DNA from: Odoribacter sp.
GTDB lineage: Bacteria; Bacteroidota; Bacteroidia; Bacteroidales; Prolixibacteraceae
Assembly: GCA_013824715.1 (NCBI GenBank)
Contig: PNOH01000008.1
Coordinates: 62,001-126,000 of the forward strand
DNA length: 64,000 nt
Direction of reading: 5' to 3'
This document shows positions 1-64,000 of this stretch, piece after piece. The position numbers and the translations under genes were made by a program. Below the pieces are notes generated by a model, which worked only from the letters and a program-made list of their open reading frames with translations, did not search any database and was not told where the DNA came from. Each line of letters begins with the position of its first letter. The first letter of the stretch is position 1.

Positions 1-1
1 C

Positions 2-742
2 GGGGGAAAAGCACTGATGGTGGCGGTTGATTGTGCTACTGGCAAGGTTTTGTGGGAAACACCCAATCCGGCCAACCTGAAAATGTCGCATTCATCTATC
101 ATGCCCTGGACATTCAAAGGAAAGAAAATGTACGTTTATAGCGCTGTTGGAGGAGTTGTTGGCGTTTCGTCCGAAGGCGCCGATGAAGGTAAAATTCTCT
201 GGCAGTCAACTGCATGGAATCATGCGGTAGTCGCGCCAGCTCCGGTTTGTTTTCCTGATGGGAGAGTATTTTTAACTGCCGGATATGGCGCCGGAAGTAT
301 GATGATTAAAGTAATTCCTTCAGGAGCAGAATATAAAGTGGAAGTTTTACAACAATACCTTCCAAAGGATGGAATGGCCTGCGAACAGCAAACCCCCGTC
401 ATTTGGGATGGAATGATGTTCGGAATTCAACCCAAAGATGCTGGTCCGCTGCGCAATCAGCTTATTTGCGTCAATCCGGCTGATGTTACTAAAGTGATCT
501 GGACTTCAGGAAAGGAAGGTCGTTTTGGCCTTGGACCTTACCTGATTGCCGATCAAAAAATGTTTCTGCTGAGCGACGACGGGACGCTGACGATGATTAA
601 ACCTGACAGTAAAAATTATGTCCAGATGGCTCAAAAAAAATTGTTTGACGGGCACGATGCCTGGGGGCCAATGGCTTTGGCCGATGGATATTTGCTGTTG
701 CGTGATTCGAAAAATTTGTTTTGTGTAAATGTTAGCCAATAA
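2..742 (+). CDS. PQQ-like beta-propeller protein, 3' part
   Basis: The frame is open to the left edge, so the N-terminus lies outside the window; 246 residues are visible. They show blade motifs of the PQQ-like/BamB-type propeller: GKVLWE near the start, GKILWQ about 50 residues on, and KVIWTSGKEG further down. Such domains are protein-interaction or cofactor scaffolds outside the cytoplasm. I see no sign of a full PQQ-dependent dehydrogenase. The stop codon lies just before the ATG of the next gene, and two more propellers of this type follow in the cluster (5173 and 13986), so a shared role in the redox cluster is likely. The exact function is unknown. Confidence 0.8.
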   Translation, partial: GGKALMVAVDCATGKVLWETPNPANLKMSHSSIMPWTFKGKKMYVYSAVGGVVGVSSEGADEGKILWQSTAWNHAVVAPAPVCFPDGRVFLTAGYGAGSMMIKVIPSGAEYKVEVLQQYLPKDGMACEQQTPVIWDGMMFGIQPKDAGPLRNQLICVNPADVTKVIWTSGKEGRFGLGPYLIADQKMFLLSDDGTLTMIKPDSKNYVQMAQKKLFDGHDAWGPMALADGYLLLRDSKNLFCVNVSQ

Positions 743-746
743 AACT

Positions 747-1712
747 ATGAACAGAAAATTGGTAAATATCGTACTGATCGTTTTGGCTGTGGCCATCGTC
801 ATTGTTATTGGTAAAGATTTTATAGGGAAAAAGGCCGGAAAAAATATCGAAAATCCATTTGAATACAATATGGATGAATTCCGGAAAGTTGATTCTACAC
901 AAATTTTGTATGCCGAAACATTTCATTTTCCGTTGAAAATTCACGACTGGGCAGGAATTACAGTATCCGATTCGTTGATAATTGTAGCCAGCGCCAATCA
1001 GTTATTAAAATTCGATTATTCAGGGAAACAGATTTTCAGTAAACAACTGATTGATACAGCAACTTGTATCACCATTGACGAAAACCGTCAGATTTGGATT
1101 GGGATGAGCCACTATGTAGTCATGTACGACATAAATGGAACCCTGGTCAAACGCTGGAATTCTTTTGGAGACCGGGCATTATTCACGTCGCTGGCAGTTT
1201 CCGGCGAAAACGTATATGTGGCCGATGCCGGAAACCGGATCGTTTATCACTGCAATACTAACGGACAAATTATCCGGAGAATAGGAGAGAAAAACGAACA
1301 GAAGGAAATTCCCGGATTCATCATCCCAAGTCCGTATTTTGATGTAGCCATTGATGATGGCGGATTTTTATGGGCTGCAAACACCGGACGGCATACCTTC
1401 GAAAATTACAATCCGGATGGTTCTTTGCGCACCTCATGGGGGGTAACCAGTTTCAAGATTGAAGGCTTTAGTGGCTGTTGTAATCCGGCTCATATCGCTA
1501 TTTTAGACGATAATTCGTTCATCACCAGCGAAAAAGGAATGCCTCGTATAAAAATATACGATCAGCACGGGCAGTTTATCGGGATTGTTGCGCCACCCGC
1601 TGCATTTGAGGGTTCATTGGCTCCTGATATTGCTGTTGACAAGCAACACCGGGTGATTGCCCTCGATTTTGAACGTCAGCAGGTACGGATTTTTGAAAGG
1701 AAGATGGAATAG
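747..1712 (+). CDS. Membrane-anchored NHL-like beta-propeller protein
   Basis: The protein has 321 residues from the ATG at 747; an ATG at 729 would add six residues overlapping the upstream gene. I prefer 747 because it places a short basic start directly before a strong hydrophobic segment (residues 5-21), which looks like a signal anchor. The rest shows repeats such as ITIDENRQIWIG, VYVADAGNRIVYHC and IAVDKQHRVIALD, typical of NHL or strictosidine-synthase-like propellers that face the periplasm. It follows the PQQ-like gene with almost no gap, so co-transcription is likely. No catalytic residues are recognisable. A sensor or scaffold role is inference. Confidence 0.75.
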   Translation: MNRKLVNIVLIVLAVAIVIVIGKDFIGKKAGKNIENPFEYNMDEFRKVDSTQILYAETFHFPLKIHDWAGITVSDSLIIVASANQLLKFDYSGKQIFSKQLIDTATCITIDENRQIWIGMSHYVVMYDINGTLVKRWNSFGDRALFTSLAVSGENVYVADAGNRIVYHCNTNGQIIRRIGEKNEQKEIPGFIIPSPYFDVAIDDGGFLWAANTGRHTFENYNPDGSLRTSWGVTSFKIEGFSGCCNPAHIAILDDNSFITSEKGMPRIKIYDQHGQFIGIVAPPAAFEGSLAPDIAVDKQHRVIALDFERQQVRIFERKME

Positions 1713-1737
1713 AAGGCCGTTGAAAACGGTTGCTGCC

Positions 1738-1790
1738 CATGACCCTGTAAGGGTTAAATATTAATAGCCCGGGGCAACGCTCCGGGTTGA
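1738..1790. repeat. GC-rich double hairpin repeat
   Basis: Directly after the NHL-like gene lie two small inverted repeats, ACCCTGTAAGGGT and CCCGGGGCAACGCTCCGGG. Elements of this look are common between genes in Bacteroidota. It may stabilise or end the upstream transcript, but no T-run follows, so I do not call it a terminator. Confidence 0.5.
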
Positions 1791-1807
1791 TGATAAAGAA
1801 TCGAAAA

Positions 1808-1857
1808 CCCGTCCGCGCGAAAATGTTGAAAATAGAGGTTCCAATATTTCGGACGGA
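1808..1857. repeat. 50-bp GTCCG inverted-repeat element, copy 1
   Basis: The element opens with CCCGTCCGCG and closes with TTTCGGACGGA, 50 bp in all, and ends 12 bp before the start of the Tat protein gene. Copies of the same layout and length occur at 5054-5103 and 8059-8107, each in front of another gene of the redox cluster. The ends are complementary (CCGTCC/GGACGG) while the centre varies. Confidence 0.6.
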
Positions 1858-1869
1858 AAGGCAAAAACT

Positions 1870-2100
1870 ATGAAAAGAACGATTAAAATGGATACAAATA
1901 AAACCAACCGGAGAGACTTTTTCAGAAAGGCGGCTCAGCTAACTTTTCTGTCGGCCATGATCGGCGGTTCTGCTTATTTACTTGCCGATAACCGGGTACA
2001 GCTTGAAGGTTGTGCCGACAATCAGTTTTGCAGAAAATGTCAGAAACTGACAAGCTGTTCCCTTGATCAGGCAAAAAAATTCAGGAAAAATGAGCGATAA
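1870..2100 (+). CDS. Small twin-arginine signal protein with Cys cluster
   Basis: The 76-residue product carries a Tat-like signal, NRRDFFRKAAQ (residues 13-23), followed by a hydrophobic stretch, then a short Cys-rich tail CADNQFCRKCQKLTSC. Four cysteines in about 16 residues could bind a metal or an Fe-S cluster, and Tat export would fit a protein folded around a cofactor. An ATG at 1888 is a possible alternative start that keeps the Tat motif. The stop overlaps the start of the downstream Tat ferredoxin by about 11 bp, so the two are probably co-translated. I do not recognise a named family. Confidence 0.7.
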   Translation: MKRTIKMDTNKTNRRDFFRKAAQLTFLSAMIGGSAYLLADNRVQLEGCADNQFCRKCQKLTSCSLDQAKKFRKNER

Positions 2101-2695
2101 AAAAGAACCAAAAAGTTTAGAGCGTCGCCGGTTTCTCCGCAGCGGAATGCAAATGGCTTTAGCTGTTTCATTAGGTGGCATTACCGGTGTTTCGCTCCTT
2201 AAATCGGCATCGAAAAATCTGGTATGGCAGCTCGATCCGTTTAAATGCGTTCAATGTGGCCGCTGTGCTACCGAGTGTGTGATGACTCCATCGGCGGTGA
2301 AATGTGTTCATGCCTTCGATTTATGCGGCTACTGCGATTTGTGTGGTGGATATTTGAAACCCGACTCCAACGCTCGCAGTACAGCCGCCGAAAACCAGCT
2401 TTGCCCAACTGCTGCCATCAAGCGAAAATATATTGAAGAACCATATTTCGAATATGTAATTGAAGAGAATTTGTGTATTGGTTGCGCTAAATGTGTGGCA
2501 GGTTGTACATCCTTTGGTAATGGTTCACTGCATTTGCAGGTTCGTCACGACCGATGTGAAAACTGCAACGATTGTGCCATTGCACGCGTTTGCCCGGCAG
2601 ATGCATTTCAACGTGTTCCGGTTGATAATCCTTATCTGATAAAGGGGGGATTCACCAAAGGCGGAAGTAGTAAGGATCAATTGAAGAAAGGATAA
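2090..2695 (+). CDS. Tat-exported polyferredoxin, NapG-like
   Basis: From the ATG at 2090 (201 residues; a start at 2063 would lie deep in the previous gene) the protein begins with a twin-arginine signal, ERRRFLRSGMQMALA. It then shows four Cys clusters: CVQCGRCATEC, CGYCDLC, CIGCAKCVAGC and CENCNDC with a later CP. This is the pattern of a NapG-type periplasmic [4Fe-4S] ferredoxin. With the membrane ferredoxin at 3700 it would form a NapGH-like quinol-linked electron path. The two genes are now separated by about 1 kb holding an ORF6N gene, which I read as a later insertion. The redox partner is not identified. Confidence 0.8.
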   Translation: MSDKKEPKSLERRRFLRSGMQMALAVSLGGITGVSLLKSASKNLVWQLDPFKCVQCGRCATECVMTPSAVKCVHAFDLCGYCDLCGGYLKPDSNARSTAAENQLCPTAAIKRKYIEEPYFEYVIEENLCIGCAKCVAGCTSFGNGSLHLQVRHDRCENCNDCAIARVCPADAFQRVPVDNPYLIKGGFTKGGSSKDQLKKG

Positions 2696-2699
2696 AGAA

Positions 2700-2726
2700 G
2701 TTGGCAGTCGCAGTCACAGTTTTCAG
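2700..2726 (+). repeat. Post-stop CAGTCGCAGT-type element
   Basis: The sequence TTGGCAGTCGCAGTCACAG begins six bases after the ferredoxin stop. Closely similar strings follow the stops of pepT (31642), sucD (45348), the GntR gene (46569) and the 46693 gene (48745). The recurring place right after a stop codon is the notable point; no function is known to me. Confidence 0.45.
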
Positions 2727-2732
2727 ATAATT

Positions 2733-2757
2733 CTAAGAACACAATTTGTGACCTTAG
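2733..2757. promoter_or_regulatory. Palindrome A of the ORF6N upstream array
   Basis: Arms CTAAGaaCACAA and TTGTGacCTTAG flank a single T, 25 nt with two mismatched positions per arm. Read in frame it gives ...NTICDLR, resembling the TICD segment encoded at the palindrome inside the ORF6N gene. Either an operator or a relic or donor of the coding segment. Confidence 0.5.
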
Positions 2758-2775
2758 AGGAAGGAGTGGAAAATT

Positions 2776-2800
2776 TTGAGGTGCAATTTTTGCACCTTAA
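2776..2800. promoter_or_regulatory. Palindrome B of the ORF6N upstream array
   Basis: Arms TTgAGGTGCAA and TTGCACCTtAA flank TTT, with one mismatch. The surrounding frame reads EWKILRCNFCTL, which aligns position for position with [12 protein letters not shown] in the gene. The palindrome begins at the same Leu codon in both. This makes it look like a copy of the gene's variable segment with a different palindrome. Confidence 0.55.
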
Positions 2801-2861
2801 ACAACGTAGAGATATTTTGATTGCGGACGGGAGAAGAATATAGCATTTCTGAATTAGAAAG

Positions 2862-2888
2862 TTTGAGGTTGCAAATTGAAACCTTAAA
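2862..2888. promoter_or_regulatory. Palindrome C of the ORF6N upstream array
   Basis: Arms TTTgAGGTTgCAA and TTGaAACCTtAAA flank one A, with two mismatches. The frame reads ELESLRLQIETL, again in the position of [12 protein letters not shown] of the gene. It is the third variant of the same palindrome-bearing segment in this interval. Confidence 0.5.
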
Positions 2889-2909
2889 TTTCAAAAGCCA
2901 GGTGTGCAA

Positions 2910-2996
2910 AAACCGCGTAGCGGTGAAAGTTTGGTAGCCAGAGCTTCGACGTGAGCTCAGCCGAACGGTGAAGTGGAACGGAACCCCTGGAAAGGA
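2910..2996. repeat. Intergenic repeat CCGCGTAGCGGTGAAAGTTTGG type
   Basis: The block holds a CCGCGTAGCGG palindrome followed by TGAAAGTTTGGT, then GAGCT...AGCTC and further GC-rich sequence. A second copy of its left end (CCGCATTAGCGGTGAAAGTTTGGT) lies at 48869-48892 in front of a lipoprotein gene, so it is a dispersed element rather than part of a gene. Confidence 0.5.
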
Positions 2997-3092
2997 GATG
3001 AAGAAGATTACCGTCCGCACAGTAAAGTTTATCGGAGAATTGTCTTTTTTGCGGACGGGAGTGAAGTAATTTAGAATACAGCAGTTTAAGAT

Positions 3093-3119
3093 GAACTCAT
3101 CACAATTTGTGATAAGTTC
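3093..3119. promoter_or_regulatory. Palindrome D of the ORF6N upstream array
   Basis: Arms GAACTcATCACAA and TTGTGATaAGTTC flank one T, with one mismatch. Its core ATCACAATTTGTGATAA (17 bp, 3099-3115) is identical to 3383-3399 inside the ORF6N gene. The frame reads DELITICDK, matching QELITICDN of the gene. It is the closest of the four upstream palindromes to the one in the gene and lies about 80 bp before its start. Confidence 0.6.
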
Positions 3120-3196
3120 AAAATAATAGTCTGGAATAAAATAGAAACATTGTAATCGGAGGCTATTAAGATGATAAATAATTAGCATTCAGTTAT

Positions 3197-3716
3197 ATGC
3201 AACTTGAAAAGATTCAAACGAAAATTTATGAAATCCGGGGGCAAAAGGTCATGCTGGATTTTGATCTTTCATCAATGTATGAAGTTGAGAATAGGGTCTT
3301 AAAACAAGCAGTAAAGCGAAATCTTGATCGTTTCCCGAACGACTTCATGTTTCAACTTACAAAAATCGAATGGCAGGAGCTTATCACAATTTGTGATAAC
3401 CTCCCAGATGGAATAAAATTCAGTCCGGCAACCCCATTCGCTTTTACAGAGCAGGGTGTTTCCATGCTTTCGAGTAAATTAAAAAGTAAAAGCTTTGCAA
3501 GTCAACATTGCCATTATGCGGGCCTTTGTTTTTATGCGACAATATGCTTTGACTCATAAAGATTTAACAGAAAAACTGCATGAGCTTGAGAATAAGTACG
3601 ACAAACAATTTAAAGATGTGTACGATGCCATTAACTTCCTGCTCCAAAAAGATATTCAGGAAACAGAACAAAAACAGCGCAAACGAATAGGTTTTATAAA
3701 TGATAAGACAACTTAA
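3197..3716 (+). pseudogene. ORF6N-domain protein, frameshifted
   Basis: The first frame (3197-3559) encodes an ORF6N domain: [34 protein letters not shown], then [19 protein letters not shown]. Near 3489-3492 the typical continuation, [19 protein letters not shown], moves to a frame shifted by one base and runs to 3716, ending RKRIGF plus six residues. The two frames join into one normal-length protein, so I call a frameshift and probable loss of function. I cannot exclude a sequencing error. ORF6N proteins are KilA-N/BRO-like DNA-binding proteins of phages and bacteria. The 3' end overlaps the next gene, as if this gene had been inserted into the redox operon. Confidence 0.75.
3381..3399. 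promoter_or_regulatory. Perfect palindrome inside the ORF6N coding region
   Basis: TTATCACAA and TTGTGATAA flank one T, 9-bp arms with no mismatch. It encodes the ELITICDN segment just before the FTEQGV motif, a position that from memory varies strongly between ORF6N proteins. The same core occurs upstream at 3099-3115. Confidence 0.6.
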
Positions 3717-4971
3717 ATACTATTTTTTACTGATTTCGGTACTACTTTACAGCTCGATTCAGACGATGGCCTCCGATGCCAAACAGCGGTTTCCGAAGCC
3801 TGAATTTGATACCGGCTATCTGCAACCCGATACCACCGCACCTTCAGCAAGATTTCTTTTGCTGGAGTATCTGGATGTGTTCGTTTTACTGGCTGTTTTG
3901 ACTGTCGTCACCTGGTTTGTTCTGAAAAAGCGTTCACGTCAGGGCGTATTCTGGACTTCGGTTTTCTCCCTGCTGTATTTTGGTTTTTACCGCGAAGGGT
4001 GCATCTGCTCCATCGGTTCTATCCAGAATGTGGTGCTTGGAATCGTAGATCCAACTTATGCCATCCCGCTTACAGCCTTGTTATTCTTCCTTCTGCCACT
4101 TATTTTTTCGCTTTTCTTCGGAAGGACTTTTTGCGCCGGAGCCTGTCCGTTGGGAGCTATTCAGGATATTGTTGCTATAAGGCCAATCGAATTGCCAAAA
4201 TGGATTCAGAAGGTACTGGGTTTGATTCCGTATTTGTACCTCGGACTGGCTGTTTTGTATGTCGCCACCAAATCCGAATTCATCATCTGCCGGTACGATC
4301 CGTTTGTCGGGTTATTCCGTTTCGAAGCGCCATTTCACATGCTGATTCTGGGAATATTATTTCTGCTGGTAGGGGTATTTGTTGCCCGGCCCTATTGCCG
4401 GTTCTTTTGTCCTTATGGTGTTTTGCTCGGCTGGATGTCGAAATTTTCATCCAACCACATGACGATTACTCCCGCCGCCTGTATCCAGTGTAAACTATGC
4501 GCTAATTCCTGTCCGTTTGGAGCTATTGATGAACCAGTTGCCGAAACCGGAAAACGCCGCAGCAATGTAAAACGTTTGATGACTTATTTTGTGATTCTGC
4601 CCTTGTGGATTGGTATTGGCGGATTTGCCGGTTCGATGATGCACGTGCCATTGTCGCGTTTTAATCAGACTGTTTATCTGGCTGAGCAAATTATCGAACA
4701 TCCTGAAGTAAAGAATGATGCTAAAAATATTGATGTCCGTACATTTATGAGCTCAGGAAAAACAACTGAACAATTAGTTATGGAGGCTGATGCCATTCGT
4801 GATCAGTTCTATATCGGAGGTTGGCTGCTTGGCGGTTTCATGGGGTTGGTAATCGGTACCAGTCTGATTAGTTTGTCAACCTTCAGAAAACGTGAAGATT
4901 GGGAACCTAATAAAACCAACTGCCTGAGCTGTGCGCGTTGCATGGATTATTGCCCGGTGAAGAAGGAATAA
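3700..4971 (+). CDS. NapH-like membrane [4Fe-4S] ferredoxin protein
   Basis: The 423-residue protein starts with a signal-like segment and has several membrane helices (about residues 50-67, 80-95, 120-140, 165-185, 210-230, 290-310, 370-395). Metal-binding motifs are CAGACPLGA and CRFFCPYG in the membrane part, then CIQCKLCANSCPFGA and, at the very end, CLSCARCMDYCP. This is the NapH/NosR-type polyferredoxin plan for passing electrons between quinol and soluble Fe-S proteins. With the Tat ferredoxin at 2090 it would form a NapGH-like pair. The C-terminal 4Fe-4S site after the last helix is longer than in classical NapH. Its start overlaps the ORF6N end by 17 bp. Confidence 0.85.
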   Translation: MIRQLKYYFLLISVLLYSSIQTMASDAKQRFPKPEFDTGYLQPDTTAPSARFLLLEYLDVFVLLAVLTVVTWFVLKKRSRQGVFWTSVFSLLYFGFYREGCICSIGSIQNVVLGIVDPTYAIPLTALLFFLLPLIFSLFFGRTFCAGACPLGAIQDIVAIRPIELPKWIQKVLGLIPYLYLGLAVLYVATKSEFIICRYDPFVGLFRFEAPFHMLILGILFLLVGVFVARPYCRFFCPYGVLLGWMSKFSSNHMTITPAACIQCKLCANSCPFGAIDEPVAETGKRRSNVKRLMTYFVILPLWIGIGGFAGSMMHVPLSRFNQTVYLAEQIIEHPEVKNDAKNIDVRTFMSSGKTTEQLVMEADAIRDQFYIGGWLLGGFMGLVIGTSLISLSTFRKREDWEPNKTNCLSCARCMDYCPVKKE

Positions 4972-5004
4972 GCGTTGCGGGATTCGGGTTTCGTGTTTGG
5001 GGTT

Positions 5005-5036
5005 TATCCTTTGCCGTTTGCTTTAGCTGACGGGTT
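5005..5036. repeat. Half REP-like hairpin (CTTTGCCG...TTTAGCTGACGG)
   Basis: The string ATCCTTTGCCG, TTTGC, TTTAGCTGACGG matches the right half of the paired hairpin elements at 7957-8038, 20823-20928 and 34964-35053. Here the left half is missing and the stem is degenerate. Confidence 0.45.
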
Positions 5037-5053
5037 ATGGAAATAAAATGAAA

Positions 5054-5103
5054 CCCGTCCACGGGAAATGATCAAAAAAGCAAAAAAACATTTCTTGGAC
5101 GGA
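5054..5103. repeat. 50-bp GTCCG inverted-repeat element, copy 2
   Basis: Same layout as the copy at 1808: CCCGTCC, then CGGGAAATG, and GGACGGA at the far end, exactly 50 bp. It precedes the second PQQ-like gene by about 70 bp. Confidence 0.6.
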
Positions 5104-5128
5104 ATAGCAATAATGTTAATTGGAAATG

Positions 5129-5170
5129 TCTAAAATCTATTGTCTATCATCAAATATCTATTTTCTGAAA
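5129..5170 (+). repeat. Heptanucleotide leader array (TCTANNN)6
   Basis: Six consecutive 7-nt units, TCTAAAA, TCTATTG, TCTATCA, TCAAATA, TCTATTT and TCTGAAA, end two bases before the ATG at 5173. They show a strict 7-nt period with a variable second half of each unit. Confidence 0.6.
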
Positions 5171-5172
5171 TA

Positions 5173-7011
5173 ATGAACATCTCAAAAAACGATAAAATTA
5201 AACTGGCCCAGCGGATTGCCTGGATATCTGCGGGATTTGCTGTAATCATGGCCTTTTTGCTTATTGCCAACTTTGTTCAGACCAATCTGAATAAACCAAT
5301 CGATAACAAGACTATTCCTGCCTTGGTTAAACGACTGAGCCAAAGTCCCGCCGATGAAGCTTTAAAAGCCGAAATCCGTGCATTCGACCTGATGGCACGT
5401 AAAGCTTATTTTACAAGTCAGTGGCAGTTGCGAACAGGTAGTTACCTCATGTTTCTTGGGGTCATTATTTCTATTTTGGCAGTCCGTTATGTGTTGTCGG
5501 CCAAATCGAAACTGAACGAGATCGACAGCATTGAAAAAATCAATGAACTCGATAAACTGGTGGCGCAAAAGTGGGTGATTTATGTTGGTTCAGGATTAAT
5601 TATTCTCGCGCTTATTTCCGGATTTTTATCATCCAATTCGCTGAAGGAATATATGGTGAATGAAAATATTGTTGTTCAGGAAGAACAATCTGCTGAAATT
5701 GCGGCTCCAGTTTTTCAGGAACAGATAACTGCACCTGCCGATTCATCAGCGCCTGCCGGAAATACCACAATTACAGATAATCCTGTATCTACTGATGTTC
5801 CGGCTACTATAGCAACTGAAACTCCTTCAGCCCCTGTTGGGTTCCCGACTCTGGCACAGTTAAAAGCCAACTATCCTTTCTTCCGTGGTGCTGAAGGTAT
5901 TGGGATTGCTGCCCAGAAAAATACACCAACCGACTGGAATGGGTCTGATGGCAAAAATGTGATCTGGAAAGTGAAAGTTCCGAAATCCGGATACAGTTCA
6001 CCAATCATCTGGGGAAATCAATTGTTTGTGACCGGCGCTGATGCGCAGGCACGGATGGTTTATTGTTACGATAAAAACTCCGGAAAATTGTTGTGGGAAG
6101 CCGCCGCCGACAACATTCAGGGTTCGCCTTCAAGCATGCCAAAAGTGACTGCCGATACCGGTCTGGCTGCGCCCACCATGGCAACCGACGGGCGTTCAGT
6201 TTTTGCCATTTTTGCAACAGGCGATGTGATTGCACTCGATATGAGCGGAAAACGATTGTGGTCGCGCAACCTGGGCGTTCCTGATAACCATTACGGGCAT
6301 GGTTCGTCGCTGATTGTTTATAAAGATAAACTGCTTATCCAGTACGATACCAACCGGTCAGGAAAGCTGATGGCTTTGGCAACACAAACAGGTTCAACTG
6401 TCTGGGAAACTGTGCGTAGTTCAAAAATATCGTGGTCGTCGCCAATTTTGGTAAATACCGGAAGTCGCATGGAGGTGATTCTGACTACCAATCCGAATGT
6501 AAATGGGTACAATCCTGATACCGGAGAGGAACTTTGGAACATTGCCTGTCTTTCAGGAGAAGTTGGCCCATCGGCCGGATATGCCGACGGAATGGTGTTT
6601 GCCGCCAACGAGTATGCCAAACTGGTCGGTATAAAAATTGACGGTGGTACTCCTGAAATTGCCTGGGAAGCCGATGAATTTTTGCCTGAAGTTTCAAGTC
6701 CTCTGGCTGTAAACGGTTTGGTCTTTATTGCTACAACCTACGGTGTTTTTGCCTGCATCGACGCCAAAACCGGAGAGAAACTCTGGCACCAGGAATATGG
6801 CGATGCTTTTTATTCTTCGCCGGTTTATGCCGACGGAAAAGTTTACATCACCGATATGTCAGGCAAAACGCATATTGTAAAAGCAACCAAAGAATATCAG
6901 TTAATCAGCACTCCCGAACTGGGTGATAAAGCCGTTTGCTCGCCTGTATTTCAGGATGGCCGGGTTTATTTGCGAGGCATGAATCAGTTGTTTTGTTTGG
7001 GAACTAAATAA
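5173..7011 (+). CDS. Membrane-anchored PQQ-like beta-propeller protein
   Basis: The ATG at 5173 is preferred over a TTG 33 bases upstream because the heptad leader ends right in front of it. The 612-residue protein has three N-terminal membrane segments (about residues 14-35, 90-105 and 140-160). A Pro/Ala/Thr-rich linker follows (roughly 175-225), then a propeller with repeats GKLLWEA, GKRLWSRN, GSTVWET, GEELWNI and GEKLWHQ. The propeller should lie outside the cytoplasm, tethered to the membrane. It neighbours the NapH-like protein and the NuoEF fusion, so a docking role in an electron-transfer complex is plausible but inferred. No catalytic PQQ-enzyme signature is evident. Confidence 0.8.
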   Translation: MNISKNDKIKLAQRIAWISAGFAVIMAFLLIANFVQTNLNKPIDNKTIPALVKRLSQSPADEALKAEIRAFDLMARKAYFTSQWQLRTGSYLMFLGVIISILAVRYVLSAKSKLNEIDSIEKINELDKLVAQKWVIYVGSGLIILALISGFLSSNSLKEYMVNENIVVQEEQSAEIAAPVFQEQITAPADSSAPAGNTTITDNPVSTDVPATIATETPSAPVGFPTLAQLKANYPFFRGAEGIGIAAQKNTPTDWNGSDGKNVIWKVKVPKSGYSSPIIWGNQLFVTGADAQARMVYCYDKNSGKLLWEAAADNIQGSPSSMPKVTADTGLAAPTMATDGRSVFAIFATGDVIALDMSGKRLWSRNLGVPDNHYGHGSSLIVYKDKLLIQYDTNRSGKLMALATQTGSTVWETVRSSKISWSSPILVNTGSRMEVILTTNPNVNGYNPDTGEELWNIACLSGEVGPSAGYADGMVFAANEYAKLVGIKIDGGTPEIAWEADEFLPEVSSPLAVNGLVFIATTYGVFACIDAKTGEKLWHQEYGDAFYSSPVYADGKVYITDMSGKTHIVKATKEYQLISTPELGDKAVCSPVFQDGRVYLRGMNQLFCLGTK

Positions 7012-7022
7012 ATTAGCATAAA

Positions 7023-7895
7023 ATGGATAAACTACGCATTTTTCAACTAAAGTCATTATTTGATGAAATAGTTCATTTTATCAATAGTGAGGATAATAGC
7101 GAACAGGTAGAAATCTGGTTTGCCCGTGAACTTCAGGAGAAATTGGGATATGCCCGATGGGAGAATTTTATGGTCGCCATTCAGCGTGCGGTTGATTCTT
7201 GTAAAACACAGAATATCAACATTGACGACCATTTTCGTGAGGTCACGAAAATGGTCGAATTGGGAAGCGGAGCAAAACGCGAAATCAGCGATTTTATGCT
7301 TACCCGCTACGCTTGTTATCTGATTGCGCAAAACGGTGATCCCAAAAAAGAAGAAATTGCATTTGCTCAAAGTTATTTTGCGGTTCAAACCCGAAAGGCC
7401 GAATTAATTGAAGAACGACTGAACCTCTTGTCACGGTTGGAGACCCGCGAGAAACTTCGCGCTGCTGAAAAACAACTTTCCCAAAACATTTACGAGCGGG
7501 GAGTGGATGATAAAGGTTTCGGTCGTATTCGTTCAAAAGGCGATACAGCCTTGTTTGGTGGATACACTACCGAAGACATGAAAAACCGTTTGGGCATCAA
7601 GTCAAACCGACCGCTTGCCGATTTTCTTCCCACGCTGACGATTGCCGCCAAAAATCTGGCAACCGAAATGACCAATCACAATGTGGATGGCAAAAACCTG
7701 CATGGAGAACAGTCTATTACCAGCGAACATGTACAAAACAACAAAAGTGTTCGCCACATGTTAGGCCAACGGGGAATTAAACCTGAAGAGTTGCCACCTG
7801 CCGAAGACATCAAAAAAGTGGAACGCGGCGTGGCAAACGACGAAAAGAAAATTGAGAAGGCAACAAAGAAATTACCGAAACAAAAAAAGAAATGA
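7023..7895 (+). CDS. dinD: DinD-family DNA-damage-inducible protein
   Basis: The 290-residue product has the DinD plan: a BRO-N-like start (VEIWFARELQEKLGYARWENF), then the VTKMVELGSGAKREISDFMLTRYACYLIAQNGDP core, AFAQSYFAVQTRKAEL, and a Lys-rich tail. E. coli DinD is SOS-induced and antagonises RecA filaments; whether this protein does so is inference. It starts 11 bp after the propeller gene and lies between it and the NuoEF gene, so it looks like a guest in the redox operon. The coding sequence contains a perfect 15-bp-arm inverted repeat (7226-7257). I saw no LexA-like box in front. Confidence 0.85.
   Translation: MDKLRIFQLKSLFDEIVHFINSEDNSEQVEIWFARELQEKLGYARWENFMVAIQRAVDSCKTQNINIDDHFREVTKMVELGSGAKREISDFMLTRYACYLIAQNGDPKKEEIAFAQSYFAVQTRKAELIEERLNLLSRLETREKLRAAEKQLSQNIYERGVDDKGFGRIRSKGDTALFGGYTTEDMKNRLGIKSNRPLADFLPTLTIAAKNLATEMTNHNVDGKNLHGEQSITSEHVQNNKSVRHMLGQRGIKPEELPPAEDIKKVERGVANDEKKIEKATKKLPKQKKK
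7226..7257. promoter_or_regulatory. Perfect 15-bp inverted repeat inside dinD
   Basis: Arms CGACCATTTTCGTGA (7226-7240) and TCACGAAAATGGTCG (7243-7257) flank GG with no mismatch. It encodes DDHFREVTKMVE in the conserved core. A perfect repeat of this length in a coding sequence is unlikely by chance and parallels the palindromes in the ORF6N and BRO genes. Confidence 0.65.
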
Positions 7896-7956
7896 TTGAT
7901 CAGGGGAAAAGATAATGCCTTAGACTTCCTGCCTGAACATGTTGGTTTTTCGGGTC

Positions 7957-8038
7957 TGTCACATGAATGTGACGGCAAAGGATATTGTTTTTATCAACAG
8001 TTCAGCTATATCCTTTGCCGTCAGCTTTAGCTGACGGA
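7957..8038. repeat. Paired REP-like hairpins
   Basis: The left hairpin GTCACATGAATGTGAC runs into GGCAAAGGATAT. After about 25 bp the mirror sequence ATATCCTTTGCCG runs into the hairpin TCAGCTTTAGCTGA. The two halves are inverted relative to each other, as in a BIME. Copies lie at 20823 and 34964. Confidence 0.6.
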
Positions 8039-8058
8039 TTAATTAAAAAGTTTAGAAA

Positions 8059-8107
8059 CCCGTCCGCGGGAAATGGTATTCAGTGTGAAAGCCTGTTTTC
8101 GGACGGA
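8059..8107. repeat. 50-bp GTCCG inverted-repeat element, copy 3
   Basis: CCCGTCCGCGGGAAATG at the left and TTTTCGGACGGA at the right, 49 bp. It lies about 80 bp before the GTG start of the NuoEF fusion and matches the copies at 1808 and 5054. Confidence 0.6.
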
Positions 8108-8186
8108 ATAGATAAAACGATAAAAGAGAAGAATACAAAACAATAAAATGCCGGATTCGTCCGATATTTCAATGTAAAAATATACC

Positions 8187-10544
8187 GTGAACGACGAAAA
8201 AAACATACAACAAGCAATTGACCTGATCATCGCTGAAAAAGGGACGGCTGCGAGGGCAGTTATCCCAATTCTTCAGGCGATACAAAATACATTCAACTAT
8301 CTTCCGGAAGAAGCCCTGAAATACGTCTGCCAAAAAACTGAAATCACCCCTGAACAGATTGTCGGGGTAGCTTCATTTTATTCGCAATTCAGGATGCAGC
8401 CCTCTGGCGAACACATAATTAAAGTTTGTGTCGGTACGGCCTGCCACGTGAAAGGCGCCAGTCAGGTTTACGATGCTCTTCGGAGGCATTTTAACCTGAC
8501 CGGAAATGAAGAAACCGATGCTTCGCGGAAATATACCATTGAAAAAGTGTCGTGTTTGGGATGTTGTACACTGGCTCCGGTGGTACAGATTGATGAAATC
8601 ACATACGGTCATGTCGGTTCAGACCAGGTTGCAAATGTGATATCAGATTTTGAAAAGCAAGCTGGAATTTCAGGAACCAGAAAAGGTTTGTTCCGGAATG
8701 TGGATGGGTCTGAAATTCAGGGAGAAATCCGCATCGGTCTGGGTTCATGCTGTGTGGCCTCCGGAAGCGAAGATGTAAAAAAAGCTGTGGAAGAAACAAT
8801 TGCCCACACGGGGATTCGAATCAGCCTGAAAAATGTGGGCTGCGTGGGTATGTGCCATCAGGTTCCGTTGGTTGAAGTTATTCCGAAAAACGAGAAGCCA
8901 ACCTTGTATGCCAAAGTAAAACCCGAAGATGTTCCAGGTATTATCGCCAGTCATTTTAAACCGCTTGGCACTTTCAGTATGCTGAAAAACAGCGTGTATA
9001 AATTCTTCGAAAGTGTACAGACCGATACGGTTTGGGATGGCGTTAAACAATATTCGATTGATGCCCGCGAAAAGCAGGTTTCCGATTTTCTGGACAGGCA
9101 AGTCCCAATTGCGACGCAACACCGCGGAATCATCAATCCGCTCGACATTGAGGAATACAAAGCCCACGAAGGTTTTATAGCCTTGAAAACCTGTTTGTTT
9201 GACCTGACTCCGGAAAAGATCATTGAAACCATTAAAGACAGCGGTTTGCGTGGACGTGGAGGGGCTGGTTTTCCTACAGGGATGAAATGGGATTTGGTGG
9301 CTTATAATCATGCGGATGTAAAATACCTGATTTGTAATGGTGATGAAGGCGATCCGGGCGCTTTTATGGACCGCATGTTGCTCGAATCGTATCCGTATCG
9401 TGTGATTGAGGGTATCGTGATTGCTGCAAAGGCGGTTGGCGTAACTCATGGATTTTTCTATATACGCGCCGAATATCCGTTGGCCGTAAAACGAATCCGG
9501 CAGGCTTTGATTTATTGCCGCGAAAATAATTATCTGGGCGAAAATATATTGGGATCCGGATTTTCATTCGACATTACCATTTATGAAGGTGCTGGCGCTT
9601 TTGTGTGTGGCGAAGAAACAGCCCTGATGCAGTCAATTGAAGGACAGCGCGGGTTCCCGCAAATCCGTCCGCCATTTCCTGCCTTAAGTGGCTTGTGGAA
9701 AAAGCCAACTTTGATCAATAATACGGAGACTTTTGCCCAGGTTTCATACATCATCCGTGAAGGTTCTGCCAAATTTTCCGAAATCGGAAGTAAAAAGAGC
9801 AAAGGAACCAAAGTTTTTGCGTTGGCCGGAAAGGTGAATCGGGGTGGACTGATTGAAGTGCCTATGGGAATTACTGTCCGGCAGATCGTTGAGGATATCG
9901 GCGGTGGTGTCCAGAACGGTAAGAAATTCAAGGCGGTGCAGATTGGCGGTCCTTCCGGCGGTTGCATCCCTGCTGAATTGTACGATACACCAATTGACTA
10001 CGAATCACTGTTAAAAGTGGGCGCGATGATGGGTTCTGGCGGACTGGTTGTTTTGGATGAAACGGATTGCATGGTGGACATTGCCCATTTTTTTCTATCG
10101 TTTACCCAGAACGAATCGTGTGGAAAATGTACCTTTTGCCGCATCGGTACCAAACGGATGCTCGATATCCTGACCAAAATTACAACCGGAAAAGGTACGA
10201 TGAAAGATTTGGATGAACTGGAATACCTGGCAGGCTGGACCAAAAAAGGAAGTTTGTGTGGCTTGGGAAAATCGGCGCCAAACCCGATTTTGTCCACTTT
10301 AAAATATTTTCATGAGGAATATATTGCCCACATCAATGGCAAATGCCCCTCAGGAAAATGCCAGAGCCTGATCAAATATCAGATTAATGATTTGTGCATA
10401 GGCTGCACTTTATGTGCCCAGAAATGCCCGACCGACGCTATCCTTTTCAAACCGCATGAAAAACACGAAGTCATCACCGATCTTTGCATCAAGTGCGATG
10501 CCTGCCGGCAGGTTTGCCCGGTTGATGCGGTAGAGGTGGTGTGA
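8187..10544 (+). CDS. NuoE-NuoF fusion, NAD(P)H-oxidising flavoprotein
   Basis: The 785-residue protein starts at a GTG; no in-frame ATG lies upstream. Residues 1-160 are a NuoE-type thioredoxin-fold [2Fe-2S] domain (C81, C86, C123, C127). Residues 180-255 are a second thioredoxin-like ferredoxin (C188/189, C219, C223). Residues 330-690 are NuoF, with GRGGAGFPTG (356-365) for FMN/NADH and ESCGKCTFCRIG for [4Fe-4S]. The end is a 2x[4Fe-4S] ferredoxin (CIGCTLCAQKCP, CIKCDACRQVCP). HydB/HndC of bifurcating enzymes share much of this plan. It should pass electrons between NAD(P)H and Fe-S partners. No hydrogenase or formate dehydrogenase subunit is visible nearby. The fusion of the E and F parts in one chain is notable. 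Confidence 0.88.
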   Translation: MNDEKNIQQAIDLIIAEKGTAARAVIPILQAIQNTFNYLPEEALKYVCQKTEITPEQIVGVASFYSQFRMQPSGEHIIKVCVGTACHVKGASQVYDALRRHFNLTGNEETDASRKYTIEKVSCLGCCTLAPVVQIDEITYGHVGSDQVANVISDFEKQAGISGTRKGLFRNVDGSEIQGEIRIGLGSCCVASGSEDVKKAVEETIAHTGIRISLKNVGCVGMCHQVPLVEVIPKNEKPTLYAKVKPEDVPGIIASHFKPLGTFSMLKNSVYKFFESVQTDTVWDGVKQYSIDAREKQVSDFLDRQVPIATQHRGIINPLDIEEYKAHEGFIALKTCLFDLTPEKIIETIKDSGLRGRGGAGFPTGMKWDLVAYNHADVKYLICNGDEGDPGAFMDRMLLESYPYRVIEGIVIAAKAVGVTHGFFYIRAEYPLAVKRIRQALIYCRENNYLGENILGSGFSFDITIYEGAGAFVCGEETALMQSIEGQRGFPQIRPPFPALSGLWKKPTLINNTETFAQVSYIIREGSAKFSEIGSKKSKGTKVFALAGKVNRGGLIEVPMGITVRQIVEDIGGGVQNGKKFKAVQIGGPSGGCIPAELYDTPIDYESLLKVGAMMGSGGLVVLDETDCMVDIAHFFLSFTQNESCGKCTFCRIGTKRMLDILTKITTGKGTMKDLDELEYLAGWTKKGSLCGLGKSAPNPILSTLKYFHEEYIAHINGKCPSGKCQSLIKYQINDLCIGCTLCAQKCPTDAILFKPHEKHEVITDLCIKCDACRQVCPVDAVEVV

Positions 10545-10634
10545 TGCGGGTTGCGGGATGCGGGATGCGGGTTACGGGATGCGAGTTGCGAGATGAGGGT
10601 TATTAGTTGCGGGATGCGGGTTTCAGGATACAGC
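10544..10634. repeat. Heptanucleotide array (ATGCGGG/TTGCGGG)
   Basis: Thirteen 7-nt units follow without a gap from the NuoEF stop: ATGCGGG, TTGCGGG, ATGCGGG, ATGCGGG, TTACGGG, ATGCGAG, TTGCGAG and so on. The complementary type (CCCGCAA) occurs in the array before the next gene, so the two could pair. Confidence 0.65.
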
Positions 10635-10723
10635 GTTTTTGCGGTTTAAGATGTGAAATGAAAAAACAAAAAATTAGAAGAGCTATGAAAATATATTGGA
10701 GTATTTTGAAAATTGAATTTCGA

Positions 10724-10832
10724 CAACTCAACTCGCAACTCACAACCCGAAACATTTTTTTTAACCCGGAACTCGTATCCCGAAACCCGAAACACTTTTT
10801 CAACCCGCAACCTGAATCACGTAACGCGTAAC
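10724..10832. repeat. Heptanucleotide array (AACCCGN), leader of the four-helix gene
   Basis: Units such as CAACTCG, CAACTCA and CAACCCG, later ACCCGCA, ACCTGAA, TCACGTA and ACGCGTA, run to 10 bases before the ATG at 10843, broken by two T-runs. It is the reverse-complement type of the array at 10544. Between the two arrays (10635-10723) I see only AT-rich sequence. Confidence 0.6.
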
Positions 10833-10842
10833 TTTTGATAAG

Positions 10843-11220
10843 ATGAACAGCTATAAAGACCTCGATATCTACAAACTGGCATACAGATTAGCCATTGAAG
10901 TGCATCGGATGACAATGACTTTGCCGAAATATGAGTTGTATGAACAAGGAAGTCAGGTTCGAAGATCCTCAAAAAGTATCAAGGACAATATTGCTGAAGG
11001 CTTTGGAAGAAGACGGTATAAAGATGAATTTGTTCGGTTTCTGATATTTGCTCATGCTTCATGTGATGAGGCAATTTCACAACTGACCATGATTAATGAA
11101 ATCCATTTTGAAAACAAAGACTTAAACGGTTTACTGGAAGAGTATGAAGTGTTGGGTGCGAAAATCAATAAGTTTATCCAATATGTCGAAGAGAATTGGA
11201 AATCTACCCGCAACCCATAA
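10843..11220 (+). CDS. Four-helix-bundle protein (23S rRNA intervening-sequence family)
   Basis: The 125-residue product matches the S23/four-helix-bundle family: YKDLDIYKLAYRLAIEVH at the start, then QVRRSSKSIKDNIAEGFGRR and DEFVRFLIFAHASCDEAISQL. Members occur in 23S rRNA intervening sequences and as stand-alone genes in Bacteroidota; their function is unclear. It lies between two genes of one redox module (NuoEF and the 2Fe-2S flavoprotein) and is bracketed by heptanucleotide arrays on both sides. The last codons (STRNP) are themselves part of the next array. I read it as a mobile or guest gene. Confidence 0.85.
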   Translation: MNSYKDLDIYKLAYRLAIEVHRMTMTLPKYELYEQGSQVRRSSKSIKDNIAEGFGRRRYKDEFVRFLIFAHASCDEAISQLTMINEIHFENKDLNGLLEEYEVLGAKINKFIQYVEENWKSTRNP

Positions 11221-11252
11221 CCCGCAACCCGAATCACGTAACCCACAACTTT
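11205..11252. repeat. Heptanucleotide array (ACCCGCA), leader of the flavoprotein gene
   Basis: Units ACCCGCA, ACCCATA, ACCCGCA, ACCCGAA, TCACGTA and ACCCACA start inside the last codons of the four-helix gene and end shortly before the ATG at 11259. The order resembles the array ending before 10843, including the final AACTTTT. Confidence 0.6.
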
Positions 11253-11258
11253 TCAAAA

Positions 11259-12821
11259 ATGATAAAATTAACCATAGACAACCACACCTTCGAGGTTCAG
11301 CCCGGCACTTCGGTGTGGCAGGCCGCACAATCCGTTGGTATCGAAATACCGACTATGTGCTATTTGGAAGGAACCGAACATTTCACTTCGTGCATGATTT
11401 GTCTGGTGAAAGACACTGGAAACGGGAGGTTTTTCGCATCCTGTTCCACCCCGGTTATTGAAGGACATAACATCATTACCAACGATGAGGAAACGATCGA
11501 ATCACGGAAAGCGGCTCTCGAATTGTTGCTTAGCGAACACGTGGGCGACTGCGAAGCGCCCTGCCAGTTGGTTTGTCCGGCACACATGAATATTCCACTG
11601 ATGAACCGCCTGATTGCCAAAGGTGATTTTGCCAAAGCGCTTGAAGTTGTTAAACGCGACATTGCTTTGCCTTCCACACTCGGACGCATTTGTCCGGCTC
11701 CATGCGAGGCTGGTTGCCGGCGTAAACAGGTTGACGAAGCGGTTTCGATTTGTTTGCTGAAACGATACGTTGGCGATGAGGATTTGAAGTGTGAAAACCC
11801 CTATCAACCTCAATTGGAGTTGCTTTCAGGAAAAAAAGTAGCCATTATTGGCTCTGGTCCTGCCGGATTGGCTGCCGCTTATTACCTTCAGCAAAAAGGT
11901 CATCAGGCGATTATTTTTGAAAGGAATAATCAGGCTGGCGGCGAATTACTTCAGATTGATTCCGAAATATTACCTGTTGAAATCATAGAGCAGGAAGTGG
12001 CCCAAATACTTGCAACCGGCGTTCAAATCAGGCTGAATGAAACCATTGATGATACTCGTTTTGCTGAATTACAGAACGAATTTGATGCGGTTGTAGTAGC
12101 TTTTGGAGCTGTTAATGAAGAAACATACGATTTTGGGCTAATGACAACCAAAACCGGAATCTTTGCCGATAAAGCCAGTTACCTCACTTCAATCCCGAAT
12201 GTTTTTGCGGTTGGAAATTCGCTTCGTGCATCAAAACTCGCTGTGCGATCGGTTGGTCAGGGGAAAGAAGTGGCAACGGTCATCGGCAATTATTTCAGAA
12301 CTTCAGAAGTAAAGGGATATCCGGAGCGCTTCAATTCCAAATTCGGAAGGCTGGCTGAAGTAGAGTTTATCCAGTATCAGAAAGATTCGGAAAATGCCCC
12401 GCGTCAAAAGGCTGATCGTTCTGGATTCACCAAAGAAGCAGCCATCCGTGAAGCCAAACGCTGCATGCACTGCGATTGCCGCAATCCGGAATCGTGTGTA
12501 TTGCGCGAATTATCCGACCGGTATCATGCCGTTCAAAAGCGTTTCCAAAGCGAAGTCCGCTTTAATGTGGAAAAGTTTATCCATCGCGAAGGAATTGTTT
12601 ACGAACCTGCAAAGTGCATCAAGTGCGGTATTTGTGTTCGCCTGACACGGCAACATCAGGAAGAATTTGGCTTTACTTTTATTGGACGTGGTTTCGATGT
12701 AAAAATCGGTGTTCCGTTCAATGAAAGCGTTCAGAAAGGATTGGAAAAAACTGCAGAAATAGTTGCGAAAGCATGTCCGACAGGAGCGCTGGCCATGTTC
12801 AATACAGAAGAGCAAATCTAA
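11259..12821 (+). CDS. 2Fe-2S ferredoxin / GltD-like FAD oxidoreductase
   Basis: From the ATG at 11259 (520 residues; an upstream start would lie in the four-helix gene and its repeats) the protein opens with a NuoG-type [2Fe-2S] ferredoxin domain (IEIPTMCYLEG, FTSCMICLV, FASCSTPV). It continues with the Cys-rich GltD-type N-domain (CEAPCQLVCPAHMNIP, GRICPAPCEAGCRR) and an FAD-binding domain with IIGSGPAGLAAAYYL near residues 193-207. The end has CMHCDC, CIKCGICV and a lone CPTGA motif. Such chains link NAD(P)H, flavin and Fe-S partners. With the NuoEF fusion it forms the cytoplasmic half of the cluster. The last ferredoxin motif is incomplete. Confidence 0.82.
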   Translation: MIKLTIDNHTFEVQPGTSVWQAAQSVGIEIPTMCYLEGTEHFTSCMICLVKDTGNGRFFASCSTPVIEGHNIITNDEETIESRKAALELLLSEHVGDCEAPCQLVCPAHMNIPLMNRLIAKGDFAKALEVVKRDIALPSTLGRICPAPCEAGCRRKQVDEAVSICLLKRYVGDEDLKCENPYQPQLELLSGKKVAIIGSGPAGLAAAYYLQQKGHQAIIFERNNQAGGELLQIDSEILPVEIIEQEVAQILATGVQIRLNETIDDTRFAELQNEFDAVVVAFGAVNEETYDFGLMTTKTGIFADKASYLTSIPNVFAVGNSLRASKLAVRSVGQGKEVATVIGNYFRTSEVKGYPERFNSKFGRLAEVEFIQYQKDSENAPRQKADRSGFTKEAAIREAKRCMHCDCRNPESCVLRELSDRYHAVQKRFQSEVRFNVEKFIHREGIVYEPAKCIKCGICVRLTRQHQEEFGFTFIGRGFDVKIGVPFNESVQKGLEKTAEIVAKACPTGALAMFNTEEQI

Positions 12822-12840
12822 TTCAACTAAATAACCTGCT

Positions 12841-13800
12841 ATGAGAACAATTGTATTAAGTATTCTTTGTATTCTGTTGGTTTCGCTTACCGTTGAGGCG
12901 AAAATAAAAGTACTCATTGTTGACGGACAGAATAATCACGAGGTCTGGCCCAAATCAACCATCATGATGAAGCAATATCTGGAAGAAACGGGTTTGTTTT
13001 CAGTTGATATTAAACGTACAAAGTTCACATGGAAAGGAGAACGTGAAAAAGCATATCTACCTTTGGCAGGGGTTGGCGAAACACAGGATTTGAAAGAACC
13101 AAAACCTGATCCCGATTTTATCCTTTCTTTCAAAAAATACGATGTGGTAGTTTCTAATTTTGGTTGGAGGGCTGCCGATTGGCCTGAGGCTACACAAAAA
13201 GCGCTTGAGAAGTTTATGAAAGCCGGTGGCGGTTTTGTTTCGGTACATGCTGCCGACAACTCATTTCCAACCTGGCTCGAGTATAACAAGATGATTGGAC
13301 TTGGCGGATGGGGAGACCGGACAGAGAAAAATGGTCCGTATGTTTATTACTCCAACGAAGGCGAATTGGTTCGCGATCATTCACCGGGCAGCGCAGGCGC
13401 ACATGGCCCACAGCATATAATTCCGGTGACCATTCGTGTTGCCGACCATCCGATTACGAAAGGCCTGCCGAAGGTTTGGATGACTGCCAAGGATGAATGT
13501 TATGCGAAATTACGTGGTCCGGGCGAGAACATGATCATTCTGGCCACAGGTAAAGATATGTCGGGAAAGGCGCCAACCGATCGGCACGAACCCATTCTGA
13601 TGGTTTTGACCTATGGGAAAGGACGTATTTTTCATACTACACTGGGGCACGATGATTATTCCTGCGAAGGGGTAGGATTTATCACCACTTTTACCCGGGG
13701 AGTAGAATGGGCAGCCACCGGTAAAGTTACACAGGTCATTCCGGCTGATTTCCCCACTGCGGAAGAGTCGCCAGGCAGGAAATTTGAGCTGAAAAAATAA
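12841..13800 (+). CDS. Secreted ThuA-like protein
   Basis: The 319-residue protein has a signal peptide (about 1-20) and a ThuA domain, a class I glutamine-amidotransferase-like fold: KVLIVDGQNNHEVWP, the YDVVVSNFGWRAADWP core, GGGFVSVHAADNSF, and late GKGRIFHTTLGHDDYS. ThuA proteins were named for trehalose utilisation and are frequent in carbohydrate and PQQ-like loci; the reaction is not established. It follows the flavoprotein by 19 bp and is probably in the same transcript. Its place next to extracytoplasmic propellers suggests a periplasmic role. This is inference. Confidence 0.85.
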   Translation: MRTIVLSILCILLVSLTVEAKIKVLIVDGQNNHEVWPKSTIMMKQYLEETGLFSVDIKRTKFTWKGEREKAYLPLAGVGETQDLKEPKPDPDFILSFKKYDVVVSNFGWRAADWPEATQKALEKFMKAGGGFVSVHAADNSFPTWLEYNKMIGLGGWGDRTEKNGPYVYYSNEGELVRDHSPGSAGAHGPQHIIPVTIRVADHPITKGLPKVWMTAKDECYAKLRGPGENMIILATGKDMSGKAPTDRHEPILMVLTYGKGRIFHTTLGHDDYSCEGVGFITTFTRGVEWAATGKVTQVIPADFPTAEESPGRKFELKK

Positions 13801-13829
13801 GTTGAGCATCCTGGTAAATACTTAAAATG

Positions 13830-13917
13830 ACTCACCCCCCTTACACCTTCGGTGCTCTGCCCCATCTCTTCACGAAGAGAGGGGGGAAGACCGATTTATC
13901 GGGCTTCGGGGTGAGTG
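13830..13917. repeat. Long hairpin ACTCACCCC...GGGGTGAGT
   Basis: The block opens with ACTCACCCCCC and closes with GGGGTGAGT. It holds internal stems around CACCTTCGGTG and CTCTTCACGAAGAG. It fills most of the gap between the ThuA and next propeller genes. Intergenic hairpins of this look are common in Bacteroidota genomes. Confidence 0.55.
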
Positions 13918-13985
13918 AAAATAAAATAAGACAATAAATTGTCTGCTTTTTTATAGAATCGAAATTAAAAAGAAATTCTCATCCA

Positions 13986-15095
13986 ATGGTTTTGAAAAAA
14001 AATTTCTTTCTGGTAATTCTGATTATTCTTCATTCAGGCTATCTTACTGCACAGTCTTCCTGGTCCATCTTTCGGGGTAACCAGCAGCTTTCCGGTGCAA
14101 CTTCGGCCAATATTCCGGAGAAACTGAAATTGTTATCTTCGTTTCAGACTGGCGACGACATTAAAGCCTCGCCGGTTGTTGACGGGCAAACCATTTTCTG
14201 CGGATCAACCGACGGAACGATGTATGCCATTGGTTTCGATGGTAAGCTGAAATGGAAATTTGTTTCAGGAAATGCCATAGAGGCTCCGGCCTTGCTGCTA
14301 AATGGATCGGTCATATTTGGCTCCCTGGATGGCATGTTTTTCAGTCTGGATGCAAAAACAGGCAAACAAATCTGGAAATACACAACCGATAATCAAATCA
14401 TGGGTTCAGCCAACTGGTTGAAAGTCGGGAGTCAGTATCGGCTGATTGTTGGCAGTTACGATTATAACCTGCATTGCGTGGGGTTTGCCAAAGGCGACAG
14501 CATCTGGCGGTACGAATCGGATAATTACATCAATGGCGCTCCGGCGGTTTATGGCAAGTATGCTGTTTTTGGCGGCTGCGATGGTTTTGTCCATTTGGTG
14601 AACATCGAAACCGGAAAGGTGTTAAAGAAAATCAAAGTGGAAACCTATGTAGCATCCTCGCCAGTGATTGACGGCAAATATGCTTATGTGGGCGATTACG
14701 AAGGTAAGTTTTTTTGCATTGATCTGGAAGCTGGCAAAATTACCTGGATCTATGACGATCAGGAGAAAAACCTTCCATTCATCGCGTCACCGGCATTAAG
14801 CGGTAATTTGGTTGTAATCGGCAATCAGGACAAGTTCATTTATTGTTTCGATAAAAGTTCTGGCAAAGTCGTTTGGAAGGTAAAAACCGGTAACCGGGTG
14901 GAATCATCGTCGGTTATTGCCTCCGGTAAAGTGATTACCGGAACGATGGACGGAATGTTGTATATTCATGACCTGAAAACCGGCGCCGAACTCTGGAAAT
15001 ACGAACTGGGCAGTCCGATTATAGGCAGTCCTGCAGTGGTTTCAGGAAAGATTGTGGTTGGGGCAGGAGATGGAAGGATTTATATATTTGGATAG
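13986..15095 (+). CDS. Secreted PQQ-like beta-propeller protein (BamB-like fold)
   Basis: The 369-residue product has a signal peptide (1-22) and a full set of propeller blades marked by GKLKWKF, GKQIWKY, GDSIWRY, GKVLKKI, GKITWIY, GKVVWKV and GAELWKY. That is seven repeats, enough to close a ring. BamB of the outer-membrane assembly machine has the same fold, but the genomic context (redox cluster) argues for another role. It is the third such propeller in the cluster. No catalytic residues can be assigned. Confidence 0.8.
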   Translation: MVLKKNFFLVILIILHSGYLTAQSSWSIFRGNQQLSGATSANIPEKLKLLSSFQTGDDIKASPVVDGQTIFCGSTDGTMYAIGFDGKLKWKFVSGNAIEAPALLLNGSVIFGSLDGMFFSLDAKTGKQIWKYTTDNQIMGSANWLKVGSQYRLIVGSYDYNLHCVGFAKGDSIWRYESDNYINGAPAVYGKYAVFGGCDGFVHLVNIETGKVLKKIKVETYVASSPVIDGKYAYVGDYEGKFFCIDLEAGKITWIYDDQEKNLPFIASPALSGNLVVIGNQDKFIYCFDKSSGKVVWKVKTGNRVESSSVIASGKVITGTMDGMLYIHDLKTGAELWKYELGSPIIGSPAVVSGKIVVGAGDGRIYIFG

Positions 15096-15101
15096 GGAAG
15101 C

Positions 15102-15249
15102 CACCCCCAACTGGCCTCCCCCAAACCCCCTCCAAAAGAGGGGACTTAAAAAATGCAACTATGGAAAGTATCTCAAATATATATATATATGAATAACATG
15201 GAACAGAGCATTTTTACTCTCCCCCTTCGGGGGAGTTGGAGGGGGCTAC
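15102..15249. repeat. C-rich/G-rich repeats and AT microsatellite
   Basis: The gap holds CTCCCCCAAACCCCCTCC with a GAGGGGACTT partner, an (AT)n run near 15178-15190, and CTCCCCCTTCGGGGGAG directly before the glycosyltransferase start. The C-run sequences resemble the AGCCCCCTAAATCCCCC repeats of the vsr array at 51 kb. Confidence 0.5.
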
Positions 15250-15250
15250 T

Positions 15251-16540
15251 ATGAAAATCGCACACATTATTCCGGGTTCTGGCGGTAGTTTTTACTGCGG
15301 AAACTGTCTGCGCGACAGCAAATATGTCATGGCTTTGAAAGATTTGGGTCATCAGGTAATTAAAGTTCCCTTGTATCTGCCTATTTTCGACGATGCACAC
15401 GACCTGGACGAAGTTCCCGTTTTTTATGGGGCAGTGAACCTGTATCTTAAACAGCAATTTCCGATCTTCAGGCACATGCCGGCATTTGTTGAACACGCAC
15501 TCGACTCGAAAAGTGTGCTTCACATGGCTGCCCGGAAATCCGGTTCAACACGGGCAAAAGGATTGGAAGGAATGACTATTTCGATGTTGCTGGGTGAAGA
15601 TGGAGGACAGAAAGAGGAATTGGAGAGGCTGGTTGACTGGCTGGTTGATGGGGCCAAACCTGACGTGGTCCATTTGTCGAATGCCTTACTGTTGGGACTG
15701 GCTCACCGGATTAAGCAACGGATGAATATCGCGGTAATTTGCTCGCTTCAGGACGAGGATGTTTGGGTGGACGCGATGGAAGATCATTTTCGCAAAGAAG
15801 TTTGGGATTTGATGAGCGAACGCGGCAAAGATGTGGACGTATTTATTCCGGTCAGCAATTATTTCTCAGCCGAAATCCACAAACGCATGACCATTCCTGA
15901 AAACAAAATGAAAACCGTTCATCTGGGTGTGGATACGGCAGATTATTCCCTGAAACCGATTGCAGAAAAAGAACCTGTGATTGGCTACCTTTCGCGGATG
16001 TGCGAGGAAAATGGACTGGCTGTTTTGGTTGATGCCTTTATTTTACTTCGGAAAAATCCGAAATACTCGGCAGTGAAACTGAAAATTACCGGTGGAAAAA
16101 CAGGTGACGATCTGCATTTCATCAAAGAACAAAAGCATAAGATTTCGAAGGCTGGATTAGACAAAGACGTATTTTGGGCCGAAGAATTTGAAGGCGAAGA
16201 ACGCCGGAAATTCTTCGATTCGGTTCGCCTGATTTCAGTTCCGGTGATTAATGGCGAGGCTTTTGGTTTGTACCAACTGGAAGCAATGGCCTCCGGAATT
16301 CCAATGGTTCAACCCGCTTTGGGCGCTTTTCCTGAAGTAATTGAAGCCAGTGGAGGCGGTGTAACTTATTCTCCCAACGAACCACAGCAATTGGCCGACA
16401 CACTGGCTTCGCTCATTTTAGATACCGAAAAACTTCAGGAATTAAGCGCTGCCGGACTAGCCGGAATCAAAGAACACTTTGATATTCATGCCCAGGCTAA
16501 AAAGATGGTGGCTGTGTATCAAAGTGTGCAGAAGAAATAA
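15251..16540 (+). CDS. Family 4-type glycosyltransferase
   Basis: I choose the ATG at 15251 (MKIAHIIPGSGG); an earlier ATG at 15236 lies inside the repeat. The 429-residue protein has the GT-B plan: a Gly-rich N-terminal loop (HIIPGSGGSFYCGNC), a linker (FIPVSNYFSAEIHK, TVHLGVDTADY) and a C-terminal donor site with NGEAFGLYQLEAMASGIPMVQP, the E-x7-E motif of GT4 enzymes. It probably transfers a sugar from a nucleotide donor to a lipid or secondary substrate in the cytoplasm. The acceptor is unknown. It stands between the propeller gene and an ABC transporter. Confidence 0.82.
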   Translation: MKIAHIIPGSGGSFYCGNCLRDSKYVMALKDLGHQVIKVPLYLPIFDDAHDLDEVPVFYGAVNLYLKQQFPIFRHMPAFVEHALDSKSVLHMAARKSGSTRAKGLEGMTISMLLGEDGGQKEELERLVDWLVDGAKPDVVHLSNALLLGLAHRIKQRMNIAVICSLQDEDVWVDAMEDHFRKEVWDLMSERGKDVDVFIPVSNYFSAEIHKRMTIPENKMKTVHLGVDTADYSLKPIAEKEPVIGYLSRMCEENGLAVLVDAFILLRKNPKYSAVKLKITGGKTGDDLHFIKEQKHKISKAGLDKDVFWAEEFEGEERRKFFDSVRLISVPVINGEAFGLYQLEAMASGIPMVQPALGAFPEVIEASGGGVTYSPNEPQQLADTLASLILDTEKLQELSAAGLAGIKEHFDIHAQAKKMVAVYQSVQKK

Positions 16541-16541
16541 T

Positions 16542-16569
16542 CAATTTTCAATAATAAATAATCAATCCA
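16542..16569. repeat. Heptanucleotide leader array (CAATNNN)4
   Basis: Units CAATTTT, CAATAAT, AAATAAT and CAATCCA fill the gap between the glycosyltransferase stop and the ATG at 16572. Confidence 0.5.
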
Positions 16570-16571
16570 GA

Positions 16572-17237
16572 ATGCTTCTCAAACTAGAAAAAATATCCAA
16601 ATCCTATTCCAAAGATCGTACGATTCTCGATCAGCTTGATCTGGAAGTCAACGCCGGTGAGCGGATCGCCATTGTTGGGCCATCTGGCTCGGGAAAAACG
16701 ACCTTGCTTAATCTGATCGGAACTTTGGATCGTCCGGACTCCGGAAAAATGTACTTCGAAAATCAGGATTTATCTGAGTTTTCAGATCAGCAACTGGCAC
16801 AGTTTCGTAATGAAAAAATCGGATTTGTATTTCAATTGCACCATTTGTTGCCACAACTGACTCTTCTTGAAAACATACTTTTACCGACTTTGACAGATAA
16901 AAAGCTTCAGGGAAAGGAAACGCTTGAACGTGTGCAGAAATTGATTTCGCGCATGGGACTCTCAGAAGTTGCCCATCAAAAACCTTCTGAGCTTTCGGGT
17001 GGCGAATGCCAGCGAACCGCTGTTGCACGGGCATTGATCAACCGTCCCGGACTGATTTTGGCCGATGAACCAACTGGCGCGCTCGATCAGAAATCGGCTT
17101 TTAATCTGACCGATTTGCTGGTGGAACTAAATCAGGAAGAAGGAGTGACGCTGATTGTGGTTACTCACTCGATGGAGGTGGCAAAGAAAATGGATCGGAT
17201 ATATACTTTGCAAGAAGGCAAGTTGGTAATGATATAA
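16572..17237 (+). CDS. ABC transporter ATP-binding protein, LolD/MacB type
   Basis: The 221-residue protein starts at 16572 (MLLKLEKISKSY). It has Walker A GPSGSGKTT, the Q-loop in FVFQLHHLLPQLT, the signature LSGGECQRTAVARAL, Walker B LILADEPTGALD and the H-loop VVTHS. The LolD/FtsE/MacB subgroup is suggested by size and by the FQLHHLLPQLT and GALD features. Its partner is the long FtsX-type permease 230 bp downstream. Typical jobs are lipoprotein release or mechanotransmission across the inner membrane rather than classical transport. The gap to the permease holds a repeat and a heptad array. Confidence 0.88.
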   Translation: MLLKLEKISKSYSKDRTILDQLDLEVNAGERIAIVGPSGSGKTTLLNLIGTLDRPDSGKMYFENQDLSEFSDQQLAQFRNEKIGFVFQLHHLLPQLTLLENILLPTLTDKKLQGKETLERVQKLISRMGLSEVAHQKPSELSGGECQRTAVARALINRPGLILADEPTGALDQKSAFNLTDLLVELNQEEGVTLIVVTHSMEVAKKMDRIYTLQEGKLVMI

Positions 17238-17242
17238 ATCTG

Positions 17243-17391
17243 ACACCCCTTCAGGGTTTACGACCGTTGCTCCTGATGCATTGCTATAATCATTACACGC
17301 CTTCGGCGTTAAAAATCCTGAAGGGATGAAATGATTATAGAAACAAGGATGAGCCTATATAAATGTAATCCCGAAGGGATGGCAGGATTGA
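17243..17391. repeat. Inverted repeat with CCTGAAGGGAT units
   Basis: CTATAATCATT (17284-17294) pairs perfectly with AATGATTATAG (17330-17340). The units CCCTTCAGGG, ACGCCTTCGGCGT, CCTGAAGGGAT and CCCGAAGGGAT surround them. It separates the ATPase from the permease. Confidence 0.55.
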
Positions 17392-17402
17392 AAAAATCAT
17401 GG

Positions 17403-17462
17403 AATCTTGAATGGCGAATGGATTTTTACTCAAGACTCAAGATTCTAATCTTCTAATATTTA
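17403..17462. repeat. Heptanucleotide leader array before the permease
   Basis: AATCTTG, AATGGCG and AATGGAT, then CAAGACT, CAAGATT, CTAATCT and TCTAATA, follow each other with a 7-nt period and stop a few bases before the ATG at 17470. Confidence 0.45.
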
Positions 17463-17469
17463 ACCACAA

Positions 17470-20400
17470 ATGTCGCTATTCAACCTCATACTGAAATCTG
17501 CCTGGCACTATCGGAAACTGAACCTGACGATTATACTCGGGATTGCTTTAAGCACGGCCATTCTGGTTGGTGCGCTTATTATTGGCGATTCGGTGAAATA
17601 CAGTCTGCAGCAGATTACGGTTCAGCGGCTGGGAAAGACTTCACAAGTAATTACTGCTGGCGAACGCTTGTTCAGTACACAACTTGCCGACGAACTTGCC
17701 CCAAAAACCGGCACCGAAACGGCTGCTTTGCTTCGTGCCAATGGCTTTGGAGTGATTGATGGCGGCGAACTTCGGATTAATCAACTGGCCGTTTGGGGTG
17801 TTGATTCTATGTTGGGGCATTTTGCCAATGATTATGAATCCTTTATTCTGAATGGAAATGAAGTAGCGATAAACGAAAATTTAGCGTCTTTGGCAAAATT
17901 AAAAGTGGGCGATGAGTTTTTGCTCCGGCTGAATAAACTAAATACATTTCCGGCCAATACGCCTTTTGTTTCCGAACAGGAAGCCACCGTTTCGTTTAGG
18001 GTTTCGGTTGCCCGGATACTTAAACCCGATGAATTGGGAAATTTCAATCTGCAAAATATACAATCTGCGCCACGCAATGTTTTCCTGAACCTTAAATGGC
18101 TCAACGAACAAATGGGCCTTCAGCAAAAAGCCAATGTATTGTTGGTTATTGAAGGTGTTTCCGATGCGGAACTCGTTCAAAACCTGCAGAAGTGCTGGAA
18201 ACTGAAAGATGTAAATCTGGAAGTCCGGGAAAATCAGGACTTGAATTACACCGAACTGATCTCAGACCGGGTGTTTGTTGAACCGGTGGTGGAGCAGTTC
18301 TGCACCAAAAATATTCCCGGCTCGCAGGCAGTGTTCAGCTATTTCATTAACGAATTTACCCTTAACGGGAAGCAAGCGCCTTATTCGTTTGTTTCGTCCG
18401 ACCCGAAACTTACCGGAAATCAAATGACCGTGAGCAAATGGCTGGCCGAAGATTTAGGGGTAAAACTGAACGATACCGTTCGACTTTCCTATTTTGAAGT
18501 TGGCCCACTTCGGCGTTTGGTTTTGAAGGATACATCTTTTGTGGTTGGTCAGATTTATGAATTAACCGGAGAAAAGGCCGACCAGAACCGGATGCCGGTT
18601 ATTCCGGGGCTTTCGGATGCCGACAATTGCCGTGACTGGAAAACCGGTGTGCCGGTTGATCTGAAGAAAATCCGGCCAGTGGACGAAGCTTACTGGAAAG
18701 AACATAAAGGAACGCCGAAAGCGTTTGTTTCGCTCGAAACAGCGCAAAAACTGTGGGGAAATCGCTTTGGCCAATCAACTGCCATTCGGGTGGATGGGCT
18801 GCAAAAAGCGGAATTTGAAAAAGAATTGCTTGCCGGACTTTTGCCTTCGCAATTGGGGTTCGAGGTTCGGGATGTAAAAACCGACGGGCTAGCGGCGGCC
18901 AGTGGCGGAACCGATTTTGGAGGACTGTTTATCGGGCTGAGTTTTTTTGTGCTGTTCGCCGCAGTATTGCTGGCTTTCCTGTTGTTTAAACTTTACCTTG
19001 GATTCCGCAAAACAGAAATCGGAACTTTGACAGCGCTCGGTTTTTCGTTTTCGGCCATCCGCAAATTGTTTGTTGCTGAAGCTTCGGTATTTGTACTGGC
19101 CGGTATTTTGCTTGGAATTCCGTTCAGCATATTTTACAACCACCTGATTTTACAAGCCATCAATACGATTTGGGTTGATATTGTCCGCACTTCGATTGTC
19201 AATATTCACATTCGCCCGGTTTCGCTGATCATGGGAAGCCTGATTATTGATGTAATGTCATTCACCGCGATCTGGTTTATCCTGAACCGTTTCCTGAAAA
19301 GCGAAGTAGTGGTCCTGCAAAAAAGAACAGAAAATAAGCAATCTCATTTTTTATCGGGCCGAAAACAGTTGAAAACAGTAGAAAGCAGTAGGAAAACCAC
19401 AGTCTTCAATCGCCTTCAATCGCCTTCAGTTGTCTCCAAACTGAATAGAATTATGTCTGGAAGACTTTCCCTAAACCTCGGCCTTTTCCTTATTACTTTT
19501 TCCTTTTTTCTTCTGTTTTCAATGGGTTTCCGGAGTGGTGAAATTAATCCCGAAATGTTCTTTATCAGCGGGTTTGGTTTGTTGCCTGGATTGATCCTGA
19601 TTTTCGATTTCTGGATACAACGGTTGGCAGTTCAGGAAAAAGCAATGCGTTTTTCGTTGCGGACCATGCTGCTGAAACGGATTGCCGGAGAACGCCGTCG
19701 CAATGTGATGATCGTGAGTTTTCTGTCGGTGGGAGTATTTATGGTCGTCTCCACCGGATTGAACCGCAAAGATTTGACTGCCCATGCCGATTTGCCTTCG
19801 TCGGGAACGGGTGGGTACGAATGGTTTGTAGAAACTACCATGCCTGTGCTTTTTGATGCCAATAGCAAGCCAGGCAGGGAAGATTTGAATATTCCGGTAA
19901 CTGCGGAGTTGGTGCAGTTTCAGTCGCAGCCAGGCGACGATGCCAGTTGTCTGAACCTGAACAAAATTTCGAGGCCACGATTGATTGCCTTCAATCCGGC
20001 GGCTTTCGATACACGTTCGGCATTTATGTTTGCTACGCGGACGGATGATCTGGATGCGAAACATCCGTGGCTGACGCTCAACCGGACATTGGCCGATGAT
20101 GTGATTCCGGCGATGGCTGACCAAACGGTGATTCAGTGGGGCCTGATGAAAAAAGTGGGCGACACGCTAATTTATAAAACAGAAGAAGGAAAGGATTTGA
20201 AGCTGAAACTGGTGGGTGGACTGGCCAATTCGGTTTTTCAGGGCAATGTGATTATTTCTGAAGATCATTTCAACCGGGCATTTCCATCGGTGAGCGGCTC
20301 GAATGTGTTTCTGATAGATTCGCCCGACAATTCACTGACTGCGGATGATCTTCACACCGGAATGCGCAATTACGGCCCCGAAATCATTCGCACAACCGAT

Positions 20401-20811
20401 CGTTTGCTGGCTTTTTACACCGTTGAAAACACTTACCTGAATATCTTTCTGATGCTGGGCGCGCTGGGGCTTTTAATCGGCACGCTCGGACTTGGAATTT
20501 TAATCTTCCGGATCACCTTTGAACAGATTCCTGAATATGCCCTGCTGCTTTCGCTCGGTTTCTCCCAATCAATTATTCAGCGAATGGTGATGCGCGAAAA
20601 GTTTTTCCTGATGATTGTTTCCGTTTTCATTGGCCTGATTCCGGCTGTTTTGAGCGCCCTTCCTTCGCTAATGTCATCACTCTATTCCAATCTGTGGGTT
20701 TGGCTGCCTGCTATCTCAGTTCTGGTTATTTTAAGCGGTGCCATCTTTAGTTTCGTGGCTGTTCGGGTGGCTTTTAGACAGAATCTGGTGGGGGCGCTGA
20801 GGAATGATTAG
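17470..20811 (+). CDS. FtsX-like ABC permease, duplicated
   Basis: The 1113-residue protein begins with a helix (about 20-40) and a long extracytoplasmic domain. Three helices follow around 490-610, then a cytoplasmic linker, two helices near 670-710, a further helix near 745-760, a second extracytoplasmic domain, and three C-terminal helices after residue 990. This is a double FtsX arrangement in one chain, so a homodimeric ATPase could serve it. The linker (about residues 630-660) is encoded by repeat-like DNA with CAGT- and CTTCAATCG-type units (19361-19440). The substrate is unknown; lipoproteins or envelope material are possible from family knowledge. Confidence 0.85.
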   Translation: MSLFNLILKSAWHYRKLNLTIILGIALSTAILVGALIIGDSVKYSLQQITVQRLGKTSQVITAGERLFSTQLADELAPKTGTETAALLRANGFGVIDGGELRINQLAVWGVDSMLGHFANDYESFILNGNEVAINENLASLAKLKVGDEFLLRLNKLNTFPANTPFVSEQEATVSFRVSVARILKPDELGNFNLQNIQSAPRNVFLNLKWLNEQMGLQQKANVLLVIEGVSDAELVQNLQKCWKLKDVNLEVRENQDLNYTELISDRVFVEPVVEQFCTKNIPGSQAVFSYFINEFTLNGKQAPYSFVSSDPKLTGNQMTVSKWLAEDLGVKLNDTVRLSYFEVGPLRRLVLKDTSFVVGQIYELTGEKADQNRMPVIPGLSDADNCRDWKTGVPVDLKKIRPVDEAYWKEHKGTPKAFVSLETAQKLWGNRFGQSTAIRVDGLQKAEFEKELLAGLLPSQLGFEVRDVKTDGLAAASGGTDFGGLFIGLSFFVLFAAVLLAFLLFKLYLGFRKTEIGTLTALGFSFSAIRKLFVAEASVFVLAGILLGIPFSIFYNHLILQAINTIWVDIVRTSIVNIHIRPVSLIMGSLIIDVMSFTAIWFILNRFLKSEVVVLQKRTENKQSHFLSGRKQLKTVESSRKTTVFNRLQSPSVVSKLNRIMSGRLSLNLGLFLITFSFFLLFSMGFRSGEINPEMFFISGFGLLPGLILIFDFWIQRLAVQEKAMRFSLRTMLLKRIAGERRRNVMIVSFLSVGVFMVVSTGLNRKDLTAHADLPSSGTGGYEWFVETTMPVLFDANSKPGREDLNIPVTAELVQFQSQPGDDASCLNLNKISRPRLIAFNPAAFDTRSAFMFATRTDDLDAKHPWLTLNRTLADDVIPAMADQTVIQWGLMKKVGDTLIYKTEEGKDLKLKLVGGLANSVFQGNVIISEDHFNRAFPSVSGSNVFLIDSPDNSLTADDLHTGMRNYGPEIIRTTDRLLAFYTVENTYLNIFLMLGALGLLIGTLGLGILIFRITFEQIPEYALLLSLGFSQSIIQRMVMREKFFLMIVSVFIGLIPAVLSALPSLMSSLYSNLWVWLPAISVLVILSGAIFSFVAVRVAFRQNLVGALRND

Positions 20812-20822
20812 CGAAATCTGCT

Positions 20823-20928
20823 TGTCCGTTGGTTAAAACCAACGGCAAAGGATAGGGCGCATCGAATTTGGTCGGTTTTCATTCAAAGGGTTGATATCCT
20901 TTGCCATCCCGCTTTAGCGGACGGACAT
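20823..20928. repeat. Paired REP-like hairpins
   Basis: TGTCCGTTGG-loop-CCAACGGCAAAGGATA at the left and GATATCCTTTGCC-ATCCCGCTTTAGCGG-ACGGACA at the right are mirror images. They lie between the convergent ends of the permease and the toxin gene. The same composite is at 34964. Confidence 0.65.
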
Positions 20929-20939
20929 GAAATTATTCA

Positions 20940-21236
20940 TTATATCTTCAAATCTTCCGGATTCTGCCTGCAATCCCATACGGTATGAACAATAATTCGA
21001 TCTTTCGTTATCTCGTAGAACAAAATGAATTCATCAACGATAAGCCCACGAATTGATTCGATGTCAGTTGCTTTTCCTAAATCAGGTTGTTTGTAAAGCA
21101 AGGTTAATTCTTTTGAGAATCTTTTGTATAGTTTGGTGGAATAAGATGTGCTTTTGTTCCGATTGGTGTAAAAATCGAGAATCTCGAAAAGTTTAATGTT
21201 GGCTCTTTGAGACCAGACTATTTTGAGCTTTGCCAT
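20940..21236 (-). CDS. RelE/ParE-family toxin
   Basis: The 98-residue product has the ParE/RelE signature: IVWSQRANIKLFEILDFY at the start, YSTKLYKRFSKELTLL in the middle, and RGLIVDEFILFYEITKDRIIVHTVWDCRQNPEDL at the end. Such toxins act on gyrase (ParE) or on mRNA at the ribosome (RelE); the sequence alone does not settle which. The gene overlaps the antitoxin by 19 bp, as usual for this class. Transcription ends against the convergent permease. Confidence 0.85.
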   Translation of the reverse strand: MAKLKIVWSQRANIKLFEILDFYTNRNKSTSYSTKLYKRFSKELTLLYKQPDLGKATDIESIRGLIVDEFILFYEITKDRIIVHTVWDCRQNPEDLKI

Positions 21237-21454
21237 TTGTTGAATTTTTCGTCAAGGTCTGCTTGCTCAATAAATTCCCCCTTCCCAATCTGCATTCGCG
21301 ATGCGCGAATCTCCAGGCGTTGTTCATCTGTTAATGTCAAAACCTGAGATTGTGTTTTCGAATCCAGAATAGTTTTAATTGCTTGCAAAAAAGACTCGTC
21401 GTCAATTTCTGAAATTCGGTGTATCAACTGTTTCTTTAATTCAATCGTTGTCAT
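21218..21454 (-). CDS. Antitoxin of the ParE/RelE pair
   Basis: I choose the start at 21454 (MTTIELKKQLIHRI), giving 78 residues; a longer frame to 21550 has no support. The N-terminus resembles Bacteroidota antitoxins that begin with an ELK-x2-L-x2-I segment, and the C-terminal half (GEFIEQADLDEKFNKWQ) would wrap the toxin. No DNA-binding fold is obvious. A very similar N-terminal layout occurs in the orphan gene at 62544. The pair probably forms one autoregulated operon. Confidence 0.75.
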   Translation of the reverse strand: MTTIELKKQLIHRISEIDDESFLQAIKTILDSKTQSQVLTLTDEQRLEIRASRMQIGKGEFIEQADLDEKFNKWQSSK

Positions 21455-21687
21455 TTGGAATTCGTTTTCAGACTTTAAATATACGACATTCTTAAAGTTT
21501 TCTATTCCTTGTAACTTAAAATACATTTGAAACGTGAGTAAGGGCTTCACCTGGAGTGAAACCCTGACTTATTTAATTCGATTTGCGGAGTGATAAAAAG
21601 AAACTGAACCCTTTTAAGACAGCCCCATTTAATAGGCAACCCACCTGGATGTCAATTCGTGGTTATCCTGAAAAATGAACCTCAAAA

Positions 21688-23709
21688 CTAATTCTGATTG
21701 TTCTTTTCAATCGTTGTCAATTGCTCAATTATTTTTTCGCCGAGCAGGGTTTTTCGTTGGATATGGCTAACAATCTCGTTAACGAAATCGTTGTTTTCAA
21801 AGTTACCTCTAACCTTTTCGAAATCAAGTTTCTGCGTGGTTTTATTTCCATCCATCCCAAAACCGGTCATCGAATCGAGCCTGAATTCTTTTTTTGCATC
21901 TTCATATAACAGCTCATCCAATCCAATAACGCTTTCTTTCCATTTTTGAATCAGGTTGATCAAATCCTTAATCTCCAGATCCTCAATTTTCTTACCTGTA
22001 ATTTGAACCAGCAGTTCAGCAGCCCATATCCATTCGTATTCGTAATAATTGGCATGGATGTTTTTAAATTCCTGTTCAATTTCTTCCAAACCTGCCAATT
22101 CCTTTCGTTCAATGCTTTCGATCAGTCTGTTGATCTCAGTTCTCGGGGCAATCAGCCCAGCCAGATCGCTCCATTCACCCTGTCCAACATTATTCTTAGG
22201 TTTCAGGCATTCACGCAGGTCTTCAATGGTTTGAACATTAACTTTTTCGAGCCTCGAAATCACAGAATTCCCAAGGAATTTATAGATGGCTTTTTCGTAC
22301 AAATTAATCCCTTTTTCGAGGGCGCTTTTACTGATCAGGGTATTCCTGTAAGCAAATACTTCGGTAGTTTCTCCTGAAATTTGTTTCAGGCTGTTCAGGA
22401 TATCAAGCCCTTTTTGCATCTTGAATATAGTAAAAGGGCTAAGGAGGTTGAAATTGATGCAATCCAGTTTCTCCGGGTCTTTACGTATATCGCGTCGTGG
22501 CCACTTCATCACGTCACGGATGGTACCAACGCTCCGAAGGTTGACTCCGGGGGCAATCCAACTGTCGTTTTTGTTTTCAATTAAATACGAAAATGGCAGG
22601 TCTGAAGTATCGGTATTTTTATAATGACGCCCCATGACCAGCGAGAAAGCGCCAATTTTTGCCGGCCAGAGAATGTAGGAGTCGGAGGTTGTTTTTGATC
22701 CGCGCTCAACAATTCCGTGGTGGATCGGTCCCAGTTTATACATGTGGTTACTTTGGTTCGATCCGCTGCCAGCATTACAAAAAGAGAACATTCCGGCAAT
22801 CAGCAAGGTTGACTTGTGGTGGGTGACCGTGTATGGTCCGCCAAAAATGGAACATGCCTCTCCATGAAATCCCTGGCAATTGGCAAAAAACAACGAATTC
22901 TCGGCAGAATATTGTTTTCCAAGAATACAGCCTTGTCCGATAAAACAGTTCGAAATGATTGCCCCATCTGATATTTCTGCTCCTGAAGATACGATGAAAT
23001 TTTCGGCCATGATGCCGGCGCCCAATTTTACAGGGGCAAATTCGTTACTGTTAACCGATCCGTTTTCGAGCCGCGTACAGCCCACTGCCTGACTGTAAGG
23101 CCCGAATTTGACATTTTTAATTGACCGGCAGTTGCGAATTACGGAGTGAGAACCGATGGTTCCGCGGGTACTTTTTACTGATTCGGCGTATGCTGCGATT
23201 TTTAACTCCAATTCTTCGATCAGGCAATACCTGTGTTTGTACCAGGCCAGAAAATAAGCCAGGTGTGCCGACAATTTATCGTAGATCATTACACCCCGGC
23301 CACCGGTTTCGTCGAGGGTCGAAACTTTAATCCCATTGCCAAAGCTGGTTTCTCCGTCAATGAAACACTGCTCAATATTTTCGAGGATGACGTGATCGTG
23401 AATATCGTAATTGGCGATGTAGTTGGAAATTTGATGAATATAAACACGATCGCCAATGGTGCAATTGTGAATACTGGCATTGTATATTCCGCAATTCCGG
23501 GTAATCCCACCGCTGAACTCAACGGTTCCTGAATTATCGCCAATCCTGACTGAGCCTGAAAATTGTACCTGACGGACATTTTCAGGAATGAATGCCTGAC
23601 TAACAGAAATCTGCATCCAATCGGTTGCTGAACATCCCTGCTGCTTCAGAATTTCAACTTCAGCATGAGAAAGCTTCCGGTACGGGGGTGTGTTTTTTAT
23701 GTCTTTCAT
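21688..23709 (-). CDS. DUF4954 left-handed beta-helix protein
   Basis: The 673-residue protein is a DUF4954 member, a family found mainly in Bacteroidota. The N-terminal two thirds carry hexapeptide-like turns (VRIGDNSGTVEF, CTIGDRVYIHQI, GTIGSHSVIRNC, VKLGAGIMAENFIV, CFIGQGCILGKQ) that build a left-handed beta-helix as in sugar-nucleotide acyl- or nucleotidyltransferases. The rest is alpha-helical. Its reaction is unknown. It is the last gene of a tight three-gene unit behind a methyltransferase (gap 2 bp). Confidence 0.85.
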   Translation of the reverse strand: MKDIKNTPPYRKLSHAEVEILKQQGCSATDWMQISVSQAFIPENVRQVQFSGSVRIGDNSGTVEFSGGITRNCGIYNASIHNCTIGDRVYIHQISNYIANYDIHDHVILENIEQCFIDGETSFGNGIKVSTLDETGGRGVMIYDKLSAHLAYFLAWYKHRYCLIEELELKIAAYAESVKSTRGTIGSHSVIRNCRSIKNVKFGPYSQAVGCTRLENGSVNSNEFAPVKLGAGIMAENFIVSSGAEISDGAIISNCFIGQGCILGKQYSAENSLFFANCQGFHGEACSIFGGPYTVTHHKSTLLIAGMFSFCNAGSGSNQSNHMYKLGPIHHGIVERGSKTTSDSYILWPAKIGAFSLVMGRHYKNTDTSDLPFSYLIENKNDSWIAPGVNLRSVGTIRDVMKWPRRDIRKDPEKLDCINFNLLSPFTIFKMQKGLDILNSLKQISGETTEVFAYRNTLISKSALEKGINLYEKAIYKFLGNSVISRLEKVNVQTIEDLRECLKPKNNVGQGEWSDLAGLIAPRTEINRLIESIERKELAGLEEIEQEFKNIHANYYEYEWIWAAELLVQITGKKIEDLEIKDLINLIQKWKESVIGLDELLYEDAKKEFRLDSMTGFGMDGNKTTQKLDFEKVRGNFENNDFVNEIVSHIQRKTLLGEKIIEQLTTIEKNNQN

Positions 23710-23711
23710 AG

Positions 23712-24443
23712 TTAAAAAGTTATTTGGGCCATATAATCGTAATGCTGCCCTTTGAATAGTTTATCGAGCTTTAGCTGATTTTTTTCAATTGAACTTTTCA
23801 GGTTGTCAACATCAATATATAACCAGGGAAATGGTTGGCTGATCCAGTTCTTGTATTCGGTCTGAAATACCAGTTCACCGTAATATTTTCCGGCAGAAAT
23901 ATCCACCAGGGATGTGCCATCTTCCTGTTCGAACAGAAAGATCAGGTCTGACGAATCCATCAGAATCTGACCTCCAGGATTGAGTAATTTTTTGAGTTGG
24001 TACAGCAATATGTCCAGTCCATGGAGTGTTCCGGCAATTCCTGTTCCATTCATTAGCAACAAAATGGTGTCGAAAGTTTGATGGCTGAATTTAAAAATAT
24101 CCTGTTGAATGACACTATGAATATTCCGGTCTTTTAATACCTCACAGCAAAGAGAAGATGTTTCGATTGCGGTAACTTTAAATCCTTTCTGCTGAAGATA
24201 AACCGAATGAGGGCCGGCGCAGGCTCCAATGTCCAGGATAGATCCACGACAAAGGTTCATGGCTTTTTTTTCGATGGCTGGCATTTGCCGGTACGACCTG
24301 AATAAATAGGAAGTATCGATGTTGTCGTCATCAAAATCTTCAGAATGAATAATGATTGGTTGATTGATTGAATTGAAATGATAGTCAAAAACCGCTCTGC
24401 CAATCGGGTCTCCAAAATGAGGAGTCATACTTATGTTTTCCAT
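23712..24443 (-). CDS. Class I SAM-dependent methyltransferase
   Basis: The 243-residue product shows SAM motif I ILDIGACAGPHSVYL (residues 69-83), motif II VTAIETSS and motif IV FDTILLLMNGTGIAG. The later part (GGQILMDSSDLIFL) fits the family. The N-terminal 55 residues are helical and may select the substrate. Tight spacing to both neighbours points to one transcript with the DUF4954 gene. The substrate is unknown. Confidence 0.82.
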   Translation of the reverse strand: MENISMTPHFGDPIGRAVFDYHFNSINQPIIIHSEDFDDDNIDTSYLFRSYRQMPAIEKKAMNLCRGSILDIGACAGPHSVYLQQKGFKVTAIETSSLCCEVLKDRNIHSVIQQDIFKFSHQTFDTILLLMNGTGIAGTLHGLDILLYQLKKLLNPGGQILMDSSDLIFLFEQEDGTSLVDISAGKYYGELVFQTEYKNWISQPFPWLYIDVDNLKSSIEKNQLKLDKLFKGQHYDYMAQITF

Positions 24444-24446
24444 GAA

Positions 24447-24719
24447 TTAAACTTCAGCCAATTTCTGCTCAAATTTGTAACATGTTTTCTGTTTTTGCGA
24501 GTAAATGTAAAATCCTTCTGAAGGACCTTCTCCAATTACCACAATTTTTGAGTCGGGCATATTTTTGGAAAATTCAACTATTTCGTCGAAATTAATATTC
24601 TTTTTCTGAAGCCATTTTGAGGTCAGGAAGTCACCCATGCGCCATCTGTTGCCATTCACTTCTGCCTCTTCAAATGATTTCATCGCTACATTGAAAGCGA
24701 TTTCAATAAAATGAGCCAT
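24447..24719 (-). CDS. Small conserved hypothetical protein
   Basis: The 90-residue product has no motif I recognise. It is acidic to neutral, without signal peptide or membrane segment, and ends CYKFEQKLAEV. It is the first gene of the three-gene unit, three bases before the methyltransferase start. This supports it as a real gene and hints at a shared task. Confidence 0.65.
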   Translation of the reverse strand: MAHFIEIAFNVAMKSFEEAEVNGNRWRMGDFLTSKWLQKKNINFDEIVEFSKNMPDSKIVVIGEGPSEGFYIYSQKQKTCYKFEQKLAEV

Positions 24720-24849
24720 ATATTGTCCGTTAGATTAAGCTAATTTAAGGTAAAGGAACTTGAAAAAAAAACTTTTTGCAAGAAAATGATATCATGAGAA
24801 TTTGCCAGTTTGAAAAAGGAAGAAATAGGCGGAAAAAGTTACGGTAAAA

Positions 24850-24880
24850 GAAAAGCCGGCTATGATTAACCGGCTTTTCA
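24850..24880 (-). terminator. Rho-independent terminator of the outer-membrane protein gene
   Basis: The stem AAAAGCCGG/CCGGCTTTT has a short loop. On the minus strand it is followed by CTTTTCTTTT. It lies 16 bp after the stop of the 24896 gene. Confidence 0.7.
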
Positions 24881-24895
24881 TCTATATCTTTAAAA

Positions 24896-26389
24896 TCAGA
24901 ATTTATAGCCAAGTGTGAATATGACGTTGTTTTGCGCAACGTTATAATCGGCCATATTTATGGCTCCCGGATATAGCTTTAAAGATTCATCATTCAAAAT
25001 CCGCTTTACCGTAGCATCGAAGAAATATTTACCTTGTTTGAATCCAAAACCTCCTGAAACAGTTGAATAGGTAGATTTGCCATTCGGATTTATTGTACTC
25101 AGGTAAGTTGATTGGTAAACACTTGGGAAATTTTCGTATCCTGCCCTCAGGCTGAAATTCTTATGCACCCTGTATTCGCCTCCGAGATGAAGGTTTCCAA
25201 CAGTTTTGTATGCATTCTGAATCGTCACATTTTCATCGTGATAAGCATATCCATCACTTCCGTTTTTCAGTTTTGCCGTTGAATAATTAACAATCTCGTA
25301 ATCAACACTGATTAATCCTGATTTGCCAATCACATAAGCCCCGCTGAAAATGGCTTTCAGAGGTGTTTCAATTTCGTAATCATAAACTCCCTCTTTATCA
25401 GGTTGAGCCGAATATTTTTCGGTTTTGCCATCCTCAAGGTAGGTAATTGACGAATTCATTTTGCTGTCGTACAGGTCATTGAATTTGTAAAAAGTAGGTG
25501 AATGAACTGCAAATCCAATCCTTAAATTATTGATTGGTTTGTAAATAAATCCAAGTTTAAGGTTAAATCCGTTGCCGGTAGTTTTCAAGTAAGTGTTGAA
25601 GTTGAGTTCGTTGAAATAAGGAATTTTATTTTTTTCATCCCATTCATATAAGTTGGCATTTTCTTTAAAATAAATATCATGAATGCCTAAGGTTCCGCCA
25701 ACATAGAATTTATGGTTGAAATTCGCTCCGAACGATACCAGATATTCATTGATATATCCCCTGCGGTCGGTTGTTTTGCGTTGCGATTGTCCGTAACCGT
25801 TATCGGTAATGTCGTTAAAATATTCCTGATTTTGGTCGTCATAGTTCAGAAGATAGGTATCCCAGGCCAAACGTTCGTAATACGGATCAAAATCGTCAGA
25901 ATTGATTACCGGGTTATTTACGTTGTTTGTAAAATACGCCAGAAGGGAATGGTTTGCATTCGCACCTTCGGCAAGCATATTCATCGAAAAACTTCCTAAC
26001 CGGTTAAACCCTAACCCAAAACTCAGACTTACCAATCCCGATTCACTGTTTTCGCCGGTCGAAAAAGTGGTTACATATCCAATGTTGTCTATACTCACAT
26101 TGTATTTCGAGTCATTGGTTGTATTTCCCAGATAGGTTCCATCAATACTGATTTTACCGACTGAAGGTGTAAAAGTAAACTCTCCTGAACGGTAAACCGC
26201 AACGCCGGCAGGATTGATACTAAGTGAAGAAAAATCACCGCCCAAAGCGCCAAATGCGTTCCCCATGGCTGCCGACCGTGCTGTTCCACTAATGTGATAG
26301 TTTGAATATCTTAGTGCATCTGTCAAATCCTGGGCAAAAGCGCTGCACGAAATCAGCAGGATACTAATGGTATATACTAATCTTTTCAT
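24896..26389 (-). CDS. OmpP1/FadL/TodX-family outer-membrane protein
   Basis: The 497-residue protein has a signal peptide (MKRLVYTISILLISCSAFAQ) and the family's N-terminal hatch region, DALRYSNYHISGTARSAAMGNAFGALGGDFSSLSINPAGVAVY. Many amphipathic beta strands follow and the protein ends in an aromatic residue (VIFTLGYKF), as expected for a barrel. Family members let hydrophobic compounds pass the outer membrane. It is co-directional with the lipoprotein gene upstream (gap 54 bp), so the two may be co-expressed. Confidence 0.85.
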   Translation of the reverse strand: MKRLVYTISILLISCSAFAQDLTDALRYSNYHISGTARSAAMGNAFGALGGDFSSLSINPAGVAVYRSGEFTFTPSVGKISIDGTYLGNTTNDSKYNVSIDNIGYVTTFSTGENSESGLVSLSFGLGFNRLGSFSMNMLAEGANANHSLLAYFTNNVNNPVINSDDFDPYYERLAWDTYLLNYDDQNQEYFNDITDNGYGQSQRKTTDRRGYINEYLVSFGANFNHKFYVGGTLGIHDIYFKENANLYEWDEKNKIPYFNELNFNTYLKTTGNGFNLKLGFIYKPINNLRIGFAVHSPTFYKFNDLYDSKMNSSITYLEDGKTEKYSAQPDKEGVYDYEIETPLKAIFSGAYVIGKSGLISVDYEIVNYSTAKLKNGSDGYAYHDENVTIQNAYKTVGNLHLGGEYRVHKNFSLRAGYENFPSVYQSTYLSTINPNGKSTYSTVSGGFGFKQGKYFFDATVKRILNDESLKLYPGAINMADYNVAQNNVIFTLGYKF

Positions 26390-26443
26390 GTTTTCTGTAT
26401 TTGAAGTTTGTGTGAATTGAGTTCTTTGTCAAATTGTTTGCAC

Positions 26444-28015
26444 TTAACGTCTGTGTCCCGAACCTCCTCCTGAGCTACCACCTGAACTGCCACCAGAACT
26501 ACCTCCTGAGCTACCACCTGACGAACTGCCGCCGCTGTAGCCGCCACCCCCTGATGAGGAACTGCTGCTTGGAGGCGGACTGTAGTTTGAACGTGAACTG
26601 CTGCCTTGACTTGGACTGCTATATCCGGAGGAACTTCTTCCTGAAGAAGAACTTGATCCACTTGAGTATGAAGAACTGGACTGGTAGGTTTGTCTCACAC
26701 TTGAAGAACTTCTGGGCGGACTATAAGTTGACCCGGAATTGCCGGAATTGGAGCTTCTTACTGCCGAACGCGGAGCGCCAGGTTCTGAAGTCGTTGGTCG
26801 GGTATAACTATTGTTATTGTAATTCGATTGATTTACAACTCTGGGTTTATTGTAACTTGGAGTGTAATTCTGACTTTGTCTGACCGTATTGCCCTGGTTA
26901 TAAGTCCTGCCTGTTGTTGAAGGTTCGTATGATCTGCGGGAATTTCCGGAGGAAGTGGTTCCCGGGCGAACCATTTGTTGTGTCCTTGAATTACTTGATC
27001 CCTGAACCTGTCCGCCAGTCGCATTGCTGCTCCTGCTTCCATCAGCATTGGTGTATGTCCTGCGGTTATTTACAATGGTCGCATTTTTTGTATCCTGGCT
27101 GTTGCCTGTTGCATCTATCGAGCGGCTTCTGACATGTCCATTTTCAACCCAGGTACTGCGGTCGCCATTTTGATTTCCTGTTTGTACTTCGGAATTTCCA
27201 GCTTTCAGGTTATTTGATCTTCCGCCAAGCGATACATTATTGTTGTTCGATGCGCCATCCGGCAAATTCATATTGGTTGACCTTCTTCGGGCAACCTCGT
27301 GATTGCTGTAGAAACCACCGCCTGTTCCATAATAGCCATTGTAATATCCGTTGAAATATCCCCTATAGTAGCCACCATAACCTCCACCCCAATATCCACC
27401 AAATCCGAAATAGAAAGGCGAATAGTATCCGTAGTAGCTGTATGGGTAGCCCCAACCTCCATAATACCAGGGATCCCATCCCCAGCCAGAACCCCATCCG
27501 TAACCTCCATAAAATCCTGAATAATAGGGTGAATATCCGTAGTACCAGTCATCAAAAAATAATGAACTTCCCCAAAATGGTCTGTGGAACCGGTTGATCC
27601 GGTAAGTAAAGTCCAGATCATTATCGTCGTAATAATTATTGATGACGTATTTTACTTCGCCATCATCGTAATAAACTGTAGTGTCAGATTCAACCAGTTC
27701 CTGATCATCCATCTGGTAAGACTGGGCATCTGAATTTTGTAGTTCTGGTTGAAAAATGTTATTATTTACGGATAAAGATCCATCAGCATTTCTATCCGTC
27801 TGGCTCACAATAATTCTTTGATTTCTGGCATCCGAATTGTTTATTCTCGCTGATTTTTCAGTTCCGGGAACTTCATCTTCAACGAAAGCGACAGGTGGTA
27901 CATCTCCGGGAGAAAAATAGATGTCATCATCGTACGATTTGGTCATGTAAGTTCCCGAAGTACATGCGCTGACCAAAATTGCAACAACTGCGATGACTGG
28001 AAGTTTTGTTTTCAT
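26444..28015 (-). CDS. Gly/Tyr- and Ser-rich lipoprotein
   Basis: The 523-residue protein begins with a lipoprotein signal, VVAILVSAC (Cys18). After an acidic segment it has a Tyr/Gly/Trp-rich stretch (about residues 150-235, repeats such as [13 protein letters not shown] and [12 protein letters not shown]). A Ser/Asn/Arg-rich tail ends in several GGSS repeats and GHRR. Low complexity makes homology weak. Such proteins are usually surface or envelope components in Bacteroidota. The codon-level repeats at the 3' end may vary in number between strains. Function unknown. Confidence 0.75.
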
Positions 28016-28111
28016 GGTACACCCTCCTTTATAATGAATAATTATTTTACTTTCTTTGTACGCTTTAAAACTAATGCGAAAAACTCAAATACCATACCAA
28101 AAGTAAAAAGA

Positions 28112-29587
28112 ATGGCAAAAGAATTGACTTCCCGCAGCGAAAATTATTCACAATGGTACAACGATCTGGTAATCAAGGCTGATTTGGCTGATAATTCTGC
28201 GGTTAGAGGATGCATGGTGATTAAACCATACGGCTATGCAATTTGGGAAAAGATGCAGGCCGAACTCGACCGGATGTTTAAAGAGACCGGACATGTGAAC
28301 GCTTATTTCCCTTTATTTATACCAAAATCATTTTTTAGCAAAGAAGCCAGTCATGTGGAAGGCTTCGCCAAAGAATGTGCCGTAGTTACCCATTATCGTT
28401 TGATGAATGATCCGAATGGAAATGGAATTATTGTTGATCCGGGAGCAAAACTGGAAGAAGAACTGATTGTTCGCCCAACTTCAGAAACCATTATCTGGAG
28501 TACATATAAAACCTGGATACAATCATACCGCGATCTTCCGATTTTGGTTAATCAGTGGGCCAATGTGGTTCGCTGGGAAATGCGGACCCGTTTGTTTCTT
28601 CGAACCACCGAATTCTTGTGGCAGGAAGGGCATACTGCCCATGCAACCAGTCAGGAAGCTTTGGAGGAAACCGAACGGATGGTGAATGTTTATGCAACCT
28701 TTGCCGAAAAATTTATGGCAATGCCAGTAATTATGGGTGCCAAATCGGCCAACGAACGTTTTGCAGGAGCGCTGGAAACTTATACCATTGAAGCATTGAT
28801 GCAGGATGGAAAAGCTCTTCAGTCAGGAACTTCTCACTTCCTCGGACAGAACTTTGCCAAAGCATTTGATGTTCGTTTTGCCACCAAAGAAGGCCACGAA
28901 GATTTTGTTTGGGCCACTTCGTGGGGTGCTTCAACCCGTTTAATGGGAGCGCTGATCATGGCACATTCCGACGACAATGGACTGGTTTTACCTCCGAAAC
29001 TGGCGCCATTTCAGGTAGTGATCGTACCCATTTACAAACAGTTGGAACAGTTGGCTGCCATTTCAGAAAAGGTGGACAGCATCATTCTCAAGCTGAAAGC
29101 ATTGGGTATTTCTGTGAAATACGATAACAACGACAATAAAAAACCGGGTTGGAAATTTGCCGAATACGAATTGAAAGGTGTTCCTGTTCGCATTGCCATC
29201 GGTCCTCGCGACCTTGAAAACGGAACAGTGGAAGTTGCCCGTCGCGATACACTTGAAAAACAAGTTATTTCGATGGAAGGCATTGAATTTTATATTCAGC
29301 GATTGCTGACTGACATTCAGGAAAATATTTACAATAAAGCCTTTGAATTTCGGAGAACTATGACAACTCCGGTTGAAACATACGATGAATTTAAAGAAGT
29401 ACTTGAGAATAAGGGTGGATTCATTTCGGCCCATTGGGATGGTTCTTCCGAAACCGAACAAAAAATTAAGGATGAAACCAAGGCTACCATCCGATGCATC
29501 CCATTCGATCAGGTTCCTGAAGAAGGAAAATGTGTTTATTCAGGACAGCCATCCAAAGGAAGGGTTTTATTTGCGCTGGCTTATTAA
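28112..29587 (+). CDS. proS: Prolyl-tRNA synthetase, archaeal/eukaryal type
   Basis: From the ATG at 28112 ([20 protein letters not shown]; earlier starts add an unlikely 26-residue leader) the 491-residue enzyme charges tRNA-Pro. It has the class II motifs: [28 protein letters not shown] (motif 2 region: [26 protein letters not shown]) and [24 protein letters not shown] (motif 3). The anticodon-binding domain and the zinc-binding-like C-terminus lacking the bacterial editing insertion mark the archaeal-type enzyme common in Bacteroidota. A terminator follows at 29610. Confidence 0.95.
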
Positions 29588-29609
29588 AAGTTCGAAAATC
29601 ATAATCGGT

Positions 29610-29646
29610 AAAAGCAGTCAAAGTTGGCTGCTTTTCTTATTTTTAT
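29610..29646 (+). terminator. Rho-independent terminator of proS
   Basis: Stem AAAAGCAG/CTGCTTTT with a 10-nt loop, followed by CTTATTTTTAT, starting 22 bp after the proS stop. Confidence 0.75.
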
Positions 29647-29667
29647 AGAATATTTAAGCCATAAAAA

Positions 29668-30354
29668 ATGAATGCAAAGAAAAAAGAAATTAGTCAGTTG
29701 GAAGGAATGATTCTTAAGACCAACCTGAAGCAGGAGGTTTACCGGAAGACCGTCAGTTCGTTTGCATTACTGAAAGAAGTATTGAAGGAAATAGCTGATG
29801 ATTACAGGGAGAAACTGAAAGACAAGGTGGATGATAATGTTTTACCTGTCTTTCAGGAAAAAGGACTTTTTGAGGCTGAATTTAAAATTGGAGGTGACCT
29901 GCTAATTTTTAGCATGCATTCCAATGTTTTTGTTTTCAACAGGGAACATCCAATCTGGCAGCTCGACTATGTGAAAAATGCCCCGATGAATTCATATTGC
30001 GGTGTTTTCAGCATCTATAATTTTTTAGCCGATTCATTTAAATACAACCGTAATGAAGATTTAGGCTATCTGATCGCACGCATTTTTGTTAACCGCGAAA
30101 ACCACTTTTTTGTCGAAGGTAAAAGGCAAACTGGAGAAGTGGTCAAAGATTTTGGAAGTGATGAACTTACTAAAGAAAACATGAAGACAATCATTGAAAT
30201 TGCTATTCAGTATGCCGTTGATTTTGATTTGCTGGTTCCGCCATACGATCAGGTGAAGATTGTAACCGTAGAGCAGATGCATGCCGAAATCAATCATTCC
30301 CGGATTCAGACAGGCAAACGGCTTGGCTTTAAGTTTAATTCTGATGATATTTAG
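29668..30354 (+). CDS. Conserved hypothetical cytoplasmic protein
   Basis: The 228-residue product lacks a signal peptide and membrane segments. A helical N-terminus (about 1-60) is followed by a mixed alpha/beta part with GLFEAEFKIGGDLLIFSMHSN and RIFVNRENHFFVEGKR. I recall proteins of this sort in Bacteroidota but know no function. It has its own gap after the proS terminator and precedes pepT. Confidence 0.7.
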   Translation: MNAKKKEISQLEGMILKTNLKQEVYRKTVSSFALLKEVLKEIADDYREKLKDKVDDNVLPVFQEKGLFEAEFKIGGDLLIFSMHSNVFVFNREHPIWQLDYVKNAPMNSYCGVFSIYNFLADSFKYNRNEDLGYLIARIFVNRENHFFVEGKRQTGEVVKDFGSDELTKENMKTIIEIAIQYAVDFDLLVPPYDQVKIVTVEQMHAEINHSRIQTGKRLGFKFNSDDI

Positions 30355-30358
30355 GAAA

Positions 30359-30400
30359 TTTTGAATGTTGAATGTTGAATTTTGAATTTTGAATGATGAA
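30359..30400. repeat. Heptanucleotide leader array (TNTTGAA)6
   Basis: Six units TTTTGAA, TGTTGAA, TGTTGAA, TTTTGAA, TTTTGAA and TGATGAA run without a break and end two bases before the ATG of pepT at 30403. Confidence 0.65.
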
Positions 30401-30402
30401 TT

Positions 30403-31641
30403 ATGGAGAGAATAATGGAACATGTTTCTGATCGCTTTTTAAGATATACCAGAATATTCACTACTTCTGATCCCAAAAGTGAAACCTATCCAAGCACAGA
30501 TCGGCAATTGGTTTTTGCCGATCAGTTGGCTGAGGAATTGCACGAAATTGGGTTACTTGAAGTTGTCAGGGATGAGTTTGGATATGTTACTGCCACTTTG
30601 CCTTCCAACATTGATCATCCGGTTCCGGCAATTGGATTTATTTCGCATATTGATACGAGCCCCGACTACTCAGGCGAAAATGTCAATCCGCAATTGATCA
30701 GGAATTATCAGGGACAGGATTTACTACTGGATGCTGAACAGAAAGTGATTCTATGTCCTGCTTATTTTCCTGAATTACTGAAATACCTTGGCCAGGATTT
30801 GATTACCACTGACGGAAAAACCTTGCTAGGGGCAGATGATAAAGCCGGAATAGCAGAGATAATCACTGCGATGGATCACTTGATTCGTTATCCGGAAATC
30901 AAACATGGAAAAATCAGGATTTGTTTTACACCTGATGAAGAAGTAGGCCACGGAACCCAACATTTTGATGTTAAGAAATTCGGTGCCGACTTTGCTTATA
31001 CCATTGATGGTGGTGAAATTGGCGAACTGGAATATGAAAATTTTAATGCTGCCAGCGCAAAAATTACTGTGAAAGGCCGGAGTGTCCATCCAGGGTCAGC
31101 AAAAAATACGATGATCAATTCGATGTTGGTGGCTACTCAAATTATTCAGGCTTTACCGGCCGATCAACGTCCGGAGCATACTGATGGTTATGAAGGGTTT
31201 TTTCACCTGACTTCTTTTGAAGGAGATGTTTCTTTGACCAAAATCGAATACATCATTCGCGATCATGATCGGACAAAATTTGAAGCCAGGAAAAACCTGA
31301 TGAAGGAAATCTGCGGACTGATCAATTTGCGCTTTGGCAAGGAAACTGTTCTGCTTGAAATAACTGATCAGTACTTTAACATGAAGGAAATGCTTGAACC
31401 GGTGAAAAACATCGTTGATTTGGCAGAACAGGCAATGAAAGATGTAGGTGTCACCCCTATCATAAAGGCTATTCGGGGTGGAACTGATGGGGCCCAACTT
31501 TCATGGAAAGGTTTACCTTGTCCCAATATTTTCGCCGGAGGGCATAATTTTCATGGTCCCTACGAATTTGTTCCGGTACAATCCATGCAAAAAGCAGTGG
31601 AAGTGATCGTGCGGATTGCGGAATTAGTAGGAAAAAAGTAA
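30403..31641 (+). CDS. pepT: Peptidase T (tripeptide aminopeptidase)
   Basis: The 412-residue enzyme releases N-terminal residues from tripeptides in the cytoplasm. The M20 metal-site motifs are clear: SHIDTSPD (H82, D84), [13 protein letters not shown], the catalytic/metal segment [28 protein letters not shown], and late [15 protein letters not shown]. An internal ATG at 30415 is possible, but the heptad leader ends right before 30403, so I keep that start. Length is normal for PepT. It is followed by a post-stop repeat and then tilS. Confidence 0.93.
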
Positions 31642-31739
31642 TCAGTGGTCAGTCTCAGTTTGAAGTAAATATTGTTACGAGTTGCGGGTTACGAGTTGCG
31701 GAAAACCCGAAACCCGTAACCCGTAACTCGAAACTCTGT
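31642..31739. repeat. Post-stop element plus inverted heptanucleotide array
   Basis: CAGTGGTCAGTCTCAGTTTG follows the pepT stop. Then come TTACGAG, TTGCGGG, TTACGAG and TTGCGGA, and in the opposite sense ACCCGAA, ACCCGTA, ACCCGTA and ACTCGAA, ending one heptad before the ATG of tilS. The two halves are complementary and can fold into one long imperfect stem. Confidence 0.6.
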
Positions 31740-31740
31740 T

Positions 31741-33063
31741 ATGGTCGAGCAATTTTTAAAATACATTCACGAAGAAAATCTGTTTCATTCATCGCAGCGT
31801 ATTTTGCTGGCGGTGAGTGGCGGAGCTGACTCCATGCTCATGTTGCACCTATTCGCCAATGCCGGCTTCTCGGTAGCTGTTGCTCATTGCAACTTTGGGC
31901 TGCGAGGTAAGGAATCGGATGGCGATGAACAATTCGTTGCCGATTATTGCGAAATGCACAACCTTGCCTTTTATGTGAAGCATTTTAAAACTCAGGACTA
32001 TGCCCTCGAAAAAGGTATTTCGATTGAAATGGCTGCACGCGACCTTCGCTATTCCTGGTTCGATGGATTGTTGGTCAAACATGGTCTGGATTTTCTTGCA
32101 ACTGCTCATCATCAGGACGATGTGATCGAAACTTTCCTGATTAATCTTTCGCGAGGCAGTGGCATCAAGGGTTTAAGCGGTATTCAGCCCAAATCGGGAA
32201 GGATAATTCGCCCCATGCTTTTTACCAACCAGACTGAAATCCTGGATTATTGCCAGAGATTAAAAATAAACTTCCGGACAGATTCCAGTAATATGGATAC
32301 CGTTTATAAACGAAATCTGATCCGTCAGGATATTCTACCTTTGCTTGAACAGGTGAATCCGGCTTTTCGGAAGAATGCACTGAAAACGATTGGAACCCTG
32401 CATGAAACAGGGCAACTTTTTCAGCAACGAATGAGTGAAATCAGAGCTTTTGTTTATTCGGAAGATGATCAGGGGGCTATGGTTCATATCGAAAAGTTAC
32501 AGACTTTAAGCCCACTTCGAACCATCCTTTTTGAACTGATCCGCGAATTTGGATTCCAGATCGAACAGATTAATGACATTCTTGACTCGATGAACCGGGA
32601 ATCGGGCCGAAAGTTTTTTTCCGGTGATTACCGACTCGTGAAAGACCGGGAATACTTGCTCATCTCGCCATTTCATCAGAAATCTGACCAATTTTATTAT
32701 ATCGACGAAGACTGCACCAAAATTCAAATCCCCAAACATCTTTCGTTTGAAAAATTTGAAAGGACAGCCGATTTTCGGTTTTCAACCCATCTCAATGCCG
32801 TTGATCTGGATTTGGATCGGCTTATTTTTCCGTTGATTTTACGTCACTGGCAAGAAGGTGAATATTTTCAACCCCTGGGAATGAAAGGATTAAAAAAACT
32901 CAGCGATTTTTTTATTGACGAAAAATATTCAATTCCGGATAAGGAAAATGCCTGGATACTGGCCAGTGGCAATCGGTTGGTTTGGATAGTCGGTAAACGA
33001 TTGGATGACCGGTTTAAAATTACTTCAAAAACGAAAAGGATTCTTCGAATCAGGTTGGCATAA
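31741..33063 (+). CDS. tilS: tRNA(Ile)-lysidine synthase
   Basis: The 440-residue enzyme modifies C34 of the minor tRNA-Ile with lysine, using ATP. The PP-loop SGGADSMLMLHLF lies near residues 28-40. It is followed by HCNFGLRGKESDGDEQFV, the EMAARDLRY segment and TAHHQDDVIETFLINLSRG. The C-terminal TilS domain ends with YFQPLGMKGLKKLSDFFID. Length and order are normal. It is essential in most bacteria. The next gene is convergent. Confidence 0.95.
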   Translation: MVEQFLKYIHEENLFHSSQRILLAVSGGADSMLMLHLFANAGFSVAVAHCNFGLRGKESDGDEQFVADYCEMHNLAFYVKHFKTQDYALEKGISIEMAARDLRYSWFDGLLVKHGLDFLATAHHQDDVIETFLINLSRGSGIKGLSGIQPKSGRIIRPMLFTNQTEILDYCQRLKINFRTDSSNMDTVYKRNLIRQDILPLLEQVNPAFRKNALKTIGTLHETGQLFQQRMSEIRAFVYSEDDQGAMVHIEKLQTLSPLRTILFELIREFGFQIEQINDILDSMNRESGRKFFSGDYRLVKDREYLLISPFHQKSDQFYYIDEDCTKIQIPKHLSFEKFERTADFRFSTHLNAVDLDLDRLIFPLILRHWQEGEYFQPLGMKGLKKLSDFFIDEKYSIPDKENAWILASGNRLVWIVGKRLDDRFKITSKTKRILRIRLA

Positions 33064-33071
33064 AAGAAATT

Positions 33072-33905
33072 TTACTTTATTTCTTTTTTCTTTAAGGATG
33101 GAGGTAAAAAATTCTCGCCAGTTACAACACTTTTTCCAGTTTTAGATTCTAGCTCCAATCGTGCATTTTTGGCCACTGCTCCGCCTTTTTTACCGGCAAT
33201 TGCGTTTTTCTGTAATCCTTTGGCTAACTCGCTTTCAGCAATTTGTCGGGTCGAAAGCTCAGCCAGAGCAGTAAAAATCAATTCGGCTTCTGACATGTGG
33301 TCGCGTAAATTCTGAGTTTCCAAACCCTTCAAATCTTTGTGTTTCCTGACGGTCAAGCCAGTCCATTCCTGATGAATCACATTGGTTAAAAATGCGAATT
33401 CATCATGTTTCTGTATTCCGGCATCCTTCCAGTAATCAGTCAATTTGTTGCGGGTTTCCTGACCGGTCATGCGCTGTTGTATCCACTTTTCGCTACGACC
33501 CAACTTTTGCCAGTTTTCGCGTGCACGGTCCAACCCTTGTGCCGGATCAGCTATTTCCTGCATACGTTCATAACCGACTTTGGCCAGCCATTGTTTAAAA
33601 GGTTCTGCTTTGGGCGAAGGGATAGATTGGATAATACGTAGTAGATTTTCTGTGTCTGCAACATCTGTTTCCCTCATTTTGCCATCTTCAGCTTTCATTT
33701 TCAACTGTCCCAATTTCTGGGACAGTTCACTTCCTTCGGATTCTAATTTTGTTTTAAGAGCATTCCAATACTTTCTTGGCCTTGGGCTATCTGTTAATAT
33801 TTCAACAACATCAATCACCGAAAAATACCACTGTTCTTCAGTTTCATCCCAATGGGTTCTTACTTTTTTGCTCTCAAAGAGTTTGATGGAGGTTTCGTTA
33901 TTCAT
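33072..33905 (-). CDS. BRO-family (phage antirepressor-like) protein
   Basis: The 277-residue product has a BRO-N domain at the start (IKLFESKKVRTHWDETEEQW, YFSVIDVVEILTDSPRPRKYW). A conserved central part follows (LLRIIQSIPSPKAEPFKQWLAKVGYERMQEI) and a C-terminal region ending LESKTGKSVVTGENFLPP. Such genes are common in phages and as single genes in Bacteroidota, where their role is unclear; BRO-N binds DNA. It stands alone between tilS and hemF without phage neighbours. The segment ELSQKLGQL is encoded by a perfect palindrome (33703-33727), as in the ORF6N and dinD genes. Confidence 0.82.
   Translation of the reverse strand: MNNETSIKLFESKKVRTHWDETEEQWYFSVIDVVEILTDSPRPRKYWNALKTKLESEGSELSQKLGQLKMKAEDGKMRETDVADTENLLRIIQSIPSPKAEPFKQWLAKVGYERMQEIADPAQGLDRARENWQKLGRSEKWIQQRMTGQETRNKLTDYWKDAGIQKHDEFAFLTNVIHQEWTGLTVRKHKDLKGLETQNLRDHMSEAELIFTALAELSTRQIAESELAKGLQKNAIAGKKGGAVAKNARLELESKTGKSVVTGENFLPPSLKKKEIK
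33703..33727. promoter_or_regulatory. Perfect palindrome inside the BRO-family gene
   Basis: AACTGTCCCA (33703-33712) and TGGGACAGTT (33718-33727) flank five bases with no mismatch. On the coding strand it spells the ELSQKLGQL segment just before the conserved K-M-x-A-x-D-G-K motif, a place that from memory varies between family members. Confidence 0.6.
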
Positions 33906-34034
33906 CTTCTATGTTTTTCTAATTGGATTGTTTTAATGTCATTATTGAACAATCCAATTTACTCAAATTTTTAATTAAAAGGAAAATTTTGGAGAGAGAA
34001 ATAGTTTATTTTCTGGATTCATTGAGGCAAAAAA

Positions 34035-34934
34035 CTATCCTTTTGCCCAGTCAATCCCCTTTTTCAGCAATTCCTGAGTTTGTGCTTCAGGGCTTCCGGC
34101 TTCGGGTTGGTATTGATACACCCATTCCACTTCGGCGGGTAAACTCACCAGGATGGATTCGATGTTTCCATCAGATTCCAAACCGAATTTGGTGCCACGA
34201 TCATGAATCAGGTTGAATTCAACGTAGCGTCCGCGTCGTATTTTTTGCCATTTCTTTTGAGCTTCGGTGAATGGTTTGTGACCGTTATCTTTCATCAACC
34301 GGCTGTAGATGATCGGATAAATTCGGAGCAAATCGGAAGTCAGGTTCAGCATTTTTTCGTGATCTGCTTCCCCGGAAGGCTGAATCCGGTCGAAGAAAAT
34401 TCCGCCAACACCACGGGTTTCGTGCCGGTGGCTGAGGTAAAAATAATTGTCGGCTCCGATTTTCCATTCAGGATAAAATGAAGTGTTGTATTTGTCGCAA
34501 ATGTCTTTCAGGGTTTGATGAAACCAGCGTGCTTCTTCCGGATTGATGTAAGCCGGGGTCAGGTCGATTCCCCCGCCAAACCACGAGGAGCCGTTGTCGA
34601 GGCTGAAATGCCGCACATTCATGTGGATGGTTGGTACAAAAGGATTTCCGGAGTGAAGGATGGATGAAACGCCTGTAGCTTCAAATGTGTTTGCTTTTTC
34701 GCCCAAAAGTTTGGCCATGTTTTCAGTAAAAATTCCTGAAACATGCGAAAAATTGACGCCCGCTTTTTCGATGACCGAGCCATTTTGCATCACACAGGTC
34801 AGGCCGGATCCAATCACCTTTTCCCAGGCATCTACGGTAAATTTGCCGGTTCCATCGGCTTCTTCCAGCGTCAGGCAAATGGATTGCTGAATGTCTTTGT
34901 AGATTACTGCAGTTTTAGATATGCTTTCGATCAC
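34035..34934 (-). CDS. hemF: Oxygen-dependent coproporphyrinogen III oxidase
   Basis: The 299-residue enzyme converts coproporphyrinogen III to protoporphyrinogen IX with O2. Family motifs are NPFVPTIHMNVRHF, SSWFGGGIDLTPAYINPEEARWFH, HRHETRGVGGIFFD and GRYVEFNLIHDRGTKFGL. Length is normal. It is the last gene of a heme unit hemN-hemG-hemF, separated from hemG by a paired REP element. An anaerobic counterpart (hemN) in the same unit suggests a facultative lifestyle. Confidence 0.95.
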   Translation of the reverse strand: MIESISKTAVIYKDIQQSICLTLEEADGTGKFTVDAWEKVIGSGLTCVMQNGSVIEKAGVNFSHVSGIFTENMAKLLGEKANTFEATGVSSILHSGNPFVPTIHMNVRHFSLDNGSSWFGGGIDLTPAYINPEEARWFHQTLKDICDKYNTSFYPEWKIGADNYFYLSHRHETRGVGGIFFDRIQPSGEADHEKMLNLTSDLLRIYPIIYSRLMKDNGHKPFTEAQKKWQKIRRGRYVEFNLIHDRGTKFGLESDGNIESILVSLPAEVEWVYQYQPEAGSPEAQTQELLKKGIDWAKG

Positions 34935-34963
34935 GGTAGTTGTTTTTTAATTTGGGTGTAACA

Positions 34964-35053
34964 TGTCCGTTGCCTAAAGGCCAACGGCAAAGGATATTCG
35001 ACCTATTGATGAGAATTGAGATAACCTTTGCCGTCAGCTTTAGCTGACGGACA
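34964..35053. repeat. Paired REP-like hairpins
   Basis: TGTCCGTTGCC-TAAAGGCCAACGGCAAAGGATAT at the left, written here in two parts, mirrors GATAACCTTTGCCG-TCAGCTTTAGCTGA-CGGACA at the right. It is the best preserved copy in the window and lies between hemG and hemF. Confidence 0.65.
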
Positions 35054-35065
35054 TGAGAATAAAAA

Positions 35066-36448
35066 TCAACGGATTTTCCCAATCAACTCATCGGCTATTC
35101 TGCGCCCTTGTTTCACGCGGTCGGCCATCCCAATACCATCGCGGATGTTTCCGGCCAAAATGAGTCCCGGATATTTCTGCTGAAGTTTTTCGATCATCTC
35201 GTAGCGTTTCCCTGTGCTTTCAGTATATTGCGGAATAGCTTTCGGATAGCGTAAAATACGCGTCATATCCGCATTCAGGGTGCGGTCGCTCATCATTCGC
35301 GGAAGATCCTTGTTTAAAAGCGTCTGAACCTGATCATCGTTCATTCCTGCAATATCGGGGCGCTTGGTTCCTCCCATAAAAACCGATAACAATGCTCCTC
35401 CTTTTGGGGCGCGGCCTTCAAAGAACGACGAGGTAAATAACACGCCAAGAATGTTTTTGTTTTCCTTTCCGGGAACCAACCCCCCGAAAGCTTTTAATGA
35501 AATACCTTTCCATTTTTTGAATCCGAGCAAAACCTGAGTGACGGCAGCATATTTTAACTCGTTGAAAGGGGCAATTTCTTCTTCATTCAGGAAGGGCAAA
35601 AGACTTGATAATGCGTAGCCTCCACAGGTGGTAATCAACTGCTTTGCCTCAAAAGAAAACAACTGTTCAGGTGTAGTTACCTGCAACTGAAAACCTTCCG
35701 AATTTGGTTTAACCAGGGTATTTTCAACAGAAAGCAATATATTTTCAGAGCCTATTTCTTCGGTCATTGCTTCAATCATTCGGCTTAATCCACCTTTGGC
35801 CGAGAACACTTCTTTGGTCGCTTTTTTGTCGCGTTCAGTTTTAGGAAGTTTGGCCTTTTTCATCGCACCTTTAATGAAACTGCCGTATTCCTGTTCCAAT
35901 TGGTAAAGCTTTGGCAAGGCGAAACGGGTAACCAGTTCGTTCGGATTTCCGGCGTAAATTCCGGAGATGAACGGATCGATGGCATAATCGAGAAAACTTT
36001 GCCCCATCCGGCGTTTGACCAGTTCAGCCAGGTTTTCGTTTGGATCAGTTCCCTTGGCTCTCCACGGTTCTCCCAAAATACGGAACTTATCACCCCAGGT
36101 AAAAAGTGGAGTGGAAATAGCAGACCAAAGTCCTGAAGGAAGCGCATGCCATTGATTATCTTTCCAGATTAACCGTCGTTTGGCGCTGGGGTCAGCAGTT
36201 TCGAGTGCACATTTTCCTTCCAAATCTTCAAACAATTCCGTTATTTCAGGATGCGAAACTACACCGGTATTAGGGCCGGTTTCATACACAAAACCTTTCT
36301 CGCTGATGGTTTGGATTACCCCGCCTGTTTTGCCTGATTTTTCGACGATTTTAAAATCAATCCCCGCTTTTTTAAGGTAAAAAGCAATAGTAAGTCCGGT
36401 AAGCCCGGCGCCAATAATAACGACATCAGTTTTGAGGGATTCGGCCAT
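35066..36448 (-). CDS. hemG: Protoporphyrinogen oxidase, HemY type
   Basis: From the ATG at 36448 (460 residues; a TTG six bases upstream is less likely) the protein has the FAD-binding start DVVIIGAGLTGLTIAFYLKKAG and the amine-oxidase-type second motif KTGGVIQTISEKGFVYETGPN. The late motif LILAGNIRDGIGMADRVKQGRR also fits. It oxidises protoporphyrinogen IX, the step after HemF/HemN. Bacteroidota genomes often name this HemG although the protein is of the HemY/PPOX family. It follows hemN with a gap of about 80 bp. Confidence 0.92.
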   Translation of the reverse strand: MAESLKTDVVIIGAGLTGLTIAFYLKKAGIDFKIVEKSGKTGGVIQTISEKGFVYETGPNTGVVSHPEITELFEDLEGKCALETADPSAKRRLIWKDNQWHALPSGLWSAISTPLFTWGDKFRILGEPWRAKGTDPNENLAELVKRRMGQSFLDYAIDPFISGIYAGNPNELVTRFALPKLYQLEQEYGSFIKGAMKKAKLPKTERDKKATKEVFSAKGGLSRMIEAMTEEIGSENILLSVENTLVKPNSEGFQLQVTTPEQLFSFEAKQLITTCGGYALSSLLPFLNEEEIAPFNELKYAAVTQVLLGFKKWKGISLKAFGGLVPGKENKNILGVLFTSSFFEGRAPKGGALLSVFMGGTKRPDIAGMNDDQVQTLLNKDLPRMMSDRTLNADMTRILRYPKAIPQYTESTGKRYEMIEKLQQKYPGLILAGNIRDGIGMADRVKQGRRIADELIGKIR

Positions 36449-36493
36449 GATCAAGTTATTTATTATAGGAATTGTTGATTACCTGTGATATAC

Positions 36494-36536
36494 TAAATTG
36501 TAAATCGTAAATCGTTAAATTGTAAATGCTTAAATG
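36494..36536. repeat. Heptanucleotide array (TAAATNG)
   Basis: TAAATTG, TAAATCG, TAAATCG, TTAAATTG (eight), TAAATGC and TTAAATGG occupy the gap between hemN and hemG, reading from the hemN stop. Confidence 0.55.
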
Positions 36537-37906
36537 GGTTTCGAAAAGTTGGTTTGTCCGGCCTGAGTGAGCGGATCGAATGACGCGGCCACATTGCGGA
36601 TAAATAATTGTCCTTCCGGTGTTATCTGTATTTTTTCTTCGGAAAGAGTAATTATTCCATCATCCGCTAATTGCTGAAGAAGTTCCGGATTGTAAGTGGT
36701 CTGATTTTTAACTTCTGCTGAAGTCATCCCTAAAATTTCACCCAGATGATTCCAAACAATCTGCTCGTTGCACATCAATTCTGTTATCACCTCGCGGACC
36801 ACCACCTGCTGCGGAGTAAGTGTATATCCCTTTATAGTTGTCAATTCACCCTGATTCATTTTGGAAATGTATTCGTCAATAGACTTGGTATTTTGCGCGT
36901 AAACGCCTTCGAGCTGGCTAATTCCTGTAACTCCAAAAGCATAAACCTGTCCGGTAGTACGACGGGTGCAATAGCCCTGAAAATTACGGTGCAATTGTTT
37001 ATTGCGTCTGGCAACAGTCAACTCATCGTTTGAGTTGGCATAATGATCCATGCCAATTGCTTCGTAACCATTTTGTGTCAGGATTGAAAATGCAGCTTCA
37101 TACATTTTAATCTTTTCGTCAGGAGCCGGAAGTCCTTCTTTCTCCAATTTCTTCTGAATTTTGCTGACCCATGGCACATGCGCATACGAAAAGGTCACCA
37201 GCCGGTCGGGTTTCAGTTCGATGGCTTTCCTGATGGTTTCAGAAAAGTTGACCGCCGTTTGTTTCGGAAGGCCATAGATGAAATCGAGGTTTACCGCCAT
37301 GTTGGGCGAATCCTGTTTCAGGAAGGCAATGATATCTTCAACCGGCATTCCGGCTTTTTCACGGTTCACGGCATCCAGAACTTCATCGTTGAAATCCTGA
37401 ATTCCAAGGCTGAACCGGTTGAATCCGGCCTTTTTCAAACCGGTCATTTGATCGAATGTGAGGTAAGCCGGATTAACTTCGATGGCAATTTCAGGATCGG
37501 GAATAAACTCGAAGGTTGAAAACAGCAGTTCGTTAATTTCCTGAAGATACTCCACCGGAATGGCGTTGGGCGTACCACCGCCGTAGTGAATCTGCGAAAC
37601 TCTCCGTTTCTTGTCCAGCCTTGAAGTTATCATCTTAATTTCCTGAATCAGAGCTTTGTGGTAGGCTTCCACCACTTCAGCCTGACGAAGTGCATACGAA
37701 TTGCATCCGCAAAAGAAGCACATTTTCAGGCAAAACGGAATGTGAATATAAATGGAAATGTTTTGCGGGTTCCACTGGTTCGACTGATCGATTGCTTCAA
37801 GGTAGCTTGCCGGGCCAAATTCTTCGGTAAAGAAATTCGCAGGCGGATAGCTGGTATAGCGGGGAACCGGATGATTATATTTTTCGAGTAATTCGCGGTT
37901 GATCAT
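36530..37906 (-). CDS. hemN: Oxygen-independent coproporphyrinogen III oxidase
   Basis: I choose the ATG at 37906 (MINRELLEKYNHPVPRYTSY), giving 458 residues. A longer frame to 38041 would cross a heptad array and lacks family similarity. The radical-SAM cluster is C59, C63, C66 with a further C68 (IPFCLKMCFFCGC), matching true HemN rather than HemW. YGGGTPNAIP and YGLPKQT follow. The enzyme makes protoporphyrinogen IX without oxygen. It heads the heme unit. Confidence 0.93.
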   Translation of the reverse strand: MINRELLEKYNHPVPRYTSYPPANFFTEEFGPASYLEAIDQSNQWNPQNISIYIHIPFCLKMCFFCGCNSYALRQAEVVEAYHKALIQEIKMITSRLDKKRRVSQIHYGGGTPNAIPVEYLQEINELLFSTFEFIPDPEIAIEVNPAYLTFDQMTGLKKAGFNRFSLGIQDFNDEVLDAVNREKAGMPVEDIIAFLKQDSPNMAVNLDFIYGLPKQTAVNFSETIRKAIELKPDRLVTFSYAHVPWVSKIQKKLEKEGLPAPDEKIKMYEAAFSILTQNGYEAIGMDHYANSNDELTVARRNKQLHRNFQGYCTRRTTGQVYAFGVTGISQLEGVYAQNTKSIDEYISKMNQGELTTIKGYTLTPQQVVVREVITELMCNEQIVWNHLGEILGMTSAEVKNQTTYNPELLQQLADDGIITLSEEKIQITPEGQLFIRNVAASFDPLTQAGQTNFSKPI

Positions 37907-37917
37907 AGCTTCAAATG

Positions 37918-37952
37918 TTTCGGGTTGCGTGATGCGGGTTGCGAGATACAGG
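37918..37952. repeat. Heptanucleotide array upstream of hemN
   Basis: TTTCGGG, TTGCGTG, ATGCGGG, TTGCGAG and ATACAGG follow with an exact 7-nt period, ending 12 bp from the hemN start on the other strand. The same unit types occur at 10544. Confidence 0.6.
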
Positions 37953-38080
37953 TTGTCCGCGCCTGAAATACGTTGACCTAAAAAAAGGTTAACACGATGC
38001 AAAGAAATGGAATTTTTAATGAAGAACAACACGCTCAACACTGTCGTTATTTCAGTGCTGATTTCAAGAAGAAACGTTTA

Positions 38081-38110
38081 CCTGAAACTTGAAACTCGGA
38101 ACCTGAAACT
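38081..38110. repeat. Heptanucleotide array CCTGAAA type
   Basis: CCTGAAA, CTTGAAA, CTCGGAA and CCTGAAA run to the stop codon of the S9 peptidase gene (minus strand). The rest of the hemN-peptidase gap (37953-38080) shows no gene or clear signal. Confidence 0.5.
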
Positions 38111-40193
38111 ATTTCAACCATTTATCGAGCCATTGTTTGAAAACCCTTTGCCACAAAATTCCGTTTTGCGGTTGTAACACCCAATGGTTTTCTTCCGGAA
38201 AAATAAGCATTTGAGCCGGAACACCGCGAAGAACTGCAGCATTGAAAGCGGCCATGCCCTGTGAAGCCAGAATCCGGTAATCTTTTTCACCATGAATGAC
38301 CAGAATTGGAGCATCCCATTTATCAACAAACAAGTGGGGCGAATTGGCGTACGACCGTTGGGCAACTGCATTGGTTTTATCCCAATATGGTCCGCCTAAA
38401 TCCCAGTTTACAAACCACATTTCTTCGGTTTCCAGATATTGTTGCTCAAGGTTGAACATGCCATCGTGCGAAATAAATGCTTTGAACCGCTTCTCATGAT
38501 GACCCGCCAGCCAAAACACCGAGAATCCGCCATAACTTGCCCCAACACAACCCAGTTTGTCTTTATCAACAAAAGGTTCTTTAGCCAGGGCATCGATTGC
38601 TGAAAGGTAATCTTTCATGTTTTGCCCGCCATAGTCACCGCTGATTTGTTCAAGCCACTCCTTTCCAAAACCAGGTAATCCGCGACGGTTTGGAGCCACA
38701 ACGATATATCCGTTAGCCGCCATCTGCTGAAAATTCCAGCGATAGGACCAAAATTGACTGACAGTTGACTGAGGTCCGCCTACACAAAACAAAAGAGTTG
38801 GATATTTTTTATTGGGGTCAAAATGAGGAGGATAGATCACCCATGTCTGCATTTGCTTGTTGTCGGTGGTTTTCACCCAGCGTTCTTCAACCTTTGCAAG
38901 GGTAAGCTGATCGAGTATTGGTTTATTCAGGAATGAAAGTTCAGTTTCAGCGCCGGTAATTGGATTGATGGCATAAATTTCATCGGGTTGGCTCATCGAA
39001 TGTTTCATGCCAACAAGTTTATCTTTTGCTTCGGCCACAAAAGCATAATCATGTACCCCATTGGTGATTGCCATAATTTTATTATCCGAAATATCCAACC
39101 GGTAAACCTGGGTTAGTGCATGCCAGCAGCTAATAAAATAGATCGCTTTACTGTCGGCGCTCCAACTCAGGTTACTTGAATTCTGATCGAAATCAATAGA
39201 TTGGTCAGTTTTTTCGCCGGTTTCCAGGTTCATCAGGAATAAGCGGTTTTTATCGGCTTCGTAACCATCACGCTCCATACTTTCCCAGGCAATCCATTTT
39301 CCATCGGGCGAGAAAACCGGATTCTGATCGTAACCCATCATTCCCTCAGTTTTGTTCACGGTCTGCCGGGTTTCAATGTTATAGAAATAAATATCCGAAT
39401 TGGTTGAAATGGCATATTCTCTTCCTGTTTTTTTCCTGCAGGTATAGGCTATAGTTTTTCCATCGGGGCTCCAGTCCAGTTGTTCTATACCGCCAAAAGG
39501 CTTCATCGGACTTTCATAAGGTTCGCCATCGAGCAAATCAACAGCATTTTCAATCTTTTCATTCCTGAAATCTGCAATAAATGGATGAGGAACGGTTTGT
39601 GCCCATTCATCCCAATGTTTATACATCAGGTCATTTTCAAGGTAGGCGTTGGCTTTCGGTAAATCAGGAAACAGGTCATGAACATTTTGTTTCATCTTTA
39701 CATCTGCCGTATAAATTAGCTTTGTTCCGTCGGGAGAATATTTAAAACCGCTTATTCCTCCTTTCACTTCTGAAATCTGAACAGGTTCCGAACCATCCGT
39801 ATTCATTTCCCAAAGTTGCATTTCGCCGGATTTTGCCGACAAAAAGCCAATTTTTTTTCCGTCGGGCCTCCAAACGGCTGATGATTCTTTTTCAGGAGTT
39901 GAAGTGATTCGCACAGGTTCACCGCCATTAACCGGTACCGTATATAAATCGCGGTACGATTTGTTTTCTTCCATGTTGTAATTGGTGACAGCATACAAAA
40001 CGGTAGATTTGTCGGGCGACACAGAAGGTTCCCCAATGCGGCCGAAACTCCACAAAACTTCAGGAGTCATGATATCTGAAGTCAGTTTTTGAACTTCAGA
40101 TGAGTAATTTTCAGTCATTTCTTTTTTCGTTTTCAGATTTGAACATGAGAACAAAATGGCTCCCAAAGCAAGTAAGCAAAGTGACTTGATCAT
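38109..40193 (-). CDS. S9-family prolyl oligopeptidase-like lipoprotein
   Basis: The 694-residue protein begins with a lipoprotein signal (LALGAILFSC) and a beta-propeller with WD40-like TolB-type repeats (PEKESSAVWRPDGKKIGFLS, EQLDWSPDGKTIAYT, NPVFSPDGKWIAWES). It ends in an alpha/beta-hydrolase domain. The catalytic triad can be placed at about S553 (GASYGGFS), D638 (HGEKDYR) and H670 (EENHWV). It should cut oligopeptides outside the cytoplasm, probably in the periplasm. It stands alone behind a terminator. Confidence 0.9.
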   Translation of the reverse strand: MIKSLCLLALGAILFSCSNLKTKKEMTENYSSEVQKLTSDIMTPEVLWSFGRIGEPSVSPDKSTVLYAVTNYNMEENKSYRDLYTVPVNGGEPVRITSTPEKESSAVWRPDGKKIGFLSAKSGEMQLWEMNTDGSEPVQISEVKGGISGFKYSPDGTKLIYTADVKMKQNVHDLFPDLPKANAYLENDLMYKHWDEWAQTVPHPFIADFRNEKIENAVDLLDGEPYESPMKPFGGIEQLDWSPDGKTIAYTCRKKTGREYAISTNSDIYFYNIETRQTVNKTEGMMGYDQNPVFSPDGKWIAWESMERDGYEADKNRLFLMNLETGEKTDQSIDFDQNSSNLSWSADSKAIYFISCWHALTQVYRLDISDNKIMAITNGVHDYAFVAEAKDKLVGMKHSMSQPDEIYAINPITGAETELSFLNKPILDQLTLAKVEERWVKTTDNKQMQTWVIYPPHFDPNKKYPTLLFCVGGPQSTVSQFWSYRWNFQQMAANGYIVVAPNRRGLPGFGKEWLEQISGDYGGQNMKDYLSAIDALAKEPFVDKDKLGCVGASYGGFSVFWLAGHHEKRFKAFISHDGMFNLEQQYLETEEMWFVNWDLGGPYWDKTNAVAQRSYANSPHLFVDKWDAPILVIHGEKDYRILASQGMAAFNAAVLRGVPAQMLIFPEENHWVLQPQNGILWQRVFKQWLDKWLK

Positions 40194-40276
40194 GTTGATA
40201 AATTTAATTGAGTATCAATTTATATTTTTATTTGCGGTGTGAAAGTAAGGATTGTCGGTCAATAAAAAAATGAAAA

Positions 40277-40310
40277 AGCGCCTGTTATAAAATAACAGGC
40301 GCTAAAAAAA
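40277..40310 (-). terminator. Rho-independent terminator of the NigD-like gene
   Basis: AGCGCCTGTTAT and ATAACAGGCGCT form a 12-bp perfect stem with a 3-nt loop. On the minus strand it is followed by TTTTTCATTTTTTT. It lies about 30 bp after the stop at 40333. Confidence 0.85.
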
Positions 40311-40332
40311 ACCGAGTTGATTGAAACAGTTT

Positions 40333-41016
40333 CTAGTATTTGTATTCTCCCGTGTATTCAAATTTTTTATCATCAAATCCTTTGGCTGTCACCTTAAATG
40401 AGGTACTGGATTTTCCCGGTACTTTTAAGGTGCTCAAATCAAATGTTACTATGGCCGAAAGTAGAAACTGCTCATGGTCATCGTTGTTGTTATGCCTTAA
40501 TTCCAGAAGAACGGGCCCATCACCTGGATTGATTACTCCTGGCTTTTTTACCAGATTGATGTAATGGATTTTGCTCCCGCCATAGTATTTAAGTTCAAAA
40601 TTCAGCATATTTCCCTTGATCCATTTGTCCTTAACCAATATCGGATCATTACCAATACTGTCTTCTTTGGCTGGAGTAATGTCAATAATTCCTTTGTACA
40701 AAATTTTCCTTAACGAATTGATTTTTACATAGTAATGCTCGTCATGGTTTTCATTCTTTTTGTTTCCCAAAATGGTGAAATTTACAAGTACCCGGTCATT
40801 GTTTTTTACTTTATGCCATAAGTAATCATTGGTTAAAGGGAACAGAACTTCCCCATCGTCCATCGAAATATGATATACACCAGCTTCAGAATCTTCATGT
40901 ACCAATCCGAAGCCTACCCAGGCATCGTTCATGGAATATCCATCATCATGCATATCACAGCCCTGCAGTAAGCTGAACAAAACTGCAATCACTGAAAGCA
41001 AAACTAACTTTTTCAT
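40333..41016 (-). CDS. NigD-like lipoprotein
   Basis: The 227-residue product starts with a lipoprotein signal (LFSLLQGC, Cys20) and shows the two-part beta-rich NigD-like layout: VGFGLVHEDSEAGVYHISMDDGEVLFP near the front and VLLELRHNNNDDHEQF with an EYTGEYKY end. The name comes from the nig locus; function is not established. It is a single gene with its own terminator. Confidence 0.82.
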   Translation of the reverse strand: MKKLVLLSVIAVLFSLLQGCDMHDDGYSMNDAWVGFGLVHEDSEAGVYHISMDDGEVLFPLTNDYLWHKVKNNDRVLVNFTILGNKKNENHDEHYYVKINSLRKILYKGIIDITPAKEDSIGNDPILVKDKWIKGNMLNFELKYYGGSKIHYINLVKKPGVINPGDGPVLLELRHNNNDDHEQFLLSAIVTFDLSTLKVPGKSSTSFKVTAKGFDDKKFEYTGEYKY

Positions 41017-41197
41017 TTTAATCCTATATTTGTTTTACACCATAGATACGAAAAGTAGATTTAAGGTTGCGTTGAAGCAGCATTTTTTTTAGAAAATATA
41101 TGATGTGGCAAAAAAAATCTTTTGGCACAACAATTGACAATTCATATTTATATATTTAGATTTATATATATTTACAAAACATTTTAAGCGATTCACA

Positions 41198-41701
41198 ATG
41201 AAAAAACTGTTATTAACAATGGCCACAGTGGCTATTATCTTTTCTGCCTGCGGAAATCAGAAATCAGGAACTAAAGAAAATCAGGAGATCGCCAGTACTG
41301 TCGCAAAAGCAAACGCTTCAACTGGTTCAGAAAGACTTAACAAGGCCATGTTTGTTCAAAAAGTCTGGGATTACACTAAATCGCCAAACGACTGGAAATA
41401 TCTGGGAACCAAGCCTGCAATAATTGATTTTTATGCCGACTGGTGCGGTCCATGTAAAATTGCGGGACCAATTCTCGAAGAAATCGGAAACGAGTATGCC
41501 GGAAAGATTCAGGTGTATAAGATCAATACCGATCAGGAACGTGAATTAGCCCAGGTTTTCGGGATAACAGGTATTCCCGCCTTTCTTTATATTCCTGCCA
41601 AAGGCAAGCCTGTCATGATGTCAGGCATTGGACGTTCAAAAGAAGAAACAAAAAAGATGTTTGTTGAAAATATTGAGAAATACCTTTTGGTAAAAAAGTA
41701 A
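41198..41701 (+). CDS. Thioredoxin-like lipoprotein
   Basis: The 167-residue product has a lipoprotein signal (AIIFSAC, Cys18 by the lipobox) and a thioredoxin domain with the active site WCGPCK (W82-K87), the GITGIPAF cis-Pro loop and GIGRSKEE. It should act as a membrane-tethered disulfide reductase or oxidoreductase in the periplasm. The 180 bp in front are very AT-rich and probably hold the promoter, but I cannot fix the boxes. The following gene is convergent, six bases away. Confidence 0.88.
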   Translation: MKKLLLTMATVAIIFSACGNQKSGTKENQEIASTVAKANASTGSERLNKAMFVQKVWDYTKSPNDWKYLGTKPAIIDFYADWCGPCKIAGPILEEIGNEYAGKIQVYKINTDQERELAQVFGITGIPAFLYIPAKGKPVMMSGIGRSKEETKKMFVENIEKYLLVKK

Positions 41702-41706
41702 ATTAC

Positions 41707-42249
41707 TTATTTCAGCAGATTCGAAATTTCCTTAAACTCAGTAGCATCTGCATTTCTGGTCAGTTCAAACAGAATAGATTCGCACGAAGTCATCATGATT
41801 CCTTCATAATGCAACCGTTCGGCTGCCCAATCAACATCATCGAACGAACGGGACGAAACGCAATCCATTACCACTACCGGAGTATAACCTGCATCATTCA
41901 GATCAATGGCTGTCTGCAATACACAAACATGTGATTCAATGCCGCAGATGATTACATTTTTTGCTCCCGAACGGGCAAGTTTTTCAGCAAACACAGGTTC
42001 ATCCAGACAACTGAAAGCTTTCTTCTCAATAAACTGAAAATCGGGAATTATAGATTTTATCTCTGCAACCGTCCCGCCCAGTCCTTTGGTATATTGCTGT
42101 GTAATTATCAACGGAAGTCCAAGTATTTGTAATCCCTTAATCAGTTTGCTGCAATTTTCTGTCAACTGCCCGTTTTCTTCCATCACCGGAACCAATCGTT
42201 CCTGAATGTCAATTACCAAACCAATGGTGTGTTCTCTTAACAAGCGCAT
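41707..42249 (-). CDS. Isochorismatase-family hydrolase
   Basis: I choose the ATG at 42249 (MRLLREHTIGLVIDIQERL), 180 residues. The family triad is visible: D (VIDIQERLVPVM), K (EKKAFSC) and C (GIESHVCVLQTAIDL). The GIESHVCV motif marks the YcaC/nicotinamidase-like group. The substrate is unknown. In front lie heptad-like units (AAGTTCC, AAATTTC, AGGTTCC at 42265-42285). The stop nearly meets the thioredoxin stop. Confidence 0.87.
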   Translation of the reverse strand: MRLLREHTIGLVIDIQERLVPVMEENGQLTENCSKLIKGLQILGLPLIITQQYTKGLGGTVAEIKSIIPDFQFIEKKAFSCLDEPVFAEKLARSGAKNVIICGIESHVCVLQTAIDLNDAGYTPVVVMDCVSSRSFDDVDWAAERLHYEGIMMTSCESILFELTRNADATEFKEISNLLK

Positions 42250-42419
42250 ATTAAAAAAAAATTCAAGTTCCAAATTTCAGGTTCCAGGTATGTTTGGTCA
42301 TTCAATGGTCATTAAGTCATTCGTAGTCATTGAGTTTCGCTTCCAGCTCTGAAATCAACAATGAATGACGTGAAAAAATTGACAATAAATGACTTCTGAA
42401 AACTGTCCACTGCGACTGT

Positions 42420-43031
42420 TTACTTTTTCAGTCCTGCCTGCAACCGTGATTTATCGCCCAGATAGCCGCCGTGGTGACGTTTGGAGTATTCCTCACTGGT
42501 GAAACCGATCCGTTTCATCATCATTACCACCAATACATCACCAATCACGGTCATTACCGTGGTCGAAGTACTTGGCGTCAGCCCGAGAATGCAAACTTCC
42601 TTCGGGTTACCTGTTTCAAGGCAAACATCAGCCATTTCTGCCAATTGTGATTCCTTGTTACTGGTTATTACTATCAGGGGTAAATTCTGATGAAGGTTTT
42701 CAGCCAATTCAACCAGTTCGAGTATTTCACGTGTTTTCCCGGAATTGGAAATGAGCAACAGCACATCGTTGGGTTGTATTACCCCTAAATCGCCATGCTG
42801 TGCGTCGCTTGGGTGAAGAAAAACTGCAGGAGTTCCGGTCGAACTGAACGTTGTTGCAATATTCTGGGCAATTTGTCCGGCTTTCCCCATTCCTGAAGCC
42901 ACCAGTTTACCTTTTTGCCGATGAACACGTTCTTCGATAATATCAACTGCTTTTATGTATGCCTCCGTAACCGGAATACTTTCGATAGCCTTCGCTTCCT
43001 GTTGCAAAACCTGTTTAATTTCTTCAAGCAT
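42420..43031 (-). CDS. SIS-domain sugar-phosphate isomerase, KdsD/GutQ-like
   Basis: The 203-residue protein from the ATG at 43031 holds one SIS domain: GKLVASGMGKAGQIAQNIATTFSSTGTPAVFLHPSDAQHGDLG, LLLISNSGKTREILELVELA and STTVMTVIGDVLVVMMM. This is the arabinose-5-phosphate isomerase core used in Kdo synthesis. The usual C-terminal CBS pair is absent, so it may be a short KdsD or a related isomerase. Single gene, divergent from sucC. Confidence 0.85.
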   Translation of the reverse strand: MLEEIKQVLQQEAKAIESIPVTEAYIKAVDIIEERVHRQKGKLVASGMGKAGQIAQNIATTFSSTGTPAVFLHPSDAQHGDLGVIQPNDVLLLISNSGKTREILELVELAENLHQNLPLIVITSNKESQLAEMADVCLETGNPKEVCILGLTPSTSTTVMTVIGDVLVVMMMKRIGFTSEEYSKRHHGGYLGDKSRLQAGLKK

Positions 43032-43230
43032 AATGTATATTTTTCGATGCAAAAATAGGTTAAAAATGTGTTTTCTGAAGTAAACACCGTTTTCTTTTTC
43101 TTATATAGAACGTGATTGAAATCAGATTTATTCTATCATCATTTTTTTTCCTTTGGTCTCTTTCTGATTTGAACAACTTAACCGATATTTATGCGTTCAA
43201 AAGCATACTAACTAATTATTTTTATTTGAA

Positions 43231-44364
43231 ATGAAGATTCACGAATATCAAGCCAGACAAATTTTCAGGGACTATGGCATTCCTGTACCAGCCGATGTAT
43301 TGTGTTATACCGTAAGAGAGGTTGAAAAAGCTGCCAAAGAGCTTAATTGCATGGTAGTAATAAAAGCCCAGGTGTTAACAGGTGGCCGGGGAAAGGCTGG
43401 TGGAGTTAAATTAGCCCGTAATGTAGAAGAAGCGATTAATGCAGGTAAACAAATTCTTGGTATGGATATCAAGGGCCTGACAGTCGAAAAAGTACTTGTT
43501 ACCAGGGCCGCCGATATTGAAAAGGAATTCTATGTCGGTTTAATAAACGATCGTAACACAAAAAGTGTCATTTTAATGGCTAGCGCCGAAGGTGGTGTAG
43601 AAATTGAGGAGGTAGCCAAAACCAATCCTGAAAAAATCATAAAATTTCAGATTAATCCATTGACCGGTCTGTTGGATTATCAGGCCCGGAACATCGCGCT
43701 TAAACTTTTTGGAAATGCGAACCATGCACAAAAAGCGGCCTCAATCCTTACCAAATTATACAAACTTTTTATTGAAACTGATTCTACACTGGCTGAAATT
43801 AATCCGCTGATATTAACCACCGACAATGAGGTTCTGGCCATTGATGGTAAAATGAATTTTGACGACAATGCACTGTTCCGTCAGCCAAAAATACTGGCCA
43901 TGCGCGAACCCGATGAAGAGGAGGTTCAGGAAATTGCTGCACACGAAAAAGGACTTTCGTACATCAAACTGGATGGAAACATCGGATGTATGGTAAATGG
44001 AGCCGGTCTGGCCATGGCTACCATGGATATGATCAAATTGTACGGTGGCTCACCGGCCAACTTTCTGGACATTGGAGGTAGTTCAAACCCTCAGAAAGTG
44101 ATTGATGCCATGAACATCCTGTTGGGCGACAAAAACGTGAAAGCTGTAATGATCAACATCTTTGGTGGAATTACCCGTTGCGACGATGTTGCCCGAGGAT
44201 TGATCAAAGCTTTGGAAATCATTATTACCGACGTGCCGATTGTTGTCCGCCTTTCGGGAACGAATGCTGAAGAAGGTTTGGCTATCCTGAAGGAAACCGG
44301 TTTACCAACCGTAAGTTCGATGAGCGAAGCTGCTAAAAAGGCAATTGAGTTAAGTAAAAGATAA
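43231..44364 (+). CDS. sucC: Succinate-CoA ligase (ADP-forming), beta subunit
   Basis: The 377-residue subunit begins with MKIHEYQARQIFRDYGIPVP and has the ATP-grasp fold, with VIKAQVLTGGRGKAGGVKLA for nucleotide binding, LAEINPLI, and the C-terminal ligase domain GGSSNPQKV...NIFGGITRCDDVARG. With SucD it makes succinate and ATP from succinyl-CoA in the TCA cycle or propionate pathway. It lies 104 bp before sucD with heptad arrays in the gap. Confidence 0.95.
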   Translation: MKIHEYQARQIFRDYGIPVPADVLCYTVREVEKAAKELNCMVVIKAQVLTGGRGKAGGVKLARNVEEAINAGKQILGMDIKGLTVEKVLVTRAADIEKEFYVGLINDRNTKSVILMASAEGGVEIEEVAKTNPEKIIKFQINPLTGLLDYQARNIALKLFGNANHAQKAASILTKLYKLFIETDSTLAEINPLILTTDNEVLAIDGKMNFDDNALFRQPKILAMREPDEEEVQEIAAHEKGLSYIKLDGNIGCMVNGAGLAMATMDMIKLYGGSPANFLDIGGSSNPQKVIDAMNILLGDKNVKAVMINIFGGITRCDDVARGLIKALEIIITDVPIVVRLSGTNAEEGLAILKETGLPTVSSMSEAAKKAIELSKR

Positions 44365-44365
44365 A

Positions 44366-44468
44366 AATTCAAAATATCCAATACTGAATATTCAATATCC
44401 AATTTCCAAATCAGATTGTCACCTGGAACCTGGAACATATTAATAATCAATCATAAATCACAAATCAA
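44366..44468. repeat. Three heptanucleotide blocks between sucC and sucD
   Basis: Seven units AATTCAA, AATATCC, AATACTG, AATATTC, AATATCC, AATTTCC and AAATCAG come first. Then two CCTGGAA units follow (44422-44435). Last are AATAATC, AATCATA, AATCACA and AATCAAA, the last touching the sucD ATG at 44469. All have a strict 7-nt period but different unit sequences. Confidence 0.65.
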
Positions 44469-45347
44469 ATGAGCATTTTAGTCAATAAAGATACAAAGCT
44501 GGTTGTTCAGGGAATAACCGGACGGGATGGTAAATTTCATACAGGTCGTATGACCGAATACGGAACCAATGTGGTCGCCGGTGTTTCTCCGGGAAAAGAA
44601 GGCGAAACGGTTGAAGGAGTTCCTGTATTTAACTCGGTCGAAAATGCAGTAAAAGCTACCGGCGCAAATACCTCAATCATTTTTGTACCTGCTGCTTATG
44701 CCGCAGATGCCATTCTTGAAGCTTCGGAAGCAGGAATAAAACTGGTAGTTGCAATTAGTGAAGGTGTTCCTATTCAGGATATGATTCGGGTTACCCCGAT
44801 CCTGAAGCAAAATGGCACGCTCTTAATTGGGCCAAATTGCCCCGGATTAATCACGCCGGGTGAAGCATTGGTTGGAATTTTACCTGCTATGATCTTTAAA
44901 GAAGGAAATATCGGATTTATTTCGCGCAGCGGTACATTAACCTATGAAGTGGTAAATTTACTGACGCTGAGCGATTTCGGTCAAACTACTGTTGTAGGTA
45001 TTGGTGGCGATCCGGTTGCCGGATTATATTTCATTGATCTACTCGAACTTTTTGAAAATGACCCCGACACGATAGCTGTTGTTCTGATCGGCGAAATTGG
45101 TGGTGATGCCGAAGAGCAGGCAGCTCAGTTTATCGCAGAAAAAATGACCAAACCGGTGGTTGCATTTATTGCCGGACAAACAGCTCCTCCCGGCAAACGC
45201 ATGGGACACGCCGGAGCAATCATTTCAAGCGGGTCGGGAACTGCTGAAGAAAAAATTGCAGCCTTTAACAAAGCGGGAGTTCCTGTTGCCAAAGAACCGG
45301 CAGAAATACCGGAACTGCTGAGGAAAAAACTGGCAGAATTGAAATAG
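44469..45347 (+). CDS. sucD: Succinate-CoA ligase, alpha subunit
   Basis: The 292-residue subunit binds CoA and carries the phosphohistidine. Motifs are [51 protein letters not shown] and the phosphohistidine loop [11 protein letters not shown] near residue 245. It is the partner of SucC. The stop is followed by a GGTCAGTGGTCAGTCGCAGT element and another heptad array. Confidence 0.95.
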
Positions 45348-45441
45348 TGGTCAGTGGTCAGTCGCAGTTGGTTGTAAAAAATGTTACGAGATACGTGTTA
45401 CGAGTTAGGCAGAATGCAACACGCAACCCGTACCCCGAAAC
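45348..45441. repeat. Post-stop element plus heptanucleotide array after sucD
   Basis: TCAGTGGTCAGTCGCAGTTG follows the stop. Then TTACGAG, ATACGTG, TTACGAG and, in the other sense, ACGCAACCCGTACCCCGAAAC. Same composite order as after pepT (31642). Confidence 0.55.
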
Positions 45442-45551
45442 TTTCTAACTGAAATCTAAAAGAAAACACTTCACTTAAGAAATTCCATCGAAAAGAGGCA
45501 GCCGTTAGGTTTGCCTTTTTTTCGTAAATTCGGACTTTCAATCGGGATGGC

Positions 45552-46565
45552 ATGCTGAAAAACCTCAAAATTGACTCTGAATCTGAAGTGCCTAAATACA
45601 AACAGGTTGTTGATCTGTTCATTTCTGACATTGAAGCGGGTATCTTCAGGCAGGGACAGCGTATTCCATCCATAAACGAAACGAGTGAAGAACTGCTGTT
45701 ATCGCGCGATACGGTTGAAAAAGCTTACGTTTATATGAAGAAGAAAGGCATTTTGTCGGCGGTTCGCGGAAAAGGCTATTACATCAATCAGGTTAATGTA
45801 AGTAAAAAACTCAAAATTTGTCTGATATTTAATAAGCTAAGCAATTACAAACGAAGCATTTATTATTCTTTTGTAAAAACAATGGGCGCTAAAGCCAGTG
45901 TTGATGTACATATTTACAACTACGATCTGGATGAATTCGAAGCCATCGTTAACAACAGCCTCAACCATTACGACTATTTTGTAATTCTGCCGCATTTCAG
46001 GAACGAAAATGCCGGTATCAGCGAAGTCATTAAAAAAATTCCGCGCGAAAAAGTGTTAATTGTTGATCGCTTTCTGGAAGAATTGAAAGACTATCCGTTA
46101 GTTTATCAGGAATACGATAAAGATATCCAGTCGGCTTTAACTTGTGGCATAGACCTTCTGCAGAAATACAGCCGCTTGAATCTTGTTTTTCCGCAAGCCG
46201 AATACTACCCGCCATACATAGTTCGCGGGTTTCGCATTTTTTGTCAGATACACGGGTTCGACTGTACAATTATTGATGGAATGGAAGATACCGAAATCAG
46301 CCAGGGCGAAGCTTACATCATTGTTTCCGACGACGATTTGTATGCCTTTATCCGGAAAATCAAGCAAAAAAACTGGACCCTTGGAAAAGATTGTGGTGTG
46401 GTGGCCTACAACGAAAATCAGGTGAAAGAAATTTTATGCGATGGAATAACCACCATCTCGACCAACCATGAAGAAATCGGGCAACTGGCCGCACGGATGA
46501 TTCTCACCAAAAAATTCGAACGGATAAAAAGCCCGTTTCAGTTCATCCGGAGGAATTCGCTGTAA
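45552..46565 (+). CDS. GntR-family regulator with periplasmic-binding-like sensor
   Basis: The 337-residue protein has a GntR winged helix at residues 10-78 (PKYKQVVDLFISDIEAG, RQGQRIPSINETSEELLLSRDTVEKAY, MKKKGILSAVRGKGYYI). A LacI-like effector domain follows (KICLIFNKLSNYKRSIYYSFVKTMG, GVVAYNENQVKEILCDGITTISTN). This arrangement is frequent in Bacteroidota sugar regulators. The ligand and target are unknown; no transport or sugar genes are next to it. The gene at 46693 follows after a short gap and could be its target, but that is a guess. Confidence 0.85.
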   Translation: MLKNLKIDSESEVPKYKQVVDLFISDIEAGIFRQGQRIPSINETSEELLLSRDTVEKAYVYMKKKGILSAVRGKGYYINQVNVSKKLKICLIFNKLSNYKRSIYYSFVKTMGAKASVDVHIYNYDLDEFEAIVNNSLNHYDYFVILPHFRNENAGISEVIKKIPREKVLIVDRFLEELKDYPLVYQEYDKDIQSALTCGIDLLQKYSRLNLVFPQAEYYPPYIVRGFRIFCQIHGFDCTIIDGMEDTEISQGEAYIIVSDDDLYAFIRKIKQKNWTLGKDCGVVAYNENQVKEILCDGITTISTNHEEIGQLAARMILTKKFERIKSPFQFIRRNSL

Positions 46566-46692
46566 ATGAGTTGGCAGTCGCAGGGATCAGATATTTTGTT
46601 ACATGTTGCGGATTACGTGTTTTTTTTCTTTGATTGCTATTTTTTGATAATTTAGAGCCTTTCAATTTTGAAGCCAACCTATTCATTTTAAT

Positions 46693-48744
46693 ATGACCAG
46701 AAATTTCATCCTCATTTTAGCTTGTGTTGTTATGATTTCAGCCTGCCATTCAACATTTCGGAAACAAAGCGCCCCTACTCCATCAGGTATTTCAGATGCC
46801 ACCATTGCCGGCGCCATCAAGTCAATCAACGATCAAAATCCGGGCGGCAACGCTGCGGTAATCGAAAAAGGTATCCAACATGCAGCCTCGCTTTGGCGCG
46901 ATGCCGATGGAACACCGGAAGATTTCGTGAAATTCTGCAATGAAAATTACATGGCCGATCCGATCCAAAAGGAAGCTTCTTTCAGAAGATTTTCAGAATA
47001 TCTGGAATCCTTGTTTGGCCATTTTAACAAACTTAGCCTTGATATGCAGGAAAATGTGACACTCCTGAAAGGTGATGTGTTGTCTTTCGATCCGCTTTTT
47101 GCGGGCTACAATCCCGGCGCTCACCTGATGAACGACCTTTATGAAAACAAGATTGCCTTTATCGTTGCTCTCAACTTTCCATATTACTCTACGGAAGAAA
47201 AAAATACTTCAGGCTTGGACTGGACTCCACTCGAATGGGGTTATGCCCGTTTGGGCGATGTGTTCAGCTCACGGGTGCCGTCCGAACTGGTTCAGCAGGA
47301 ATCTAAGGTAGCTGCTGAATCTGATGCCTACATCGCCGACTACAATATTTATATGGGGAATTTGCTGAATAAGGACAACGAAAAACTATTCCCTGAAAAT
47401 ATGGTACTTCTGAGTCACTGGAACCTGCGCGACGAAATCAAGGCCAACTATGCCAACAAGGAAGTTGGATTTGAAAAGCAGGCATTAATTTATCAGGTGA
47501 TGGAGCGGATTGTTGATCAGACGATTCCGAAAGTGGTAATTAACTCAGGGAAACAGGACTGGAACCCGATCACCAACGAGGTTTCTGTTTCTGGCTCAGT
47601 AATTGAAAGTCCGGATGAAACCGATGAACGCTATCAGCAAATCCTGAATACTTTTCATGTTTATCAGGCTGTTGATCCTTTTAATCCGGATATGAACACT
47701 GCTATTCAGCGAGCATTTTCTTCAGGAATGCAAATTCCTCAACCCGAAGTACAGAAGCTGTTCAACGAATTTTTAAGTTCTTCCCAAATTCAGGAAGTGG
47801 CCGCAATCATCAAAAAACGGCTGGGTCGGGAGCTGTCGCCCTGGGACATCTGGTACGACGGATTTAAAGCCCGGAGCTCCTTTAACGAGGAGATGCTGAA
47901 TTCGATCACCGAAAAGAAATACCCTAATGCCGCGGCATTGGAAGCCGACCTGGAAAACATTTTACTTAAACTCGGGTTCACAAAAGAAAAAGCTACTTTT
48001 ATTGCCTCACGTGTTTCGGTTGATCCTGCCCGTGGTTCCGGCCATGCCTGGGGAGCTTCAATGAAAAGTGAAAAAGCCCACTTGCGTACCCGCATTCCGG
48101 CTTCAGGCATGAACTACAAGGGTTACAACATTGCTATTCACGAATTCGGGCATAATGTGGAACAAACCATTTCGCTGAACGAAGTGCCGAATTACATGAT
48201 CAACGGTGTTCCTAACACTGCATTTACCGAAGCGCTGGCCTTCGTGTTTCAGGAACGCGACTTATTTTTGCTGAACATGAAAGACCCGAATCCGGACAAA
48301 GAATTCCTGAAAACGCTGGATATTTTTTGGTCGCTCTACGAAATTATGGGCGTTTCGATGGTTGATATGAAAATGTGGCAATGGCTGTATGCCAATCCGG
48401 CCAGCACTGCTGAAGAGTTGAAACAGACGGTCCTGCAAATTAGCAAAGACGTCTGGAACGCCTATTACGCGCCGGTTTTCGGACAGAAAGACCAGACTAT
48501 TCTGGGGATTTATTCACACATGGTCAATTCGCCGATGTACCTGCCCAACTATGCTTTTGGTCACCTCATTCATTTCCAGCTCGAAGAACATTTTAAAACC
48601 CACGAATTTGCTCCTGAAGTGTTGCGCATTTACGCCCTGGGACAACTCACACCCAACGAATGGATGAAACAGGCTGTTGGGGCGCCCCTCTCGAACGAAG
48701 CGATTCTGAAAGCTGCCGATGTGGCGATTGAAAAGATGAAATAG
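46693..48744 (+). CDS. Lipoprotein with HEFGHN metalloprotease motif
   Basis: The 683-residue protein begins with a lipoprotein signal (CVVMISAC, Cys17). Residues 483-488 read HEFGHN, a gluzincin-type zinc site. A nearby Glu in TEALAFVF (about 30 residues on) could be the third ligand. The remainder is mostly helical and ends LKAADVAIEKMK. I infer a surface or periplasmic zinc peptidase. I do not recognise the family by name. It is a single gene. Confidence 0.75.
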   Translation: MTRNFILILACVVMISACHSTFRKQSAPTPSGISDATIAGAIKSINDQNPGGNAAVIEKGIQHAASLWRDADGTPEDFVKFCNENYMADPIQKEASFRRFSEYLESLFGHFNKLSLDMQENVTLLKGDVLSFDPLFAGYNPGAHLMNDLYENKIAFIVALNFPYYSTEEKNTSGLDWTPLEWGYARLGDVFSSRVPSELVQQESKVAAESDAYIADYNIYMGNLLNKDNEKLFPENMVLLSHWNLRDEIKANYANKEVGFEKQALIYQVMERIVDQTIPKVVINSGKQDWNPITNEVSVSGSVIESPDETDERYQQILNTFHVYQAVDPFNPDMNTAIQRAFSSGMQIPQPEVQKLFNEFLSSSQIQEVAAIIKKRLGRELSPWDIWYDGFKARSSFNEEMLNSITEKKYPNAAALEADLENILLKLGFTKEKATFIASRVSVDPARGSGHAWGASMKSEKAHLRTRIPASGMNYKGYNIAIHEFGHNVEQTISLNEVPNYMINGVPNTAFTEALAFVFQERDLFLLNMKDPNPDKEFLKTLDIFWSLYEIMGVSMVDMKMWQWLYANPASTAEELKQTVLQISKDVWNAYYAPVFGQKDQTILGIYSHMVNSPMYLPNYAFGHLIHFQLEEHFKTHEFAPEVLRIYALGQLTPNEWMKQAVGAPLSNEAILKAADVAIEKMK

Positions 48745-48927
48745 TGTTCGGTCACAGTGTACAGTCGCAGAATATGCCATAGCAAGTGGATTGATAAACA
48801 AGGAAGAGCTCATTCAAAGCGTCATTGGTAACAACCAAATGGAAAGTGGTAATCTGTAGTTAAAATAGCCGCATTAGCGGTGAAAGTTTGGTTTATAACT
48901 ATTTTGGCTCATTATAAATTTTCACCT

Positions 48928-49312
48928 ATGAAGATTTTTTTTAACATCATTCTGATCACCCTCCTTTTTGGCTGCTCCACCGAAAAGAAACCTTCCGGTC
49001 CACTCATTACGCTAACCATTTACCGACTCGACAGAAATACGGTAACCCTCACCACAATAGCCAAAAACATCAGTAAAGACACTATTAGCTGGGGACTGTG
49101 GCACAATACCCGAATGAACGGTTGGGATGCTGTTTTTGTACAGGCCGATTCTGCTGAATTACGAAAAACTGACCACTATAACCGGGATGGCATTCAAAAG
49201 CCCCAACTTCAGTTCCGCGACGGATTTTACTAGCGAAACCTGGGAGATTTTGCCCGGAACCGGCTTACAAAAAAACAGTGAACTTCCTGAAGAAATAAAA
49301 GTTAAATTGTAA
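48928..49312 (+). pseudogene. Small lipoprotein gene, probably frameshifted
   Basis: The first frame starts at 48928 with a lipoprotein signal (LITLLFGC) and stops at 49233. Removing one T from the TTTT at about 49224-49227 would join it to the frame that reads FTSETWEILPGTGLQKN and on to IKVKL at 49312. The joined product would be about 127 residues. A +1 slip in a T-run, or a sequencing error, explains the break. No function is recognised. Confidence 0.5.
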
Positions 49313-49444
49313 CGAACATGTTGACGGCAATACAAATACCTATGAAAATAATTCTCAACAACATGTGAGTTCCATCAGGCAATTAAAAACAAATTATATA
49401 CTGATGAAATAATATCATTTTATTCACACCTAAAAACCTAACAG

Positions 49445-49912
49445 ATGAAAAAACTCATTTATTTACTGGTACTTTCAACGCTCTCAATGGCCACAATGGC
49501 TGAGGGGATTGATTTTTCGGGAACATGGAAACTGAACAATGAAAAAAGCACCTTATTCGAACAGTTCAGCCTGGCGCCAAGCCAGTTGATCCTGATCCAG
49601 ACAGCCGATACACTTCTGGTGGAAAAGCATGGAAATTTTCAGGGACAGGATTATGTGACCAAAGACAAGTTTAGCCTCGATGGCAAGGAATGTATCAATC
49701 CTGGCATGATGGACAGCAAAAAAACCTCCACTGCCATTTGGTCGGAAGATAGGAAAATACTGACCATTTCGAGCAAAGTACCAACGCAGGACGGCGGCGA
49801 GGCAACCATCAAGGAAGTTTACCAGATGGAAGAAAGCAGCCTGAAATTGCTGTTCAATGCAGCCTCGTCGATGGGCGAGATGTCGGAAACCTACCTGCTC
49901 GACAAACAGTAA
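49445..49912 (+). CDS. Secreted small beta-rich protein (hypothetical)
   Basis: The 155-residue product has a signal peptide (1-19, ending MAEG) and alternating strands starting with FSGTWKLNNEKST. That layout is common in lipocalin-like secreted proteins of Bacteroidota. No active site is visible. A strong terminator follows at 49953. Confidence 0.7.
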   Translation: MKKLIYLLVLSTLSMATMAEGIDFSGTWKLNNEKSTLFEQFSLAPSQLILIQTADTLLVEKHGNFQGQDYVTKDKFSLDGKECINPGMMDSKKTSTAIWSEDRKILTISSKVPTQDGGEATIKEVYQMEESSLKLLFNAASSMGEMSETYLLDKQ

Positions 49913-49952
49913 AGGGGCCGGACTTCGTCTGTCCAGAGAACCCATATCAAAT

Positions 49953-49984
49953 ACCGGATGACTAGATGTTATCCGGTTTTTTTT
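49953..49984 (+). terminator. Rho-independent terminator
   Basis: ACCGGAT and ATCCGGT form a 7-bp stem with an 11-nt loop, followed directly by eight T. It ends the gene at 49445-49912. Confidence 0.8.
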
Positions 49985-50025
49985 GCCTGAAATTTCGTGC
50001 AAATCGCTGCTTTTTCGGGCATTAG

Positions 50026-50062
50026 TGACGTACACAGCAAGGAAATACGGAGTTATTAATCT
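50026..50062 (+). pseudogene. Degenerate vsr 5' fragment, leftmost copy
   Basis: The sequence GACGTACACAGCAAGGAAAT, then ACGGAGTTATTAA, matches the start of the vsr-type fragments at 50878-51530 and decodes to DVHSKEIRSY plus a stop. It lies just outside the EcsC gene, whose other side carries the next copy (50878). The EcsC gene is therefore bracketed by direct copies. Confidence 0.55.
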
Positions 50063-50073
50063 CTCACTGCTTT

Positions 50074-50814
50074 CTATAAATGTTTTAGGTTCAAGTCATT
50101 ATTCAATAGTCGCATGCGGTAAGCATTCATGGCAGTTAGCCCCAATTTTTTAATCAAGCGGGAGTTAACCACGAATCCAACAGGCGCACCTATAATGGGT
50201 ATAAGCTGAGCCATCTTTGCAAGGTCAATATAGTCCCGGTATTCCTGCTGAAAATTTCGCCAGTCAAATTGATTGATATCTTCAGGAAGTTCTTTGCTCT
50301 TCTGATCCCAGTCAACCATTTCGAGATAAATTTTTCGCCTGTGTACATGACTTGAGAATGCCAGCTCAAAAATATGCAACAGGAAAACCCTTTCTTTATA
50401 ATCGGCCACATTAAATCCATACATCGAAGAAATATCGAACAGCAATTTCAGTTTAAGACCAATTAAAATGGGGAAGTCTGCAAGGCCAAGCAATATACCA
50501 CCTGCACCGGTAATTCCACCTTCAACTGCAGCAGTGGTTCTGTAAAATTCTATTCTTTGATTTACTGCGGCTTCACATGCCTTTAATGATTCGTATGTTA
50601 AAGGTTTGGCAGTAGTATGGGTAGCTCCGAATAAAACACCCCGTATCATTTGCTTGATGGTTGTTGTTATGGCCCGATGGATTTTTTCAGGTATCCATGT
50701 ATTGATCTTTACCTGTACCTCTTTGGATAGCCAGTTGAAAAGAGAAGGGCGCTGAAGCATTTGCTTTTGCCAGACTGTTAATTCTGAAAGTATCTGTTTC
50801 TGATAGTAATCCAT
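50074..50814 (-). CDS. EcsC-family protein
   Basis: The 246-residue product has the EcsC family core GGITGAGGILLGLADFPILIGLKLKLLFDISSMYG near residues 95-130. N-terminal helices come before it and LIPIIGAPVGFVVNSRLIKKLG comes late. EcsC was named in the Bacillus ecs locus; its role is not known in Bacteroidota. It sits inside the array of vsr 5' fragments, with a copy on each side, and runs opposite to vsr. I read it as a guest gene. Confidence 0.85.
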   Translation of the reverse strand: MDYYQKQILSELTVWQKQMLQRPSLFNWLSKEVQVKINTWIPEKIHRAITTTIKQMIRGVLFGATHTTAKPLTYESLKACEAAVNQRIEFYRTTAAVEGGITGAGGILLGLADFPILIGLKLKLLFDISSMYGFNVADYKERVFLLHIFELAFSSHVHRRKIYLEMVDWDQKSKELPEDINQFDWRNFQQEYRDYIDLAKMAQLIPIIGAPVGFVVNSRLIKKLGLTAMNAYRMRLLNNDLNLKHL

Positions 50815-50877
50815 TGTAAACTGTTTTCAGTTTTAATACAAAGTTAACGAACCATCCAACAGTATATCACTTTTTTA

Positions 50878-51698
50878 TTACCGACGTACACAGCAAGGAA
50901 ATACTAAAGCCCCCTAATCCCCCAAACGGGGGACTTCACGCACTGCAAAACAATTTTTGATTCACTTTTTTTAGAAATAGGACTTACCATACTTCGACCG
51001 CTTATCCCCTTCCCTTTTTTGGGGAAGGGTTAGGGATGGGGCGATAAAACTCCTACTTTTACCTCCATGACCGACGTGCACAGCAAGAAAATACGGAGTT
51101 ATAACATGAGCCCCCTAAATCCCCCCTGTCTCGTCCGTCAGGCGGGCAAACAAGGGATTTAGCATCCTGCAAACCAATTTTTGATTCGCTTTTTTTAGAA
51201 ATAGGACTTACCAATCTTCGACCGCTTATCCCCTTCCCTTTTTTGGGGAAGGGTTAGGGATGGGGCAGTAAAACTCCTACCTTTACCTCCATGACCGACG
51301 TACACAGCAAGGAAATACGGAGTTGTAATGAGTAAAAGCCCCCTAAATCCCCCATAGCGGGGGACTTTGCATCCTGCAAAATCAGTGCGAATTTTCTTTA
51401 AAGATCAAATATTCAGAACTTCGACAATCTGTTCCCTTCCCTTTTTTGGGGAAGGGCTAGGGATGGGGCGATAAAACTCCTACCTTTACCTTCATGACCG
51501 ATGTGCATAGCAAGGAAATACGGAGTTATAATAAGTAAAAGCCCCCTAAATCCCCCAAAACGGGGGACTTTGCATCTTGCAAACCAATTTCATATTCGCT
51601 CTTTTGAAACTCAACTTTCCGAATCTCCACAATCTGTCCCCTTCCCTTTCTTGGGGAAGGGTTAGGGATGGGGCAGTAAAACTCCTACCTTTACCTCC
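50878..51698 (+). repeat. Array of vsr promoter/5'-end copies with C-rich repeats
   Basis: Four units of about 190-225 bp precede vsr. Each begins with a vsr-like start (MTDVHSKEIRSY at 51067, 51291 and 51494; a degenerate one at 50878). AGCCCCCTAAATCCCCC with a GGGGGACTT partner follows. Next come a variable stretch and CCCTTCCC-TTTTTT-GGGGAAGGG. The last part is ATAAAACTCCTACCTTTACC, directly before the next ATG. Spacing between the ATGs is 224, 203 and 205 bp. The last unit delivers the promoter-like TACCTTTAC to the true vsr. None of the fragments can encode more than about 20 residues. Confidence 0.75.
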
Positions 51699-52112
51699 AT
51701 GACCGACGTGCACGATTCTGCTACCCGAAGCTACAACATGAGCCGCATCAAAGGCAAAAACACCAAACCGGAAATGTTGGTGCGGAAATTCCTTTTTGCC
51801 AATGGTTTCCGTTACCGACTAAACGTAAAAGACCTTCCCGGAAAACCTGACATTGTACTTCCAAAATATAAAACCGTCATTTTTATAAACGGCTGCTTTT
51901 GGCACGGACACAAAGGCTGTCGTTATTTTGTTCTCCCCAAAACCCGCGCTGAATGGTGGTTGCAAAAAATTACCGATACCCAAATCCGTGATCATCTGGA
52001 TGAACATGAATTGGAAAATCTTGGATGGAAAGTTATTGTAGTTTGGGAATGCCAGTTAAAGAAAACAAACCTATCAGCCACATTATCAAGTCTCATATCT
52101 AAGATTTGCTAA
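51699..52112 (+). CDS. vsr: Very short patch repair endonuclease Vsr
   Basis: The 137-residue enzyme cuts next to T:G mismatches that arise when 5-methylcytosine deaminates. Motifs are NMSRIKGKNTKPEMLVRKFLFANGFRYRL, the catalytic Asp in LPGKPDIVLP (D51), and the zinc/His cluster NGCFWHGHKGC (C66, H69, H71, C74). A C-terminal WECQLKK follows. Vsr is normally paired with a Dcm-type methylase, here two genes downstream. Its own N-terminus (MTDVHDSATRSYNMS) differs from that of the upstream fragments (MTDVHSKEIRSY). Confidence 0.95.
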   Translation: MTDVHDSATRSYNMSRIKGKNTKPEMLVRKFLFANGFRYRLNVKDLPGKPDIVLPKYKTVIFINGCFWHGHKGCRYFVLPKTRAEWWLQKITDTQIRDHLDEHELENLGWKVIVVWECQLKKTNLSATLSSLISKIC

Positions 52113-52137
52113 CACTAACATTTACTTAAAAATTCAA

Positions 52138-52171
52138 AGTCACTTTGGTTTAATAAAATCAAAATGTGACT
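52138..52171. promoter_or_regulatory. Candidate operator of the restriction-modification operon
   Basis: AGTCAC (52138-52143) and GTGACT (52166-52171) are inverted, with TTTG/CAAAA continuing the symmetry, 46 bp before the HTH gene. Restriction controllers bind such repeats. It could also be a simple hairpin. Confidence 0.35.
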
Positions 52172-52216
52172 CATAATCCGTTGACCCATAATCAACACTA
52201 AAATACTTTTAACAAC

Positions 52217-52438
52217 ATGGATATACAAGTAAAAATCGGCTTGCGCATTAAAGAATTGCGGAAAGCCAAAGGGCTATCACAGGAACAATTAGCATTAAAA
52301 GCTGAGATAGACCGAACCTATATGGCGAGTGTGGAAAACGGTAAAAGAAATGTTGCGGTGGTCAATGTTGAAAAGATAATTGGGGCACTGGGAGAGAATT
52401 TTGAATCATTTTTTAAAGGTTTTGACAAGGAACAGTAA
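52217..52438 (+). CDS. XRE-family HTH regulator of the restriction system
   Basis: The 73-residue product is one HTH_3 domain: IGLRIKELRKAKGLSQEQLALKAEIDRTYMASVENGKRN. Size and place fit a controller (C) protein that delays the nuclease. Its stop overlaps the methylase start by one base (TAATG), so translation is coupled. The AGTCAC/GTGACT repeat upstream is a possible site. Direct proof is lacking. Confidence 0.85.
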   Translation: MDIQVKIGLRIKELRKAKGLSQEQLALKAEIDRTYMASVENGKRNVAVVNVEKIIGALGENFESFFKGFDKEQ

Positions 52439-53649
52439 TGGCAAAGACAAAATACACAGCATTAAAAAAAATACTGGAGTTAAAACCTGAAAATGACGAC
52501 AAAAATCAACAGGCAGCCTTAACTCATTATTTGCAATGTGGAGATGAAGAGTATTTGAAAATGATCACTGAGGAAAGTAATGTAATCTATCTTTCAAAAA
52601 TATCTCAGTTACAAAGGAAACCGCTAAAACAAGAATTCCAGCAATCCATAGTTTGGGATGTTCCATTTCCACCAACAGAAAATCCAAGATTTACATTCAT
52701 TGATTTATTCGCCGGGATTGGTGGAATAAGGTTAGCTTATCAGAATACTGGTGGCAAATGTGTATTTTCTTCTGAGTACTATAAATTTGCAAAAATAACT
52801 TATGAAGCTAATTTTGGAGAAGTACCATTTGGCGACATTACTACTATCGATGAAAGGCTAATTCCAAAACATGATATTTTGCTTGCAGGATTTCCATGCC
52901 AGCCATTTTCAATCGCTGGTGTATCAAAGAAAAATGCATTAGGCAGAGCACACGGCTTCCTCGATGAAACACAGGGAACTTTATTTTTTGACATTGCCAG
53001 AATCCTAAATGAGAAACGTCCTAAAGCTTTCATGCTGGAGAATGTTAAAAATCTAATCTCGCATGACAAGAAAAGAACCTTTAAGGTCATTAAGTATGCA
53101 CTTGAAGAACTGAATTATTCAATACACTTTAAAGTTCTCGACGGAAAGCATTTTGTGCCTCAACATAGAGAGAGGATTATTATAGTTGGATTTGACAAAG
53201 ATGTATATAAGGGTGAAGAGAAATTTAGTTTTCCAGAGTTAAAGAAACCTTCAAGAAAAATAAAAGAAATATTGGATAACAACCCAGAACCCAAATATAC
53301 ACTATCAGATAAACTTTGGAATTACTTACAAGAATATGCAGCGAAGCATAAAGCACAGGGCAATGGTTTTGGCTTTGGATTAGCAGATTTGAATGGAATA
53401 AGTAGGACAATGAGTGCCCGCTATTATAAAGATGGTGCAGAGATATTAATTCCTCAGCCAAATTCGAATCCCCGACGTCTCACGCCTCGTGAATGTGCAA
53501 GACTTCAAGGATTTCCAGATAATTTTCTAATTCCGGTATCTGACAATCAAGCCTATCGCCAGTTTGGAAATTCGGTTGTAACTCCATTAATTCAAGCGGT
53601 GGCCAAAGAACTTGTAAAAACCTTACTAAATGAACCAAATAGTAAATGA
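52438..53649 (+). CDS. dcm: DNA (cytosine-5) methyltransferase, Dcm/M.EcoRII-like
   Basis: The 403-residue enzyme has the C5 motifs in order: FIDLFAGIGGIRLA (about 87-100), catalytic GFPCQPFS (Cys154), FMLENVKNL, QHRERIIIVGF, the target-recognition region, and RQFGNSVV near the end. An N-terminal extension of about 80 residues precedes motif I, as in M.EcoRII and Dcm. Pairing with an EcoRII-like nuclease and Vsr suggests recognition of CCWGG; this is inference. The end overlaps the nuclease start by 20 bp. Confidence 0.93.
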   Translation: MAKTKYTALKKILELKPENDDKNQQAALTHYLQCGDEEYLKMITEESNVIYLSKISQLQRKPLKQEFQQSIVWDVPFPPTENPRFTFIDLFAGIGGIRLAYQNTGGKCVFSSEYYKFAKITYEANFGEVPFGDITTIDERLIPKHDILLAGFPCQPFSIAGVSKKNALGRAHGFLDETQGTLFFDIARILNEKRPKAFMLENVKNLISHDKKRTFKVIKYALEELNYSIHFKVLDGKHFVPQHRERIIIVGFDKDVYKGEEKFSFPELKKPSRKIKEILDNNPEPKYTLSDKLWNYLQEYAAKHKAQGNGFGFGLADLNGISRTMSARYYKDGAEILIPQPNSNPRRLTPRECARLQGFPDNFLIPVSDNQAYRQFGNSVVTPLIQAVAKELVKTLLNEPNSK

Positions 53650-54802
53650 TGCATTAAACTCCATTAATAAAGGAGAAATTGCTTTTTGTAAATTCATTTC
53701 TGCCAATGACGCAGGTAAAACGGGAGCACATCAAGAGGGTTTTTATATTCCCAAAAACTCATACTCTTTAGCTTTCGACAACCCAGGAGTAAAAGGAGAA
53801 AACAAAGAAAATTTTGTAAAAATAAGATGGCAGTCGGATTTTGAAACAACTAGTCGTTTTATTTATTACGGGAGTGGAACCAGAAACGAATACCGTTTAA
53901 CTCGGTTTGGAAAAGGATTTCCATTTCTCACAGAAAACAATGTCGGTGATTTATTAATTCTCATAAAAATAGCATCTGATTATTTTGAAGGATTTGTTTT
54001 GCAGTCAGATGAGGAATTTGAAGATTTTTTTGCATCTGTTGGAATTACCTCTCAGGAAACAAATCAGTTAATTCCCAAAAAAATTACCGTAACTGCTGAA
54101 GAAAAATTAATGAGTTGCTTTACTGCTTATTTAAAATCACTTACAACAGACTTTCCTTCGACCTTTGATTTGGCAAATAATTCAAGGAATTGCTACATCA
54201 AATCACATCAAATAACAGATGTGATAGTCAAAGACAATCCAGATAAGGAGCTTTTAAATTGGGTATTTTCAGAGTATCAGCTTTTCAAAATCATCGAAAA
54301 TGATCGATATAATGAAATAATTGGGACACCGTTCCCTAGCGTGGAAGAATTAGTTAACTGTGCAAATACAATTCTAAATCGCAGGAAAAGTCGTGCTGGA
54401 AAATCATTAGAACATCATCTGTCGGAAGTTTTCAGAATTTGTAATATTGCTTTTGAGTCACAAGGCAAAACTGAGGCTAACAAACAGCCAGACTTTATTT
54501 TTCCAAACATTGAATCTTATAGAAACATTCAATTTGATGATACCAAATTGATTTTTCTGGCATCTAAAACTACCTGTAAGGATCGTTGGAGACAAATCTT
54601 AAATGAAGCTGATCGCATAAAGGATAAGCACCTATTTACATTGCAGCAAGGTATTTCAAGCAACCAATTAAAAGAAATGTATGATTATGGAGTGCAATTA
54701 GTGGTACCTGCTCCGTATATAAAAAGCTTCCCCGAAAATTTCAAAGAGAGAATTTTATCACTTGATAAATTTATCTCATTGGTTAAATCAAAGCAGTCGT
54801 AG
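53630..54802 (+). CDS. EcoRII-like type IIE restriction endonuclease
   Basis: The 390-residue protein has the EcoRII N-terminal effector domain (FCKFISANDAGKTGAHQEGFYIPK, about 19-42) and the C-terminal PD-(D/E)XK domain. The catalytic pattern can be placed at E261 (SLEHHL), D288 (PDF), Y297, K313 and R319 (SKTTCKDRW). The spacing from D to Y, K and R (9, 25, 31) equals that of the residues reported for EcoRII. Type IIE enzymes need two sites to cut. The gene overlaps the methylase. It ends about 80 bp before the first eamA fragment. Confidence 0.9.
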   Translation: MNQIVNDALNSINKGEIAFCKFISANDAGKTGAHQEGFYIPKNSYSLAFDNPGVKGENKENFVKIRWQSDFETTSRFIYYGSGTRNEYRLTRFGKGFPFLTENNVGDLLILIKIASDYFEGFVLQSDEEFEDFFASVGITSQETNQLIPKKITVTAEEKLMSCFTAYLKSLTTDFPSTFDLANNSRNCYIKSHQITDVIVKDNPDKELLNWVFSEYQLFKIIENDRYNEIIGTPFPSVEELVNCANTILNRRKSRAGKSLEHHLSEVFRICNIAFESQGKTEANKQPDFIFPNIESYRNIQFDDTKLIFLASKTTCKDRWRQILNEADRIKDKHLFTLQQGISSNQLKEMYDYGVQLVVPAPYIKSFPENFKERILSLDKFISLVKSKQS

Positions 54803-54841
54803 TTTTTATGATTGGATTAAGAATGCAATTTGATATTCCTG

Positions 54842-54953
54842 CCTAAACTTTTCCATTTTCTTTCTCCCCTCAAATCTTACATCCATGATCTTGAAAAACC
54901 TCGGACTTCAGTTTAATATTTTATTGGTTCTGGCCTATATTTGGATCAGTTAA
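54842..54953 (+). pseudogene. eamA 5' fragment, copy 1
   Basis: Starting at the ATG at 54885 the frame reads MILKNLGLQFNILLVLAYIW, then IS and a stop. It is similar to the first 22 residues of the EamA gene at 57250, and 40 bp of upstream sequence also align. It is the most diverged of three fragments and lies between the restriction gene and the rhodanese-thioredoxin gene. Confidence 0.65.
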
Positions 54954-54960
54954 GTGATCC

Positions 54961-55674
54961 TTACAGAAATTTTTTAAGAACACCGGAAAGCTCATCGTAG
55001 CTGATGGTTCCGTTATGGCTCCATACTTTTTTGCCGTCTTTGAAAATCAGGAATCCCGGTACCGATTGCACCTGGTAAGCCGCGGTAATTTCTTTATTGG
55101 CTTCCACATCAACTTTTTCAACACGGGCTTTCCCTTTAAAATTGGCCGATACCTTGTCGAGTACCGGGTTCATCGCTTTGCAGGGCGCACACCACACCGC
55201 ATGAAAATCAACCAAAATCACTTTATTCTCCTTTAGCAGCTTGTCGAAACTTTGCCCGGTATAGGTAGTAGCGGTACTGGCCACAGTCTGGCTGCTTTGT
55301 TCAAGTGCAAAACCATGCTGGTACCAGTCCATAAGTCCCCGCTGCAGGTTGTAAATTTTCTTAAAACCATGCCCGCTCATATAGTTGGCAGCAACATAAC
55401 TGCGGCTTCCGGAGAGACAGTAAATTAAAATGGTTTTATCTTTTTGGAGCAAATTAATTTTCGAAACAAATGCGGGGTCGGAAATATCAATGGCAGTTGA
55501 GCCGGCAATGTGTCCTCTCGAATATTCCTGCGGAGTGCGCACATCGAGCAAAATGGCATCTTCAGAGGCTATCAGTTGCTTAAACTTAATGGCCTCCACA
55601 TGTTGAGGAGCCTGGGCATTTACATCCACAAAAACCATAATAAAAAGAAATAAGGTCAAAACTATTTTATTCAT
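54961..55674 (-). CDS. Secreted rhodanese-thioredoxin fusion
   Basis: The 237-residue protein has a signal peptide (1-20), a rhodanese domain with the active loop CLSGSRS (Cys86), and a thioredoxin domain with WCAPC (C162, C165) and VQSVPGFLIF. It could couple persulfide and disulfide chemistry in the periplasm. The gene runs against its neighbours and lies between two copies of the eamA 5' region (54885 and 55810), as EcsC lies between vsr copies. It is probably a guest at this locus. Confidence 0.88.
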   Translation of the reverse strand: MNKIVLTLFLFIMVFVDVNAQAPQHVEAIKFKQLIASEDAILLDVRTPQEYSRGHIAGSTAIDISDPAFVSKINLLQKDKTILIYCLSGSRSYVAANYMSGHGFKKIYNLQRGLMDWYQHGFALEQSSQTVASTATTYTGQSFDKLLKENKVILVDFHAVWCAPCKAMNPVLDKVSANFKGKARVEKVDVEANKEITAAYQVQSVPGFLIFKDGKKVWSHNGTISYDELSGVLKKFL

Positions 55675-55754
55675 ATTTATAAATCTATATACGTAAATAT
55701 AAAGGTGCGAAGATAGAAAAAGTTCATTTGATCAGTAAAAAAATAAAATACAAG

Positions 55755-55878
55755 GTTTCTCCGCTCACAATCTTTTCCACTATCTTTCCACCTTAAAACC
55801 TCACCATCCATGATCTGGAAAAACCGCGGATTTCAATTTACCATTCTTTTGGTACTCGCCTTTATCTGGGGCAGTTTG
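55755..55878 (+). pseudogene. eamA 5' fragment, copy 2
   Basis: From the ATG at 55810 it reads MIWKNRGFQFTILLVLAFIW then GS, as in the true gene but with TILLVL instead of AILLIL. About 55 bp of leader also align. It breaks off at residue 22, where the IS200-like element begins. Confidence 0.7.
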
Positions 55879-55885
55879 ATGAAAG

Positions 55886-56105
55886 TAATAAGGTAAATAA
55901 GGTTTGTGTGTGTGATTTATGCTTACTACTAAGGTGAAATCTGAAAATATAAGGTTTAAAATTCCTTTAACTATTCAACTTTGCCAGCTTACATTTCAAT
56001 CAAAAATACACCATCGTTGCTTTTGATTTCAATAAACCTTATTTTTATATTTTAAACCTTAGTAGGTTAAATATCAAACCATTCATCCACCTTATTTACT
56101 TTATT
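55886..56105. repeat. Imperfect long inverted repeat upstream of the transposase
   Basis: The left arm carries, in order, AATAAGGTAAATAAGGT, TACTAAGGT and ATATAAGGTTTA. The right arm carries ACCTTATTTACTTTATT, ACCTTAGTAGG and AAACCTTATTTTTATAT in mirror order. About 60 bp lie between the arms. It could be the hairpin recognised by the transposase or a structured leader RNA. Confidence 0.55.
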
Positions 56106-56108
56106 CGT

Positions 56109-56546
56109 ATGAAAATAGAATTCAACAATCTGTACACACATTTCGTTTTCACTACATATGGCCGGCAACCAGTAATTCCGGAGAAAAGCAGGATCAGAAT
56201 TGAAAAATATATTACTGGAATTGTTAACAGAAATTCATCGAAACTCTATGCCATTTATGTCAATCCTGAACATGTACACTTATTAATTTCAAAATCACCT
56301 GAATTATCGGAAGAAGAATTGGCATCAATCATTGCGGCCAGTTCGGAAAACTTCATTAATGAAAACAGGCTTACTTCGGTGCCATTCAAATGGCAACAAT
56401 CGGCTTCAGCATTTTCTGTTTCGAAATCCGACGTTGACCGAATCTGCAAATACATTTTGAATCAACCACAACATCACCGGAAAATAAGTTTTGCCGAGGA
56501 ATATGAACAGTTCCTGAAACATTATCAGGAAACTTTGAAAAAATAA
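56109..56546 (+). CDS. IS200-like / REP-associated Y1 transposase
   Basis: The 145-residue product is a Y1 (HUH) transposase: FNNLYTHFVFTTYGRQPVI at the start, the HUH motif in NPEHVHLLIS, and the catalytic Tyr helix ICKYILNQPQHHRKISFAEEY. It cuts and joins single-stranded DNA at hairpins. All key residues are present, so it may be active. A second copy with an internal deletion follows at 56964. IS200-like enzymes of this sort are also tied to REP elements, which occur in this window at other places. Confidence 0.9.
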   Translation: MKIEFNNLYTHFVFTTYGRQPVIPEKSRIRIEKYITGIVNRNSSKLYAIYVNPEHVHLLISKSPELSEEELASIIAASSENFINENRLTSVPFKWQQSASAFSVSKSDVDRICKYILNQPQHHRKISFAEEYEQFLKHYQETLKK

Positions 56547-56603
56547 GTTAAATATGGTTGTTTCTTAATATATACCTGTTGCTACTAAGATTTGATTTTC
56601 GGA

Positions 56604-56733
56604 GATAAGGTTTTTTCCCGCCCAATCTTTTCCACTATCTTTCGCCCTAAAACCTCACCATCCATGATCTGGAAAAACCGCGGATTTCAATTTACCATTC
56701 TTTTGGTACTCGCCTTTATCTGGGGCAGTTTGG
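56604..56733 (+). pseudogene. eamA 5' fragment, copy 3
   Basis: The ATG is at 56664. Its leader is identical to that of the intact gene at 57250, but the coding part (TILLVL version) is like copy 2. So the fragment is a hybrid of the two types. It ends at residue 22 before the second IS200-like copy. Confidence 0.7.
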
Positions 56734-56963
56734 CAAAAGGATTAAGGTAAATAAGGTTTTTTTTGCGTGATTTATGCTTACTACTAAGGTGAAATCTGAA
56801 AATATAAGGTTTAAAATTCCTTTAACTATTCAACTTTGCCAGCTTACATTTCAATCAAAAATACAACATCGTTGCTTTTGGTTTCAATAAACCTTATTTT
56901 TATATTTTAAACCTTAGTAGGTTAAATATCAAACCATTCATCCACCTTATTTACTTTATTCGT

Positions 56964-57194
56964 ATGAAAATAGAATTCAACAATCTGTACACACATTTCG
57001 TTTTCACTACATATGGCCGGCAACCAGTAATTCCGGAGAAAAGCAGGATCAGAATTGAAAAATATATTACTGGAATTGTTAACAGAAATTCATCGAAACT
57101 CTATGCCATTTATGTCAATCCTGAACATGTACACTTATTAATTTCAAAATCACCTGAATACCTGTTGCTACTAAGATTTGATTTTCGGAGATAA
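56964..57194 (+). pseudogene. IS200-like transposase, internally deleted copy
   Basis: Identical to the first 64 residues of the intact transposase, then broken: 269 bp (56305-56573 of the first copy) are missing, joined at an AT shared by both sides. The frame shifts and stops after ten residues. The catalytic Tyr helix is lost, so the copy cannot act alone. The upstream inverted repeat is kept. Confidence 0.85.
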
Positions 57195-57221
57195 GGTTTT
57201 TTCCCGCCCAATCTTTTCCAC

Positions 57222-57230
57222 TATCTTTCG
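57222..57230 (+). promoter_or_regulatory. Candidate -7 box of eamA
   Basis: TATCTTTCG resembles the Bacteroidota -7 consensus TANNTTTG and lies 20 bp before the ATG. It is present in all recent copies of the eamA 5' region (55 and 56 kb). Confidence 0.35.
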
Positions 57231-57249
57231 CCCTAAAACCTCACCATCC

Positions 57250-58140
57250 ATGATCTGGAAAAACCGCGGATTTCAATTTGCAATTTTGTTGATTCTGGCC
57301 TTTATCTGGGGCAGTTCGTTTATCCTGATGAAAATCGGGCTAAAGAGTTTCAGCCCTGAACAGGCGGGCGCTTTGCGTATTGTGATGGCTTCCCTGGTGC
57401 TTCTGCCTGTTTCCGTTGGTCAATTGAAAAACCTCAAACTGAAAGATTTGAAAAGCCTGCTGATAGCTGGTTTTATCGGCAGTTTTTTCCCGGCCTTCCT
57501 TTTTATGAAAGCCGAAACGCAAATTGATAGTTCGCTGGCCGGAATGTTGAATTCACTCACCCCGGTTTTTACACTGATTGTAGGATTAATCTTCCATAAA
57601 ACGGGCTTCCGCTGGTTGCAGGCGGCAGGCCTGATGCTGGGCCTGGCAGGCGCCACCGGACTGATCCTTGCCGGTGATGGATTTCATTTGGGAACCATCA
57701 ACAGTTATGCTTTTTTCATTGTGCTGGCTACCTGTTTTTATGCCATCAGCATCAACCAAATCAAAGCTAAACTATCGCACTTAACGGGAGTTCAGGTAAC
57801 TTCGCTGTCTTTCCTGTTTATCGGCCCGGTGGCGCTCATTTATTTGCTTACCACCAATTTTGATCCGGTGATGGCCAATCCGGGCTGGCCGTTGCATTTA
57901 CTCGCACTGGCCACACTCGGAATTGTCGGAACTGCTCTGGCTATGCTGCTTATGAACAGCCTGATCAGGCACTCCTCGGCAGTCGCGGCATCATCGGTTA
58001 CCTATATTATTCCTGTTTTTGCCATTCTGTGGGGAGTGTTCGATGGCGAAAAAGTGACCTTGCTGCACCTGGCCTGCATGGGTCTCATTCTGTCGGGTGT
58101 TTACCTCATCAGCCGGAAAACGCAAAAGAAAGTTGCTTGA
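57250..58140 (+). CDS. EamA-family (DMT) transporter
   Basis: The 296-residue protein has ten predicted membrane helices in two EamA repeats: ILLILAFIWGSSFILMKIGLKSFSP starts the first, and the second begins near residue 150. AAASSVTYIIPVFAILWG and GLILSGVYLISRK close it. Such proteins export small metabolites or amino acids; the substrate is unknown. I choose the ATG at 57250, as an earlier start would lie in the mobile-element remnant. Three truncated copies of its 5' end lie upstream. Confidence 0.9.
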   Translation: MIWKNRGFQFAILLILAFIWGSSFILMKIGLKSFSPEQAGALRIVMASLVLLPVSVGQLKNLKLKDLKSLLIAGFIGSFFPAFLFMKAETQIDSSLAGMLNSLTPVFTLIVGLIFHKTGFRWLQAAGLMLGLAGATGLILAGDGFHLGTINSYAFFIVLATCFYAISINQIKAKLSHLTGVQVTSLSFLFIGPVALIYLLTTNFDPVMANPGWPLHLLALATLGIVGTALAMLLMNSLIRHSSAVAASSVTYIIPVFAILWGVFDGEKVTLLHLACMGLILSGVYLISRKTQKKVA

Positions 58141-58366
58141 GATTTGATTTGAGTATTGAATTGTTTATTCCTGTTTTTCCGTTTCACCTGCAAAATTTAC
58201 ATCAATCCTGACAGTAAAAAATTGCATCCCTAAATCAGGAACGCGCAGGCTCCTCTCTCCATTTGAATCAATTAACCCGGATTGGGCATTGATGTGTAGC
58301 CGGGTGACGCCCAAAGATCGTTACAGATCAGAATGCCAAACCGGAATCCCTGCCAGTCAAAGGTCT

Positions 58367-58576
58367 TTAATTCTCCCTCAGCATATTCAACTGAATACCG
58401 GCAATGATCTGCTCCTGATTACTTTTTACATCATTGGTCACATTCATTTGCAACCCGGATAATATAATTGGTGACGATCCTTCTTTAACCTGGGCAGCCA
58501 ACTGCTTCATAGTTAAAGGGGCAAAAAGGATAAAAGCAATAAAAAATGACTTTATGGAAAATATTGAATGTTTCAT
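58367..58576 (-). CDS. Short secreted hypothetical protein
   Basis: The 69-residue product has a likely signal peptide (about 1-28, ending LAAQ) and a short mature part, SGLQMNVTNDVKSNQEQIIAGIQLN. The gap to eamA (58141-58366) shows no clear gene. Short secreted products like this may be remnants of longer genes. Confidence 0.45.
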   Translation of the reverse strand: MKHSIFSIKSFFIAFILFAPLTMKQLAAQVKEGSSPIILSGLQMNVTNDVKSNQEQIIAGIQLNMLREN

Positions 58577-58831
58577 TGGTTTTGTATTAGTACTGCTTTA
58601 TTAAATCCGGTTAGTCAGGATAATAAGAATTCAAACCTAACAAAAATACGAAACATACCAAAAACCAACACAAACAAACAGCTTATTCCGTTGTTTTAAA
58701 TTCTGATTTGATTGTAAAGAACCTTGAAGCTACCAAAATAAAATCAGACGATAACAATAAGGACTTATCAATTTTGAAACAGAACCAAAATTATACCCTG
58801 ACGTAAAAAGTGAAAACCTAAAGATTTCCTG
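58577..58831. other. Intergenic stretch without recognised content
   Basis: The stretch is AT-rich and lies between two divergent genes. I see no repeat family, palindrome or reading frame here; it probably holds the two promoters. Confidence 0.4.
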
Positions 58832-60112
58832 ATGAAGATCATATTTACCCTTTGTTTTTTAGCGATAGCCGCTATAATCATGTTTCTGGGAAATAAACAA
58901 ATCAAGATTTCTTTGTTTCAGATTCAAAACCGGAAAACGTCATTTTTTAAAACCAGTTTTTACAGTTCACTGATTTTATCACTGTTCTTTATCCAGTATT
59001 GTCTGCTGACTCAAACGTCTTTCCCTTATCTGATACTGCTTTTATTGATAGCGGCCACGATTTTGGGATTTTTAATCAACGAAATTGTAGGATCAATTGC
59101 CGGGGTATCAGTAAAGGAAACACGGCACAAAGTAAATGTGATGTACACCGCCATGGCATTTGAACAATCAATGGACCAACCATCCAAGATTTGGATCATG
59201 TTATTTGCTTCCTTTTTTCTATTCGGCAGTTGGATCGCCGCTTTATGGTCATTTTGGACAAATCCGTTGGGCGATCCGGAGGTGTATGTTTGGGTTGCTA
59301 TATTTATCTTCATTACTCCGCAGATTACCGGTATAATAGCCAATTTAAACACCTTAACTCCTATTGTTGCTTCTGAATTTATCGACGATGATTTACGAAA
59401 TCTGAGCTTATCTTCTAATTTCTCTACCATTCTTTCCTCGACTATTTATTTCATATTTCCACTTTTCGTCCTTAAAAATGCGTCTTCCGAAACATTCAAC
59501 TGGCTGCCACCCTATTGGGTTATTATACTGATCCCTCTCGCTTCATTTGTTTTCTTCGGAATAATTCCCTTTTTCATTGGGGTCTATAAATTCAAAAATC
59601 AGAAGAAATATTTTTTGGAATGGCAGCAAAATTGGATTCAGGAGTTCAAAAACTCCATCCTGATTTCAGCGGAAGAGAAAAAATCATCCCTGATTCATGA
59701 ACTGGATAATGAAATTAAAACCCGAATCTCAGAAAATAAAATGTACAAGTTTTTAAAAGATCTCAAAATTGACTCCTCAGAAGTAAAATCAGGTCAGACA
59801 CACGCAGAGCAGGTAATCCGAATATTGAACAACAACAAAGACGCCATCACAAAATGGGATCTGCAACTTTCTTTCATTCAGAGGTTAAAAGAAATCGAAC
59901 AGAACATCGGCAATGCAAAAGATAACGAAGAATTAAAAAGTCATTTCGAGGATCGATTAGATGAGATTAAAACTGACCTCGAAAATTTAGAAAAGAATAA
60001 AAATAAAATGGCCGGTATTTTAACTGCACTTATTACAGGATTACTCGGAATGCTTATAAAAACCTACCAAGCGGATTTATTGACACTTTTAGAAAGATTC
60101 AGACCACAATGA
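58832..60112 (+). CDS. Membrane protein with C-terminal coiled coil
   Basis: The 426-residue product has helices at about 1-18, 42-60, 66-90, 120-140, 150-172, 195-215 and 225-250. A cytoplasmic helical part follows (LIHELDNEIKTRISENKMY, LKEIEQNIGNAKDNEELKSHFEDRLDEIKTDLENLEKNKNK). A last hydrophobic segment AGILTALITGLLGMLIKTY comes near the end. The heptad pattern suggests a coiled coil. I do not recognise a family. Confidence 0.7.
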   Translation: MKIIFTLCFLAIAAIIMFLGNKQIKISLFQIQNRKTSFFKTSFYSSLILSLFFIQYCLLTQTSFPYLILLLLIAATILGFLINEIVGSIAGVSVKETRHKVNVMYTAMAFEQSMDQPSKIWIMLFASFFLFGSWIAALWSFWTNPLGDPEVYVWVAIFIFITPQITGIIANLNTLTPIVASEFIDDDLRNLSLSSNFSTILSSTIYFIFPLFVLKNASSETFNWLPPYWVIILIPLASFVFFGIIPFFIGVYKFKNQKKYFLEWQQNWIQEFKNSILISAEEKKSSLIHELDNEIKTRISENKMYKFLKDLKIDSSEVKSGQTHAEQVIRILNNNKDAITKWDLQLSFIQRLKEIEQNIGNAKDNEELKSHFEDRLDEIKTDLENLEKNKNKMAGILTALITGLLGMLIKTYQADLLTLLERFRPQ

Positions 60113-60156
60113 TTTAAGAATATTGTTGAAACTATTCTAATTTCATAAATTTGGGT

Positions 60157-60447
60157 ATGAAAGGATTTCTCTATATTTTACTTTGTGCCGAAGGAAGTTT
60201 TTACACCGGAAGCACCAATGATTTGGAAAGACGGCTTGAAGAACACCAGAATGGTGAAGGTGCAAACCATACCCGCAAGCGACTACCAGTTGAATTGGTT
60301 TATACTGAAGAGTTTGACCGGATTGATGAAGCCTATTACCGTGAAAGACAAATCCATGGCTGGAGCCGTGAAAAAAAAATTGTGCTGATTGAAGGACGAA
60401 ATGAGGATCTACCGGGGTTGGCGAAAAGGAAGAAAAAAAAGCGATAG
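60157..60447 (+). CDS. GIY-YIG nuclease-domain protein
   Basis: The 96-residue product (ATG at 60157) is a UvrC-type GIY-YIG domain: FLYILLCAEGSFYTGSTNDLERRLEEHQNG, ARG-like KRLPVELVYTEEF and YYRERQIHGWSREKKIVLI. It ends in a Lys/Arg-rich tail. Such stand-alone genes are common in Bacteroidota with unknown role. Four palindromic repeats follow directly (60454-60755). Confidence 0.88.
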   Translation: MKGFLYILLCAEGSFYTGSTNDLERRLEEHQNGEGANHTRKRLPVELVYTEEFDRIDEAYYRERQIHGWSREKKIVLIEGRNEDLPGLAKRKKKKR

Positions 60448-60453
60448 TGAAAA

Positions 60454-60755
60454 TGCTCCCTTCGATACGCTTTCCTTCGACTGCTTCGCGCTCAGGAAAC
60501 ACGCTACTCAGGGAGCGTAGCTAGGAGGGGTATTTATAGCTATGAAATAATACCGCTGATTTACCCGCTGCCTGAGCCGCGCAGCGAGTCGAAGGCAGTT
60601 CCTTGATCAAAGCTCCCTTCGATACGCTCCGCTACTCAGGGAGCGACGCTTCGAATAACGCAATCGGTTCGCAAAAGCCCCAAAATACAAACGCTCAAAA
60701 AAGCAAATCCGATCGTATATCCGCTGCCTGAGCAGTGCAACGTGTCGAAGGCAGT
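60454..60755. repeat. Four alternating palindromic elements beside the GIY-YIG gene
   Basis: Type A (CTCCCTTCGATACGC...CTCAGGGAG) is at 60456-60512 and 60613-60643. Type B (CTGCCTGAGC...GTCGAAGGCAG) is at 60568-60598 and 60724-60754. Type B is type A's layout in the opposite direction with two base changes. The alternation A-B-A-B recalls BIME units. There is no other gene in the 370-bp gap. Confidence 0.65.
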
Positions 60756-60819
60756 TCTCCCCTACTCCTGTTCATAACTTTTTGAATACAAAAACCTTGC
60801 GGGTATCCAGTCAACAATT

Positions 60820-61587
60820 TTAAGAAATATTAAACAAGCTAAAATATTTTGGTTTGAGAACAATTGAGTCATTTTCAATTGTAAAAAATCCCTTGTGAAA
60901 TGCATTTATTATTGGATAGATTTCATAATTCCTTCGACTGGAATTTCTCATTTTATCTTGTGAATAATGAGAAAAAGGAATTGAAAAAGACTTGTAGGCT
61001 TTGAAAATTTCTGTTAACTGTTTTATCCTTCCAACTGTCATATTCAAGTCCCCGATACTTTCATCTTTCCATTTCTTCCATTCAATAATATTTTCAAAAT
61101 TTCTACGCCCACCAATAGAATCTATATTTGATTGTTCTACCAAATTTGGTATGATATTTCTAGATTGATCAATAACAGGAATATCCGTTTGATCAGCAGA
61201 TAATAAAGTATTTCTATCTACGAATAAGGGATCAGATAAAAATCGAGATTCTGTAATTTCAATGAATGTAATTCCCCAAGAAGATAATCTCTCTTTCCTT
61301 TCCGACGGGATATTATTTGCAATGATCATTACATCAATAAATTCCGTAGGGTTGTTTTGTTTGTATTCATCACGGTAATCTTGAATTTTGTATGTATGGT
61401 TTCTGTCTAACGTCCCTTTTTGAATTTCAACAAGTAGCTTGCTTTTATAGCGATCTTCGAAAAGTAAATCAAAAATATACTTCCCAATACGGTATTGACG
61501 TGCCACTAACTTTAATCCATCTTCATTGATGTATCTTTTAGGACTTAATACTATAAGATCCTCCATATCTCTTTCTGTTAATCTCAT
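60820..61587 (-). CDS. NucS-like PD-(D/E)XK nuclease-domain protein
   Basis: The 255-residue product starts with MRLTERDMEDLIVLSPKRY, then GKYIFDLLFEDRYKSKLLVEIQKGTLDRNHTYKIQDYRDEY. This is the pattern of the DUF91/NucS C-terminal nuclease fold (D-x-LF...EIQKG). The EIQKG motif gives the catalytic Glu and Lys. The second half has no known motif. It could act in DNA repair or defence. It is a single gene; no partner is next to it. Confidence 0.75.
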   Translation of the reverse strand: MRLTERDMEDLIVLSPKRYINEDGLKLVARQYRIGKYIFDLLFEDRYKSKLLVEIQKGTLDRNHTYKIQDYRDEYKQNNPTEFIDVMIIANNIPSERKERLSSWGITFIEITESRFLSDPLFVDRNTLLSADQTDIPVIDQSRNIIPNLVEQSNIDSIGGRRNFENIIEWKKWKDESIGDLNMTVGRIKQLTEIFKAYKSFSIPFSHYSQDKMRNSSRRNYEIYPIINAFHKGFFTIENDSIVLKPKYFSLFNIS

Positions 61588-61682
61588 GGAATCAGTATTT
61601 TGTTATAAATCAATACGGTAAAAAAAAAGTTTGCCAGCTACCTTTGAAGTTGCAGCAAAACAATGGTAACAAAGAGTAAAAA

Positions 61683-61698
61683 TACAAAAATTAGTAGA
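61683..61698. repeat. 16-bp direct repeat, left copy
   Basis: TACAAAAATTAGTAGA occurs here and, identical, at 62463-62478. The two copies flank the lipoprotein gene at 61875. The rest of 61588-61874 shows no gene. Confidence 0.45.
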
Positions 61699-61874
61699 CT
61701 GTTCTGATGCTTCCTTTCGTCATCGTGTCGAAAGTTTTTGTCAAATTTTTAAATATTCTTTCTATAGCTGTTCCCACCGCCAACCGTATTGGTTTGGCGA
61801 GTAGATAACAGAATTAGTGTTGCTTGCAAGTAGAATGCAAGCTGTTTACATAGCTTTTTCATGGCCGGACGTTT

Positions 61875-62327
61875 TTATTTAAAACTATAAATGATCCGCA
61901 ATTCTTTGTTATTATACTTTTCTATATAATAGATGACAAAAAGCTCATTAGTTGACTTGCTTCCACTCAAACCTATGTAATATGTAGGATCTGATAGTTC
62001 CTTGTTTTTTGTCCAAGGTATTACAACATGCAATCCCCAATCTTTTTGGTTGGCGATATAACGATTTATGCTAATCGAAATGAGATCAAAATCTATAACC
62101 TCGGGCAATCGAATTATTGTTGTCTTTGTATTACTATCATTCCACGGCCCAATTTTACTTGATTCACTTGATAAGATGTATCCACTGGTAATTTGAGTTA
62201 AGTCTGTTGTTAAATTATGGTAATTTACAAGCATTAAAGAATGTGTTGAATTTTCTTTTTTCGCCTTCGTTCCACAAGATGTGATAAGAACAATTAAAAC
62301 TATAAAATTGATGATTTTGGTTTTCAT
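61875..62327 (-). CDS. Small lipoprotein (hypothetical)
   Basis: The 150-residue product has a lipoprotein signal (LIVLITSC, Cys18) and a soluble part with IIRLPEVIDFDLISISINRY and TYYIGLSGSKSTNELFVIYYIEKY. No family is recognised. It is flanked by 16-bp direct repeats about 780 bp apart, which may mark an insertion. Confidence 0.65.
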   Translation of the reverse strand: MKTKIINFIVLIVLITSCGTKAKKENSTHSLMLVNYHNLTTDLTQITSGYILSSESSKIGPWNDSNTKTTIIRLPEVIDFDLISISINRYIANQKDWGLHVVIPWTKNKELSDPTYYIGLSGSKSTNELFVIYYIEKYNNKELRIIYSFK

Positions 62328-62462
62328 TGTCGTATTATTTTAAAGGTTATATAAAATTAAGCTAAATAATTGATATTCTTTTCTATTGAATTATAGTAGT
62401 TTTCAAAATAAATTACCAGTTAGTTAACTTTATCGCTCATATTTAACAACTTCGTATAAAAG

Positions 62463-62478
62463 TACAAAAATTAGTAGA
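62463..62478. repeat. 16-bp direct repeat, right copy
   Basis: Identical to 61683-61698. See that entry. Confidence 0.45.
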
Positions 62479-62543
62479 TACTAATCAATCAAATTGGAAA
62501 TACGATAAATAACTATCTTCGCTTATTCGAAAATAGTATTGAC

Positions 62544-62759
62544 ATGAAAACACAGGCAATTCAATTTAATGATTTAGTGGATCAGATTTACGCTATGCCA
62601 CTGGAAGATAAATTAGAGCTGAAAAACATTTTGGAACATAACATTGCAGATACCAGAAGGGAAGAATTCACCAATAATGCAAAAAAAGCGAAAGAAGAAC
62701 ATAAATCCGGCAAATTGAGTTTCTCATCCAACATTACAGAACTTAAAAACACGTATTAG
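62544..62759 (+). CDS. Orphan antitoxin-like protein
   Basis: The 71-residue product starts MKTQAIQFNDLVDQIYAMPLEDKLELKNILEHNI. It resembles the antitoxins of Bacteroidota ParE/RelE pairs in size and in the helix-rich N-terminus with a Lys-rich tail. No toxin gene follows: downstream there is only a hairpin and a convergent gene. I infer a toxin lost by deletion, or an antitoxin that acts on a toxin elsewhere. Confidence 0.6.
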   Translation: MKTQAIQFNDLVDQIYAMPLEDKLELKNILEHNIADTRREEFTNNAKKAKEEHKSGKLSFSSNITELKNTY

Positions 62760-62840
62760 CTCATATTCTATAAACGCCCCATGCCCCCGCCATCCTGTCC
62801 GGACAACGAGGGCTTGTTTCATTTTTGTAAGATGACAGAT

Positions 62841-62875
62841 TAAGCGCTAAGCGGTTCAAAACCGCTCAGCGCTTA
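62841..62875. terminator. Strong hairpin between convergent genes
   Basis: TAAGCGCTaAGCGGTT and AACCGCTcAGCGCTTA form a 15-bp stem with a short loop. On the plus strand TTTTATGCTTTT follows. It separates the antitoxin from the E1 gene and may serve both directions. Confidence 0.65.
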
Positions 62876-62895
62876 TTTTATGCTTTTACACAAAA

Positions 62896-64000
62896 TTATA
62901 CTCCTAATTTATTCCTTCTTATCTGCTCGGCACTGGTAAAATTGTTTTTCACCACATGGCCTTTCAGTGGCAGCATTTTTTCGTGAATGGCGTCAATAAT
63001 CCAGTCGGCACAAGGGAAGAATGAATCTTCAAGTTCGTAAGCCGGGGTAATCCAGTTGCGCGAACCAACTACTACTGGCGGAGCGTCCAACTCGTCGAAT
63101 GCCAGTTCGGAAATGGTTTGCGCCATTTCTTTCATGAACGAACCACGGGTTGAAGCATCGCCCGAAATCACAATGCGACCGGTTTTCTTCACCGAAGCCA
63201 AAACAAGCTCATAGTTAAACGGGCTCAAACTGCGGGCATCAATTACTTCAGCCGACATATCGTATTTTTCCTGAAGAATGTCTGCTGCTTCAATTGCACG
63301 GTATAGAGTTGCACCGATGGTCAGGATAGTTACATCTTTTCCTTCGCGCTTAATGTCCGGTTCGCCAATCGGAATTTCGTAGTAACCCTCAGGAACACCA
63401 CCCTTGTGGAACTGCTCGCCGATGTCGTACAAACGCTGGCTTTCGAAGAAAATCACAGGATCGGTTCCCTGTAAAGCGGCATTCATCAAACCTTTGGCAT
63501 CATAAGGAGTTGCAGGAAAAACAACTTTCAGTCCGGGAATCTGGGCAGTCAAAGCTGTCCAGTCCTGCGAATGCTGTGCGCCATATTTCGAACCTACCGA
63601 AACGCGCAACACCACCGGCATTTTGATCACGTTTCCACTCATCGCCTGCCATTTTGGGAGCTGATTAAACACCTGATCGCCGCAGCGGCCCAGGAAGTCG
63701 CAATACATGATTTCAGGAATGACACGGCCGCCACACATGGCGTAACCAATGGCAGTTCCAACGATCGAACCTTCCGAAATTGGCGAGTTGAACAAGCGGT
63801 GATATGGAAGAGCTTCGGTCAGACCGCGGTAAACGGCAAACGCGCCGCCCCAGTCGCGGTTTTCTTCTCCGTAGGCAATCAGGGTCGGATCTTTGTAGAA
63901 ACGATCAACGATGGCTTCGAAAATACCATCACGGTATGCGTAAGTTTTTATTTTGGAGTGCGCTTTGCCATTTTCGTCGCAGGCAAAACGTTCTTTTTTT
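62896..64000 (-). CDS. 2-oxoacid dehydrogenase E1, beta part (5' end outside)
   Basis: The frame is open to the right edge; 367 residues are visible. It reads [23 protein letters not shown] and continues with the E1-beta motifs [58 protein letters not shown] and [18 protein letters not shown]. The residues before the beta part ([19 protein letters not shown]) do not look like the start of a separate beta subunit. So this is probably a fused alpha-beta E1 of the pyruvate or branched-chain type. It makes acyl-CoA with thiamine diphosphate and E2/E3 partners not seen here. Confidence 0.88.

Follow-up and report, generated by a model that had tools for sequence, protein, structure and literature searches.

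A palindrome in the DNA-binding-domain codons of ORF6N genes covaries with the recognition helix of the encoded protein

The ORF6N, Bro-N and KilA-N domains are found in proteins of bacteria, phages and viruses. In the 64-kb window considered here (the whole stretch of DNA that was analyzed), an ORF6N gene carries a palindrome within its coding sequence and is preceded by four others. What is the role of these palindromes, and does the encoded protein recognize them? According to the original prediction, the upstream palindromes, when translated, give variants of a variable segment of the protein; the protein may bind the copy in its own gene, and the upstream copies may be relics or donors of alternative segments.

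The locus in the window and the ORF6N gene family

The gene is assigned to the ORF6N family (PF10543) by a profile match with an E-value of 2.5e-29 and 101.8 bits, against a curated cut-off of 27.8. It is frameshifted, its first frame stopping at 3559 and the remainder lying in another frame. The palindromes predicted at this locus are real. Those at 3092-3120 and 3376-3404 are the strongest, with 13 of 14 arm pairs each, followed by 2775-2801 with 11 of 13; the weaker pair at 2733-2757 and 2863-2887 has 10 of 12 pairs each, as read by eye. The features of the locus are:

2733-2757, unstranded: upstream palindrome of another class (one half GTCACAA, the other half decayed), recognizable in two congeners
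2775-2801, unstranded: upstream palindrome of class GGTGCAA, which is the class found inside the orthologous gene (K24 Y25 R28) of congener L071
2863-2887, unstranded: upstream palindrome GGTTGCAA/GGTTTCAA, within a block of about 2805-3086 that is present in L071 and absent from a second congener, L077
3092-3120, unstranded: second copy of the in-gene class, a predicted promoter-proximal operator, its center 91 bp before the start codon
3197-3559, plus strand: ORF6N gene, first frame (120 aa), with a frameshift near 3485-3500 and the rest in 3495-3716
3290-3319, plus strand: codons of the helix-turn-helix (HTH) recognition helix, placed by covariation and corresponding to helix 41-50 in the model of a paralogue, L001
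3293-3295, 3296-3298, 3305-3307 and 3317-3319, plus strand: domain residues R24, V25, Q28 and R32, respectively
3376-3404, unstranded: in-gene palindrome, the predicted target of the gene's own protein, with ATCACAATTTGTGAT at 3383-3397

The motif CACAATTTGTGA occurs at 2740, 3101 and 3385. Between the two strongest palindromes, 3093-3115 and 3377-3399 form a 23-bp match of 91% identity, and this contains the 17-bp core, exact between 3099 and 3383, that had been described. Five palindromes with a score of at least 11 are present in the window, against none or one in each of eight Markov-shuffled windows; two of them belong to the ORF6N locus and a third lies within dinD. Scanning 2690-3800 for sigma-70 promoters was uninformative, with five promoter-like sites against 3.0 in shuffled sequence.

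Is such a palindrome a peculiarity of this gene? ORF6N genes were gathered from the window's own genome (six matches), from 60 genomes of the family (32 with matches) and from 395 genomes of the phylum (117 with matches). Part of the matching genome loci were taken as stretches, and 80 genome contigs, 37 viral contigs and six plasmid loci were added. Profile matches below 80 bits or with a late profile start were excluded before counting, as were the duplicate loci L036-L038, and 301 genes were reduced to 255 non-redundant ones (less than 80% nucleotide identity across the first 55 codons). Within the 80-nt stretch searched, 245 of the 255 have an in-gene palindrome of about 25 bp with at least 8 of 10 arm pairs, 192 have at least 9 and 88 have all 10. 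Genes with arginine at domain residue 28 (R28) account for six or seven of the ten that fall below 8. The best palindrome lies about 11 codons past the FMFQL motif, and in 205 of the 245 genes its center is nucleotide 168 or 166 of the domain; in the others it is shifted by insertions or tandem copies. The site is read in two main frames (center 168 in 164 genes, 166 in 41), so the encoded peptide is not what is kept. As ORF6N genes generally carry palindromes at this place, any palindrome of the family will read like a variant of the segment, and it is only in this loose sense that the upstream palindromes translate to such variants.

The constraint on the DNA was separated from the protein sequence by synonymous recoding of the 168 of 178 genes that have the anchor motif (redundancy was retained in this set and in the set of 170 domains below). 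Near the FMFQL-anchored site, 127 of the 168 have at least 9 of 10 pairs, compared with a mean of 1.9 after recoding (at most 4 in any of 40 runs); a control stretch taken from these genes gave none. Palindromy at the site is thus retained while the sequence changes, as the original prediction required. With 12-bp arms, at least 10 of 12 pairs are reached by 161 of 170 ORF6N domains against 4.6 expected. The notion that neutral palindromes of this kind arise in any gene was rejected, as the longest other ORFs of 183 loci lie near expectation at the same threshold (7 against 4.9); three of these ORFs reach 12 of 12 (0.0 expected).

Palindromes are able to fold as RNA, and a hairpin in the mRNA would be another reason to keep them. 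In the 245 genes, which were preselected for at least 8 of 10 pairs, the Watson-Crick pairing fraction lies between 0.86 and 0.99 at arm positions 2-12 and drops to 0.71 at position 1, and mismatched pairs comprise 54 G-T, 61 A-C and 144 others. This absence of wobble bias points to DNA and not RNA, and no Rfam match was found up to an E-value of 1 in positions 1-9000 of the window, making the RNA hairpin very improbable.

Palindromes with 8-10 of 10 pairs are also found in records titled Spirochaetia, Omnitrophota, Desulfobulbaceae, Sulfurimonas, Melainabacteria and Pirellulaceae, and on plasmids of Treponema, Sulfuricurvum, Haliovirga, Butyrivibrio and Legionella. Several of these are metagenome-assembled and possibly misassigned.

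Covariation of the recognition helix and the palindrome

An AlphaFold model of the paralogue L001 (mean pLDDT 81.1) contains HTH helices at residues 30-37 and 41-50, with a block pLDDT of 95 there. Domain residues 24, 25, 28 and 32 (the model numbering is the domain position plus 18) fall within the second of these, and the residues encoded by the palindrome (approximately 71-79) lie at the end of a later helix and in a loop. The recognition-helix codons lie about 30 codons upstream of the palindrome. Among solved structures no sequence relative of ORF6N was found and DinD gave weak matches only (best E-value 0.18). Foldseek returned nothing at an E-value of 0.001 or below, its best match being a Ski-like protein (0.27), with Mbp1 at rank 27 (3.9).

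The bases of the palindrome arms were tested against the first 50 domain residues in 243 of the 245 genes (two with short translations were left out), and in 212 of the 243 the two halves are alike at arm positions 6-4. Nearly all of the information on these positions is in residues 28 and 25, with less in residues 29, 24 and 27. For the 212 genes, residue 28 corresponds to positions 6-4 as follows:

Q28: TCA in 128 of 128
E28: TCG in 49, ACG in 2 and TCA in 1 of 52
K28: TTC in 14 of 17
R28: TGC in 8 of 11
L28: TTT in 2 of 2
N28: TCG in 2 of 2

Residue 24 corresponds to position 7, lysine going with G in 120 of 122 genes and arginine with A in 49 of 58. Mutual information between position 4 and residue 28 amounts to 0.875 of 1.00 nats, and between position 3 and residue 32 to 0.098 of 0.10 nats, although few genes vary there (entropy 0.10). 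Residues 24, 28 and 32 are spaced as i, i+4 and i+8 on one face of the helix and are ordered from outer to inner bases. The outer arms (positions 8-12) are variable yet palindromic, and weakly tied to the helix: the best column for position 8 is residue 24 (0.25 of 0.94 nats), and for positions 9-12 it is column 50 (0.18-0.30 of 0.76-0.98 nats), which adjoins the palindrome. The correspondence is also seen in the right half of 254 of the 255 genes, unselected for symmetry, with TCA in 131 of 133 Q28 genes, TCG in 56 of 64 E28 genes, TTC in 14 of 17 K28 genes and TGC in 30 of 35 R28 genes. R28 genes are often asymmetric, and their left half is mixed (TGC in 10 of 35).

Could the helix instead have coevolved with the palindrome-coded peptide through contacts within the protein, palindromy being incidental? 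Residue 28 does correlate with the encoded amino acids as well. However, it is also tracked by synonymous codons: where serine is encoded in the main frame, the codon is TCA in 88 of 88 Q28 genes and TCG in 35 of 35 E28 genes, and where the other frame encodes cysteine, the codon is TGT in 28 of 28 Q28 genes and TGC in 9 of 10 E28 genes. One DNA code is therefore present in two reading frames with unrelated peptides, which refutes protein contact as the whole explanation and leaves it with hardly any probability.

A further candidate was shared ancestry alone, and this was rejected by the nearest-relative and tree tests. In leave-one-out prediction of the arm class the helix was right in 205 of 212 genes and the nearest relative (judged outside the helix) in 115; where the two conflicted (94 genes), the helix was right in 90 and the relative in none. 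At position 7 they disagreed in 62 genes, with the helix right in 56 and the relative in 6. The seven misses of the 212 include L208, L221 and L141, the last a register slip from ungapped numbering. A FastTree tree built without the helix and palindrome requires at least 33 E/Q changes (32 at the site), mostly on unsupported branches. Supported branches provide 10 independent E/Q pairs, in which the site differs in the same direction in 10.0 on average and never in the opposite one, and the serine-codon test gave the same direction in 8 of 8. For residue 24 the direction agreed in 13.4 of 16 pairs (approximately none opposite, 2.5 with no difference), and for K/R28 in 10.2 of 13 (approximately none opposite, 2.8 with no difference).

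The code also predicts sites in genes on which it was not trained. After training on loci L001-L188, 88 of 95 new genes had like halves; five of these have helix pairs unseen in training, and 80 of the remaining 83 were predicted correctly (the majority class would give 70). On viral contigs it was right for 19 of 19 (majority 13), with two more genes having unseen helix pairs, and on non-Bacteroidota records for 17 of 18 (majority 14), none having unseen pairs. The location of the palindrome, its constraint at the level of DNA and the helix-site code are established by these computations. By covariation, the palindrome appears specific to the reading helix of its own protein. The covariation of helix and site, the synonymous serine codon that tracks residue 28, and the tree tests together make it very probable that the ORF6N protein binds the palindrome within its gene, as had been suggested.

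These results also bear on whether the palindrome is a mobile or self-correcting sequence, kept symmetrical without a function as a REP- or RPE-like element or by template-switch repair. Rickettsia palindromic elements and REP/RAYT systems place palindromic DNA in or near genes, sometimes read in frame, and have many dispersed copies of a single sequence. In-frame tandem copies (L003, L096), arrays with a spacing of about 33-36 bp, and outer arms that are palindromic beyond the part explained by the helix would all suit such an origin. However, it would not couple inner arm bases to helix residues, and the code refutes it as the whole story. In addition, the three patterns searched in the window's own genome are present only at ORF6N and dinD loci, one of them, AGGTNNCAANTTGNNACCT (at most one mismatch), being confined to two ORF6N loci. 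A mobile or self-correcting palindrome is consequently most unlikely.

Palindromes upstream of the gene and the source of specificity

The helix of the window gene (R24 V25 Q28 R32) predicts the site ATCACAA, and this is carried by the palindrome in the gene and by that at 3092-3120. A search of the 4.6-Mb genome for ATCACAANTTGTGAT, allowing at most one mismatch, found these two sites and no others (control 0). The remaining upstream palindromes (2733, 2775 and 2863) belong to classes unlike that of the window gene.

Are upstream sites then operators of the adjacent gene? Own-type copies (at least 17 of 25 positions) are present within 250 bp upstream at 35 of 244 loci, compared with 4 of 238 and 3 of 232 farther up, and within 250 bp downstream at 10 of 239 against 3 of 230. 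Over all 244 loci, a gene's own palindrome ranks barely above those of others in its upstream region (mean rank 0.532). At the 68 loci with any upstream family palindrome (at least 18 of 25, some by chance), likeness to the gene's own is 17.26 against 15.96 when permuted, a difference reached in 0 of 5000 permutations. A scan by class found an upstream copy at 37 of 243 loci, so most loci are without one. In these 37 the upstream class fits the gene's own helix at position 7 (0.74 against 0.55, p 0.0015) but not at positions 6-4 (0.41 against 0.34, p 0.16). Downstream copies (15 loci) showed no fit to the helix at position 7 or positions 6-4 (p 0.41 and 0.40). With the class test mixed, the proposal that upstream sites are general operators of the adjacent gene is only partly supported; it is likely that a subset of them serve as such operators and that others do not. 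Arrays of mixed classes with a period of about 33-36 bp occur in L168, L064, L096 and L157, and in-frame tandem palindrome copies in L003 and L096.

The locus of the window gene is also present in the two congeners L077 and L071. The L077 gene has R24 I25 Q28 with matching sites, and the copy at 3092-3120 is conserved there. The L071 gene has K24 Y25 R28 and the in-gene palindrome GGTGCAATTTTAGCACC, and its promoter-proximal site is still of the ATCACAA type, partly decayed. The pattern resembles a natural switch, the helix and the site in the gene having changed jointly while the upstream site lagged behind. At 2733 and 2775 the sites can be recognized, though partly decayed, in all three species.

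It had been proposed that the upstream copies form a cassette store, donating alternative segments to the gene and thereby altering its specificity. Upstream palindromes of other classes do exist, and for one fragment a match to another allele was found, the 2775 palindrome being of the in-gene class of L071. Specificity nevertheless tracks the helix codons and not the palindrome-coded peptide: the proposal that the palindrome-encoded segment sets specificity does not hold, this role probably falling to the recognition helix, while the palindrome codes, in the model, for a helix end and loop. Since a palindrome without the helix codons cannot donate specificity, which lies outside it, a cassette store is very unlikely. 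The upstream copies are better read as possible extra operators or relics of former alleles.

Possible functions and related families

If the protein binds its own gene, what does this achieve? Our preferred reading, held with modest confidence, is that the main function is autoregulation through an operator in the gene itself. The ORF6N protein would be a symmetric dimer whose recognition helices enter both half-sites of the palindrome, with residue 24 reading arm position 7, residues 25 and 28 reading positions 4-5, and residue 32 reading position 3. When bound, it would block transcription through its own gene as a roadblock, assisted at some loci, including that of the window, by the second copy before the start codon. 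Helix and site are about 100 bp apart and would hence be inherited, exchanged and moved as a single unit; with both in one short module, a mobile gene could retain its target at any new location.

Operators inside genes exist, lac O2 lying within lacZ. LacI is reported to affect its own transcription by a roadblock at the operator O3 (PMC3711431), which provides a precedent for the one proposed here. These are, however, single cases, whereas the ORF6N site is family-wide and lies within the codons of the DNA-binding domain itself.

The main rival to autoregulation is a self-immunity tag. Here the protein would be directed against replicating DNA of foreign origin (or other elements), while the palindrome would mark or silence it on the DNA that encodes it, as aba does for the prophage defence protein BstA. 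BstA of prophage BTP1 has a KilA-N-like domain, and aba is a short self-immunity element overlapping its gene that acts as DNA and is homologue-specific (PMC8585504). The ORF6N element would likewise be DNA-based and homologue-specific, as suggested by the lack of wobble bias and the cognate code. However, aba spans the gene start, its 63 bp comprising 29 bp upstream and the first 34 bp of the gene with terminal CCCGCC direct repeats, while the ORF6N element is a palindrome in the DNA-binding-domain codons, centered about 168 bp into the domain, with no terminal direct repeats at the gene start. The main text of that paper describes no recognition code, does not use the word palindrome, and leaves direct binding open (PMC8585504).

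Other observations also suit a tag. ORF6N and DinD proteins match the PADLOC models PDC-S05 and PDC-S13, which are silent on a DNA target or in-gene site. "PDC" presumably stands for phage-defence candidate. On a Treponema plasmid, genes for a DNA methyltransferase, a winged-helix regulator and restriction subunit S line up with an ORF6N gene, and sites found only at the gene suit a tag as well as an operator, and both better than a regulon. To our knowledge no ORF6N protein has been shown to have defence activity, and PHROGs labels ORF6N proteins as anti-repressors. We regard self-immunity as possible but less probable than autoregulation.

The window also contains relatives of the ORF6N gene with palindromes of their own:

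7023-7895, plus strand: dinD gene (Bro-N family, NF008573), with its own in-gene palindrome
7226-7257, unstranded: in-gene palindrome of dinD, 15 of 16 pairs
33703-33727, unstranded: palindrome in a Bro-N gene whose domain is at 33579-33866 (minus strand), 10 of 12 pairs

A search of the whole genome for TTTCGTGANNTCACGAAA with at most one mismatch found it nowhere but in dinD; with no second site, any control of dinD would depend on the one in the gene. At least 10 of 12 pairs are present in 25 of 27 Bro-N genes against 1.4 expected (a set that includes dinD genes) and in 16 of 19 KilA-N genes against 1.0; loci too short to read made up 3 of 30 and 7 of 26, respectively, and near-duplicates were kept in both sets. 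We tentatively propose that the ORF6N, Bro-N/DinD and KilA-N superfamily of mobile DNA-binding proteins may be self-addressed, nearly every gene holding in its DNA-binding-domain codons the palindrome that its own protein reads, with helix and address switching together in evolution. Such a portable identity tag could serve both autoregulation and the distinction of own from rival DNA, and would be a general form of BstA/aba.

Searches of the open-access literature brought up no description of palindromes inside ORF6N, Bro-N or KilA-N genes, and very little about which DNA the bacterial proteins target. Internal operators and self-immunity elements are known singly; what appears to be a family-wide, self-recognized site in DNA-binding-domain codons, with a readable code, was not found in that literature. 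Were every gene to contain the target of its protein, one could read the specificities of many uncharacterized regulators from their genes, recognition code included. This would also be a rare case of a single DNA stretch constrained both as code and as target of the encoded protein.

In a sample of 30 dinD loci, 12 were without a readable gene and one row (L337) was not DinD-like; all 17 readable Bacteroidota dinD genes have at least 9 of 12 pairs at the palindrome site. The SOS gene dinD of E. coli K-12 has the in-gene palindrome GACCATTTCGAGGAGATCCTCGATATGGT with 10 of 12 pairs, which makes the idea directly testable. As read by eye, like helices accompany like sites among dinD genes: EYRHF is found with CGAGGA in both E. 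coli and L316, EWRNF with GTTGA, and RWENF with CGTGA.

Palindromes within Bro-N and KilA-N genes

The in-gene palindrome is a feature that ORF6N genes share with other members of their superfamily. Two Bro-N genes in the window carry one, and two further strong palindromes were recorded elsewhere in the same stretch.

Palindromes in the window
7226-7257: palindrome of 32 bp inside dinD (7023-7895), a Bro-N gene
33703-33727: palindrome within another Bro-N gene, minus strand
40277-40303: strong palindrome, score 12
62842-62874: strong palindrome, score 12.5

The dinD palindrome lies at what looks like the equivalent position within the Bro-N gene, and an in-gene palindrome was likewise found in dinD of E. 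coli K-12; together they are a recurrence of the ORF6N phenomenon in a second family. Palindromes are also present in KilA-N genes (e.g., TTTAAACCCCTCGAATTCGAGGGGTTTAA) from loci L375-L400, among them the own-genome loci L386, L395, and L400, and 10 of the 12 arm positions or better were paired in 16 of the 19 readable genes from this set. When the longest other ORF at loci from the set L001-L188 was examined, a fully paired (12/12) palindrome occurred in 3 of 183 such neighbors against an expectation of 0.0, and these three are perhaps additional superfamily genes.

The window ORF6N gene and its upstream repeat

A 48-bp inverted repeat (CCGTCCGC...GCGGACGG) lies upstream of the window ORF6N gene and has exact matches at two places in the genome (window 3011-3058 and G000:C9:114821-114868). 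A similar sequence precedes the orthologous ORF6N gene of a congener (locus L071). By eye, motifs resembling the repeat were seen near 1806-1858 and 5046-5096 of the window. The window gene itself is frameshifted around 3485-3500, through either mutation or assembly error.

Arrays and neighborhoods at other ORF6N loci

At sampled locus L003 (1572-1670), one ORF6N gene contains three tandem in-frame palindromes (LRFQIGTL..LRTQNVTL..LRFQIGTSS), and at locus L168 four palindromes of differing classes, spaced at 34 bp, form an array following an ORF6N stub (-195 to -93 relative to the ORF6N domain). Type I restriction islands may be a home of ORF6N; on a Treponema saccharophilum plasmid (locus L306), the row of genes that includes ORF6N also encodes a DNA methyltransferase, a regulator of the winged-helix type and a restriction subunit S.
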